Shown here: positions 1-64,000 of the stretch, in pieces
Layout of the letters: the number at the start of each line of letters is the position of its first letter
Position numbering within the stretch: position 1 is the first letter of the stretch
Assembly (NCBI GenBank): GCA_030428885.1
Contig: JAUIEJ010000002.1
Span: 436,501 to 500,500, forward strand
Direction of reading: 5' to 3'
Source of the DNA: Gemmatimonadota bacterium
GTDB taxonomy: Bacteria > Gemmatimonadota > Gemmatimonadetes > Longimicrobiales > Gaopeijiaceae
Length of the DNA: 64,000 nucleotides
The notes under the pieces: model-generated
Seen by the model: the letters and a program-made list of their open reading frames with translations, nothing else
What the model was told of the DNA's origin: nothing
The model's database searches: none
Program-made: the position numbers and the translations under genes

Positions 1-1768
1 GACCATCGCCCGGTCGCTGGAGAAGCACTACCGCAACATGCAGGACCTGGAGTTCACCATCGACCGGGGCCACCTGTGGGTGCTCCAGACCCGGGACGGC
101 AAGCGCACCGCCGAAGCCGAAGTGCGCATCGCCGTGGAGATGGCCGAAGAGGGACTCATCACCCGCCAGGAGGCCCTGACGCGGGTGTCGCCCGCCCAGG
201 TGGACGTCTTTCTCCATCCGAGGTTCGACCCCGAGGCCATGGACGGCGCCGAGCCCCTCTGCACGGGGCTGGACGTCTCGCCCGGGGCCGCGGTGGGCAT
301 GGCGGTCTTCGACTCCGACGTGGCGGAGCGGTGGGCCGCCGAGGGCAAACCGGTGATCCTGGTCCGCCCCGACACCAAACCCGACGACGTCCACGGCATG
401 CTGGCGTCCCGGGGGATCCTCACCACCCGGGGCGGACGCACCAGCCACGCCGCCCTGGTGGCGCGCCAGTTCGGGAAACCCGCCGTGGTGGGGGTTTCGG
501 AGCTGGAGATCGACCTGGTGGTGGGCGAGGCCCACATCGGCGACTCGGTGATCCGGGAGGGCGACTGGCTCTCCATCGACGGCACCCGGGGGGAGGTATT
601 CACGGGTGAACTCCCCACCGTGGTGGCCGACCTCGACAACCCGTTCCTCAACCGGCTCCTGGAGTGGGCCGACCAGGAGCGGCGCCTGGGGGTGCGGGCC
701 AACGCCGACTATCCCCGGGACGCCGAGCGGGCCCGGAAGAACGGGGCCGAGGGCATCGGACTGTGCCGCACCGAGCACATGTTCTTCGAGACCGACCGCC
801 TGCCCATCGTGCAGCGCATGATCATGGCCGACGCCCCCACGGACCGGGAGGCCGCCATCACCGAACTGCTCCCCCTCCAGCGGGGCGACTTCGCCGGGCT
901 CTTCGGGGCCATGGACGGGCTGCCGGTGATCGTGCGCCTCATCGACCCCCCGCTCCACGAGTTCCTCCCCGCCCACGGAGAGCTCCTCTCGCAGATCGCC
1001 GACCTGAAGGTCCGGCTCCAGCACGTGGCCACCCTGGACGAGATCGATGCCCTCCTGGAGCAGCTCCGGGAGAAGGAGCGGGTGCGGGAGCGGGTCGAGC
1101 AGCTCCACGAGGAAAACCCCATGCTGGGGACCCGGGGCGTCCGCCTGGGCATGCTGATTCCCGACCTCGTCCGCATGCAGGTCCGGGCGGTGTTCGAGGC
1201 GGCCTGCCGTTGCGCCGCCGACGGCGTGGCCGTACACCCCGAGATCATGATTCCCCTGGTGAGCCACGTGAACGAACTCCGCACCATGCGGTCCATCCTC
1301 GAGGCCGAGGCCCGGACCGTCATGGACGAAACGGGCGTGGAGATTCCGTATCGCTTCGGCACCATGATCGAGATCCCCCGGGCGGCCCTCACGGCCGGGG
1401 AGATCGCCGAGGTGGCCGAGTTCTTCTCGTTCGGCACCAACGACCTCACCCAGACCACCTTCGGGATCTCCCGGGACGACGCCGAACAGGGGTTCCTGGT
1501 GGATTACCTCAACTCGGGGGTGCTCCCGGTCAATCCCTTCGCCACCCTGGACGAAGCCGGCGTGGGACAACTCATGGATTGGGCGGCCCGGGCGGGGCGC
1601 GAGGCGCGACCCGAGCTCGAGGTGGGCATCTGCGGGGAGCACGGCGGCGACCCCGAGAGCGTGGCCCTCTGCCACCGACTCGGCCTGGACTACGTGTCGT
1701 GCTCGCCGCTCCGGGTGCCCATCGCCCGTCTGGCCGCCGCTCAGGCCGCCATGGCCGACCCGTCGTGA
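1..1768 (+). CDS. ppdK: Pyruvate, phosphate dikinase, C-terminal part (gene enters from the left edge)
   Basis: The reading frame is open from base 2 and ends with TGA at 1766-1768; the N-terminal ATP-grasp part lies outside the window. PPDK interconverts pyruvate, ATP and phosphate with PEP, AMP and pyrophosphate in the cytoplasm. The mobile phosphohistidine domain is seen as GGRTSHAALVAR, with the catalytic His codon at 446-448. The PEP/pyruvate barrel follows, including GTRGVRLG, FGTNDLTQ and ICGEHGGDP, whose catalytic Cys codon is at 1631-1633. About 589 codons are visible of the roughly 880 usual for the family. The stop overlaps the GTG start of the amidase gene (GTGA), so the two are probably translationally coupled. 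GTNDLTQTTFG and the C-terminal Cys favour PPDK over PEP synthase. Confidence 0.95.
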   Translation, partial: TIARSLEKHYRNMQDLEFTIDRGHLWVLQTRDGKRTAEAEVRIAVEMAEEGLITRQEALTRVSPAQVDVFLHPRFDPEAMDGAEPLCTGLDVSPGAAVGMAVFDSDVAERWAAEGKPVILVRPDTKPDDVHGMLASRGILTTRGGRTSHAALVARQFGKPAVVGVSELEIDLVVGEAHIGDSVIREGDWLSIDGTRGEVFTGELPTVVADLDNPFLNRLLEWADQERRLGVRANADYPRDAERARKNGAEGIGLCRTEHMFFETDRLPIVQRMIMADAPTDREAAITELLPLQRGDFAGLFGAMDGLPVIVRLIDPPLHEFLPAHGELLSQIADLKVRLQHVATLDEIDALLEQLREKERVRERVEQLHEENPMLGTRGVRLGMLIPDLVRMQVRAVFEAACRCAADGVAVHPEIMIPLVSHVNELRTMRSILEAEARTVMDETGVEIPYRFGTMIEIPRAALTAGEIAEVAEFFSFGTNDLTQTTFGISRDDAEQGFLVDYLNSGVLPVNPFATLDEAGVGQLMDWAARAGREARPELEVGICGEHGGDPESVALCHRLGLDYVSCSPLRVPIARLAAAQAAMADPS

Positions 1769-3156
1769 CGGACTCCCTGGCCGGTGTGGCCGCCGCGCTC
1801 CGGGCGGGAGCCACATCGGCCGGGGCCCTCCTGGACGAGGCCCTGGCCCGCCACGACGGGCGCGCGCCGGCCCTCCACGCCTACGTCCACCTGGATCGGG
1901 ACGGGGCCCGTGCGGCGGCAGCCGAGGCGGACCGGCGCCTGAGGGGACGGGGTCCGCCGCCGGGCCCCCTCTGTGGGATCCCGGTCTCGGTGAAGGATCT
2001 CTACGGCGTGGACGGGCAGCCGGTCTGGGGGGGCACGGCCCGTCCCCTTCCCGAGGAGTGGAGCCGGGACGGGTGGTTGGTGGCGCGGCTCCGGGCCCAG
2101 GGCGCCGTATTCGTGGGGCGCACCATCACGGTGGAGCTCGCCTTCGGCGCCGTGGGCACCAATCCCCACCACGGCACGCCCCGCAACCCCTTCGACGACC
2201 ACACCCACCGGATCCCCGGGGGCTCGTCGGCGGGCGCCGGCGTGAGTCTCGTGGAGGGTTCGGCCCTGGTGGCCCTGGGCACCGACACGGGGGGCTCGAT
2301 CCGGATCCCCGCCTCCCTGTCGGGCACCGTGGGACACAAGACCACCCACGGTCGGTGGTCCACCGAGGGGGTGGTGCCCCTGAGCACGACCCTGGACACG
2401 GTGGGAGCCCTCACCCGCACGGTGGACGACGCGGCGTGGTTCTTCGGAGCGGTGGATCCGGCGTGGGGCGACCCCGATGCCTTCGTGGCCGAGGTCCGCC
2501 GCCGTGCCGACGCCGCCCCTCTGCGGGTGGGACGGCCCCGGGCCCGGATCCTGGACGAGGTCGACCCCGCTCTGGGTGGGATGGTGGACGGGGCGCTGGA
2601 GGCGTGGGCGCGGAGCGGCGCGGCCGCCGTCACCCCCGTGGACGGCTCACTCCTGGACGAGGCCGAGCGCCTGTACATGGAGGGCACCATCGTGGCCGCC
2701 GAGGGCCAGGCGTTCGTGGCGAGCCGGCTGCCCCACCATCGGAGCGCCCTGGACCCCCGGGTCGCCGCCCGCCTGGAGGGCGCCCCCTCCCTGGAGTCCC
2801 CGGCCTACCGGCGGGATCGGGCGACCCTGGACGCCCTGGCCGCCCGGGCCCCGACCCTCTTCGCCGACGTGGACGTCCTGGCGTGGCCCACCCATCTCCA
2901 CGCCCCACCCCCGGTGGACGACCTCACCGACCTGGATCGGTACCTGACGGTGAATCGTGGCCTGCTCCGCCCCACCTGCCCGGTGAACGCCCTGGGGTTG
3001 TGCGCCCTCACCGTCCCCGTGGGTTTCGACCCCCGGGGACTTCCCGTGGGCCTCCAGCTCGTGGCCCCGGGCGGAGCCGACGAACTCGTCCTGGCGGCGG
3101 GGCGGCGGCTCGAGGCCGTCCTTCAGGCCTCGCCCAGGTCCTCCACCAGCCGTTGA
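1765..3156 (+). CDS. Amidase (amidase-signature family)
   Basis: A 463-residue enzyme that should hydrolyse a carboxamide bond. The Ser-cisSer-Lys triad of the amidase-signature family is present: Lys77 in SVKDLYG, Ser154 in PGGSSAG and Ser178 in GTDTGGSIR, with the family's 24-residue spacing between the serines. The open frame extends far upstream inside ppdK, but the GTG at 1765, overlapping the ppdK stop, is where family-like sequence begins. GatA is unlikely because no gatB or gatC is nearby. The substrate cannot be read from the sequence. The 3' end runs 34 bp into the convergent creatininase-family gene. Confidence 0.9.
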   Translation: MTDSLAGVAAALRAGATSAGALLDEALARHDGRAPALHAYVHLDRDGARAAAAEADRRLRGRGPPPGPLCGIPVSVKDLYGVDGQPVWGGTARPLPEEWSRDGWLVARLRAQGAVFVGRTITVELAFGAVGTNPHHGTPRNPFDDHTHRIPGGSSAGAGVSLVEGSALVALGTDTGGSIRIPASLSGTVGHKTTHGRWSTEGVVPLSTTLDTVGALTRTVDDAAWFFGAVDPAWGDPDAFVAEVRRRADAAPLRVGRPRARILDEVDPALGGMVDGALEAWARSGAAAVTPVDGSLLDEAERLYMEGTIVAAEGQAFVASRLPHHRSALDPRVAARLEGAPSLESPAYRRDRATLDALAARAPTLFADVDVLAWPTHLHAPPPVDDLTDLDRYLTVNRGLLRPTCPVNALGLCALTVPVGFDPRGLPVGLQLVAPGGADELVLAAGRRLEAVLQASPRSSTSR

Positions 3157-3890
3157 GCCAGGGCGTCGACGAGCCGACGACCCAGGGGGGCGTTCATCCC
3201 CGTGGGGTCCCCCAGGATCCCGTTGCTCGACACGGCCTTCATGCCGTGCGCGAACAGCCGGGCCGTGACGTCGGCGTCCAGGGGTCCCACCCGGCCGGGC
3301 TCCACACGATGGGGGCGCACCCGCTCGGGATGCAGGGCCAGGAGAATCGAACCTTCGGCCACGTCGGCATGCCCCCCCACACCGGCCCCCAGTCCCCCGA
3401 ACTCCTGGGCCACCCGAGTCCAGACCTCCATGACCACCCCCAGGTCGGTGCACGCCAGCACCTCGGCCTCGGGGGCGGCGGCCCGGAACGACGCCATGCC
3501 GTCGGCCAGAGGCGCGAAGTTGCCGCCGTGGGTGGGAAGGACGACGATGCGGCGGAACCCATGCCGGCCGAGGGACGCCACCACGTCTTCCACCAGGGCG
3601 TGGAAGGTCTCCTTCCGGAGCGTCAGGGTGCCGGGAAAGGCCATGTGGTGTTCGGAGCACCCCACCCGGACGGTGGGCGCCACCAGGGCCCTACCCAGCC
3701 GCCGCGCCACGGCCTCGGCCAGCGCCGTGCCGTGGCTCGCGTCCATGGAGAGGGCGAGATGGGGTCCGTGTTGCTCCGTGGCGCCGCAGGCGAAGACCAC
3801 CGTGGTCCACCCCTCCGCCAGAGCGGCCCCCACCTCGGGAGAGGTGAGGTGGTCGAACCGGATCTCCCGCTCCTCGGCCCTCACGGGCAC
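3123..3890 (-). CDS. Creatininase-family metal-dependent amidohydrolase
   Basis: A 255-residue cytoplasmic hydrolase. The creatininase fold signature is present: GATEQHGPHL with metal ligands Glu39 and His41, Asp50, then THGGN at about 120-124 and GHADVAEGS with Glu179. Creatininase itself has HYEN where this protein has HGGN; many family members acting on other cyclic amides share that change, so true creatininase activity should not be assumed. The start is GTG at 3888-3890. The last 34 bp overlap the convergent amidase gene. Both are amide hydrolases, but their opposite orientation argues against one operon. Confidence 0.85.
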   Translation of the reverse strand: MPVRAEEREIRFDHLTSPEVGAALAEGWTTVVFACGATEQHGPHLALSMDASHGTALAEAVARRLGRALVAPTVRVGCSEHHMAFPGTLTLRKETFHALVEDVVASLGRHGFRRIVVLPTHGGNFAPLADGMASFRAAAPEAEVLACTDLGVVMEVWTRVAQEFGGLGAGVGGHADVAEGSILLALHPERVRPHRVEPGRVGPLDADVTARLFAHGMKAVSSNGILGDPTGMNAPLGRRLVDALAQRLVEDLGEA

Positions 3891-3919
3891 CGCTCCCCGA
3901 CCCCGGGGTAGTCCAACCC

Positions 3920-4210
3920 ATGAAGATCCTGGCCACCGCCAAGCCCGATCAGAACCGCGCCGCCGTGGACCCGTGGACCGCGGTCCACTTCGCCGTGGGA
4001 CTCGCCGCCGGGCTGATGGAGCTTCCCTTCTCGGGAGCCATGGGCGCCGCCGTCGCCTACGAAGGGGTGGAACAGGCCTTCGAGCGGACCGAGACCGGCC
4101 AGGACGTCTTCGAGACCTCGGGCCCCGAACATCCGGCCAACGCCGTGGTCGACCTCGCGGTGTTCGCCGTGGGGCACTGGCTCGGCCGCCGCTGGAACCG
4201 CACCGGCTGA
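3920..4210 (+). CDS. Small putative membrane protein, unknown function
   Basis: A 96-residue protein I do not recognise. Residues about 22-50 are hydrophobic and glycine/alanine-rich (HFAVGLAAGLMEL), and a second hydrophobic stretch lies near residues 75-87, so two membrane helices are plausible. An acidic and polar middle part (EGVEQAFERTETGQDVFE) separates them. The ATG start lies 29 bp from the divergent creatininase-family start, so a short bidirectional promoter region must serve both. The gene ends 7 bp before the stop of the convergent amidohydrolase. Coding status rests on GC-rich third positions and the clean fit between neighbours. Confidence 0.6.
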   Translation: MKILATAKPDQNRAAVDPWTAVHFAVGLAAGLMELPFSGAMGAAVAYEGVEQAFERTETGQDVFETSGPEHPANAVVDLAVFAVGHWLGRRWNRTG

Positions 4211-4217
4211 CGCCACC

Positions 4218-5882
4218 TCAGCGCCCGCCCCCGCCGGGTCCCACCACGAAGGGTTCGGTGACGATGTCGGGGCCCACGCCCCGCTTCGACTCGGCGACGA
4301 TGCGGGCCACTTCCTCCATGACGGCGTCGTTGTCCAGGACGATGCCGTCCTTGATGGTGTGGAGGATCCCGCCGGTGCGGTACATCTCCCGGGTGTCGGG
4401 ATCCATGCGCACCGTGCCGAAGGGATACAACGTCTTGAAGTCCCACGCCGGGTTGCCGTCCACCACCAGGAGGTCGGCCACGAACCCGGGCTCGAGGCGG
4501 CCGAGACGGGGTTCCATGAGAAGCTCCGCCGCATTCATCTGACCCGAGCGGAGGACCTCCAGGGGGTGCATGCCCGATTCCAGCATGAGCTGGAGCTCCC
4601 GGATGTTGCCGAAGCCCCCGGTGGACCACTGGTAGTTGTCGTCGGTCCCGAAAACCACGCGCCCGTCCTTCTTGTTGAACTCGTAGATCAGGTCACCCCA
4701 CAGGTCGTACATGTAGGTCCAGTAGAACTCGTCCATGGACGTCCAGTCGTACTGGAACGACGCGTGGTTGTCCGGATTGGGTAGATGCCAGTCCCACAAC
4801 ACCTGGTGGGTGTACTTCTCGTGCCACGGCAGTCCCCACGCCCGGATGATGTCGCGGTTGGCCTCGTAGGTGGCCCGATTGGGCTGCATGGTGACGCCGT
4901 AGTACACGAGGGAGTCCACCAGCGTCTCCAGCAGACGCTTCCGGCTCTCGGGGTTCTCGCCCACCTCGTACCACACCCGTCCCGCCTCGCGGAAGCGGAT
5001 GTTCTCGTCCTGGTAGCGGTAGTCCGCCGGGTAGCTCTGGACCCCCCGGGGGAGGGCCGACTCGGCGTATCCGTAGTGGTGCACGATCATGGTCACCCCC
5101 AGGCGGGCGGCGTCCATGGCGTTGAGCACCGCGGTGTGCTGGGGCTGGATGTGGATCGCCGTGAGCCCGCCGGCGGCCTCGATGGCCCGGGCCGCGGCGC
5201 CGAAGAGAGGCGGATTCCACGCCAGGTTGTTCACGTACACCTGGCGCACCCCCGCCTGGATCATGGCCCGGGCGATCTCGGGGGCCAGGGTGGTGTCCTG
5301 GAGCTGCTCGGGCGAGTAGTCCGTGCCCGATCCCCAGCCGTAGAGGGGAAAGAGGCGCGGGGCCAGGATGTCGTTGTTGCGCTCGGCCTCCAGGATGTCC
5401 CGCACCCGCCCCTCCTCGGCGGGCCCGATGCTGGTCACGCCCGTGGCGAGTTGCAGGTAGAAGATGTAGTCCAGGGGGAGGGCGTCCTCCCGGAGATGGA
5501 GGTGCAGATTGATCAGCCCCGGCGTCACGTAGGTGTCGCCGTCCCCCTCGATGACGCGATCGGCCTCGATGACCCGGTCGGGGTCGTGCATGCGCACGCT
5601 CTCGATGACGTTGCCCGTGATGACGATGTCCATGGGACCCTGTCCCGGCCCTCCGTGACCCGGGAGGACCATGACGTTGCGAATCGCCAGGCGACCGTAG
5701 GGTCCTTCGGCGAGGCCGTCGTACTGTTTCGTCTCCCCGACCTCGGGCTTCAGGGCCACCCGCTCCAACTGCCCTTCCGCAGGCTGAGCGCCCATTCCCG
5801 CCGCGCCCAGGCCGAGGGCAACGGGGAGGAGGGCGGCCGGGAAGCGGGAGCGAACGAGTCGACGAGGCGGTGCGAAGGGCAT
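4218..5882 (-). CDS. Exported amidohydrolase (metal-dependent hydrolase)
   Basis: A 554-residue protein with a basic N-terminus (PPRRLVRSRF) followed by a hydrophobic stretch to about residue 32, consistent with export. The amidohydrolase fold is clear: TPGLINLHLHL gives the metal-binding HxH at His127 and His129, with further His candidates at 244 and 268-269 and the acidic GTDD at about 413-415. The usual C-terminal PRLGRLEPGFVADLLVVDGNP returns the chain to the small beta-sandwich. The family includes imidazolonepropionase-like and dipeptidase-like enzymes; the substrate cannot be told. The ATG at 5880-5882 starts the signal sequence. It is divergent from the membrane protein at 5992. Confidence 0.88.
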   Translation of the reverse strand: MPFAPPRRLVRSRFPAALLPVALGLGAAGMGAQPAEGQLERVALKPEVGETKQYDGLAEGPYGRLAIRNVMVLPGHGGPGQGPMDIVITGNVIESVRMHDPDRVIEADRVIEGDGDTYVTPGLINLHLHLREDALPLDYIFYLQLATGVTSIGPAEEGRVRDILEAERNNDILAPRLFPLYGWGSGTDYSPEQLQDTTLAPEIARAMIQAGVRQVYVNNLAWNPPLFGAAARAIEAAGGLTAIHIQPQHTAVLNAMDAARLGVTMIVHHYGYAESALPRGVQSYPADYRYQDENIRFREAGRVWYEVGENPESRKRLLETLVDSLVYYGVTMQPNRATYEANRDIIRAWGLPWHEKYTHQVLWDWHLPNPDNHASFQYDWTSMDEFYWTYMYDLWGDLIYEFNKKDGRVVFGTDDNYQWSTGGFGNIRELQLMLESGMHPLEVLRSGQMNAAELLMEPRLGRLEPGFVADLLVVDGNPAWDFKTLYPFGTVRMDPDTREMYRTGGILHTIKDGIVLDNDAVMEEVARIVAESKRGVGPDIVTEPFVVGPGGGGR

Positions 5883-5991
5883 GGGCTGATCCTTGGTTCA
5901 GGGCGGGGAGCCTCTGGCGAAGCCGCGGCCAGACCGCCAGAATGGTCGCGGTCGACCCTCCGCGCCACATCCACGCAAGGTCGCTCATACT

Positions 5992-6687
5992 GTGAGTCCA
6001 CTCACCCGAGAAGCACGAATTCCCGGTAGGATCGTCATCTCCTGGGCCATGTCCGGGGGCATTCTGTTCGGCATCATGGGGACCATCCTCACCATGACGC
6101 AGCAGTTGCCCGGATATGACTTCTTCGTCACCCTCTCGGGCACGTTCGTGTTCGGGGCCCTGGCCGGACTGCTTCACGGATTCGTGTTGGCGGTCTTCGC
6201 CCGGGATCACGACATGACCTTCGGCGACTCTCTGCGTCACGCCGCTCTGGGTCTGCTCTACTCGCTCCTCACCGTTCCCGTGGCCTACCTGGCCACCCTG
6301 TGGATCGGCTTCGCCTTCTACTTCCAGCTCGACCCCAGCATCGGTCGACTCCTGGGCGCCGTCATCGGCGGGTGGATCGGGCTGGCCGTCCTGGTGTGGA
6401 CGGCGTGGGAGACCTGGCGGGCGATCCGCATCATCGTGGAGCGCTGGCCCGACTTCGTCGTGGTGGCCGGGATCGTGGGGATCGTCTTCCTCGTCCTGGT
6501 CTGGTTCTTCAATTCCTTCTACCCCTACATCTTCCAGGGGAACTACAACCTGCGGCAGGCCATCTTCATCAGCGGCGGCATCGCCGTGCTGGTGGTGGGG
6601 CCCCTCACCACCATCGCCTTCGTGGGACTCCGGAGGCTCGTGAAGATCCAGGGCCTGATCCGGAAGTTGGAAGCGGGCGAGCAGTAG
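5992..6687 (+). CDS. Polytopic membrane protein, unknown function
   Basis: A 231-residue protein of about six hydrophobic segments, in the order ISWAMSGGILFGIMG, LSGTFVFGALAGLLHGFVLAVF, LLYSLLTVPVAYLATLW, LLGAVIGGWIGLAVLVW, FVVVAGIVGIVFLVLVWF and IFISGGIAVLVVGPLTTIAF, ending with a short basic tail. No catalytic motif is recognised. The frame is open from 5893, but residues encoded before 5992 look like random Arg/Pro-rich sequence. GTG at 5992 is preferred, with AAGG at 5977-5980; ATG at 6049 is an alternative. A strong hairpin follows at 6693-6740. Confidence 0.65.
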   Translation: MSPLTREARIPGRIVISWAMSGGILFGIMGTILTMTQQLPGYDFFVTLSGTFVFGALAGLLHGFVLAVFARDHDMTFGDSLRHAALGLLYSLLTVPVAYLATLWIGFAFYFQLDPSIGRLLGAVIGGWIGLAVLVWTAWETWRAIRIIVERWPDFVVVAGIVGIVFLVLVWFFNSFYPYIFQGNYNLRQAIFISGGIAVLVVGPLTTIAFVGLRRLVKIQGLIRKLEAGEQ

Positions 6688-6692
6688 CCGTC

Positions 6693-6740
6693 GGACCGGA
6701 ACGGGGTGGGGGCGCTCCCGATCCCCCACCCCTCCGGTCC
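6693..6740. terminator. Long hairpin between convergent genes, probable bidirectional terminator
   Basis: GGACCGGA (6693-6700) pairs with TCCGGTCC (6733-6740), and GGGGTGGGGG (6703-6712) pairs with CCCCCACCCC (6723-6732) around a 10-nt loop. It sits exactly between the stops of two convergent genes. No T-run follows, as is common in very GC-rich genomes. Confidence 0.65.
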
Positions 6741-6748
6741 CCGGTGGT

Positions 6749-7468
6749 TCAGTCGCCCCGTCGAACGGACCGGAACGCGGAGCCGTGGACGACGCGGGTC
6801 CCGCGTCGATCGACGAACACGACCAGGTCCGTGGCCTGGAGCCCCCGAGCCGCCGCCTCCACCACCGCGAAGAACTCCGTGGGGTTCTCCGGATTGCGGG
6901 CGAACTTGCCCTTCAGGGTGAACCGCATGCCCGGAACGTCCATGCGCAGGGCGCTGCCGACCCGAGCCCGCTGGACCATGGTCCGAAGCCCGTTGGCCCG
7001 GTATCCCTGGAGACGAAGGGCCAGGGTGCCGGTCTGGACCTGCGTGGTGGCGGAGCTGTCGGGTTGGGCCGGCGCGTCTCCGGGCGCTTCGTTGCCGGTG
7101 CTCCCGGGGTCGTCGGGCTTGGCCCCGTCGCCGTCGCCTCCGCCCGAGCCGCCGCCGTCTCCGCCGCCACCACCGCCCCCGCAGGCGATCTGGGCGATCT
7201 CCCGCCCGTCGATGGCGCACATGAGGTCGCGCATGGCCACGCCGAGGCAATCCAGCCCGCCTTTGCACTCGTAGTCCTGCAGGGCCCGGCCCACGGCGTC
7301 GGCGGCGTCGGTCATACCGTCCATGAAGCCGTTGACGCCGCCCATGCCGTCGCCGTCGGGATGGCACCAGGCGGTGGGGGGGCAGTTGGGATCGATGGGG
7401 ATCTGGGCTTCGGCGCCTGCGGGGAGCAGGGCCACGGTCAGCGCCGCCGTGGCGAGCAATCGGTACAT
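6749..7468 (-). CDS. Secreted protein with Cys-rich N-terminus and Gly-rich linker, unknown function
   Basis: A 239-residue protein with a typical signal peptide (MYRLLATAALTVALLPAGAEA). Residues about 28-95 carry six cysteines (NCPPTAWC, YECKGGLDC, LMC, IAC) that could form disulfides after export. A glycine-rich, then Asp/Pro-rich, linker spans about 96-140. The C-terminal part (about 145-239) looks like a compact alpha/beta domain containing ADLVVFVDRRG. No family is recognised. It is divergent from the Asp-box protein gene, with about 160 bp between starts that must hold both promoters. Confidence 0.65.
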   Translation of the reverse strand: MYRLLATAALTVALLPAGAEAQIPIDPNCPPTAWCHPDGDGMGGVNGFMDGMTDAADAVGRALQDYECKGGLDCLGVAMRDLMCAIDGREIAQIACGGGGGGGDGGGSGGGDGDGAKPDDPGSTGNEAPGDAPAQPDSSATTQVQTGTLALRLQGYRANGLRTMVQRARVGSALRMDVPGMRFTLKGKFARNPENPTEFFAVVEAAARGLQATDLVVFVDRRGTRVVHGSAFRSVRRGD

Positions 7469-7627
7469 GGGGACCTCCGAAAGGATGGGGAACCTGGGAC
7501 TTCACCCCCCGTGGCGACGTTCCCCCGGGAATCCTGCCACGCCCCCGCACCGCTTGCCCCGGTCGGTGGCGGACCGGTAGTCTGGCGCACCCGATCCGCC
7601 CGTCCGTCTCCCCGGAGCCGCCGCCCC

Positions 7628-10615
7628 ATGCCGTCGCCTCTCGCCGCCCTTCGCCGCTTCCCGCTGCCCCTGGCCGCCGCCCTGGCGGCCGCGCCCCTCG
7701 CAGCCCAGGCGCCCACGCCGTCGGCCGAGGTCCTGTCGGCGATCCACCCCCGGGCCATCGGTCCCGCCGTGACCGGGGGCCGCATCACCGACGTGGAGAT
7801 CCATCCCGACCACCCGTCGACGATCTACCTCGGCACGGCCTCGGGGGGCATCTGGAAGAGCACCACCCGCGGCCACACCTGGACGCCGGTCTTCGACGAC
7901 CAGCCCGTGAGCACCTTCGGCGACGTGGCCATCGCCCCGTCCAACCCCAACGTGCTCTACGCAGGCACGGGGGAGCAGAACAACCGCAACTCCACCTCGT
8001 GGGGCAACGGCGTGTACCGCTCCGACGACGCCGGGGCCACCTGGCGGCATCTGGGGCTGGAGGGCACCCGGCACGTGGGCAGGATCCACGTGCATCCCAC
8101 CGACCCCGACGTGGCGTGGGTGGCCGGGCTGGGCAACCTGTGGGGACCGAACGAGGAGCGGGGGGTCTTCAAGACCACCGACGGCGGCGCCACCTGGTCG
8201 AAGGTGCTCTACGTCGACGAGTACACGGGAGCCGTGGACCTCGCCCTGGACGCCACCAACCCCGACGTGCTCTACGCCGCCACCTATCAGCGGGAGCGGA
8301 AGGCGTGGGGCTTCAACGGCGGGGGCCCGGGAAGCGGCATCTGGAAGTCCACCGACGGGGGGGCGAGCTGGACCGAACTCACCAACGGGCTCCCCGAGGG
8401 ACAGATGGGCCGGATCGGGGTCGCCGTGTCGGCCTCCGACCCCAACGTGGTCATGGCGCTGGTGGAAGCCCCGGCCCGGCCATCGGACACCCCGTCCGAG
8501 GGGCAGCCCGGCCAGTTCGGCGGCTTCCGCCGCGATCCCGGCGACACGGGCACCTACCGCTCGGAGGACGGCGGGGCGACGTGGCAGAAGATGAGTGAGG
8601 AGAACGGCCGGCCCATGTACTACTCCCACATCTTCATCGATCCCAACGACCCGAACCTGGTCTACAGCGCGTCGACCAACTCGGTGAAGAGCGAGGACGG
8701 CGGCCGGACCTGGACCACCATCGCCGCCCAGCCCTCGTACGACGTGGGCGTGCACCTGGACATGCACGCCATGTGGCTCGACCCCACCGACCGGAACCAC
8801 TTCTACCTGGCCGGCGACGGGGGCTTCCACGAGACCTTCGACGGCGGCCTGAGCTACCGGAAGATCAACAACTTCGACGTGGGGCAGTTCTACGCCATCG
8901 GCGTGGACCAGCGGGACCCGTACTGGGTCTACGGGGGCATGCAGGACAACCACTCCTGGATGGGGCCCTCCGAGACCCGCCGCTACGACGGGATTCTCAA
9001 CGACGATTGGCAGCAGATCGGCTTCAGCGACGGCATGTATCAGCAGGTCGACAAGGCCGGCCCCCGCTACGTGTACAGCGCGGCCACCCAGGGCAGCTAC
9101 AACCGGGTCGACGTCATCGCCGGCACCAAGCGCCCCATCGGTCCCACCGAGCCCGAGGGCGAGGACTACCGCTTCGACTGGACGTCGCCGGGACTCGCCT
9201 CCATGCACCAGGAGGGGCTGTTCTACATGGGGGGCAACCGCCTCTTCATCTCCCGGGACTTCGGCGAGACGTGGGACCGCACCCAGGAGCTCGACCACGG
9301 CATCGATCGATCCGCCCGCTCCATCATGGGCGTGGACTACGACGACATCTTCATCTCCGCCGGCGACGGCGTGGGGGGCTTCGGCGTCACGGCGACCCTG
9401 GCCGAGTCGCCCCTGGACGTGAACGTGCTGTGGGTGGGCCTGGACGACGGGGCGCTGCAGGTGTCCCGAGACCAGGGAGCGACGTGGACCGAAGTGTCGG
9501 GCAACGTGCCCGGCCTGCCCGACGAGGCCTACGTGAGCCGGGTGGACGCATCGGCCCACGACCTGGCCACGGCCTACGCCACCTTCGACAACCACCGCAA
9601 CGGCGACTTCGCGCCGTACGTGTACCGCACCACCGATTTCGGCGCCACCTGGACGCCCCTTCACGGGGGACTCCCGGAGGGTTCGGTCAACGTCATCGTG
9701 GAGCATCCCGACAACGCCGACGTCCTCTTCCTGGGCACCGAGCACGCCCCGTGGGTGTCCACCGACGCCGGCGCCACCTGGACCCGGATCCCCAACCTCC
9801 CCACCACCGCCTACGACGACATGGTGATCCATCCCCGGGAGAAGGACCTGGTCATGGGCACCCACGGGCGCAGCATCTGGATTCTGGACGACACCCGGTT
9901 CCTGGCGGGGTGGACCGCCGACGCGGCGGCGGCGCCGGCTCGCCTCTTCGGCGCCGACGACGGGACCCTGCTCCGCTACCGGAAGGACAACTCCTACCGG
10001 GCCCAGGCCGAGTACGCCGGGGAGAATCCCCCCGACGGCATCGAGCTCACCTACCGCCTGGGGGCCGGGAGCGGCGACGCGACCCTGAGCGTGGCCCGGG
10101 CCGACGGCACGGTGGTGCGCCGCATGACCGTGCCCTCGACCCCCGGCCTGCATCGGGTGAACTGGAACCTCCGCCACGGCGATCCCGACGCCCCGGACCG
10201 CTGGGAGGCGTGGAACGATCCCGACTACCCCCGCCCGCCCCGGGCCACCGGCGGCCCCTTCGTCTCGCCGGGCACCTACACGGTGACGCTCGAGGCTCGG
10301 GGCACCACGTCCAGCACCACGGTGGGCGTGCAGGGCGACCCCCTCCTGGAGCTCACCGACGCCGACTACCGGGCCTCGGAGGACTTCCTGCTCCGAGCCG
10401 CCGCCCTGAGCGAAGAGGCCCGTCGGGCTGCCGCCGGGGCCGACGAAGCCACCGGCGCGGCACTCCGCACCCTGGCCCGGGACATCGCGGTCTTCACTCG
10501 GGCGTTCGGCGACGCCGGCCGCTTCTACGACGGCAACTTCGATCCGCCCTCGGCCGCCGACCAGGCGCGGCTGACGGAGCTGGAGGCCGCCCTGGCAGCC
10601 GTGCTCGGGGGGTGA
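7628..10615 (+). CDS. Secreted sortilin/VPS10-like beta-propeller protein with Asp-box repeats
   Basis: A 995-residue protein that begins with a signal peptide ending near PLAAQA. It contains at least ten Asp-box (BNR) repeats of the form S-x-D-x-G-x-x-W, for example RSDDAGATWRHL, KTTDGGATWSKV, KSTDGGASWTEL and VSTDAGATWTRI, arranged as in the large propellers of sortilin-like and WD40/YVTN-type glycosyl-hydrolase-fold proteins. The last 300 or so residues form a separate C-terminal region with FlgD-like beta sequence (LHRVNWNLRHG). Such proteins are abundant in Gemmatimonadota and their substrate is unknown. The open frame extends upstream to 6785, but ATG 7628 starts the signal peptide. The stop abuts the convergent DUF3667 gene without a gap. 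Confidence 0.9.
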   Translation: MPSPLAALRRFPLPLAAALAAAPLAAQAPTPSAEVLSAIHPRAIGPAVTGGRITDVEIHPDHPSTIYLGTASGGIWKSTTRGHTWTPVFDDQPVSTFGDVAIAPSNPNVLYAGTGEQNNRNSTSWGNGVYRSDDAGATWRHLGLEGTRHVGRIHVHPTDPDVAWVAGLGNLWGPNEERGVFKTTDGGATWSKVLYVDEYTGAVDLALDATNPDVLYAATYQRERKAWGFNGGGPGSGIWKSTDGGASWTELTNGLPEGQMGRIGVAVSASDPNVVMALVEAPARPSDTPSEGQPGQFGGFRRDPGDTGTYRSEDGGATWQKMSEENGRPMYYSHIFIDPNDPNLVYSASTNSVKSEDGGRTWTTIAAQPSYDVGVHLDMHAMWLDPTDRNHFYLAGDGGFHETFDGGLSYRKINNFDVGQFYAIGVDQRDPYWVYGGMQDNHSWMGPSETRRYDGILNDDWQQIGFSDGMYQQVDKAGPRYVYSAATQGSYNRVDVIAGTKRPIGPTEPEGEDYRFDWTSPGLASMHQEGLFYMGGNRLFISRDFGETWDRTQELDHGIDRSARSIMGVDYDDIFISAGDGVGGFGVTATLAESPLDVNVLWVGLDDGALQVSRDQGATWTEVSGNVPGLPDEAYVSRVDASAHDLATAYATFDNHRNGDFAPYVYRTTDFGATWTPLHGGLPEGSVNVIVEHPDNADVLFLGTEHAPWVSTDAGATWTRIPNLPTTAYDDMVIHPREKDLVMGTHGRSIWILDDTRFLAGWTADAAAAPARLFGADDGTLLRYRKDNSYRAQAEYAGENPPDGIELTYRLGAGSGDATLSVARADGTVVRRMTVPSTPGLHRVNWNLRHGDPDAPDRWEAWNDPDYPRPPRATGGPFVSPGTYTVTLEARGTTSSTTVGVQGDPLLELTDADYRASEDFLLRAAALSEEARRAAAGADEATGAALRTLARDIAVFTRAFGDAGRFYDGNFDPPSAADQARLTELEAALAAVLGG

Positions 10616-11461
10616 TCAAACCAGGGCCATGACCAGCGCGAACTGCAGGAACCGGTACGTGAGGTGGGCCACGGCGAGCCCGGCGACAAGCGTCGCCAGG
10701 AGTCCCGCCGCACCCCGCCGGCCCACTCCATAGGCTCGGACGACCGCCCGGTACCAGGCGACCAGCAGGATGCCCAGGCCGACCAGGCCGATGGAAGGAA
10801 GGCGGCCCTGGAGTCCGGGAATCAGCCCGGCGGCCCACGACAGGATGGGAAACCCCACCCAGTTCAGCAGGGGGGCCGCGAGGAGCAGGAAGGCGAAGAG
10901 GTGCACCGCCACGACGGTGTGTTCGGCCGCGGTCCACACGCGCCCCCGAAAGGCGGCAAGGAGCACCAGGGCCAGCACGGGCACGTGGAGGAACACCAGC
11001 GATTTCGACACGTTGGACGACGTCTCGCCGAAGCGTTCGGCGAACCGGTCGAAGTCCGCGCCGTCGGCGGCGAGCCGCTCCCCCACCTGCCCACGGGCCC
11101 ACTCGCCGTAGACCGGCTGCCCGAGATGATCACTCAGGTGCAGGTCGAAGTCGGTCATGGGCGGGGCCAGGAAGAACACGAGGTTGACCAGGAGGAACAG
11201 GGAGAACGGCGGCAGGTAACGGCGCCGCCGCCCCTCGATCCACGCCCGGGACAGGGTTCCCGTGTCGACCACGAGGAGGGTCAGGCTTCGGAGCCACCGA
11301 CCCTCGAGGTTGACCCAGGACGCCAGGGCCTCGCCCACCAGGTGGCGGAGGGAACGGTCTCCGGGCCCAAGCCGTCGCTGGCCGCAGCGGGCACACCAGG
11401 CCCCCGTCAGCGGGGCCCCGCATTCGGCACAGACGGCCGGGTCGAATTCAGGAGGACGCAT
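10616..11461 (-). CDS. DUF3667 zinc-ribbon membrane protein
   Basis: A 281-residue protein. The N-terminus has a zinc-ribbon pattern CAECGAPLTGAWCARCGQR at about residues 10-28, followed by LVGEALASWVNLEGRWLRSL, the hallmark of DUF3667. Four or five hydrophobic segments follow, starting with PPFSLFLLVNLVFFLAPP. The frame is open to 11671 but the ATG at 11459-11461 matches the usual start just before the ribbon. Function is unknown for the family. Its stop is directly adjacent to the stop of the Asp-box gene. Confidence 0.85.
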   Translation of the reverse strand: MRPPEFDPAVCAECGAPLTGAWCARCGQRRLGPGDRSLRHLVGEALASWVNLEGRWLRSLTLLVVDTGTLSRAWIEGRRRRYLPPFSLFLLVNLVFFLAPPMTDFDLHLSDHLGQPVYGEWARGQVGERLAADGADFDRFAERFGETSSNVSKSLVFLHVPVLALVLLAAFRGRVWTAAEHTVVAVHLFAFLLLAAPLLNWVGFPILSWAAGLIPGLQGRLPSIGLVGLGILLVAWYRAVVRAYGVGRRGAAGLLATLVAGLAVAHLTYRFLQFALVMALV

Positions 11462-11522
11462 GGGCCGAAGCTGTCGGTCCTGGGTGGCGCCCGCCAGCCG
11501 TCCCGGGCACCCGAGGCCGGGT

Positions 11523-11539
11523 TTCGGTATATATTCCCC
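11523..11539 (+). promoter_or_regulatory. Possible -10 region of the DUF305 gene
   Basis: The AT-rich TATATT at 11530-11535 stands out in this GC-rich intergenic stretch and lies 36 bp before the ATG at 11572. The sequence TTCGGTATATATTC resembles the first half of the imuB and dnaE2 promoter elements but lacks the second TTCGGT, so it may be only a -10 region. Confidence 0.35.
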
Positions 11540-11571
11540 GTCGCTGCCGCGTCCCCTCCCTGGTCCGCTCC

Positions 11572-12261
11572 ATGATGCCACGCCCCGTCCGCGCCACCGC
11601 CGCCCTCGTCGCAATCCTCGCCGCGGGGGCCTGTGCCTCCTCGTCGAACGCGAGCGCTCCCCCGTCGTCACCGGCCCCCGCCACCTCCGGCCCGGACCTC
11701 GAGCGCCTCGAGGCCGTTGCCCGGGCCCGGGCCGACAGTGCCCTCATGAACGTCCACGACGCCGATGTGGAGTTCATGCAGGGCATGATCCACCACCACG
11801 CCCAGGCACTGGTCATGTCGGCGTGGGCGCCGGACCACGGTGCGAGCCCCAGCGTCCAGACCCTCACCTCCCGGATCATCAACGCCCAGAGGGACGAGAT
11901 TGCCCTCATGCAGCGCTGGCTCCGGGAGCGGGACCGGGACGTGCCCGAAGTCGAGCCCTCGGGCCACATGCCGGCGATGCACGGCGACATGCACGTGCAC
12001 ATGCCGGGCATGCTCTCGCCCGAGCAGCTCGCCGCCCTGGACGCGGCCCGGGGCCTGGACTTCGATCGTCTCTTCCTGACGTACATGATCCAGCACCACG
12101 AAGGGGCCGTGACCATGGTCCACGACCTCTTCGAGATCGACGGCGCCGCTCAAGACGACGCCGTGTTCAAGATCGCCTCGGACATCCAGGTCGATCAGAA
12201 GACCGAAATCGCGCGTATGCAGCGGATGCTCGACGCGTTGACCGACGCCGGCGCCCGCTGA
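11572..12261 (+). CDS. DUF305 lipoprotein with Met/His-rich segment
   Basis: A 229-residue lipoprotein with lipobox LAAGAC (Cys21). It has both DUF305 halves: D-x-E-F-M-x-G-M-I-H-H-H at about 65-76 and D-x-L-F-L-T-Y-M-I-Q-H-H at about 165-176, giving a ferritin-like helical domain with clustered His and Met. Between them is a Met/His-rich stretch at about 132-147 (HMPAMHGDMHVHMPGM), which looks like a copper-type metal site. The LVIVD lipoprotein follows after 38 bp, probably in one operon. A metal-handling role in the periplasm is inference. Confidence 0.9.
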   Translation: MMPRPVRATAALVAILAAGACASSSNASAPPSSPAPATSGPDLERLEAVARARADSALMNVHDADVEFMQGMIHHHAQALVMSAWAPDHGASPSVQTLTSRIINAQRDEIALMQRWLRERDRDVPEVEPSGHMPAMHGDMHVHMPGMLSPEQLAALDAARGLDFDRLFLTYMIQHHEGAVTMVHDLFEIDGAAQDDAVFKIASDIQVDQKTEIARMQRMLDALTDAGAR

Positions 12262-12299
12262 CCGCGAACGCCGAACCCACTCCATCACAGGACGCCATC

Positions 12300-14291
12300 A
12301 TGACCCTTCCCACTCCGCTCCGCCTCGGCCTCACGGCGGGGGTCGTCGCCCTCGTCGGGTGCGGCGGCTCCTCCATGGGCGGCGATGCGACCCCCGACCC
12401 GGCCCCGTCGGGCTCCATGCGACCCCTGGAGGTCGCCGCCCCCTCCCCCGATCCTCGGGTGGGCCTGGGGGCCGGCATGTTCGACGCCGAGGAGGCCGTC
12501 TGGAATCTCCGGGTGGTGTCGGAGACCCCGCCCCCCGAGGCCTTCGTGGGAATCACGAACTCCGACCTGGCGTTCAAGGGCCCGTACGCCATCCAGGGCA
12601 ACTACAACGGCGTGCAGGTGTGGGACATCTCCAACCCGGCCTCTCCCGAACTCACCACGGCGTACGTCTGCCCGGCGTCCCAGAGTGACGTCTCGGTGTA
12701 CGGCGACCTGCTCTTCGTCTCGGGCGAGGGACTCGGCGGGCGACTGGACTGCAGTGCCGAAGGCGTCCAGCAGGCCGTGAGCCAGGACCGGCTGCGAGGC
12801 ATCCGGATCTTCGACATCACCGATATCCGGAATCCGGAGTACATCGCCAACGTCCAGACCTGCCGGGGGTCCCACACCCACACCGTGCTCAAGGACCCGA
12901 ACGACGACGACAACGTCTACATCTACGTCTCGGGTTCGGCCCCGGTGCGGCCCTCCGACGAGCTGGCCGGGTGCTCCGGCGCCATGCCCGAGGAGGACCC
13001 CAACTCGGCCCTCTTCCGCATCGAGGTGATCCGGGTCCCCCTGGCCAACCCAGAGGCGGCGGCCATCGTGAGCTCGCCCCGGATCTTCGAGGACCTGGTG
13101 GCTCCGCCCTCCCACGGCCTCTCCCCCGCCGACCTGGAGCAGATCGAGGAGGCCCGCGCCCGCGGTGCGTTCGTGGCCGACCTCTTCGGCCAGCCCCGGG
13201 TGCTTCCCGACCGGTTCGTCCGGCCCCTCCTGGACAGCATCGCCGACGCCGCCGGGCGCGAGACGCCCACGGCGGCCGACAGCGCGGCGCTCCGCGACTA
13301 CCTCCCCACCTGGGCCGCCCAGATCGCCGGGCCCCAGGGCGGAAACGACGGCCCCGGCCGGGGCCCCACCCAGTGTCACGACATCACGGTCTACCCCGAG
13401 ATCGGGCTGGCCGGGGGCGCCTGTGAAGGCTACGGGCTCCTCCTGGACATCTCCGATCCGGTGAACCCGCGGCGGATCGACGCCGTGGCCGACTCCAACT
13501 TCTCGTACTGGCACTCGGCCACGTTCAGCAACGACGGTTCGAAGGTGCTCTTCACCGACGAGTGGGGCGGCGGCGGCGCGCCCAAGTGCCGGGCCAGCGA
13601 CCCCATGGAATGGGGCGCCAACGCCATCTTCACCGTGGGCGACGACGGCATCCGGTTCCGCAGCTACTACAAGATGCCCGCGCCCCAGACCAATCTTGAG
13701 AACTGCGTGGCGCACAACGGTTCCCTGATCCCGATTCCGGGCCGGGACGTCATGGTGCAGTCGTGGTACCAGGGCGGCATCTCCATCTTCGACTGGACCG
13801 ATCCGGACCGGCCGGTGGAGATCGCCTTCCACGACCGGGGCCCCTCGGACGCCGACCGCATGGGCTCGGGAGGCAGTTGGTCGGTCTACTGGTACAACGG
13901 GGTCATCGTGAGCTCCGAGATCGCCCGGGGCCTCGACATCTTCGAGTTGGTGCCCAGCGATGTGCTGTCCCAGAACGAGATCGATGCCGCCAACACGGTG
14001 CGCTTCGACTACCTGAACTCCCAGGGCCAGCCTTCCTACACCTGGCCCGCCACCTTCTCCCTGGCCCGGGCGTACGTCGACCAGTTGGAGCGGTCCCGTG
14101 CGGCCTCGTCGCCGTGGATCACCTGGGTGCGGGGCGAGCTCACGGCGGCCGAAGCCGCTTCGGGTTCCGCCCGGAGTTCGGCGCTCCGCAGCCTGGCCGA
14201 CCGCATCGCGGGCGACGCCGGCGACACGCTGGACGCCGACAAGGTGCGGACGCTGGCCGACGCCGTGCGGGGGCTCGCCTCGGGCGAGTGA
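12300..14291 (+). CDS. LVIVD-repeat lipoprotein
   Basis: A 663-residue lipoprotein with lipobox VALVGC (Cys21). It contains LVIVD-type propeller repeats, seen as VQVWDISNPASPELTTAYV, IRIFDITDIRNPEYIANVQ, YGLLLDISDPVNPRRIDAV and ISIFDWTDPDRPVEIAFHD. It also has His-containing stretches (CRGSHTHTV, CHDITVYPEIG, CVAHNGS). ATG 12300 lies 38 bp behind the DUF305 gene in the same direction. The C-terminal 80 residues are helical and Ala-rich. The repeats predict a surface or periplasmic beta-propeller; ligand unknown. A perfect palindrome follows the stop. Confidence 0.9.
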   Translation: MTLPTPLRLGLTAGVVALVGCGGSSMGGDATPDPAPSGSMRPLEVAAPSPDPRVGLGAGMFDAEEAVWNLRVVSETPPPEAFVGITNSDLAFKGPYAIQGNYNGVQVWDISNPASPELTTAYVCPASQSDVSVYGDLLFVSGEGLGGRLDCSAEGVQQAVSQDRLRGIRIFDITDIRNPEYIANVQTCRGSHTHTVLKDPNDDDNVYIYVSGSAPVRPSDELAGCSGAMPEEDPNSALFRIEVIRVPLANPEAAAIVSSPRIFEDLVAPPSHGLSPADLEQIEEARARGAFVADLFGQPRVLPDRFVRPLLDSIADAAGRETPTAADSAALRDYLPTWAAQIAGPQGGNDGPGRGPTQCHDITVYPEIGLAGGACEGYGLLLDISDPVNPRRIDAVADSNFSYWHSATFSNDGSKVLFTDEWGGGGAPKCRASDPMEWGANAIFTVGDDGIRFRSYYKMPAPQTNLENCVAHNGSLIPIPGRDVMVQSWYQGGISIFDWTDPDRPVEIAFHDRGPSDADRMGSGGSWSVYWYNGVIVSSEIARGLDIFELVPSDVLSQNEIDAANTVRFDYLNSQGQPSYTWPATFSLARAYVDQLERSRAASSPWITWVRGELTAAEAASGSARSSALRSLADRIAGDAGDTLDADKVRTLADAVRGLASGE

Positions 14292-14313
14292 CCGCGGCGG
14301 GAATGCGGGAGGC

Positions 14314-14349
14314 CGACGGGCCCGGAAGCGCGCGCTTCCGGGCCCGTCG
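14314..14349. terminator. Perfect 36-bp palindrome between convergent genes
   Basis: Arms CGACGGGCCCGGAAGCGC and its exact reverse complement meet without a spacer, centred at 14331/14332. It lies between the stops of the LVIVD and methyltransferase genes and would form a very stable stem on either transcript. No U-tract follows on either side. A protein-binding role cannot be excluded. Confidence 0.7.
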
Positions 14350-14354
14350 TGCGT

Positions 14355-15878
14355 TCAGGCGTCGGGCGCCGCCGGCAGGGGGGCCACCCCCGAGTCCACG
14401 ATGCCCGCCAGGACCATGGGCGCGAAGGCCCGGGCGAATCGCTCGGGATCGCCCTGGGGCGGCATGCGCCCCCCGGCCTGGAGGGCGGCGATGTGCTGAC
14501 GGAGGGTCCGGGAGCCGTCGAATTCGGCCAGGATCGCCGCATCGGCCGGCCCCACCTCCACCGACGACGGGAACGGGCGCTGCACCCGGATGCGCCCGCC
14601 GGTGGGCACCCAGGGGTCTTCCCCGGGCGCTCCCCGGCGGTAGGTGAGTTCGAAGGTGGCGTCGGGCGCCAGGGCCACCGGCGCGTCCAGGAGCCGGCTC
14701 GCGAACCCGGCTTCGTCGGCCGCCGCGTCGCCCACCGCCAGGGCCCACGCCAGGTCGGCCCAGCGGGTGTGGGGTCCCCGATGGACCTCCACCGTGAAGC
14801 CCGGACGGTCCTGGCCGTGACGCCGAAGGGCCAGGGTACAGAAGTGCGCGGCTTCGATCTTCAACTCGTCGAAGCGGCGCAGGAGAGCCGCGCCGGCGGC
14901 AGCCTCCTCCGGGTCGTCGGACAGAAGCTGCGCCCGAAAACGCCGCGTGAAGTCGAAGCGATCGTTGTGCATGAACACCAGGTCGAAGGCCTCGTGCTCG
15001 TCGCCCAGAAACTCCCGCACCCGCTGGGGCGCCCCCCGCCCGGCCCGGGCCGACACGACGCAGGTGCACTGGAAGACCCCGCCGGGGGCCAGGTGCCGGG
15101 GCAGCCCCGCCAGGACGGCCCGGGTCACCTGCTCCCCGTCGGCGCCCCCGTCGCGGTAGATGAGTTCGGGGCGGGCCGCCGGTACGTAGGGCGGATGGGC
15201 CGCCACCATGTCGAAGGTGAGCCCCGCCACCGGCGCCCAGAGGTCGCCCTCCAACGCCGTGACCTGGGGCCGGCCGTTCAGCCGCGCGTTGAAGTCGGCG
15301 AAGGCCGTGGCCCGGGCCGTGATGTCCACCGCCCACACCGCTTCGGCCCCGGCGGCGGCCCCCAGGAGGGCGGCGATGCCCGTGCCCGAGCAGAGCTCCA
15401 GGTACCGGCCCACGGGGCCCGTGGGCACCACCTCCACGAAACTCCGGCCCGACCCCGTGAGCACGGGATACACCATGTCGGGCCGACGTTCGGCCCCGGG
15501 CGGGCCGTCCCGATCCGACACGAGCCACACGCCCAGGGTGGGATACAGGCGCACCCGAGCCTCCCACCGGGACGAACCGTCGGCGGGGGGCCGCAGCAGC
15601 CCGAAGGCCGTGAGCAACTCGACGTCGGGATCGGGGAGGTGGGACCGCAGGTCGGCCTCGTCCACGGCGTCCGAGTCCATGAAGAGCCGGAGGAGGACGT
15701 CCAGGCCGTCGCCGAGCGCCACGGCGTCGCCGTCCCGCGCCCGGGTGCCGTACTCGAACACGGTGGACACGCCGGCGCGGCGGCAGACCCCGGCGTCGGT
15801 GAAGTCGTGCCCGGTGAGAAGGTCCCGGAGGCGCTGAAACGCCTCGGCGTCGAGCACGTGCAGGGGAAGATCGTCCAT
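14355..15878 (-). CDS. Class I SAM-dependent methyltransferase with extra N- and C-terminal domains
   Basis: A 507-residue protein. The SAM-binding motif I is YLELCSGTGIAALLG at about 159-173, motif II is WAVDI at about 182-186, and AAHPPYVPA at about 226-234 is the (N/H)PPY motif of HemK/RlmG-type enzymes that methylate planar nitrogens or bases. The N-terminal 130 residues resemble the winged-helix-like region preceding such domains. The C-terminal 150 or so residues contain a helical tail with SRTLRQHIAALQ. This arrangement (methyltransferase-small domain with flanking extensions) is seen in uncharacterised proteins. The substrate is unknown. ATG at 15876-15878. Confidence 0.8.
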   Translation of the reverse strand: MDDLPLHVLDAEAFQRLRDLLTGHDFTDAGVCRRAGVSTVFEYGTRARDGDAVALGDGLDVLLRLFMDSDAVDEADLRSHLPDPDVELLTAFGLLRPPADGSSRWEARVRLYPTLGVWLVSDRDGPPGAERRPDMVYPVLTGSGRSFVEVVPTGPVGRYLELCSGTGIAALLGAAAGAEAVWAVDITARATAFADFNARLNGRPQVTALEGDLWAPVAGLTFDMVAAHPPYVPAARPELIYRDGGADGEQVTRAVLAGLPRHLAPGGVFQCTCVVSARAGRGAPQRVREFLGDEHEAFDLVFMHNDRFDFTRRFRAQLLSDDPEEAAAGAALLRRFDELKIEAAHFCTLALRRHGQDRPGFTVEVHRGPHTRWADLAWALAVGDAAADEAGFASRLLDAPVALAPDATFELTYRRGAPGEDPWVPTGGRIRVQRPFPSSVEVGPADAAILAEFDGSRTLRQHIAALQAGGRMPPQGDPERFARAFAPMVLAGIVDSGVAPLPAAPDA

Positions 15879-16002
15879 GCCCTCAAGAGCGGGGACGAAG
15901 GGAGCGGCGTCAAACGCGTCGTCGTGTCACGTACGCGCGGACAAGGTGCGAGAGCGGCCGCGCCGTTGCATGTTCGGGCACACCTCCGACCCGAGCCGCC
16001 CC

Positions 16003-17256
16003 ATGCCTGCGCCCGTCCGCCCCCTCCCGTTGTTCTCCATCCTCCTCTCCCTGACCGTGCCGGCGGCGTGCGCCGAGGGGGGCGGGGGCGAAGCCGGGTG
16101 GTCGGTGACCGACTCGGCCGGGGTCACGCTGGTGGAGCAGACCCTCGACCCGGCCCGGGCCCTCGCCCTGGACGAGGTCTGGCGGGTGGGCAGTCTGGAC
16201 GGAGACGAGGCCACCCAGTTCTTCACCCCCCGGGACGCCGTCCTGGGCGACGACGGCCGGGTCTACGTCCTGGACTCGGGCAACCACCGGGTGAAGGTCT
16301 TCGATGTCACCGACGGGAGCTACCTCTACGGGTTCGGCTCGGAGGGCCAGGGGCCGGGGGAGTTCGAGGGCCAACCGGGGCGGCTCGTGGCCGGGGGAGG
16401 TCAACTGGTCGTCTCCGACCTCGGTCGCCGGTTCCACGCGTTCCGCCCCGATGGCACGTTGGTGGGGACGGTCGCCGCCGGCCCCCTCCTCCCCGCCGGC
16501 CACATCGCCACCTCCGCCGCCTACGACGGCTCCCGGTTCCTGCTGCAGGCGACTCGGTTCTACGACCTCGAGGCCGGCGCGTCCGTTCCCGGGCAACCCA
16601 CGGCGCTTCTGGCCCTGGACTTCGAGAACAGCGCCATCGGCGACTCCACCGGACTTCGCTGGGACGGCCTCCCGCCACGGGAGGACGATCCGACCCTGGG
16701 AGGACCCGTCCAGCCCATGGTCGAACAACGGTGGACCTGGTGGTTCGATGGCCGGGGCCGGATGCACCGGGTGTTCAGCGAGGACTACGCCTGGGAGGTG
16801 TACGCTCCCGACGGCCCCCTCCTCCGCCGCGTGACGAATCACGTGGACCGGGTGCCGGTGGATCCCACCCTCCGGGACCGCTACGCGGCGAACCAGGAGG
16901 AGCGGTGTGCCGCGAGTGGGAATCCGGAGTGCGACGCGATTCTGGGCCGACAACTCCCGGCCGTCCTCGCCCAACCCCTCCCCGAGTTCATGCCCACCAT
17001 CTACCAACTCGACGGCAGCGACGACGGCGCCCTCCTGGTGCTCCGGTCCGATCGGGGGTGGGACGTGGTGGACGGCTTCTCGTCCAAGACCTACGACTTC
17101 TTCGCCCCGGACGGCCGCTTTCGGGGCCGTTTCACGAAGGATCCGGGCTTCCGGGTCATCGCCGTGGACGACGAGTACATCGTCGCCATCGAACGCGACG
17201 AGCTCGACGTGGAGTCCCTCGTGCTCTACCGCTGGAGCGAGCCGGACAGCGCCTGA
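16003..17256 (+). CDS. Six-bladed beta-propeller lipoprotein
   Basis: A 417-residue lipoprotein whose signal ends in a lipobox (TVPAACAEG). NHL/TolB-like repeats appear as DAVLGDDGRVYVLDSGNHRVKVFD, then SEGQGPGEFEG, the glycine-rich G-x-G-P-G-E-F signature of Bacteroidetes/Gemmatimonadota six-bladed propellers. Two further cysteines (ERCAASGNPEC) may form a disulfide. The frame is open from 15877, but ATG 16003 starts the signal sequence. A PadR-permease cluster follows 130 bp downstream. Related proteins are encoded at 32898-33998 and 43864-45105. Function unknown. Confidence 0.85.
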   Translation: MPAPVRPLPLFSILLSLTVPAACAEGGGGEAGWSVTDSAGVTLVEQTLDPARALALDEVWRVGSLDGDEATQFFTPRDAVLGDDGRVYVLDSGNHRVKVFDVTDGSYLYGFGSEGQGPGEFEGQPGRLVAGGGQLVVSDLGRRFHAFRPDGTLVGTVAAGPLLPAGHIATSAAYDGSRFLLQATRFYDLEAGASVPGQPTALLALDFENSAIGDSTGLRWDGLPPREDDPTLGGPVQPMVEQRWTWWFDGRGRMHRVFSEDYAWEVYAPDGPLLRRVTNHVDRVPVDPTLRDRYAANQEERCAASGNPECDAILGRQLPAVLAQPLPEFMPTIYQLDGSDDGALLVLRSDRGWDVVDGFSSKTYDFFAPDGRFRGRFTKDPGFRVIAVDDEYIVAIERDELDVESLVLYRWSEPDSA

Positions 17257-17306
17257 GAAAGGCCTCCTCACGCCCCCGCCCCGGCTCCCCCCTCTTTCGC
17301 CGAATA

Positions 17307-28382: not shown

Positions 28383-30896
28383 ATGTCGCGTTGTCGTCGG
28401 CCCCTGGCCCCGATCCTCGTCCTGGCCCTGGCCCTGGGCTGCGGGGGAGACGGGGGGGGCACCGGTCCGGACCCGGATCCGTCGGGCACGGTGAGCATCG
28501 CCGTGTCTCCCACGACCGGATCGATCCAGGCGGGCTCCTCGAGCACGGTGACGATCTCGATCAACCGGGGCGGCGGGTTCACGGGCTCGGTCACTCTGGC
28601 GGTGGAGGGCGTCCCCAGCGGGGTGAGCGCCGCGCTCAGCAGCAGTTCGGTGGCCGGAGGGGTGAGCAGTGCGAGCGTCGACATCGCCGTGGGCGACGGC
28701 GTGACCCCCGCCACCTACACCCTCACGATCCGGGCGAGCGGAGGCGGCGTGGAAAGCGCCACCGCCACCTACGCGTTCACGGTGACGCCGGCACCCGAGG
28801 CGGACTTCGACGTGGAGGTGTCCCAGACGACGTTCACCATCGAAGAAGGGGACTCCGCCACGGCATCGGTGATGGTGCAGCGGATCGGAGGATTCACCGG
28901 CGACGTGGGGCTCTTCGTGACGGGTGCCCCCACGAACGTGCGGGCCCGGGTCACGCCCAATACCACGGCCGACACCCTCGCCTCCCTGGGCATCTCGGTG
29001 GCCGTGGGCGTGGCGGCGGGCACCTACCCGCTGGTGCTCACCGCCAGCGAAAACGGTCCCCGGGAGCGCACCGTGAACCTGACGCTCATCGTCACGGCCA
29101 AGCCCACGGCGGGCACCCTGACGGCGGGAACGGGAAGCGTGGCAGTGACCCAGACCATTCCCAGCGACCCCATCGTGGTGCGGTTGGACCGCGCCCAGGG
29201 CGTGACGGGCCCGGCGGAGTTCAGCCTGGAGAGCCTGCCCATCGGCTTCTCCGGCACCTTCTCGCCCAATCCGGCCACGGGCGACACGACCGTGCTCGTG
29301 TTGACCCTCAGCCAGCTCGCGCCGTCGGGCACCAACACCATCGTGGTGCGGGCGACGGTGGGCGACGCCACGTCCACGGCCACCCTGCAGGTGACGAGCA
29401 GCACCTTCGTTCCGCCGAACTTCGGCGTGGGCATCGATCCGGCGGTGGCCTCGGTCACGGCCGGCGAGGCCACCTCGGCCCGGGTCTCCATCGACCGCAC
29501 CAACTTCACCGACACGGTAACGCTGGTGGCCAGCGGAATGCCCGCGGGCATGACGGCCACCCTCACCCCGTCGGCCACGGCCGGCGACAGCGCCACCCTC
29601 GACATCACCACGGCGGTGACCGTGGCGCCGGGCGTCTACCCCATCACCGTCGAAGGCACGGCCGCCGCCCTCACGGGCACCCGGTCGGCCACCCTCTCCC
29701 TCACGGTCAACGCCCCCTCGGGGAGCGCCGACGTCCAGTGGCAGTTCTGCGACCCCGCCCGCTTCCCCCTCTGGTTCGGCGTGCGCAGCGGCAGCAGCGG
29801 CGCCTGGACGCAGGTCGCGGCCACCGCCAACGCCTCCGGCGAGAGCTACGCCTTCGCCTTCGACCAGGCCGGGCAGGTGGCCATCGTCCAGAACGGCGCC
29901 AACGGTGTGGAGACCACGGTGTTCAACACCACGCCCCAGCAGATCCTCGCCCTGGCCGCGGAGGAATGCGCCACCTACCGCCCCACCAAGACGATCTCGG
30001 GGCGGATGGTGAACGGCATCAACAATCTGCGAGGGGCCAGCATCGTGGCCGGAGGCGCCGGGACGATCATCCCGGCCGGGGGGAGCGATTTCACCCTCTC
30101 GGGCGTGAAGGAGGGGCGCACCGACATCATCGCCTACCTGGGCGTACTCACCGGCACCGAGTTCAGCCAGTTCGACCGCATCATCATGCGCCGGGACATC
30201 GATCCGGCCGACGGAGCCGTCATGGCGGACTTCGACTTCGGCGGCTCCGAATGGCTTTTCACCGTGGCCGCCAATTTCACCTTCCGGAATCTCGGGGGCG
30301 AGATGTTCACCGTGGCCCGCTCGTACATCACGGGCAACGGAAACGTGGGTCCCCTGGCCTTCTACGGGCCCCGCAACGACACCACCCTGGGGCTTCCCGG
30401 CGTGCCGGCGGCGTTCCGTCGCCCCGGAGACCTGCACCAACTGGTCGCCACCACCGTCAACGCTTCCGAGCCGCGCTCCGTCACGGGCTACAACACCAAC
30501 TTCAACAGCTTCCCCCTGGAGTTCGGACCCCCGCTGGACGCGCCCACGGTGACGGTTCCCGGCGGCGCCTCGGTCCGGATTCGCGCCGAGGGCGCCTGGT
30601 CGACCGCGTACGGAAGCGCCGTGGGGGCGTCGTTCGTCCAGGCGGCGGGCGTCTCGGGCGCCCGGAGCGTGGTGATGACGGCGTCGCGGGAGTTCTTCGG
30701 AACCGCAGGCACCTACGTGCTCGAAACGCCCGATTTCGCCGGTGCGCCGGGCTTCGACACCGACTGGCTGCTCCGTTCCGGGGTGCCCACGACCCATACC
30801 GTGACGGGCACGGGCATCGGCACCGGCGTCTCCCTGACCCCGGCCGACGGCCTCCAGATCATCACGGGATCGCGGGTGGGGACGGTGACGCCGTAG
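28383..30896 (+). CDS. Surface lipoprotein with tandem Ig-like domains
   Basis: An 837-residue lipoprotein with lipobox LALALGC (Cys20) and a Gly/Asp/Pro-rich spacer. At least four Ig-like units of about 95 residues follow, each with a strand motif like GGFTGSVTLAVEGVPSGVSA, GGFTGDVGLFVTGAPTNVRA or TDTVTLVASGMPAGMTATL. From about residue 440 the sequence changes to a different beta-rich domain with no recognised catalytic motif. The first part resembles bacterial surface proteins that extend a functional head from the membrane. Its last 35 bp overlap the 3' end of the convergent gene. Confidence 0.82.
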   Translation: MSRCRRPLAPILVLALALGCGGDGGGTGPDPDPSGTVSIAVSPTTGSIQAGSSSTVTISINRGGGFTGSVTLAVEGVPSGVSAALSSSSVAGGVSSASVDIAVGDGVTPATYTLTIRASGGGVESATATYAFTVTPAPEADFDVEVSQTTFTIEEGDSATASVMVQRIGGFTGDVGLFVTGAPTNVRARVTPNTTADTLASLGISVAVGVAAGTYPLVLTASENGPRERTVNLTLIVTAKPTAGTLTAGTGSVAVTQTIPSDPIVVRLDRAQGVTGPAEFSLESLPIGFSGTFSPNPATGDTTVLVLTLSQLAPSGTNTIVVRATVGDATSTATLQVTSSTFVPPNFGVGIDPAVASVTAGEATSARVSIDRTNFTDTVTLVASGMPAGMTATLTPSATAGDSATLDITTAVTVAPGVYPITVEGTAAALTGTRSATLSLTVNAPSGSADVQWQFCDPARFPLWFGVRSGSSGAWTQVAATANASGESYAFAFDQAGQVAIVQNGANGVETTVFNTTPQQILALAAEECATYRPTKTISGRMVNGINNLRGASIVAGGAGTIIPAGGSDFTLSGVKEGRTDIIAYLGVLTGTEFSQFDRIIMRRDIDPADGAVMADFDFGGSEWLFTVAANFTFRNLGGEMFTVARSYITGNGNVGPLAFYGPRNDTTLGLPGVPAAFRRPGDLHQLVATTVNASEPRSVTGYNTNFNSFPLEFGPPLDAPTVTVPGGASVRIRAEGAWSTAYGSAVGASFVQAAGVSGARSVVMTASREFFGTAGTYVLETPDFAGAPGFDTDWLLRSGVPTTHTVTGTGIGTGVSLTPADGLQIITGSRVGTVTP

Positions 30897-32370
30897 GGCC
30901 CGCCGGCCCCGCGGCCCGGGTGAACCACTGGGTGAAGTGGGTGGGTCGGGCGAGGCCGGTCCACGTCAACGCGCGCCGCAGCTCGAGACGGCGGCCATCC
31001 GGGGCGAGTCGGTAACGCTCCTCGGCCTGGAGGCCGTCGCTCCTCACGCGCTGCACCACCAGCGCGTCGCCGTCGCAGGTCGCCGACAGGTCGATGTCGT
31101 CGACGCCGGTGGTGAGGGTGAGGGCGCCGGAGTCCAGGGGCACCTGTTTCGGCGCCAGGCCCTCGGGGGTGAGCACGGCCGCACCGCCCTCGAAGGCGAG
31201 TTCGAAGCTAGGCGCCACGTCCAGGACGGTGGTGGCCGCCTCGATGGCCCGGGTCGCCCCCGAGGTTCGGATCCGGAGGAGCGCGTCGCGCAGGTATTCG
31301 CTGGCGTCCGGCAGGAGCGCCCACGTACCCGCGACGCCGGCGCAGGCCGGGGCGTCGACCGACGGAGGGGCGCCCAGCTCCACCACCTCGGCCGACCACG
31401 CCCGGCGCTCCACCAGGGGAGTCCCCGACGAGTCCCTCAGCCCCCGGGGCACCACCATGTTCCACGCCCGCACCGACCAGCCGCCCTCCGCGGAGCGCAC
31501 CATCTCCACGCGCCCGCCGAAAACGTCGTCGGCCGGCACGTCCCAGGGGTGGGCCGTGAAGCGGAACTCCAGCGTGGCGGTGCGTTCGCCGGCCGCGGGT
31601 ACGGCGAACACGCCTCGAATATCGGGCTCCCGCTGCTCCGGAAGGGGCTCGAACGTGAGGCCCGCCGGCCCCATGCCGAAGCAGTGGGTGGCGAGGAACC
31701 GGTCGCTCAACAGGGTGCGTGCGTCGGGGGCGAAGTAGACGGCCGAATCGCCGGCGACGTCCACGAAACGAAGGCCCTCGTCCGACATCGGTACGGATGC
31801 CCCCATGGGTGCCCCGGCCCGGGTCCACACCGTGTCGACGGCCTCGGCGTGGACGATGCGGCCCCGGGGTCCCAGATCGCGGCGGGTGACGAGTACGGGC
31901 ACCGAATCGCGCCCTGGATCCGGGGGACTCCGCAGCGCCTCGAGAATGTCGCGGGCCTCGAGCCAGAGCTCGGCCAGAGCCCGCGGGGACTCGGGCTCCC
32001 GACAGGCACGGCGCACCTCGGCCACGACGCCGGCCACCTCGAGGGGTGCGGTGGAGACCGTGACATCGACCCGGGTCACCGACGCCGAGTCGACCTGCGC
32101 CGCGACCTCGGTCGTGCCGTAGCCCAGTCGCTCGAACCGAATCCGGAGGACTCCCCCGCGATCGAGGGTGATCCGGTACGCTCCATCCCCGCCGGTCACG
32201 GCCCGGCCCACGAGGGAATCGGCCCGGAACGCCAGCACGGCGGCCCCAGAGACCGGGGCGGCGGACTCGTCGCGGACCACGCCGGTGACGGTCTGAGCGG
32301 AGACGGCCGCGGGAGCGATGAGGAGGAGGTAAGCGAGGCACACCACTACCAGCAGTCGAGGCCGGGTCAC
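30862..32370 (-). CDS. Secreted protein with carboxypeptidase-regulatory-like domain
   Basis: A 502-residue protein with a signal peptide (LLVVVCLAYLLLIAPAAVSA). Residues about 26-110 form a carboxypeptidase-D regulatory-like beta-sandwich (VTGVVRDESAAPVSGAAVLAF, then GGDGAYRITL and RFERLGYGTTEV), as found at the N-terminus of TonB-linked receptors; here no barrel follows. The remaining 390 residues are unassigned. The GC content is that of the main chromosome, so the lower-GC island starts just to its right. The stop lies inside the convergent lipoprotein gene. Confidence 0.75.
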   Translation of the reverse strand: MTRPRLLVVVCLAYLLLIAPAAVSAQTVTGVVRDESAAPVSGAAVLAFRADSLVGRAVTGGDGAYRITLDRGGVLRIRFERLGYGTTEVAAQVDSASVTRVDVTVSTAPLEVAGVVAEVRRACREPESPRALAELWLEARDILEALRSPPDPGRDSVPVLVTRRDLGPRGRIVHAEAVDTVWTRAGAPMGASVPMSDEGLRFVDVAGDSAVYFAPDARTLLSDRFLATHCFGMGPAGLTFEPLPEQREPDIRGVFAVPAAGERTATLEFRFTAHPWDVPADDVFGGRVEMVRSAEGGWSVRAWNMVVPRGLRDSSGTPLVERRAWSAEVVELGAPPSVDAPACAGVAGTWALLPDASEYLRDALLRIRTSGATRAIEAATTVLDVAPSFELAFEGGAAVLTPEGLAPKQVPLDSGALTLTTGVDDIDLSATCDGDALVVQRVRSDGLQAEERYRLAPDGRRLELRRALTWTGLARPTHFTQWFTRAAGPAGPTASPSPPAIP

Positions 32371-32375
32371 CCGAA

Positions 32376-32407
32376 GTGTCGGGGGGCCGGGGCCCGCCCC
32401 CCGACAC
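32376..32407 (-). terminator. Hairpin terminator of the Cys-rich/propeller operon
   Basis: GTGTCGGGGGGC (32376-32387) pairs perfectly with GCCCCCCGACAC (32396-32407) around an 8-nt loop, 20 bp after the last stop of the leftward operon and just before the next leftward gene. No U-tract is seen. Confidence 0.65.
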
Positions 32408-32427
32408 TCGACGGGAAACGTGATCCC

Positions 32428-32901
32428 TCAATCCGAAAGCGCAATGAACTCTGTTTCACTCAACGGGATGTTTGCCGAGATCCTACCGTTGCAGGTCGTG
32501 ACCTGCAGTGAGCGTCGCTCGACACTGAGCAGCAAACGGTCTGGGGACGCCTTCAATGCACCGCGGAGTTCCTCGATCCCCGCACCCTCAAGTTGTTCGA
32601 CGATTCGGTCCAAGAGCTGACGGTCTTCCTGCTCTTCTTGAGGCCAGCAGTAGTGGTCCGAGCAATCGCCGGTGGCCTGGCAGGACTCCACATGACCGCG
32701 GTAGTGCTTCACGCCGGTACCTTCGCCGACAACCTTATGCCCCACCATGCACCAGACGCAGTACTTGTCGCACGGGACTTCCAGAGTATTCAGTTGCGTT
32801 CCCAGTGCCAACCCTCGATCGAAAGCTCCCTCTGCGCCAGAATCGCCCGCGAATGCGAGCGCAACCGGTACGGCGAGGGCAAGAATGGTCACCTTGATCA
32901 T
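32428..32901 (-). CDS. Secreted seven-cysteine protein B
   Basis: A 157-residue protein with a signal peptide (about 1-23). Its cysteines are at 44, 48, 51, 74, 80, 85 and 137, with His70. The pattern C-x3-C-x2-C, then H-x3-C-x5-C-S-D-H-x-C, then a late Cys before an I-P-L strand, is shared with the protein encoded at 33995-34465. Middle residues 88-120 are acidic and helical. I recognise no family. The clustered Cys and His could bind a metal or form disulfides. The start overlaps the propeller stop (ATGA), so it is the last gene of a coupled run. Third-position GC is lower than in the flanking chromosome. Confidence 0.75.
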   Translation of the reverse strand: MIKVTILALAVPVALAFAGDSGAEGAFDRGLALGTQLNTLEVPCDKYCVWCMVGHKVVGEGTGVKHYRGHVESCQATGDCSDHYCWPQEEQEDRQLLDRIVEQLEGAGIEELRGALKASPDRLLLSVERRSLQVTTCNGRISANIPLSETEFIALSD

Positions 32902-33998
32902 GGCGCGTTCTCCTGGATTTGAAGAGCGTAAGCTTGATAGACTGGTACGGGGGAGGGCCCGGCGTAGGTCACGTGACCGACGAGTCCCGGACCGGCAAAG
33001 GCGTAGATGAACGGGTCGATTCTCGCGGATGCTACCACACGGAGCGTGACAGGATCGATCGCCTCAACCACGGTGTCGTAGATCCCGTTCATGTCGGTGA
33101 CGTCTCCGCCGTGCGGCTTCGAGGGGTCAACTTCAAGGGCTTCCTGCCAGTTCGCATCAGATACAGCGCTCAGCACCCAGAGTAGGCCGTCGCGCGCCTG
33201 AAAACCGACCACAGCGGCGTCGGGCGCCCTGTCGAGGCTGATGACCCCTCGCCCCGGTGGAAACCACTCCACATCCCGCACGAGGGTACGAATATGGACC
33301 CCCTCGAGCGACCATTCCTCAATCCTGTACTGGGGTCTCCATACGGCCCAGATAGCCCCGGGAGTCTCGCTCGGCGCCACCCTCCGTTCGATCAGGTGTT
33401 GTTCGGCAGCCGAAAACGCTCCTCGGTTGAGCGATCCAAATGAGCGAACGACATTCCCATCCAAGCCGACAAGGTGCAGGGGGAAACCGACACGGTTGGG
33501 AGAGTAGTCGATACTCGCCGTCAGGATGCGTCCGTCGGGGAGCAGCTTGGTATCTCGACCCGGAGCAATCGTCAGTTGCTCGGTACGGACCACCGTCCCG
33601 TCTTCCCGCATCCAAGTCAATCGATTGAGTCGTCGGTCCACGGCAACAAGCGTGTCACCCGCGAAGAGCAGATGGGAGACCCACTGGAACTCTCCCGGGC
33701 CCTCTCCCCGCCGACCCAGATCCCGCAAGTAGGTACCATCGCTTGAGAAGACTCGGATACGATCCCCGCTTTCAGAGATCAGTGCCCACTCCCCGTTGGG
33801 CATGACGCGACCCCAGTCGCCCTCGGATTCCACGATGCCTGGGCCATCGGCGGTCCCCAACTGAATCACTGGATCGAGTCTCACAGACGGACAGGGCTCA
33901 AGGCAGTCCTGAATCAACTCCTGACCACTCAGCGAGCCTCCACCAGCCATCGCCAGAAGAGCGACGACAGAGGGCCAGGTCGGCCTACTTCGCATCAT
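32898..33998 (-). CDS. Exported six-bladed beta-propeller protein
   Basis: A 366-residue protein with a signal peptide ending near SLSGQ. A Cys pair follows (DCLEPC). Propeller blades show as GEWALISESGDRIRVFSSDGTYLRDLG and RRGEGPGEFQWVSHLLFAGDTLVAVD, the G-x-G-P-G-E-F signature also present in the propellers at 16003 and 43864. It sits between two homologous Cys-rich genes and overlaps both by 4 bp (ATGA at 33995-33998 and at 32898-32901), so the three are translationally coupled and their products are likely to work together outside the cytoplasm. The role is unknown. Confidence 0.82.
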   Translation of the reverse strand: MMRSRPTWPSVVALLAMAGGGSLSGQELIQDCLEPCPSVRLDPVIQLGTADGPGIVESEGDWGRVMPNGEWALISESGDRIRVFSSDGTYLRDLGRRGEGPGEFQWVSHLLFAGDTLVAVDRRLNRLTWMREDGTVVRTEQLTIAPGRDTKLLPDGRILTASIDYSPNRVGFPLHLVGLDGNVVRSFGSLNRGAFSAAEQHLIERRVAPSETPGAIWAVWRPQYRIEEWSLEGVHIRTLVRDVEWFPPGRGVISLDRAPDAAVVGFQARDGLLWVLSAVSDANWQEALEVDPSKPHGGDVTDMNGIYDTVVEAIDPVTLRVVASARIDPFIYAFAGPGLVGHVTYAGPSPVPVYQAYALQIQENAP

Positions 33999-34465
33999 GG
34001 TTGAACCGCGGCCCAGACCGACTGCTTCAGAGGTACCGAGAGAGCGATCGCATTCGGACAGAGTCGCACCTGAACCGCCGCACGGGACCCGTTCAGACTA
34101 AATCGCTCGGGCGCCACGGTGACCAACTCCCGAACCGCGACGGCGGGCATGGACTCAATCTGCGCCGCTAGTGCAGCCAGCTTCTCCTCGGTTTCCTCCA
34201 GGTCTTCCTCGTGCTGGACGCAGAGATGGTCTGAACAGTAGCCGATCGGCGTGCACTGCTCGGTGTGGTATCCGTGAATGCCCTCCCCCATCTGGGGCTG
34301 AATCACCGCATGTTGACCCTCGGTTGTGCAGTTCGTGCACTGGAGGTCGCAGGCGAAACTCGGGAGATTCGCCGCCAATTCAAGGACACGCGAGGCGGGG
34401 GAGCCGGGGGGGCCGGCCATTCCAACTAGAGCCGCCGCAGCGGCTGCTGCGATCAGGAGCTTCAT
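33995..34465 (-). CDS. Secreted seven-cysteine protein A
   Basis: A 156-residue protein with a signal peptide (MKLLIAAAAAAALVGMAG). Cysteines at 39, 43, 46, 71, 77, 82 and 136 and His67 match protein B one for one: C-x3-C-x2-C, H-x3-C-x5-C-S-D-H-x-C and a late Cys. After the Cys block comes an acidic helix (EEDLEETEEKLAALAAQIESM) and a C-terminal strand region. It has a strong Shine-Dalgarno AAGGAGG about 7 nt before the ATG. It begins the three-gene secreted run, 70 bp after the regulator gene. No family is recognised; the paired copies suggest two subunits or two substrates of one complex. Confidence 0.78.
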   Translation of the reverse strand: MKLLIAAAAAAALVGMAGPPGSPASRVLELAANLPSFACDLQCTNCTTEGQHAVIQPQMGEGIHGYHTEQCTPIGYCSDHLCVQHEEDLEETEEKLAALAAQIESMPAVAVRELVTVAPERFSLNGSRAAVQVRLCPNAIALSVPLKQSVWAAVQP

Positions 34466-34502
34466 TGTCTTCCTCCTTGACGAGTGGATCCATGGGCATC
34501 AC

Positions 34503-34517
34503 ATGATGAGAATCATA
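34503..34517 (-). promoter_or_regulatory. Possible internal promoter and small dyad before Cys-rich gene A
   Basis: On the minus strand TATGAT (34512-34517) is a good -10 hexamer, but no convincing -35 is seen. The same bases form a dyad, ATGAT-GAGA-ATCAT (34503-34516), faintly like a Fur-family half-site. It lies in the 70-bp gap after the regulator gene. Confidence 0.3.
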
Positions 34518-34535
34518 GTCGCGGCCCGCCGTCAA

Positions 34536-35342
34536 TCATGGACCATACCTGCGATTCCGGACGGAATCCGGTGTCTTGATGAGCCAACGCCCCACGGGGC
34601 GAAGAAGGCCACCGAGCTGAGCATCGAGGGTGGAGATCTCCGTCGTCACCAATCCCCCGATCGATACCGCCATGGTAGCTCTCACAAACCGTCGCACGCT
34701 CCTGTCCGACGAGTATCCCAAGCGCCCTGGGAGGCCCGGGTCGTCGTGCCCGAACGCCTCGACGTAGAGGCGGACCCACCGAACCGATGCGAGCGAGCAC
34801 ACGCGAACGAGATCCAGGCCGATCACACGAGCCTGTCTCCCCAAATGACCCGCGTCCATGCCCAGACGCTCCGCCAACGCCGCGATGGAGCGAGGTGGCG
34901 GATCGCCCAGCGGCGACTTCGCGTGTCGAAGCAGGAACCGCACCGCCATCACCACGTTTCCAGGCACGTCCGGCCGGAACTCGAAGTCCGGTAGGCGGGG
35001 CGCGACCGACATCGTTGACAGGAACGACCGGAATCGCGCCTGCTCTTGCGGAAAGGTGAAGACGCCGTGGAGCGGCCAACCTCGTATGACCCGTAGATCC
35101 ACCGGATCGGCCCAGCTCAACAGGATCGCACGGCGGGTACGCTGCGCGAGCTTGTGCACCGTTCGGGGCAGGTCCGGCCAGAGCAGGTCGTCGATGGCCA
35201 GGAAGCAGGCGGGTGAGCGCTCCGGGCAATGATCCATCAGGACGTACTGCACGTTCGCCGGCAGCGATCGAAACACGTCGGCGACCTGCTGCGCCAGCCA
35301 GTCGGGCTCGTGGCCCACGACGAGAAGTGGGATGCGGTCCAT
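34536..35342 (-). CDS. AraC-type regulator with receiver-like N-terminal domain
   Basis: A 268-residue protein. Residues 1-120 have alternating hydrophobic strands (PLLVVGHEPDWL, YVLMDHCPER, FLAIDDLLW, AILLSWADP, HGVFTFPQ) like a receiver fold; a phosphorylatable Asp cannot be assigned with confidence. Residues about 150-235 hold two helix-turn-helix units: SIAALAERLGMDAGHLGRQAR and PGLPGRLGYSSDRSVRRFVRATM, the latter matching the second AraC HTH. It is the first gene of the leftward run and has a promoter and palindrome directly upstream, so it probably controls itself and the Cys-rich/propeller genes. Confidence 0.7.
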   Translation of the reverse strand: MDRIPLLVVGHEPDWLAQQVADVFRSLPANVQYVLMDHCPERSPACFLAIDDLLWPDLPRTVHKLAQRTRRAILLSWADPVDLRVIRGWPLHGVFTFPQEQARFRSFLSTMSVAPRLPDFEFRPDVPGNVVMAVRFLLRHAKSPLGDPPPRSIAALAERLGMDAGHLGRQARVIGLDLVRVCSLASVRWVRLYVEAFGHDDPGLPGRLGYSSDRSVRRFVRATMAVSIGGLVTTEISTLDAQLGGLLRPVGRWLIKTPDSVRNRRYGP

Positions 35343-35348
35343 GGAGCG

Positions 35349-35362
35349 ATCTCCCGGGAGAT
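35349..35362. promoter_or_regulatory. Perfect palindrome between promoter and start of the AraC-type gene
   Basis: ATCTCCCGGGAGAT is a perfect 14-bp palindrome, flanked by GAGC on one side and GCTC on the other. It lies between the -10 element and the ATG, where a bound protein would block initiation. It is a candidate autoregulatory operator for the adjacent regulator. Confidence 0.55.
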
Positions 35363-35370
35363 GCTCCTAA

Positions 35371-35399
35371 GCTATACCCCCCCCCCGCCTAGAACGCAA
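35371..35399 (-). promoter_or_regulatory. Promoter with a G10 run in the -35/-10 spacer
   Basis: On the minus strand TTGCGT (35394-35399) and TATAGC (35371-35376) are separated by exactly 17 bp, and the last ten bases of that spacer are all G (35377-35386). Length change in such a run alters promoter strength in known phase-variable genes. The element drives toward the AraC-type gene, whose ATG is about 29 bp downstream. Confidence 0.55.
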
Positions 35400-35603
35400 G
35401 CTACAAGCGGAACCATGTGAGTTCCGGCCTCCCCACTCCACCTGCTGCACCTCGCGCCACGGGATCACGTCGACGTCGCTCCGCCGCTGGCGGTCGCGGC
35501 CACCGTGGACCAGCCGCGCCACGATGACTGACGAGCCGAACCACGGTTTCGGCGAATCATGCACGGATTGCAGATCCGATTTACGATCTGTGCAAGGACA
35601 TCC

Positions 35604-35831
35604 TCACACCGGATCTCGCTCGCGGCCTTCGCGGATGGCGGCCATGATCTCCTCTCGATTCAGACCGGCGTCCACGCCGGGTACGTCGAGCGGCGACGAC
35701 CGGTCCGGGACCGGACGGAGGGAGAACTCGGACCCGTCGCGACGCTTGATGCGGATCTCACCGCCCTCGCGTGCCTCGTCCAGGACACGGGCCCGCCAAC
35801 GTCGTGCTTCGGAGTAGGTGTAGACCTTCAC
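35604..35831 (-). CDS. Phd/YefM-like antitoxin
   Basis: A 75-residue protein from GTG 35829-35831: VKVYTYSEARRWRARVLDEAREGGEIRIKRRDGSEFSLRPV, the N-terminal DNA-binding and dimerisation half of a Phd-type antitoxin, then a C-terminal tail SPLDVPGVDAGLNREEIMAAIREGRERD that would wrap a toxin. An upstream TTG at 35876 is possible but adds unlike residues. No intact toxin gene follows it on the minus strand; the next 260 bp hold only a short doubtful frame. It is either an orphan or acts on a toxin elsewhere. Confidence 0.7.
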   Translation of the reverse strand: MKVYTYSEARRWRARVLDEAREGGEIRIKRRDGSEFSLRPVPDRSSPLDVPGVDAGLNREEIMAAIREGRERDPV

Positions 35832-35890
35832 GATTCGACCTCGAGTACGGGGAGGTAGACCGAGGAGTTGGTCCAACGTAATCTCGGGAC

Positions 35891-36006
35891 ATGGCCATCA
35901 TGAACGTGCACGAAGCCAAGACCCATTTCTCCGAGCTGCTGCGCCGTGTCGCGGGATCGGCGACTTCGATGCGCCCCTCCCCGACGGCATCCGGGAGTTG
36001 CCCTGA
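35891..36006 (+). pseudogene. Decayed Phd-type antitoxin gene
   Basis: The frame from ATG 35891 encodes MAIMNVHEAKTHFSELLRRV, a textbook Phd N-terminus, then loses similarity. In another frame, starting at 35959, GDFDAPLPDGIRELP followed by TGA (36004-36006) is a textbook Phd/VapB C-terminus. An internal deletion of roughly 90-120 bp with a frame change has joined the two ends. No toxin gene follows on the plus strand; the stop lies 11 bp from the end of the convergent nucleotidyltransferase gene. Confidence 0.65.
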
Positions 36007-36017
36007 GGCTCCGACGC

Positions 36018-36473
36018 CTACGTCTCGGGCTCCGTCGACTCCAACTGCTCGACATCCGCGAGGTCTCTCGTTCGGCCCACGGCCTTCTTGTTGCGGATGA
36101 GGTCGCCGCGACTCAACACGAAAACACGGATACCGTCGACCTCGATCCGGAGCTTGGAGTCCCAGGCATCCTGGAATAACAAACCGTCGAGCGACGTCAG
36201 GAAGTCGATCCGCGACGGTTCTCGACCGATCTGGACAACGAGGTCGTCCCGAAGGAAGTCCGCTTCTGCCAGGCCCTCGGTCGGAGCTCCGAACTTCTCC
36301 AGCGCCCGCAACAAGTGACGGGCGTTGTTCTCGTCCTTCCGAATCCAGAAGTCGAGGTCGCCCGTGGCTCTGGGCACCCCATGGGCGGCGAGGGCATACG
36401 CACCGACGACGAGGTACTCAACGCCCTCGTCGTTCAATACGGACAACATCTCTCTGAAGTGGGGATTCAGCAC
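36018..36473 (-). CDS. Nucleotidyltransferase of the AbiEii/MenT-like group
   Basis: A 151-residue protein from GTG 36471-36473: LNPHFREMLSVLNDEGVEYLVVGAYALAAHGVPRATGDLDFWIRKDENN, the GxYAL...GDLDFW signature whose two Asp bind metal in minimal nucleotidyltransferases. Later parts (PSRIDFLTSLDGL, IRVFVLSRGDLIRNKKAVGRTRDLADVEQL) match the family of toxin-type transferases that modify RNA or protein. A TTG at 36512 would add 13 residues. It overlaps the upstream 67-residue gene, which is the usual partner arrangement. Toxin activity is inferred from relatives. Confidence 0.8.
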   Translation of the reverse strand: MLNPHFREMLSVLNDEGVEYLVVGAYALAAHGVPRATGDLDFWIRKDENNARHLLRALEKFGAPTEGLAEADFLRDDLVVQIGREPSRIDFLTSLDGLLFQDAWDSKLRIEVDGIRVFVLSRGDLIRNKKAVGRTRDLADVEQLESTEPET

Positions 36474-36621
36474 GATCCGCTTCGCCCATGAAGGTCCACG
36501 CGTCGACGGCAAGTTGCCACATCACGCCGATACGCTCGGCAGGAGACGCGTCGGAGTAGTCGAGCCGACGCTCCACATCTCGGAGGCCGGCGATCCGGAT
36601 TTCCGTTTCTCGTTCGGCCAT
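36418..36621 (-). CDS. Small partner protein of the nucleotidyltransferase
   Basis: A 67-residue protein, MAERETEIRIAGLRDVERR and onward, with a strong Shine-Dalgarno GGAGAGG before its ATG. Residues 20-45 contain ASPAERIGVMWQLAVDAWTF, a helix pattern common in short proteins encoded directly before minimal nucleotidyltransferases. It overlaps the transferase gene by 56 bp and follows the RHH antitoxin gene by 26 bp. It may be the antitoxin of the transferase; this is inferred from position and family habit. Confidence 0.65.
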   Translation of the reverse strand: MAERETEIRIAGLRDVERRLDYSDASPAERIGVMWQLAVDAWTFMGEADRAESPLQRDVVRIERRGR

Positions 36622-36647
36622 ATCCTCTCCTTCGATACGGAGGACCG

Positions 36648-36890
36648 CTACTCCGGCAGTTCGTCCCCAGCCGTAGGAGCAACGTCCGGAACCCGGGACA
36701 GGACCTCCAGGAAGGCGTCACGCGAACCGCGCGTGGCTCGCTCCTCCAGATAGGCCACCGTGTCCAGGGCAGAGACCTTTTCGGCGAGGGCCGTCGCGAT
36801 CAGTTGATTCATCGAGATTCCCTCTCGCTTCGCCAACTCCCGTGCTCGTTCATGGAGCGACTCCGGGAGCCGCAAGCTCATCGTGCTCAT
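36648..36890 (-). CDS. Ribbon-helix-helix antitoxin of a PIN toxin
   Basis: An 80-residue protein: MSTMSLRLPESLHERARELAKREGISMNQLIATALAEKV is a complete RHH DNA-binding domain of the CopG/HicB-antitoxin type, followed by a tail (about 45-80) that should bind the toxin. The ATG overlaps the toxin stop (ATGA at 36887-36890). Here the antitoxin gene is second, after the toxin. Confidence 0.85.
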   Translation of the reverse strand: MSTMSLRLPESLHERARELAKREGISMNQLIATALAEKVSALDTVAYLEERATRGSRDAFLEVLSRVPDVAPTAGDELPE

Positions 36891-37309
36891 GGGGCTTCGC
36901 TCTCCAATTCCGTGAGAAACTCCGACGGTCGCACGATACGAACTCCGAATCGTTCTTCCACGCCCGCGTAGTCCCGAACGTTGTGGGTCAGGATCATGTC
37001 TGCGGAAGCCCCGACCGCGACCTCGAGCACCATTTCGTCGCCGGGGTCACGAAGAAACGGACGCCAGAGGTAGTAGATCGGTTGCCGGTCTCCAATCCGA
37101 CAGAGGTAGTCGATGACCGCTTCCACATCCGCCTGCTCCAGCTTCGTTCGACGGCCTAGAACCATCTCGTACTCGAGTACGAGCGGAACGGATAAGACGA
37201 TCCGGAACGGCGCCTTCGGGCCGATAGATCGCAACAACGCGTGTGATGCGCCGCGACGGGATCGCATTGCAGCCACGAGCACGTTGGTGTCGACGACGAC
37301 CCGAATCAT
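36887..37309 (-). CDS. PIN-domain toxin (putative ribonuclease)
   Basis: A 140-residue PIN protein of the group of putative toxin-antitoxin PIN components. Acidic metal-binding residues are visible: Asp7 in VVVDTNVLVAA, Glu near residue 47 in VPLVLEYEMVLG, Asp and Glu in FLRDPGDEMVLEVA, and Asp in ILTHNVRDY. Such proteins cleave RNA. It is the first gene of a leftward run toxin, RHH antitoxin, small protein, nucleotidyltransferase. A dyad lies directly before its ATG. Confidence 0.88.
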   Translation of the reverse strand: MIRVVVDTNVLVAAMRSRRGASHALLRSIGPKAPFRIVLSVPLVLEYEMVLGRRTKLEQADVEAVIDYLCRIGDRQPIYYLWRPFLRDPGDEMVLEVAVGASADMILTHNVRDYAGVEERFGVRIVRPSEFLTELESEAP

Positions 37310-37310
37310 A

Positions 37311-37330
37311 TGGTATGATATACGATACCA
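37311..37330. promoter_or_regulatory. Inverted repeat at the start of the PIN toxin operon
   Basis: TGGTAT (37311-37316) and ATACCA (37325-37330) flank 8 bp that contain TATA, directly upstream of the toxin ATG. An AT-rich dyad there is a likely binding site for the RHH antitoxin, which usually represses its own operon. Confidence 0.6.
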
Positions 37331-37362
37331 CCCAGCGATGGAAGTTTTCCATCTCTCCCCGT

Positions 37363-37413
37363 TTGCCCCACCCCCATCTTCGGTGTATATTCGGTCTTCG
37401 GTTTCTGTTCGGT
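37363..37413 (+). promoter_or_regulatory. imuB promoter with four TTCGGT repeats
   Basis: TTCGGT occurs at 37379-37384, 37390-37395, 37397-37402 and 37408-37413, forming two units TTCGGT-N5-TTCGGT with an 18-bp period. A possible promoter overlaps them: TTGCCC (37363-37368), 17 bp, TATATT (37386-37391). The -10 is therefore inside the first repeat unit. The same unit lies over the dnaE2 -10. Confidence 0.6.
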
Positions 37414-37449
37414 TTTTTCCGCCCTTCCCGGTCGCTTACCGAAGCCCCC

Positions 37450-38838
37450 ATGTCCCACGTCCGCAGCCGCGCGTCCACCCGCGCCCCCGCCCGCACCGAC
37501 CCCCGGGTCGATGCCCGTCCCGACACCTCTCCGGGGCTCGCGGCGACCCACGATCGCACCCCCGCCTCGTCGGGTCGGGGCAGCCGCACCGCCCTCTGCC
37601 TCTGGCTGCCCACCTTCGAGCTGCGCCTCGAGCTCGTGCGCTCTCCCGAGCTCGACCGCACCTCGGTGGCCCTGCTCTCCCCCGGCGACGGGGTGCGGCG
37701 CACGGTGTGGCAGGTATCGGAGCGGGCCCACGACGCGGGAGTGCGCACGGGGCAGCTCGTGTCGCAGGCGGTCTCGCTCTGCCCGTCGCTGACCCTGCTC
37801 GAGCCCGATCCGGCCCACTACGACGCCGCCGTCGAGGCCATGCTCGAGACGCTGTCGGGGCTGACCCCCGTGGTCGAACCGTCGGCCGAGCGGGGGCGGG
37901 TGTTTCTGGGCATGGACGGGCTCGGCCGCCTCTACGGCTCGCCCCACAACCAGGTGCGCCGGGTGCTCCACGCCCTCTTCCAGGTGTTTCCCCGCCCCCT
38001 GGTGGCCGCGACCCGGGCAGGGCTCGCGCCGGGCACCTTCGGGGCGTGGGTGGCGGCGGTGCGGGCCCGCCCGGGGCGCCCCGCCCTGGTGCCCGAAGAG
38101 CGGTTGGCCGAGTTCCTGGCGGCCTGCCCCGTGGCCTGCCTGCCGGTGGAAGACGACATGATCCGGCGCCTCGAGCGCCTGGGCGTGCCCACCCTGGGCG
38201 ACCTCGTGAAGCTGCCCGAGCCGGCGCTGGTGGCCCAGTTCGGCCAGGACGGCCGCGACGCCCTGGCCTGGGCGTCGGGGCGCCGCGTCGACCCGGTTCG
38301 GGCCTGGCACCGCCCCCGCCCCATCCGGGCGTCCCTCGATTTTCCGAGCCCCGCCGGGCAGATCGACATGCTCCACGGCGCCCTGGACCGGCTCCTGGAG
38401 CGGGCCCTCTCCCGTCCGGCCCGCCGGGGGCGCAGCATCCAGACGGCCCGCCTCGAAGCGGCGCTGGAGGGGGGCGGTTCGTGGACGAGCGAGACCGTGC
38501 TCAAGGAGCCCAGCGGCGACAAGGGGCGCCTGGCCTACGTGCTCCGGAGCCGCATGGCCCTCTCGCCCCCGACCCGGGCCGTGGTGTCCCTCACCCTGGA
38601 GTTCACCCGCTTCGGACCCCCCTCCACCCAGAACGACCTCTTCGACCGCGCCGACGCCGACGGCCGCTCCGCCGAGGGCCGCACCCTGAGCGGCGGCTCG
38701 ATTCCCGGGGCGCTCCGCACCGCCGTGCGCGAACTCAAGCTGCGCCTGGGCCACTCCCCCCTCTACCGGGTGGTGGAGCTCGATCCGTGGTCCCGGATCC
38801 CCGAGCGCCGCCACGCCCTGCTCAACTTCGATCCATGA
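37450..38838 (+). CDS. imuB: ImuB-like Y-family polymerase homologue of the mutasome
   Basis: A 462-residue Y-family protein without polymerase active-site acids: the first motif is LCLWLPTFELRLELVR instead of an Asp-containing one, and FLGMDGLGRLYG lacks the Asp-Glu pair of active enzymes. A beta-clamp-binding motif QNDLF is at residues 394-398. ImuB is known to act as the hub that brings DnaE2 to the clamp for error-prone bypass. ATG 37450 is chosen because the frame upstream (to 37243) runs through the promoter. Its stop overlaps the DUF6504 start (ATGA). Probably damage-inducible through the upstream repeats. Confidence 0.88.
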   Translation: MSHVRSRASTRAPARTDPRVDARPDTSPGLAATHDRTPASSGRGSRTALCLWLPTFELRLELVRSPELDRTSVALLSPGDGVRRTVWQVSERAHDAGVRTGQLVSQAVSLCPSLTLLEPDPAHYDAAVEAMLETLSGLTPVVEPSAERGRVFLGMDGLGRLYGSPHNQVRRVLHALFQVFPRPLVAATRAGLAPGTFGAWVAAVRARPGRPALVPEERLAEFLAACPVACLPVEDDMIRRLERLGVPTLGDLVKLPEPALVAQFGQDGRDALAWASGRRVDPVRAWHRPRPIRASLDFPSPAGQIDMLHGALDRLLERALSRPARRGRSIQTARLEAALEGGGSWTSETVLKEPSGDKGRLAYVLRSRMALSPPTRAVVSLTLEFTRFGPPSTQNDLFDRADADGRSAEGRTLSGGSIPGALRTAVRELKLRLGHSPLYRVVELDPWSRIPERRHALLNFDP

Positions 38839-39113
38839 ACCGAACCCTCACGAAGTCCCCCGGCGCCCGCCTGCGTCCCCTGGCCTCCCCCCACGTGCTC
38901 CGGGTGCGGGCCGACGAAGGGGGGCGCCCCATCGCCGTGTGGTTCGGCCGCAAGTGGGACCGCGTCGAGGCGATCCGCGAGTCCTGGCGCATCGACGACG
39001 AGTGGTGGCGGGACCCCGTCTCGCGGGAATACCACGTGGTGGTCCTGGAGGGGGGCCGGGTGGCCACGATCTACCGCGACCTGTGGGGGTCGGGGTGGTA
39101 CCGGCAGGGGTGA
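38835..39113 (+). CDS. DUF6504 protein coupled to imuB
   Basis: A 92-residue protein with the core GGRPIAVWFGRKWDRVEAIRESWRIDDEWWRD and a C-terminal YHVVVLEGGRVATIYRDLW, matching the small DUF6504 family often encoded next to imuB or dnaE2. Its ATG overlaps the imuB stop, so it is made together with ImuB. The family's biochemical function is not known; an accessory role in the mutasome is inferred from linkage. Confidence 0.82.
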   Translation: MNRTLTKSPGARLRPLASPHVLRVRADEGGRPIAVWFGRKWDRVEAIRESWRIDDEWWRDPVSREYHVVVLEGGRVATIYRDLWGSGWYRQG

Positions 39114-39285
39114 GGACTCCGTCCAGGGCCACGGTGACCTTCGATCGCGCCCTGACCCACGATCCCGCGTTCCGCCTTCTGCAGGAGTAGTCCACCAACC
39201 TCAACTCGCCCCCCCAGCCGACGAGACTCGGAGGGGAGTACGACCTCCATCGATCCGGTACCGGAATCGAGGCGCTTCGGGAGCG

Positions 39286-43169
<3,884 letters not shown>

Positions 43170-43173
<4 letters not shown>

Positions 43174-43856
43174 CCGGGGCCTCCCCCCGGGTGGCGGCCC
43201 TCGCGGCAAGGGGCAGCGACCGGATCGCCGTGGAGTTGGACGACGGCCGCACCCTCGAGGTGGCGCTGGAGGTGGCCGACGAGGCCCGGCTCCGGGTCGG
43301 CGACCCGGTGGACCCCCAGCTCGAGGCCCGGCTCCTGGAGTCCGATCTCCGGGTCCGGGCCCGCAACGCCGCACTCTCCCTGCTCTCCGTCCGGGCCCGC
43401 AGCCGGAAGGAGCTGGCCGATCGGCTGCGCCGAAAGGAGTTCCCCCGGGCCGTCGTCCAGACCTGCCTCGACGATCTCGAGAGCGCGGGATGGCTCGATG
43501 ACGCCGCCTTCGCCCGGGGCCTCGTCCGGGACCGGCTCCGGCTGCGTCCCCGGGGTCCCGGACGCATGACCCAGGAACTCCGGAGCAAGGGTGTGGACGA
43601 CGCGGTGGCCCGGGACGCCGTGGACGAGGTCTTCCGGGAGGAATCCGTGTCGGTGCCCACCCTGGCCGTGGACGTGGCCCGGGGATGGCTACGGCGGCAG
43701 GGGCCGTCGGTGCGCGACGCCCTGCTCTCGGCCGACTGGAGCGACGAGCGGACCAAGGCCCAGCGGCGGCTCCACAGCTTCCTGGCCCGCCGGGGATTCA
43801 CCGGGGCCGTGGCCCGGGCTGCCCTGGAGACGCTCCGAGCCGAAGCCCGGGAGTAG
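43170..43856 (+). CDS. recX: RecX-family regulator of RecA
   Basis: A 228-residue protein of helical repeats: ALSLLSVRARSRKELADRLRRKEFPRAVVQTCLDDLESAGWLDDAAFARGLVRDR is the RecX core, and SDERTKAQRRLHSFLARRGFTGAVARAALE is the last repeat. RecX binds RecA filaments and restrains them. It is somewhat longer than the family's usual 150-200 residues because of an N-terminal beta-like stretch (about 1-60), as in longer RecX forms. GTG 43170 overlaps the kinase stop. recA is not in the window. Confidence 0.88.
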
Positions 43857-43863
43857 CGTAGCC

Positions 43864-45105
43864 CTACCGCTGGAGGGCGTAGACCCGGACCTGCTCGACC
43901 CCCAGGGCATCGGTGTGGATCCCCACCAGGCGATCGCCCTCGATCTCCCGGAGATCGAAGCCCGAGGGCACGGTCAGGATGCCCAGGAACGCCCCGGCGG
44001 GGTCGAAGATCCGCCACCGGGCGGGTTCGTCCGACGCCCAGGGCGCACGCCAGATGCGAAGCCAGATCGTGCCGTCGGCCTCCACCACCACCTGATCGGC
44101 CACCGGGTAGCGATCGGGGAGCGACACGTCGGCCAACTGGCGCATGCGGGTGCGGCGGGCCTCCGGGTCGGCGTCGGGCCCGAGCTGGGCGTCCACGGCC
44201 CGCTCCAGATCACCGTCCACGGGCGTCTCGGGCGGCACCGTCAGGCGCACCCGGCGCACCAGGGTGCCGTCGGAGGTTCGTACGGCGAGGTCGACCGTCT
44301 GGCTCGCACCCGAGACGATCCAGTCGCCCCGGGCGTCCACGAATCCGGTCCGGGCCAGGGGAGGCGGCATGACCCCGATGCTTCCCGCGTCGCGCATCAC
44401 GACCAATTCCCCGGTGTGCGCCGACAGCACGGAGTCCTGGATGGCGCCCTCCAGGTCGGCGAGGTAGTAGCCCACCTGGGGCCAGACCACTTCGGTCCCC
44501 TGCCCCTCGCCGCCCGAGAAGGTCACGCCCCCGTTCGCCAGGACCCGGCCACCGTCGAGCACCGCCATGGGCGCGGCGGTCGTGGTGCCCTCGGCCGGCG
44601 TCGGCGTGTAGGTGCGCGCCGTTTCACCGTCGGGGGCGAGCACGGTCACGCGACGGGACCGGAAGTCCCACGCCAGCACGGAGTCCCCCGGGATCACCGC
44701 CACCCACGACAGACTCAGGAACTCGCCGGGGCCCTCGCCCTCTCCGCCGGCCTGCCACAGAAGAGACCCGTCGGGGGCGAAGGCCCGAACGTGGTTCGTC
44801 CCCCGGTTCGCCAGGACGAGGGATCGGTCGCTCCGAAGGGTGGGCGCCGACACCTGGGCGAGGAGGTAGGGATCGTCGCCGTCCAGGGTGCCCACGGCCA
44901 GAGCGGGTTCGGGAGCGAGGGTCCAGGCGTCGTCGGGGCCCCAGCGGGGCGCCGTGTTCTCGACGATCTCCACCCCGGCGCTGTCGCGCACCACGGGGCC
45001 CGCGGTGGGCGGCGTGTCTCCGTCGCCGCACGCCGCCATCGTCACACAGGCGATCCCTGTGATCACTCCCGCCGCCGAACCGGCGGCTCCTCGTCGTCCA
45101 CCCAT
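43864..45105 (-). CDS. Six-bladed beta-propeller lipoprotein
   Basis: A 413-residue lipoprotein with lipobox VTMAAC (Cys26). After the stretch VVRDSAGVEIVENTAP, typical of these proteins, it has blades such as LVLANRGTNHVRAFAPDGSLLWQ and GGEGEGPGEFLSLSWVAVIPGDSVLAWD. It is related in plan to the propellers at 16003 and 32898. It is convergent with recX (7 bp apart) and divergent from dnaE2. Function unknown; its place between repair genes is probably accidental. Confidence 0.85.
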   Translation of the reverse strand: MGGRRGAAGSAAGVITGIACVTMAACGDGDTPPTAGPVVRDSAGVEIVENTAPRWGPDDAWTLAPEPALAVGTLDGDDPYLLAQVSAPTLRSDRSLVLANRGTNHVRAFAPDGSLLWQAGGEGEGPGEFLSLSWVAVIPGDSVLAWDFRSRRVTVLAPDGETARTYTPTPAEGTTTAAPMAVLDGGRVLANGGVTFSGGEGQGTEVVWPQVGYYLADLEGAIQDSVLSAHTGELVVMRDAGSIGVMPPPLARTGFVDARGDWIVSGASQTVDLAVRTSDGTLVRRVRLTVPPETPVDGDLERAVDAQLGPDADPEARRTRMRQLADVSLPDRYPVADQVVVEADGTIWLRIWRAPWASDEPARWRIFDPAGAFLGILTVPSGFDLREIEGDRLVGIHTDALGVEQVRVYALQR

Positions 45106-45171
45106 CGTCGCTCCCGGGCATGGGGTTCGTCACGGAGTCCCCATGAATGTAGCAACCGCCCCCTCGTCGGG

Positions 45172-45223
45172 TTGCTCGGACGTCGGTCTTCGGTGTATCT
45201 TCGGTACCCGAACGAACACCGAA
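45172..45223 (+). promoter_or_regulatory. dnaE2 promoter with TTCGGT direct repeat and outer dyad
   Basis: TTCGGT at 45189-45194 and 45200-45205 repeats with the same 11-bp period as at imuB, and the first 10 bases TTCGGTGTAT are identical at both. A possible promoter is TTGCTC (45172-45177), 18 bp, TATCTT (45196-45201). TTCGGTGT (45189-45196) and ACACCGAA (45216-45223) form an outer inverted repeat. The start codon is at 45237. Confidence 0.6.
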
Positions 45224-45236
45224 AACGGAGAAGCGC

Positions 45237-48200
45237 GTGGGAACACCGGGATACGTGGAGCTGCACTGCCATTCGGGCTTCTCCTTCCTCGACGGGGCGT
45301 CCCATCCGGAGGAATTGGTCCTGGCGGCGCTGGAACTCGGCTACCCCGCCCTGGCCCTCACGGATCACGACGGACTCCACGGCGCCATGGAGTTCGCCCA
45401 GGCGGCCCGGCTCCACGGCCTCCAACCCATCACCGGGGTGGAGCTCACGCTGCGGGACGTGGTGCCGGGCCTCGACCTCGATACCCAGCCCGCGTGGCCG
45501 GCCCGGGGGCATCACGTCACCCTCCTGGCCGAAACCCCCACGGGCTACGCCAACCTGTGCCGGCTCGTCACCCGGACCCGCATGGAGAGCCCCCGGGAAT
45601 CGCCGTCCCTCCCCATGGATGGGCTTCTGGGGGACCCCGCGCGGGTGGAGGGCATCGTCTGCCTCACGGGGTGCCGGAGGAGTCCGGTGTGGGCGGCCCT
45701 GGAGTCGAGCCGGGCCGAGGGAGAAGCCATGCTGGGCCGTTTCCGGGAGGCCTTCGGTCCCCATCGGCTCTTCGTGGAACTGCAGGACAACCGCGTCCGG
45801 GGCGACGCGGCCCGGGGCAAGGCGCTGGGCCGCCTGGCCGACGACCTGGGGCTGCCGGTGGTGGCCACCAACGACGTCCACATCCATCGCCCCGAACGCC
45901 ACCGTCTCCAGGACGTTCTTGCGGCGATCCGGCACCGGGCCACCCTCGACGGATCCCACGCCGTGCGGCGGCCGAATCGCTGCCACGCCCTGGCCACCGC
46001 CGAAGAGATGGCCCGGCGGTTCACCGGTCGCCGCGACGCCCTGACCCACACCCTGGTGCTGGCCGAGCGCTGCGCCGCCTTCGACCTCACCCGCGATCTC
46101 GGCTACGTCTTTCCCGACTTCGAGGGAAGCGAGCGGGGTGGCGCCCTGGAAACCCTGGCCGCGGTCTGCCTGGCGGAGTTGGGGAAGCGCTACGAGCCGG
46201 GCTCGAAACTCGAGGCCGACGCCGAGGAGCGGCTGCACCAGGAGCTCAAGCTGGTGGATCTCCACGGGCTGGCGGGATTTTTCCTGGTCTACCGCGACAT
46301 CATGAACCTGGCCCGGGACGTGGCCCTGGAGGTTCGGGGCGACTCGCCCCGGGCCCGGTCCGGGCTCCCCCCCGGACGGGGGCGGGGCTCGTCGGTGTCG
46401 TCCATCATCTGCTACCTCATCGGCCTCTCCCACGTGGACCCGGTGAAGGCCGACCTCTTCCTGGGGCGCTTCCTCAACGAGGCGCTCCGGAGCGTGCCCG
46501 ACATCGATCTGGACTTTCCCCGGGACATCCGGGAGGAGCTGATCCTGCGGGTCTACCAGCGCTACGGGCAGGAGCACGCGGGGCTGGTCTGCGCCTTCCC
46601 CACCTACCGGCTGCGTTCGGCGGTGCGGGAGGTGGGCAAGGCCCTGGATCTGCCCTTCGGCGATCTGGAGAAGCTGGCCAAGCTCGCCGAACACCGCTCG
46701 GCCACGGGGCTCAAGGAGGAACTGGAGCGCCTGCCCGAGTTCCGGGAGCGGGCCCAGGCCCCCCTCTGGCAGGCTCTGGGAGCCCTGGCCGAGGAGATCG
46801 CCGGGCTCCCTCGCCACGTCTCCCAGCACGTGGGGGGCATGATCATTTCGTCGCGTCCCCTGGTGGAGATCGTGCCCCTGGAGCCGGCGGCCATGGAGGG
46901 CCGGGTGCTGTGCCAGTGGGACAAGGACTCGTGCGACGACGCGGGCTTCATCAAGATCGATTTTCTGGCCCTGGGCATGCTCTCCCTGGTGGAAGACGCC
47001 GTCGACCTCATCGCCGAGCGGGAGGGGGCGCCCCCCGACCTGTCCCGGATCGACTACCGGGACGAGGCCATCTACGACCGCATCTGCGACGGCGACACCG
47101 TGGGACTCTTCCAGGTGGAGAGCCGGGCCCAGATCCAGATGCTCCGGCGGGTGCGGCCGCGGAACCTGGAGGATCTGGCCGTCCAGGTGGCCATCGTCCG
47201 TCCCGGGCCCATCGTGGGGGGCGCCGTGAACCCCTACGTCCGTCGGCGGGAGATGCTGCGGGAGGATCCAGGGTTCCAGGTGCCCTACGACCATCCCCTC
47301 CTGGAGGAGGCCCTGGGAGAGACCCTGGGAGTGATCATCTTCCAGGATCAGGTGCTCAAGGTCTGCCAGGCCCTGGCGGGCTTCAGCGACGGGCAGGCCG
47401 AGGATCTGCGCCGGGCCATGAGCCGGAAGCGCTCCAAGGAGGCCATGCGCTCCCACTGGGAGGCGTTCCGGGACGGTGCCGCGGAGCGGGGCGTGGACGA
47501 ACAGGTGGCCCGGAAGATCTTCGAGCAGGTGTCGGGCTTCAGCGAGTTCGGGTTTCCCAAGTCCCACGCCGCGGCCTTCGGGCTCCTGGCCTACCAGTCG
47601 GCCTGGCTGCGCCACTACCACCCCATCGAGTACTACGTCGCCCTCTTCAACAACCAGCCCATGGGGTTCTACTCCCTGGACGCCCTGGGCCGGGACGCAC
47701 GGCGCAACGGGCTCGGGATCCTCCTCCCCGACGTGAACCGCAGCCGGGTGGAGTGCACGGCCGAGGGCGACGACCTGCGGGTGGGGCTGGGCTTCGTCCG
47801 GGGGCTGGGCACGGACATGGCCGAGCGGGTGGTGGAGGAGCGGGAGCGGCGGGGACGCTTCGCCTCCCTCCTGGACTTCCTGCGCCGCACTCCGGCGACC
47901 CTGAAGCGGCCCGCGGTGGAGAACCTCGTCTGGGTGGGGGCCTTCGATCGCGCGGGCCTGACCCGCCGGGAGCTTCTGTGGCAGGTCGGGCTCTGGCTCG
48001 GGCCCGAATCCGACGCCCGTCGAACCGGCGGCCGGGACGATCATCCCCAGCAGGAACTCCCCTTGGACGACCCCTACGCCGGGCTCTCCTTCGGCGACCT
48101 CGGCGACGCCGATCGACTGGTGGCGGAGTACCGCATGCTCCGCTTCTCCACCCGGCTGCATCCCCTCTCCCTGCTCCGGGATCGACTGCCTCCCGACACC

Positions 48201-48614
48201 GTGGTGTCGGACCGGTTTCCCGACCTGCCCGATCGGAGCATGGTCCGGGTGGCAGGCCTCGTGACCGCCCGCCAAAGACCTTCCACCGCCAAAGGCTATG
48301 TCTTTGTTCTAATGGAAGATGAGCACGGTGCCATCAACGTGATTCTAAAGCCCGATATCTACGATCGGCACCGCACCGAGGTTCGCCTCGAGCCCTTCCT
48401 GGTGGTCCGGGGACGCCTCCAGAAAGACGGCGCCACCATGAACGTCATCGCCACGGAGGTGGGGGCGGTCCGGGCCGCCGACCCCACCCTCCAACCGGCG
48501 CTTCCCGATACGTTGGAGTACTGGGGGGAGCACCGTAAACCGAACAACAATTCGGGTTTTGATTACCTCACGGCCCTGCGTCAGAATCCCCCCGGCACGA
48601 AGAGCTGGGGATGA
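45237..48614 (+). CDS. dnaE2: Error-prone DNA polymerase DnaE2 (ImuC)
   Basis: A 1125-residue C-family polymerase. The PHP domain opens the protein (YVELHCHSGFSFLDGASHPEEL, then LALTDHDGLHG). The polymerase core has the PDIDLDFPRDIREE catalytic Asp pair near 421-425, then SQHVGGMIIS, LCQWDKDSCDDAGFIKIDFL and GFPKSHAAAFGLLAYQSAWL. A C-terminal OB domain (VRVAGLVTARQRPSTAKGY) follows. The order and length match DnaE2 rather than replicative DnaE1. The start is GTG 45237 with GGAG 6 nt upstream. With ImuB it performs mutagenic bypass. imuA, the usual third member, is not in the window. Confidence 0.93.
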   Translation: MGTPGYVELHCHSGFSFLDGASHPEELVLAALELGYPALALTDHDGLHGAMEFAQAARLHGLQPITGVELTLRDVVPGLDLDTQPAWPARGHHVTLLAETPTGYANLCRLVTRTRMESPRESPSLPMDGLLGDPARVEGIVCLTGCRRSPVWAALESSRAEGEAMLGRFREAFGPHRLFVELQDNRVRGDAARGKALGRLADDLGLPVVATNDVHIHRPERHRLQDVLAAIRHRATLDGSHAVRRPNRCHALATAEEMARRFTGRRDALTHTLVLAERCAAFDLTRDLGYVFPDFEGSERGGALETLAAVCLAELGKRYEPGSKLEADAEERLHQELKLVDLHGLAGFFLVYRDIMNLARDVALEVRGDSPRARSGLPPGRGRGSSVSSIICYLIGLSHVDPVKADLFLGRFLNEALRSVPDIDLDFPRDIREELILRVYQRYGQEHAGLVCAFPTYRLRSAVREVGKALDLPFGDLEKLAKLAEHRSATGLKEELERLPEFRERAQAPLWQALGALAEEIAGLPRHVSQHVGGMIISSRPLVEIVPLEPAAMEGRVLCQWDKDSCDDAGFIKIDFLALGMLSLVEDAVDLIAEREGAPPDLSRIDYRDEAIYDRICDGDTVGLFQVESRAQIQMLRRVRPRNLEDLAVQVAIVRPGPIVGGAVNPYVRRREMLREDPGFQVPYDHPLLEEALGETLGVIIFQDQVLKVCQALAGFSDGQAEDLRRAMSRKRSKEAMRSHWEAFRDGAAERGVDEQVARKIFEQVSGFSEFGFPKSHAAAFGLLAYQSAWLRHYHPIEYYVALFNNQPMGFYSLDALGRDARRNGLGILLPDVNRSRVECTAEGDDLRVGLGFVRGLGTDMAERVVEERERRGRFASLLDFLRRTPATLKRPAVENLVWVGAFDRAGLTRRELLWQVGLWLGPESDARRTGGRDDHPQQELPLDDPYAGLSFGDLGDADRLVAEYRMLRFSTRLHPLSLLRDRLPPDTVVSDRFPDLPDRSMVRVAGLVTARQRPSTAKGYVFVLMEDEHGAINVILKPDIYDRHRTEVRLEPFLVVRGRLQKDGATMNVIATEVGAVRAADPTLQPALPDTLEYWGEHRKPNNNSGFDYLTALRQNPPGTKSWG

Positions 48615-48631
48615 GAGGGTTCGCCCGGGGG

Positions 48632-51289
48632 CTACTCGGCACGGAGCGCCACCACGGGGTCGACCCGAGTGGCCCGTCGCGCCGGCAGCAGCGTGGCCAG
48701 GATGGTGAGGGTCACCAGGAGTGCCACGACCCCGGACAGGACCAGGGGATCCCGGGGCCGGACCTCGAAGAGCAGGCTCTCCACCACCCGGCCCCCCAGG
48801 AGGGTGGCCGCCACTCCGATCCCCACCCCCCACAGAGCCGGCACGAGTCCCTGGGCCACCACCAGGGCCCGGACCCGGGCCGCACCGGCGCCCAGGGCCA
48901 CCCGGACGCCGATCTCCCGGGTGCGACGGGAGACGAGGTACGACACGACGCCGAAGAGGCCCACCCCGGTGAGGACCACGGCCAGGGCGGCGAAGCCTCC
49001 CACCAGGGCCAGATAGAAGCGCGTCGTGCCCGTGGCCCGGGCCATGGCCTGACCCATGGTCTCCACCCGGGAGAGAGGGAGGTTGGGGTCCATCTCGGCG
49101 ACGATGGCGCGAGCCGCGTCCACCAGACCCGTCGACCCCGCCCTGCCCCGCATGTGCACCGTGAGGCGCTCGGGCCCGAACTGGGTGTGGGGCACGTAGA
49201 TGGCCGGCGCCGGCTCGGCCGTGGGGGTCCGGCGAACGTCGGCCACGACGCCGACGATGCGGAAGCCGTCTTCCGGACGCCATCCGAAGCTGGCGGAGAC
49301 GTCGAAGTGGCGGCCCATGGGGTCCTCGCCGGGGAAGTTCTGGGCCACGAAGGTCTCGTTGACCACCGCCACCCCCTCGGTGTTCTCCTGATCGGTGGCC
49401 TCGATGCCCCGGCCCTGGATGAGACGCAGCCCCAGGACGTCGAAGAAGCCGGGCGTCATGGAACGAATGGACGCATCGGTCTCCTCGCCGGGAGCCGGTT
49501 CGGGACGTCCCTCGACCTCCACCGTCCCGTAGATGCGCCCGCTGCCCAGCGGCGGATCCCAGGTGCTGCCCACGGCCTCCACCCCCGGAACCTCGGCCAG
49601 ACGCTCTTCGAGGCGGCGGTAGAAGCCCGAGATCTCGGTCAGTTCGTCGTACCGGGCGCTGGGAAGGTCGAGGGTGAAGCGCACCACCTCGGTCCGGTCG
49701 AAGCCCAGGTCCACGGCGTTGAGGGCCCCGAGGCTGCGCAGGAACAGCCCGGCGCCCGCCAGGAGAACCACCGACAGCCCCACCTCGGTGGCCAGCAGCA
49801 CGGCTCGGGAGCGGGCTTCCCGCCGGTCGCCGGGGCGGGCGGCCCCACCCAGGCGCTGGCCGGCGGAGCGGCGCACGAGACCCACGGCGGGAGCCAGGCC
49901 GAAGAGGAGGGTGACCAGGACGGTGAGGCCCAGGGCGAATGCCAGGACCCGGCCGTCCACCGCGACCTGCTCCATGCGGGGCACCGTGCCCGGCGGGACG
50001 AGGCGAAAGGCCTGAACGGCCCCCATGGCCAGGGCCACGCCCCCCAGGCCGCCCAGAGCGGCCAGCAACCCGCTTTCTGTGAGGATCGCCCCCATCATGC
50101 GCCGGGGCCCCGCTCCCAGGGCCGAGCGAACGGCCACTTCGGTGGAACGGGACGCCGAGCGAACCAGAAGCAGGTTGGCCACGTTGGCGCAGGCGATGAG
50201 GAGCACCCCGCCCACGGCGCCCAGGAGGAGCCACAGGCCCGTGCGGACGTCGCCCACTTCGTAGTCGGCCAGGGGCTCCAGGTCGAAGCCCTTGAACTGG
50301 TTCGTCCCGGGGTAGGCGGCCGCCAACGACGCGGCCAGGCCGTCGATCTCGTCCTGGGCCCGGGTGAGGGGCGTGGCCTCGGCGAGACGGGCCACGGCCT
50401 GGAAGATGTGGCAGCCCCGGCCGCATCCCGCGGGGTTCACCCCGGCGGGCACCCAGAGGGCCGCATCGTCGGGATAGGCGAAGCCCGGCGGCATGACGCC
50501 GACGATTTCGTACGCCTCCTCGTCCAGCTCGAGGGTCCGGCCCACGACAGCCCGGTCGCCGCCCAGACGATCCTGCCAGAACCCGTGGCCCACCACCACC
50601 ACCCGGGGTCCGTCCGGGAGGTCGTCCCCATGGTCCAGGTCCCGGCCCAGGAAGGGCGACCCGCCCATGACCGAGAGGAGCGACCCGGTGGTGCGCGCTC
50701 CCGAGATGCGGGTCGGGGCGTCGCCCCCGGTCAGGGTGAAGGTGCTCGTGGAGAACGCCTCCACCGCAGCCAGCGCCCCGATGTCGCGAAGGCTCTCCAC
50801 GTCGGGGGGCGACATGGACCCCCGCACCGGGTCGCTCTGGGTGTCGTACGCCCACACCATGCTCAGGCGGTCCGGCTCCGGGAACGGCAGGGGGCGCAGC
50901 AGCACGCCGTCGACCACGCTGAACACGGCCGTGGTGGAGCCGATGCCCAGGGCCAGGGTGCCCACCACCAGGAGGGCGAAGGCCGGCCGCCGCCGGAGGG
51001 TGCGAAGGGCGAAGCGGAGTTCCTGGGCGAAGGCGTCCATGGTACCGGCGGGAAGGGAGGAATCGTCGGGAAGGGTCGGGGCGAATTGCTCGCGAAGCCC
51101 GGCCCGGGTCAGGCCGAAGAGGCTCTGGACCAGGAAGACGAGGCGACCGAGGCCCCGACGGTCGCCCAGGCCGTCGGCCACGGTCTCGGCCATGGCCTCG
51201 CCGAAGCGCGTCCGGAACGGCCGGGGCGACACCCGCAGCGCCAGTCGGATCAGGGCCCGCTCCCACGGCCCCATGGGCTTCGCGCTCAC
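48632..51289 (-). CDS. FtsX/MacB-type ABC permease (ADOP family)
   Basis: An 885-residue ADOP permease. The N-terminal cytoplasmic part (LRVSPRPFRTRFGEAMAETV) is followed by the standard entry QELRFALRTLRRRPAFALLVVGTLALGIGSTTAVFSVVDGVLLRPLPFP, an FtsX block (ACANVANLLLVRSASRSTEVAVRSALGAG) and a C-terminal block ending LPARRATRVDPVVALRAE. The GTG start at 51287-51289 overlaps the padR stop. As with the 17.7 kb cluster no ATPase is adjacent. It is convergent with dnaE2, 17 bp apart. Confidence 0.9.
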   Translation of the reverse strand: MSAKPMGPWERALIRLALRVSPRPFRTRFGEAMAETVADGLGDRRGLGRLVFLVQSLFGLTRAGLREQFAPTLPDDSSLPAGTMDAFAQELRFALRTLRRRPAFALLVVGTLALGIGSTTAVFSVVDGVLLRPLPFPEPDRLSMVWAYDTQSDPVRGSMSPPDVESLRDIGALAAVEAFSTSTFTLTGGDAPTRISGARTTGSLLSVMGGSPFLGRDLDHGDDLPDGPRVVVVGHGFWQDRLGGDRAVVGRTLELDEEAYEIVGVMPPGFAYPDDAALWVPAGVNPAGCGRGCHIFQAVARLAEATPLTRAQDEIDGLAASLAAAYPGTNQFKGFDLEPLADYEVGDVRTGLWLLLGAVGGVLLIACANVANLLLVRSASRSTEVAVRSALGAGPRRMMGAILTESGLLAALGGLGGVALAMGAVQAFRLVPPGTVPRMEQVAVDGRVLAFALGLTVLVTLLFGLAPAVGLVRRSAGQRLGGAARPGDRREARSRAVLLATEVGLSVVLLAGAGLFLRSLGALNAVDLGFDRTEVVRFTLDLPSARYDELTEISGFYRRLEERLAEVPGVEAVGSTWDPPLGSGRIYGTVEVEGRPEPAPGEETDASIRSMTPGFFDVLGLRLIQGRGIEATDQENTEGVAVVNETFVAQNFPGEDPMGRHFDVSASFGWRPEDGFRIVGVVADVRRTPTAEPAPAIYVPHTQFGPERLTVHMRGRAGSTGLVDAARAIVAEMDPNLPLSRVETMGQAMARATGTTRFYLALVGGFAALAVVLTGVGLFGVVSYLVSRRTREIGVRVALGAGAARVRALVVAQGLVPALWGVGIGVAATLLGGRVVESLLFEVRPRDPLVLSGVVALLVTLTILATLLPARRATRVDPVVALRAE

Positions 51290-51648
51290 GAGGTCTCGCC
51301 CTGGAGGAGGTCGTGATCCCGGGCCAGTTCCACGAGTTCGGCCAGGCGCTCGGCTTCGGCTCGTGCGGCACCGACCCCATGGGGCGTGAGGCCGTAGTAC
51401 TTTCGGGGGCGACCCCGGTGGGTGTCGGGGGCGTCGGCCGGCGGCGGGCACTCCTCCACCAGATCGCCGGCCATGAGGCGGGCCAACACCCGGTACAGAG
51501 TGCCCACGTCGGGAGTGAGCCGGCCCCGGGACTGGCGCTCCACGTCCTTCATTAGGGCGTAGCCGTACGACGCACCCCGGCGGAGGGCCATGACGACGTG
51601 GAACTCCAGGGGCGTCAGCAGCGACGTGTCGGGCATGAGGCGGTCCAT
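51286..51648 (-). CDS. PadR-family transcriptional regulator
   Basis: A 120-residue winged-helix protein: LTPLEFHVVMALRRGASYGYALMKDVERQSRG, then LTPDVGTLYRVLARLMAGDLVEE, wing GRPRKYYGLTPHG and a dimerisation helix (AEAERLAELVELARD). The ATG is at 51646-51648. Its stop overlaps the permease GTG by 3 bp, repeating the arrangement at 17.7 kb. Repeats at 51649-51683 are likely its binding site, shared with the divergent AraC-type gene. Confidence 0.92.
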   Translation of the reverse strand: MDRLMPDTSLLTPLEFHVVMALRRGASYGYALMKDVERQSRGRLTPDVGTLYRVLARLMAGDLVEECPPPADAPDTHRGRPRKYYGLTPHGVGAARAEAERLAELVELARDHDLLQGETS

Positions 51649-51683
51649 TACATGCGTGAGACTATATATGCGTGAACCATGTA
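51649..51683. promoter_or_regulatory. Repeat-rich divergent control region between padR and the AraC-type gene
   Basis: TACATG (51649-51654) and CATGTA (51678-51683) form an outer inverted repeat. Inside it ATGCGTGA occurs twice (51652-51659 and 51668-51675), 16 bp apart, around the AT-rich ACTATATATG. This is the only AT-rich spot nearby and would serve promoters of both divergent genes. A PadR operator is inferred. Confidence 0.5.
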
Positions 51684-52447
51684 TTCAGGATCCCAACGAC
51701 GCAAGGCCCGTCTACCGGGAGCGGATGCCGGCCTCCTCCCTGCGACCGTGGGTGGAGTGCTACTGGTGGACCCGAGGGCGCCCCGTCGCCGGGACGACGC
51801 ACCGGGTGCTGCCGGACGGGTGCATGGACGTGATCTTCGACCTGTCCGGCGGATCCGCGCCGTCGGTGGTGGGCACCATGACCCGGCCCCTGGAGGTCCG
51901 ACACGACGGCGCCGTGGACACCCTGGGCATCCGCTTCCGCCCGGGAGGCCTGCCCCGCTTCATGCCCCTTCTGGCCCGGGAGCTCCTGGACGACGCCCTA
52001 CCTCTGGACGCGATCCTGGGCCCGGGTCACGGGCTCCGGGGCCTGGACGACCCTCTGGCCGCCACCTCCCCGTCCCGCCGGACGGCCCTGCTGGACTCCA
52101 CCCTCGTGGACTGCCTGGACCACGGCCTCGCCGGCGACGGCCTGGCAGCGCGGGCGGCGCTCCTCCTGGAGTCGGCCCCGGACGTGGCCCATGTGATCCG
52201 CAGCCTCGGGGTCAGCCGCCGCACCCTGGAGCGGCGGTTCGACCAGGCGGTGGGGGTGCCCCCCGCCGTGCTCCGGCGCATCGTGCGGTTCCGGGCCGCC
52301 GCCGATCTGACCCTCACCCGTCCCGACCTCCCCCTGGCCGCCGTAGCCGCCCGCACGGGCTTCGCCGACCAGCCCCACATGACCCGGGAGGTGGTGGCGT
52401 GGGCGGGCCGCCCCCCGGGGAGCCTCCGCCTCGAGCGCCATCCGTGA
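51668..52447 (+). CDS. AraC-family transcriptional regulator
   Basis: A 259-residue protein. The N-terminal half (SSLRPWVECYWWTRG, HRVLPDGCMDVIFDL, LGIRFRPGGLPRFM) is the sensing domain common to AraC proteins of the DUF6597 type. The C-terminal AraC domain shows VSRRTLERRFDQAVGVPPAVLRRIVRFR and the second helix-turn-helix LAAVAARTGFADQPHMTREV. ATG 51668 is preferred as the start although it lies within the shared control region; ATG 51725 would just spare the conserved part. Target unknown; the VOC gene follows in the same direction after 82 bp. Confidence 0.85.
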   Translation: MREPCIQDPNDARPVYRERMPASSLRPWVECYWWTRGRPVAGTTHRVLPDGCMDVIFDLSGGSAPSVVGTMTRPLEVRHDGAVDTLGIRFRPGGLPRFMPLLARELLDDALPLDAILGPGHGLRGLDDPLAATSPSRRTALLDSTLVDCLDHGLAGDGLAARAALLLESAPDVAHVIRSLGVSRRTLERRFDQAVGVPPAVLRRIVRFRAAADLTLTRPDLPLAAVAARTGFADQPHMTREVVAWAGRPPGSLRLERHP

Positions 52448-52529
52448 CGCATCCATTCAAGACGGGCAGAAGGCCACGGCGTTAGCGTGTGTCGCGGTCC
52501 TCCTCCTGAACCCCCACACCGGTCGCCCC

Positions 52530-52919
52530 ATGAAGAAGCTCACGCCCATCATCACCGTCGACGCCATCGAGCCCTGCCTCCCCTTCTGGACCGAGCACCT
52601 GGGCTTCGAACTCACGGCCACCGTGCCCCACGGCGACGCCCTGGGGTTCGCCATGCTGAACAAGGGCGGGGTCCAGGTCATGTATCAGAGCATGGACAGC
52701 ATCCGGGACGACATTCCCCAGGTGCTGGACCACCTCACGGGCCGGACGCCGTTGTTCGTGGAGGTGGACGCTCTCGACCCGGTGATCGAGGCTCTCGGCG
52801 ACGAGGCCGAGGTCCTGGTGCCCCGGCGGACCACGTTCTACGGGATGGACGAAGTCTTCGTCCTGGCGCCGTGTGGAACCGTGGTGGGGTTCGCCGCTCG
52901 GGTCGCCGAGGAGGACTGA
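52530..52919 (+). CDS. VOC-family (glyoxalase/bleomycin-resistance fold) protein
   Basis: A 129-residue protein with the paired beta-alpha-beta units of the VOC fold: PIITVDAIEPCLPFWTEHLGFELTATV, then VQVMYQSMD, LFVEVDALDPVIEAL and FYGMDEVFVLAPCGTVVGFA. Family members bind small ligands or act as metal enzymes; the two acidic ends of the second unit are present but function cannot be read. It follows the AraC-type gene and may be under its control. Confidence 0.85.
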   Translation: MKKLTPIITVDAIEPCLPFWTEHLGFELTATVPHGDALGFAMLNKGGVQVMYQSMDSIRDDIPQVLDHLTGRTPLFVEVDALDPVIEALGDEAEVLVPRRTTFYGMDEVFVLAPCGTVVGFAARVAEED

Positions 52920-52952
52920 CCGGCGGATCGAAGGAGTCCCGCCCCGGGCGCC

Positions 52953-54149
52953 TCAGCCTCCGGCCGGCGGCGTGAGGACCACGCGGTAGGGACCCGCCGA
53001 CAGCCCCCGAGCGGTGCCCTCGGGCCCCTGCCCCGCCCCACCCGGCGCCGCCTGGGCCCGGAAACCCTCGAGGGGCTGGAGTTCGAGCACCGTGCCGTCG
53101 CCGGCGCGGTACGCCAGCCCCTCGCGGGCGGGGGCCGTGCGGGCCAGGTCCCGGAGCAGTCGCCAGCGTTCGAAGGGATCGACGCGGTCGGGGTCCGTGC
53201 CCGGTTCGGTCTCGGGGGCCGGCGCCGGCTCCCTCCCCGCGGCCGGGGTCACCACGAGGGTCGTGAGATCGACTCGGTCGCCCGCGCCCAGGAGGTCGAG
53301 GGTGAGGTCGCTCCGGGCGTCCAGGATCACCACCCCCGACGCCCCCACCACCTCGGCGACGGCCCCGTCCACCACCAGCGCGGTGTTCTCGTCGATCCCC
53401 AAGCCCACGTCGTAGGCCGGAGCGTGCATCGACGCCACCAGCAGGCGTCCCCATCGGCCCCGGGCCAGGAAGTGCTGGTCCAGCCACCCCTGGTCGAAGA
53501 AGCCCATGCCGGGGCCCACGATGACGCCGTCGTCGTCGCCCGGTCCCCGTTCCACGACCCCGTGCTCCAGCGCCTCGAGACTCCCGCCTCCGGCGATCAT
53601 GCGCCGCCCCATCATGGCGGCCCCGGCGCTGGAGCCGGCCACCACCGCACCCCCCCGCCAACGCTCCATGAGGGCCTCGTAGGCCAGTGTGGAGCGGCCG
53701 GCGGGGAGAAACGTGTCCACCACCCGGGATTGGCTCCCGCCGGTGAAGTAGAACCCGCCGCACTCCCGGAGCTGGGAGGCCACCGCCGGGTCGTCGGCTC
53801 GCTCCGGGGCGCTCTCGGCGATGAGGATGCCCCGGGCGGTGCCCGGGCCGCCCCACCCGTCCAGACGGTCCACGGCCGAGGCCATGGAGGCTTCCGGGTC
53901 GCCGCCGGCGGTGGGAAGCACGCACACCGGCCCGCTCCCGTCGCGGCCGTCCAGGACGGCCCGGTACACCGCTTCGTTGTCGGGGGCGAGCCCTCCACCC
54001 ACGATGACGAGACGCCCGGGCACCGCGGCACCGTCGTTCGACGCCGGCGCGTCGGGGGCCGTCCCGCCGCAGGCGCCGAGGGCCCACAGAGCGCCGAGGG
54101 TCAGGGCCGTCGTCCGAAGACGTCCAGAGGCGAGCAGGGGCACCGTCAC
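52953..54149 (-). CDS. Cyanophycinase-like (peptidase S51) lipoprotein
   Basis: A 398-residue lipoprotein starting at GTG 54147-54149, with lipobox WALGAC. The S51 fold is seen in LVIVGGGLAPDNEAVYRAVL, GGFYFTGGSQSRVVDTF and the nucleophile motif VVAGSSAGAAMMG, followed by GPGMGFFDQGWLDQHF and GLGIDENTALVV. Cyanophycinases cleave Asp-Arg dipeptides from cyanophycin; other S51 enzymes cleave Asp-x dipeptides. No cyanophycin synthetase is in the window. After about residue 260 an Ala/Pro/Glu-rich linker leads to an unassigned C-terminal part. The start overlaps the MBL hydrolase stop (GTGA). Confidence 0.85.
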   Translation of the reverse strand: MTVPLLASGRLRTTALTLGALWALGACGGTAPDAPASNDGAAVPGRLVIVGGGLAPDNEAVYRAVLDGRDGSGPVCVLPTAGGDPEASMASAVDRLDGWGGPGTARGILIAESAPERADDPAVASQLRECGGFYFTGGSQSRVVDTFLPAGRSTLAYEALMERWRGGAVVAGSSAGAAMMGRRMIAGGGSLEALEHGVVERGPGDDDGVIVGPGMGFFDQGWLDQHFLARGRWGRLLVASMHAPAYDVGLGIDENTALVVDGAVAEVVGASGVVILDARSDLTLDLLGAGDRVDLTTLVVTPAAGREPAPAPETEPGTDPDRVDPFERWRLLRDLARTAPAREGLAYRAGDGTVLELQPLEGFRAQAAPGGAGQGPEGTARGLSAGPYRVVLTPPAGG

Positions 54150-55069
54150 GGGGACTCCGGGTCGGGGGGCGCGATCCAGCCGGGGTTCTTCTCCACGAAC
54201 CGCCGCAGGCCGGCGTAGTCGGTGGCCGGCGAGAAGGCGTCGAAATAGCGGTCCACGTCGTCGCCGCGAAAGGGCCGCTGGGCCTCCCGGCTCTCGCCGT
54301 CGAAGGCCTCGGCGTCGGCGTCGGCGGTGCCGGCCTCCAGGGCCGCCACCACCCGCCCGTGGAGGCGGCGCAGCGTGGTGTCGAGTTCCCGGGACCGGGC
54401 CCGGGGATCGGCGTGGAGCCCGAAGTGGGTCCACACCGCCCGTTCGGGGCCCACCACACGAATCTCGGCCAGGGTCCGAAGCCAAGCGCCCAGGTCGACC
54501 CCGGGAGGTGGCGTGGCGGGATGTACCGGCCCTTCGTCGTGGAACAGGATGCCCAGGGCGTCGCCGGCGGCCAGGGTCCCGTCGACTTCGTCCAGATACG
54601 ACAGGTGGTGCCCGGCGTGCCCCGGGGTGGCCAGCGCCCGGAACCAGGGTAAGGGCCCCCGGTCACCGGGCCGCCACACCCGGATCCGGTGCGAGGGGAT
54701 CGGCCGGACGTCGCCCCACAGGCGGTCGTGGGCCTCCCCGAAGGTCCGGCGGGTGCTGGCCACCAGGCGGGTCGGGTCGACCAGGTGGGGCGCCCCGTCC
54801 ACGTGGAGATGCACCGTGAGCTTGGGGTACCGATCCACCAGGTGCCCCGCCGCACCGGCGTGATCCAGATGGACATGGGTCAGGCAGAGATGGCGGACGT
54901 CGTCCAGGGGGAGTCCCATGGCCCGAGCCCCCTCCTCCAGACGCGGGAGGCTCGTGCTGGGCCCGGGATCCACAAGCACCGGCTCGTCGCCCACCACGAG
55001 GGTGGCGCACACCGCTCCGTCGAGGCCGGCGAGCCCCACGTCCACCAGGCGCAGGCGCCCCGGCGTCAT
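54146..55069 (-). CDS. MBL-fold metallo-hydrolase
   Basis: A 307-residue protein with the metal-binding motif LTHVHLDHAG (HxHxDH), later ATPGHAGHHLSYL, AAGDALG and WTHFGLH, supplying the further His and Asp ligands. The C-terminal half is helical (ELDTTLRRLHGRVVAAL), as in glyoxalase-II-like and RNase-J-unrelated hydrolases. ATG 55067-55069 has GGGAG 7 nt upstream; an earlier in-frame ATG at 55105 is less likely. Its stop overlaps the S51 start, so both are co-translated. Confidence 0.88.
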   Translation of the reverse strand: MTPGRLRLVDVGLAGLDGAVCATLVVGDEPVLVDPGPSTSLPRLEEGARAMGLPLDDVRHLCLTHVHLDHAGAAGHLVDRYPKLTVHLHVDGAPHLVDPTRLVASTRRTFGEAHDRLWGDVRPIPSHRIRVWRPGDRGPLPWFRALATPGHAGHHLSYLDEVDGTLAAGDALGILFHDEGPVHPATPPPGVDLGAWLRTLAEIRVVGPERAVWTHFGLHADPRARSRELDTTLRRLHGRVVAALEAGTADADAEAFDGESREAQRPFRGDDVDRYFDAFSPATDYAGLRRFVEKNPGWIAPPDPESP

Positions 55070-55091
55070 TCGACGCTCCCGGACGCACGAA

Positions 55092-55114
55092 GGGGCCCCC
55101 GCCATGGGAGCCCC
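55092..55114 (-). terminator. Hairpin downstream of citrate synthase
   Basis: GGGGCCCCC (55092-55100) and GGGAGCCCC (55106-55114) pair with one mismatch around a 5-nt loop, 35 bp after the gltA stop and just upstream of the MBL gene. No U-tract is present. Confidence 0.5.
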
Positions 55115-55148
55115 CTCGCCTCGCTACGGCCCTCCGTCACCGGAAGCC

Positions 55149-56459
55149 TCAGCCCCGCTCCTCGACGGGCACGAACTCCCGTCGGGACGGACCCGTGAAC
55201 ACCTGACGGGGCCGGGCGATGCGCTGCTCGTCGTCCATGAGCATCTCCTCCCACTGGGCGAGCCACCCCACGGTCCGGGGAATGGCGAAGAGCACCGGGA
55301 ACATCTCCACCGGGAATCCCAGAGCCTGGTAGATGAGTCCCGAGTAGAAATCGACGTTGGGATAGAGGTTGCGGGAGACGAAGAAGTCCTCCTCCAGGGC
55401 GATGCGCTCCAGCTCCAGGGCGATGTCCAGGAGCGGGTTGCGGCCCGTGACCTCGAAGACCTCCTCGGCGGTGCGCTTGATGATGGCGGCCCGGGGATCG
55501 TACGACTTGTACACCCGGTGCCCGAACCCCATGAGGCGCTCCTCCCGGTTCTTCACACCGTCGATGAACTGGGGGACGTTCTTCACGTCGCCGATGCGGT
55601 GGAGCATGCGCAGGACCGCCTCGTTGGCGCCGCCGTGGAGGGGCCCGTAGAGGGCCGCCATGGCGCCGGCCATGGCCGAGAACGGGTCGGCCTGGGCGCT
55701 GCCGATGACCCGCATGGTGGTGGCCGAGCAGTTCTGCTCGTGGTCGGCGTGGAGAATGAACAGCACGTCCAGGGCCCGCTCCAGGACCGGATTCGGCTTG
55801 TACTCCTTCACGCCGATCCGGAACAGCATGTTCAGGAAGTTGGCCGTGTACGACAGCTCGTTCTCGGGGTAGACGAGAGGGAGTCCCCGATGGTGCCGGT
55901 AGGCGAAGGCCGCCAGCGTCGGCATCTTCGCCACGAGGCGGTTGATCTGGATCCAGCGATTGGCCGGATCGTCGACGTCCTTCGCCTCGGGGTAGAACGT
56001 CGACAACGCCGCGATGGAGCTGATCATCCGGCCCATGGAGTGGGCGTCGTAGCGGAAGGCGTCCAGCAGGTCCGTCATGTTCTCGTGGACGTACGTGTGG
56101 TACGTCACGTCGTGGACGAACTGGTCCAGCTCGGTCTGGGTCGGGAGCTCACCCTTCAGGATCAGGTAGGCCACCTCGAGGAAACTCGACTGCTCGGCCA
56201 GTTGCTCGATGGGGTAGCCCCGGTACTCGAGAATCCCCTTGGCCCCGTCGATGAAGGTCACGGAGGACCGCGTGAAGGCCGTGTTCCCGAATGCGGGATC
56301 GTACGACATCATGCCGAAGTCGCCGTCGTCCACCTTGATCTGACGCAGATCCATGGCCCGGATCACGTCGCCGTCCAGGACCTCGACCTCGTACTCCTTC
56401 CCCGTCCGGTTGTCGCGAATCGACAGGGTGTTTCTGGTTCCGCTGCTCTCGTCGGACAT
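55149..56459 (-). CDS. gltA: Citrate synthase
   Basis: A 436-residue type-II-like citrate synthase that condenses oxaloacetate and acetyl-CoA. Active-site motifs are GPLHGGANE (His), MGFGHRVYK (His) and PNVDFYSGLIY (Asp), with HADHEQNCSATTMR and RGYPIEQLAEQ also typical. The N-terminal 45 residues form the small beta domain seen in the longer, hexameric Gram-negative enzymes. ATG at 56457-56459. A 138-bp untranslated region separates it from the upstream phosphatase-like gene. Confidence 0.96.
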   Translation of the reverse strand: MSDESSGTRNTLSIRDNRTGKEYEVEVLDGDVIRAMDLRQIKVDDGDFGMMSYDPAFGNTAFTRSSVTFIDGAKGILEYRGYPIEQLAEQSSFLEVAYLILKGELPTQTELDQFVHDVTYHTYVHENMTDLLDAFRYDAHSMGRMISSIAALSTFYPEAKDVDDPANRWIQINRLVAKMPTLAAFAYRHHRGLPLVYPENELSYTANFLNMLFRIGVKEYKPNPVLERALDVLFILHADHEQNCSATTMRVIGSAQADPFSAMAGAMAALYGPLHGGANEAVLRMLHRIGDVKNVPQFIDGVKNREERLMGFGHRVYKSYDPRAAIIKRTAEEVFEVTGRNPLLDIALELERIALEEDFFVSRNLYPNVDFYSGLIYQALGFPVEMFPVLFAIPRTVGWLAQWEEMLMDDEQRIARPRQVFTGPSRREFVPVEERG

Positions 56460-56597
56460 GCGTCGTTCCCTTTGCCCAGCCGGCCGCGGGTGTCGGAGGG
56501 CCGGCGCCGATGGTCGTGGTGGTCTTTCAGGTCTGAAGTATACAAAGTCCCCCAGTGGAACCCAAGCGGGATCGGGGCCCCCGGGCCCCCCTCTTCG

Positions 56598-58046
56598 TCA
56601 CGCCGGGCCGGGGGTTCCCACCCCGCCGGCGGCGAGCCCCACGCATCGCGCGATCTCGCCCCCGAGATCGTGGACGGACACCGCCTCGCCGGCCCCGCTC
56701 GGCGCCACGTCCGGACCGGCCGTCAGCACGAATCCGTCGGCCACGTGGTTGCCGGAGCGATAGCCGGGATCGTCGGCCCGAATCACGCCGATCTCCGGCG
56801 AGGCGAGACCTCCGATGGGACCGTCGCGGCGCCATTCCACGAGCAGGTCGGGGAGGGCGTCCCGGTGTTCGCCGGGAAAGGCGTCGTCGCTCCGCACCAG
56901 CCGGGCCACCACCGGACGCCCCGAGTCCGGATCGACGAGGGCCCGGAGGGAGCGGTCCATGCGGGCGTACCAGGCGTCGAGTTCGGCCCCGGGCCGGATC
57001 CGCCCCGAGGGCTCCCGTCCCTTCAGATTGACCCGGATCGCCCCGGCCAGCTCGTTGTGGGGCACCTGATAGGCGGTGCGAAGCCGCCGGGCGAGGGAGC
57101 CGTGGCCCTCGAGTCGCAGACGGCGCCGGACCCTGCCCTCCACGTCGGCGATCCGGGGCCAGGCCCGGGCCAGGGGCCGGGGCAGGCGGGGTTCGAGGCG
57201 CAGGAGCGCCCGGTCCAGGAGGTGCTCCCCCGTATGGTTGTCCGCCATGCCCAGCCCGGAGAAGACGAACAGGTGGGTGTCGGGGCCGACGCGGTCCAGC
57301 AGGGCGCCCACGGCGTCGTCCAGGGCCCGGTAGGTGGCGCTCACCGGGTCGTCGTCCGTGCCGACCCGGTCCCAGAACTCGTGGCCGACGCAGTGTCCCT
57401 CCTTGAACACCACCAGGAAGAGATCCCAGGGGCCGTCGTCCAGCAGTTCCACCGCCGCCCGCCCCTTGGCGTCGAGCCCGTGCCCCACCCGGCGCAGGAA
57501 TTCGTCGTGGAGTTCGGGCGGCAGCGCGTGCTCCCGGCAGAGGAAGTCCTCGGTGCCGGGGCGGTCGATCCGGTCGTCGCCGTAGCGATCCAGGATCCGC
57601 CCGGCGAGGTCCGGGGGGTGGCTGCGGGTGGGGCCGTCGCGCCCGTGGACCAACCAGTCGCAGAGCTGCACGCAGCCGTCCCGGGCCACCAGCGGCGACT
57701 TGGGCACGTCCACGACGGCCACCCGTCGGCCCGCCCGGGCCAGGGCGTCCCAGAACGGCGGTGGCACGGAGCCGTCGTCGCCGTGTCCGGTCATGTCGTA
57801 GCGCCCCGGCCGGAGACGCCGCCAGAAGAAGCGGGCGTGGCGGCCCGGGGGAACCCCGCTGGAGAACGACGCCCAGGCCGCGTCGTCGCCGAGGGAAGGG
57901 GGACTCGTGACCCGGCGAAACCCACCGCGCCGACGCAGTCCGGCCAGGTGGGGCAGCGCCCCGTCGTCCATGAGCCGCACAAGGAGTCCCCGATCGACGG
58001 AATCGAGGCCCACGGCCAGGACCTTGGGGGGTGATCGAAGGGGCAC
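56598..58046 (-). CDS. Alkaline-phosphatase-superfamily protein with altered metal site
   Basis: A 482-residue protein starting at GTG 58044-58046. The fold is recognisable: VLAVGLDSVDRGLLVRLMDDGALPHL (first metal Asp), then TSPPSLGDDAAWASFSSGVPPGRH around the usual nucleophile, VVFKEGHCVGHEFWD, FVFSGLGMADNHTGEHLL and a late NHVADGFVLTAGPDV. Subfamily members usually have His in the FS-x-HGM position; here it is Leu-Gly, so one metal ligand seems lost. No signal peptide is seen. Substrate unknown; type I phosphodiesterases are the nearest known relatives. Confidence 0.75.
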   Translation of the reverse strand: MPLRSPPKVLAVGLDSVDRGLLVRLMDDGALPHLAGLRRRGGFRRVTSPPSLGDDAAWASFSSGVPPGRHARFFWRRLRPGRYDMTGHGDDGSVPPPFWDALARAGRRVAVVDVPKSPLVARDGCVQLCDWLVHGRDGPTRSHPPDLAGRILDRYGDDRIDRPGTEDFLCREHALPPELHDEFLRRVGHGLDAKGRAAVELLDDGPWDLFLVVFKEGHCVGHEFWDRVGTDDDPVSATYRALDDAVGALLDRVGPDTHLFVFSGLGMADNHTGEHLLDRALLRLEPRLPRPLARAWPRIADVEGRVRRRLRLEGHGSLARRLRTAYQVPHNELAGAIRVNLKGREPSGRIRPGAELDAWYARMDRSLRALVDPDSGRPVVARLVRSDDAFPGEHRDALPDLLVEWRRDGPIGGLASPEIGVIRADDPGYRSGNHVADGFVLTAGPDVAPSGAGEAVSVHDLGGEIARCVGLAAGGVGTPGPA

Positions 58047-58093
58047 GGCGCCGGGCGCGGGCGAATGGACGGGCGGACCGAACCGCCGAAGAA

Positions 58094-58177
58094 TACCGGG
58101 GAGGGGACTCGAACCCCTAAGGGATTGCTCCCGGGCGATTTTGAGTCGCCTGCGTCTACCAGTTCCGCCACCCCGGC
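58094..58177 (-). tRNA. tRNA-Leu (anticodon CAA)
   Basis: An 84-nt cloverleaf: acceptor GCCGGGG pairs with CCCCGGT, the D arm carries GGTAGACGC, the anticodon stem GGCGA/TCGCC encloses loop CTCAAAA (anticodon at 58141-58143), the long variable arm GGGA/TCCC marks a class II tRNA, and the T arm is GGGG-TTCGAGT-CCCC. CCA is not encoded. It reads UUG codons. Confidence 0.97.
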
Positions 58178-58347
58178 TCGGCCCTGAACCTACAGCCGCA
58201 CCGGGGCGGGCGGGAGGGTCGTCCCGCCCTGCCCTGTATCGCGCCCGTCCGACTCTGCTATTGTAAGAGGCTCCGGTGCGTGGATCCGCCACGGGTCGCG
58301 GCCGGGGCCCACCCACGACCGCCACCATTCGACGGAGTGACACCATC

Positions 58348-61185
<2,838 letters not shown>

Positions 61186-63717
61186 TCAGGGACCCCCGGC
61201 GAGGGCGGCCCGGTAGCGGGCCGCCTCGTCGGCGAACCCCTTCTGCTCCAGGGCGTCGGCCAGGATCGTCACCCGGTCCACCATGTTGGAATCCTGGAGC
61301 AGGTCGTCGTAGCCCTCGACCCCTTCGAAGCTCCAGCCGAAGAGCTGCCGGGCCGCGTCCGGGCGACCGGTGCGGGCCGCGGCGAGGGCCAGCCAGCCTC
61401 GGTAGACCGCATTCCAGGCATGGAAGGCGCCCAACTGGGCGATCCCCATGTCCAGGGCCTCCGACAGCACGGGGACGGCCTCCGGATCGCGATCCTGCTG
61501 GACCAGGGCCGCGCCGAGGTTCCACAACACCTCGGCCCGCTGCCAGTGGCCGTCGGGCCAGGCCTCGGCGGCGGCGGCCACCCGCTCCCGATACAGCGTC
61601 AGGGTTTCGTCCGTACGGCCGAGGCGTGTGGTGGTCGCGGCGAGATTCCCGGCGAGCATGAGGGCCTGGGGGTGGGCCGGCCCCAGCACGGCCCGCGCCG
61701 AATCGAGGGCCTCCCGGTAGAGGCGGTACGCGTCGTCGTACCGCTCCTGCATGCGGCGCACCACGGCGAGGTTGTTGAGCAGGGTGGCGAAGCTCGCACC
61801 CCCGCCCGACGGATCGAGGCGCTTCTCGGCGATGAGGTCGGCGTAGATCGCGGCGGCCCCCTCCAGATCGTCCCGGCGGCGGAGCACGGCCGCCAGATTC
61901 GCGCGGCTCGTGGCGTCGTCGAGTCCGAGCTCGTCCTGGAGCCGGACGGCGGCCTCGAGATGGAGTTGAGCCGAGTCCAGCGCTTCGAGGAAGATCTCGG
62001 CGCTGGCGAGGCCCAGCAGGGCGTCGGCCCGGGCTCGGGACGGGCGGTCTCCGACCCGGCCCAGAGCCTGGCGATACGCCTCCACGGCCCCGGTCCAGAA
62101 CCGGGCGCCGCGATGGGCGTTCCCCAGGGCCACCAGGGTCCGGGCCTGGATCGAGTCGGGGGCCTCCATCGTTCGCCGGGCCTCCACCGCCCGTTCCAGG
62201 AGGGGCCGGGCCGCGTCGTAGTCCCCCACCCGGGCCTGGACCCGCCCCAGGGTCTCCAGCAGTTCGGCCTGAACGGCGGGCTGGTCGGCCAGGGAGTCGA
62301 TGCGGGCGGTGCCCCGGTCCAGGAGGGCGGCCACGGTGAGGGAATCGGCGCGCATGGCTTCGGGGTCGGCGGCCTCGAAGAGGTCGACCAGGAAGGCCGT
62401 CACCTCCCGGGCCGTGGCGGCCTCCTGCCGCGCCCGCTGGGCCGCCTCCACCACCGCGGCCCGCTGCAGCGCCAGGCCCACGGCCGAGCCGGTGACCAGG
62501 AGGAACGCTCCCGCGGCCACCAGCATGGGCCCCCGGTGCCGCCGCACGAACCGGCGAAAGCGGTACCATCGGGCGTCGCCCCGGGCGGCGACGGGGGCCC
62601 CGGCCAGGTGCCGCTCCAGGTCCTCGCGGAAGGCGGCCACGGAGGCGTACCGGGTCTCGGGGCGGGTCTGGAGCGCCCGGAGCAGAATCGCGTCCAGGTC
62701 GCCTCCCAGGCGACGGCGGAGCGCCGCCCCCTCCAGACCCGGCACCACCACGGCGTCGTGGGCCACCACGGCCGACGGGGCCGTGGGCTCGTCGCCCCGG
62801 ATCATGCGTTCCAGCACCGACCCGTCGGGGCGGCGTTCATAGGGACGAGATCCCGTGAGGAGCTCGTAGAGCAGCGCCGCCAGGGTGAAGACGTCGGTCT
62901 GGGTGCTCACGGGCTCGCCCAGAAGCTGCTCGGGAGCCGCGTACTCGGGGGTGACGAAGCGCGCTTCGGCCCGGGTGACGGCCGGCGCGGCCGCGTCGGG
63001 CTCCAGGAGCTTGGCGATGCCGAAGTCCAGGAGCTTCACCTCGCCTTCGCCGGTGACCAGGATGTTCGACGGCTTCAGGTCCCGATGGACCACCAGGTGC
63101 CGATGGGCGTGGTCCACGGCGTCGGCAACCCGGATCACCAGTCGGATCCGCTCGTCCACCGAGAGGCGCCCGGACCGGACGAAGGCGTCGATGGCCACGC
63201 CGTCCACGTGCTCCATGACGAGAAACGGCCGGCCGGTCTCGGTGACGCCCCCGTCGAGCATCTGGGCGATGGCCGGGTGCTGGAGGGAGGCCAGGATCTG
63301 GCGCTCCCGCCGGAAACGGTCCCAGGCGGCGCCCTCGGCGAGCCCCCGGTGCAGCACTTTCACCGCCACGTGCCGCTCGAAGGCGCCGTCGGCCCGTTCG
63401 CCCAGGAAGACCGTGCCCATGCCCCCCCGCCCGATGACCCGCGTGAGGCGGTAGGCCCCGGCCCGGGAGCCCACGAGAGCCTCGGCGTCGGCTTCGCCGC
63501 GCCTGTCGGCCAGCGCCGCCCGCACCACTTCGCCGGGAGGCGCCAGGGCATCGCCGTCGTCGGCGTCCAGGAGGCGCTCCACCATGGCCCGGAGCGCCTC
63601 GTCGCCGCCGCACGCGGCCTGGACGAAGGCCCGACGCTCGTGGGCCGGGCGGTCCAGCGCCTGCTCCAGCAGGGCGTCGACCTCGTCCCATCGAGTCCAG
63701 AAGTCGTCGGGGGTCAT
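61186..63717 (-). CDS. Serine/threonine protein kinase with TPR domain
   Basis: An 843-residue membrane kinase. The kinase domain (about 90-360) has GRGGMGTVFLG, VAVKVL (Lys), HRDLKPSNIL and DFGIAK. A single membrane helix near 405-425 (GPMLVAAGAFLLVTGSAVGLAL) leads to a periplasmic region of tetratricopeptide repeats (for example LLETLGRVQARVGDYDAARPLLERAV and LLNNLAVVRRMQERYDDAYRLYREAL). It is the usual partner of the sigma gene 70 bp upstream on the same strand. Its stop abuts the aconitase stop. Confidence 0.93.
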   Translation of the reverse strand: MTPDDFWTRWDEVDALLEQALDRPAHERRAFVQAACGGDEALRAMVERLLDADDGDALAPPGEVVRAALADRRGEADAEALVGSRAGAYRLTRVIGRGGMGTVFLGERADGAFERHVAVKVLHRGLAEGAAWDRFRRERQILASLQHPAIAQMLDGGVTETGRPFLVMEHVDGVAIDAFVRSGRLSVDERIRLVIRVADAVDHAHRHLVVHRDLKPSNILVTGEGEVKLLDFGIAKLLEPDAAAPAVTRAEARFVTPEYAAPEQLLGEPVSTQTDVFTLAALLYELLTGSRPYERRPDGSVLERMIRGDEPTAPSAVVAHDAVVVPGLEGAALRRRLGGDLDAILLRALQTRPETRYASVAAFREDLERHLAGAPVAARGDARWYRFRRFVRRHRGPMLVAAGAFLLVTGSAVGLALQRAAVVEAAQRARQEAATAREVTAFLVDLFEAADPEAMRADSLTVAALLDRGTARIDSLADQPAVQAELLETLGRVQARVGDYDAARPLLERAVEARRTMEAPDSIQARTLVALGNAHRGARFWTGAVEAYRQALGRVGDRPSRARADALLGLASAEIFLEALDSAQLHLEAAVRLQDELGLDDATSRANLAAVLRRRDDLEGAAAIYADLIAEKRLDPSGGGASFATLLNNLAVVRRMQERYDDAYRLYREALDSARAVLGPAHPQALMLAGNLAATTTRLGRTDETLTLYRERVAAAAEAWPDGHWQRAEVLWNLGAALVQQDRDPEAVPVLSEALDMGIAQLGAFHAWNAVYRGWLALAAARTGRPDAARQLFGWSFEGVEGYDDLLQDSNMVDRVTILADALEQKGFADEAARYRAALAGGP

Positions 63718-63787
63718 GGGCGGAGGGTCGGGGGCAGGGGTCGCACTCCTCCGTCGAACGCAGGGCCGGGACGCCGCCCGCCAGCCC

Positions 63788-64000
63788 TCACGCCTCTCCT
63801 TCCCCGTCTCCGGACAGGGCGGCCTGGAGGTAGCGCCGTGCCCGGGCCCACTCCCGTTCCACGGTTCGGGGGGACGCGTCCAGCGCTTCGGCCGTCTCGT
63901 CCACCGACAGTCCCCCGAAAAACCGGCATTCCACCACCGCCGCCATCCGGGGACTCCGGGCCTCCAGGCGTCGCAGCACGTCGTCCACCACCAGGATGTC
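63788..64000 (-). CDS. ECF RNA polymerase sigma factor, C-terminal part (gene runs off the right edge)
   Basis: The visible 70 codons encode VVDDVLRRLEARSPRMAAVVECRFFGGLSVDETAEALDASPRTVEREWARARRYL, which is sigma region 4 with its helix-turn-helix that contacts the -35 element. The pattern matches the ECF group encoded beside TPR-containing serine/threonine kinases in Acidobacteriota, Planctomycetota and Gemmatimonadota. The kinase gene follows at 70 bp. Region 2 lies outside the window. Confidence 0.9.
   Translation of the reverse strand, partial: DILVVDDVLRRLEARSPRMAAVVECRFFGGLSVDETAEALDASPRTVEREWARARRYLQAALSGDGEGEA

Follow-up and report, generated by a model that had tools for sequence, protein, structure and literature searches.

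We interpret the locus at 32428–35342 of the window (the whole stretch of 64,000 nt analysed here) as a module encoding an exported cognate pair, one or more Cys/His-rich proteins and a non-lipidated β-propeller, and the two partners probably form a phase-variable complex that disulfide or metal ligands hold together. For this reading as a whole, we estimate a probability of about one half. Co-function of the Cys protein and the propeller is well supported. Neither the propeller fold nor a slippage promoter is new in kind. What is new, to the extent that it could be tested, is that the propeller is paired with a Cys/His-rich partner and has a matching Cys pair; the Cys family and its pairing are undescribed in curated families or in the open-access papers found. 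The locus contains the following features:

35371..35399, minus strand: presumed promoter TTGCGT - 17-nt spacer - TATAGC, read by eye, with a G10 tract inside the spacer
35377..35386, minus strand: G10 homopolymer tract, 34 nt upstream of the regulator; presumed switch for phase variation
35349..35362, no strand assigned: perfect 14-bp palindrome ATCTCCCGGGAGAT, possible operator, just before the regulator start
34536..35342, minus strand: regulator gene, ORF of 268 aa; N-terminal part without family match and presumed AraC-type HTH in the C-terminal half
33995..34465, minus strand: CysA, exported Cys/His-rich protein, ORF of 156 aa; Sec-type signal peptide by eye
32898..33998, minus strand: six-bladed β-propeller, exported, non-lipoprotein, ORF of 366 aa
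33891..33905, minus strand: propeller N-terminal C32-x3-C36 codons, preceding the first strand (residues 38–47)
32428..32901, minus strand: CysB, exported Cys/His-rich protein, CysA paralogue, ORF of 157 aa
32375..32408, minus strand: GC-rich hairpin, likely operon end, 20 nt past the CysB stop; 16-nt arms, 94% complementary

As described in the earlier note, all four genes are minus-strand open reading frames in a segment of lower GC content (0.624 vs 0.708 for the window), and the propeller gene lies between the two Cys genes with ATGA overlaps on both sides, which are exact (33995–33998 for CysA/propeller, 32898–32901 for propeller/CysB). The hairpin has no T-run and was not called by the terminator scan. 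A toxin–antitoxin-like cluster adjoins the operon at 35604–37309, and the low-GC stretch extends through it; the cluster contains a Phd/YefM-like protein (below cut-off), a DUF6036/DUF2204 nucleotidyltransferase and, by eye, a ribbon-helix-helix and PIN-like pair.

We performed a profile search with the Cys block, which was not conditioned on propellers. A same-strand propeller directly adjoins 57 of 61 distinct Cys genes, bearing out the expected linkage of the Cys block with propeller genes. The gene order varies, with 22 linked Cys genes located after the propeller, 32 before it and three between two propellers. Among the four exceptions, two retain a propeller in the same cluster; the four comprise the second of two Cys genes downstream of a propeller, a Cys gene separated by the regulator from a divergent propeller, a Cys gene without a near propeller and an apparent fragment in a disrupted frame. 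The 5.4-Mb genome from which the window derives yields about 50 propeller matches, mostly presumed lipoproteins with no common partner, and from this density we estimate chance adjacency at a few percent at most. Apart from the regulator at a few loci, no other gene family recurs in the neighbourhoods of the pair, and no recurrent modification, maturation, protease, transporter or export gene was found there.

CysA and CysB contain all seven Cys in the spacing given by the earlier note. The two proteins had been described as sharing these residues while differing elsewhere; the shared spacing stands, yet they are paralogues along their full length, homologous end to end with 28% identity over 158 columns (E 2e-13). 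The key residues of CysA are C39, C43, C46, H52, H64/67, C71, C77, H80, C82 and C136. Instead of the one His first proposed, three His are conserved across the family (44–45 of 47 members). In the alignment of the 47 members having the N-terminal half, C1, C2, C5 and C7 are present in 46–47 sequences, and C6 is mostly present, yet its position shifts. C3 and C4 occur together in 32 members, are both missing from 14 and are represented by a single residue in one (p 4.4e-11). The conserved family core is five Cys and three His, with an optional Cys3–Cys4 pair that is gained and lost together; such joint presence and absence is the pattern expected of a disulfide. For both the Cys genes and the propeller genes, dN/dS ranges from 0.12 to 0.66, and the Cys proteins evolve under purifying selection.

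In the AF2 model of CysB, residues ~90–157 are confident and fold as helix-helix-three strands-helix, a C-terminal part that contains C7, while the Cys-rich middle has a pLDDT under 50. A fold search with the Cys model, half of which is poor, reached at best Z 2.8 and a Foldseek E of 0.46. CysA and CysB have no match to Pfam and NCBIfam at the cut-offs, and the other Cys members scanned likewise have none. No PADLOC model of a known anti-phage defence system matched; no PDB sequence matched the family profile, PHROGs gave weak matches only, and the viral contigs and plasmids searched held no relatives. The earlier note knew no named family for this Cys pattern, and the searches of Pfam, NCBIfam, PADLOC and PDB support it.

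The AF2 model of the window propeller (pLDDT 77, pTM 0.78) aligns in VIA-align with Z 19–21 to NHL propellers and to the Bacteroides structures 3s9j and 4raa, and both the model and this similarity to solved six-bladed propellers support a six-bladed fold. Against Pfam and NCBIfam, the propeller has only a sub-threshold match to PF17170 (DUF5128; 18.3 bits, E 1.4e-3), which does not reach the gathering score of 22.9 bits; no literature on DUF5128 was found. Residues C32 and C36 are placed immediately before the first strand, which starts at residue 38 in the model. A C-x1-4-C motif between signal peptide and first strand is found in 40 of the 47 partnered propellers that were assessable vs 9 of 60 unpartnered propellers (Fisher 1.5e-13), the latter being mostly lipoprotein-like with a single lipobox Cys. 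Of the nine motif-bearing unpartnered propellers, at least one precedes an unrecognised Cys-protein fragment, and two or more duplicate or overlap partnered loci. The correspondence has exceptions on both sides: some paired propellers have a single N-terminal Cys or lack it altogether, and there are a few motif-bearing propellers with no recognised partner. The trait is clustered on the propeller tree, with 14 changes of the partnered state; a lineage-independent test of the Cys pair against the partner gave no significance (8 usable independent pairs, median p 0.63). Because of this clustering and the small number of independent pairs, the association of the Cys pair may go back to a single ancestral event, or to a few, and not to repeated selection.

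Evolutionary distances of the Cys proteins and their propeller partners are correlated, with a Mantel r of 0.70 for 49 pairs and 0.49 for 41 non-redundant pairs, a value reached by 0 of 2000 shuffles, and with r 0.82 among nine pairs of one genome. Inheritance and duplication therefore tend to involve whole pairs, and such a correlation can arise from joint inheritance and duplication without contact. The partner-specific Cys residues and the co-varying distances fit a working pair, whose two proteins may bind each other.

Of 394 genomes sampled across the class, 32 contain the family by the profile search; with a second alignment, the count was 32 of 395 genomes sampled from the phylum, every match lying inside the class. 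So far, the module has been found only in Gemmatimonadota. Named records with the family are Gemmatimonadota MAGs, one of them assigned to Longimicrobiales, and their bin names suggest sponge sources. Copy number is patchy even among genomes assembled as one contig, G001 having two Cys genes, G002 none and G029 at least nine, and in the genome of the window further Cys paralogues adjoin propellers or regulator paralogues. All Cys genes tested (50/50) are lower in GC than their flanks, which fits accessory genes; the composition of small secreted proteins may contribute. We regard the locus as a mobile-looking accessory module.

Several related sequences were observed alongside the family. In G129, a C-terminal Cys-family fragment with a disrupted frame (L190:3362-4147) apparently adjoins a transposase-like sequence. 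A longer protein with more Cys and weak similarity (L193:2185-3021, E 0.0035) adjoins a lipoprotein propeller and may belong to a remote branch of the family. In the genome of the window, one propeller gene adjoins the gene for a 142-aa protein with a CHCGC-type Cys block (L065:2808-3236). Other small Cys-rich peptides, which may or may not be homologous to the Cys family, adjoin propellers at L077, L155 and L187.

The regulator itself has no Pfam or NCBIfam match, HTH profiles PF12833 and PF00165 included. One homologue (L188) matches HTH_18 at 8.4e-7, just under the curated cut-off for an AraC-type HTH, and the regulator is presumed to be AraC-like from this homologue. Two regulator paralogues in the same genome (29–33% identity) each adjoin a Cys gene, and a remote homologue in G022 overlaps a propeller gene. 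In G003 (L187:5101-8023), the genes after a 50% homologue encode a small secreted Cys-rich peptide, a thioredoxin-like CPHC protein and a propeller lipoprotein; this arrangement may be another form of the module. We rejected the regulator as a universal part of the module, since at E 1e-4 only 3 of the 121 genomes with the family have it.

The G10 tract, absent from the earlier note, is the only G/C run of at least nine in the window, where only 5 G/C runs of eight occur against 36 expected from shuffles; across the 5.39-Mb genome, G10 runs are few. In this genome, CTTGCGTTC-N-G8+ has two occurrences, each shortly ahead of a regulator paralogue. As in phase-variable loci, a long homopolymer is present here at a presumed expression-control position. 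With the tract in their 17-nt spacer, the hexamers TTGCGT and TATAGC, as predicted by eye, would be a classical slippage promoter; a sigma-70 consensus scan did not call them. Evidence for the palindrome as operator is weak because the palindrome recurs exactly at 41104, within another gene. Poly-C tracts also follow the start codon of Cys genes directly: in G029, a C21 tract spans codons 4–10 of an intact Cys gene in frame (L129:4955-4975), and in G122 a C10 tract at the same place leaves a decayed Cys homologue out of frame (L134:4932-4941); tracts of this kind are common in the genus of G029. Poly-G near modules as a general rule was rejected for the sponge-associated genus, in which G tracts of 12 or more are common.

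We propose the following sequence of events. Slippage in the G10 tract would alter promoter spacing and set the regulator on or off, and the regulator would in turn activate the operon. Outside the cytoplasm, Cys3 and Cys4 would form a disulfide, and the other Cys and the three His would bind metal or form further disulfides. The Cys-rich part might then dock on the C-x(2-3)-C tail of the propeller via a mixed disulfide or a shared metal site, so that the window propeller could carry two different Cys subunits. The complex would serve as a variable unit of recognition, metal or redox function, located on the cell surface or in the periplasm; metal or redox use is plausible because three His are near-invariant and Cys3 and Cys4 are lost together. 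More tentatively, the exported complex may be of a new class: Cys of both chains would build a metal or mixed-disulfide site common to the Cys/His subunit and the propeller, and duplication would have given symbiotic Gemmatimonadota many specific cognate pairs, switched stochastically by a phase-variable regulator.

Chance neighbourhood, i.e. unrelated small secreted proteins next to an abundant propeller family, would draw on the many propellers in the genome; an adjacency of 57/61 where a few percent is expected, together with the different motif content of partnered and unpartnered propellers, makes it extremely improbable. For the other three alternatives, the positive evidence is resemblance, with none beyond it. 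An exported oxidoreductase like methylamine or aromatic-amine dehydrogenase, in which a small disulfide-rich subunit joins a propeller subunit and is the place where a cofactor is made (a quinone from Trp/Cys in the methylamine dehydrogenase type), has the same general architecture of a small Cys-rich partner and an exported propeller, and the gene order in G003 recalls the mau order known from the literature. This alternative is nevertheless unlikely: no Cys member scanned has a Pfam or NCBIfam light-subunit match, no conserved Trp is visible in the Cys alignment, the closest propellers are six-bladed NHL propellers and not a seven-bladed heavy subunit, and the genome contains no MauE.

The Cys proteins could also be precursors of secreted peptides (bacteriocins or signals) that the propeller matures or binds, and their variability, multiple copies, Cys content, export and patchy distribution suit such a role. 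Maturation of precursors by the propeller, suggested in the earlier note, found no support: no modification, protease, transporter or export gene recurs nearby, the C-terminal 65 residues form a confident and conserved domain, and the whole gene is under purifying selection; PADLOC likewise gave no match, and we consider the precursor role rather improbable. Tight pairing, nine scattered pairs in one genome, low GC, co-varying distances and the toxin–antitoxin-like genes next door recall a polymorphic interference or effector–immunity pair, with the propeller neutralising the Cys protein. Both partners appear to be exported without a linked secretion apparatus, one propeller here serves two Cys proteins, and no toxin-like family matched, so that interference is quite improbable.

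Neither the protein family nor the gene pairing defined by this locus is present in Pfam or NCBIfam, and the extra Cys pair of the propeller makes partnership clearly testable. One Longimicrobiales-assigned MAG has nine scattered pairs and some congeners have none, which suggests that the module serves interactions and not housekeeping. If the G tract is a switch, it offers a handle on phase variation in a phylum with little-known gene regulation.

Several known systems resemble the module or parts of it. A Cys-rich secreted ligand on a six-bladed propeller is seen in LRP6 with Dkk1 or sclerostin (3s8v, 6l6r; structural match Z about 16), a likeness of fold only, with no sign of shared ancestry or function. 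In Bacteroidota, the NVEALA peptides (PF14055) are small exported proteins with Cys residues, and their genes are said to lie next to those of six-bladed propellers. CysA and CysB differ in being two to three times longer and in having a folded C-terminal domain; membership was rejected, since PF14055 matched neither protein nor anything in their genome, and the open-access literature searched yielded no mention of NVEALA. The light and heavy subunits MauA and MauB share the combination of a small disulfide-rich subunit with an exported propeller subunit, and differ by the lack of a sequence match, by seven blades vs six and by mauE/mauD, which the operon here does not contain. Poly-G/C tracts in the −35/−10 spacer make promoters phase-variable, e.g. 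Neisseria porA and opc. The G10 tract is similarly placed in the 17-nt spacer between presumed hexamers; unlike in porA and opc, it would switch a regulator and not a surface protein directly, and it is known from one assembled tract length, homopolymer lengths in assemblies being unreliable. PF17170 (DUF5128) and the Bacteroides proteins 4raa (BF0058) and 3s9j (DUF4221) are, like the window propeller, six-bladed and NHL-like (VIA-align Z 19.1 and 19.8 for the two structures). Unlike these, the window propeller has no lipobox and carries an N-terminal Cys pair together with a cognate Cys/His-rich partner gene.
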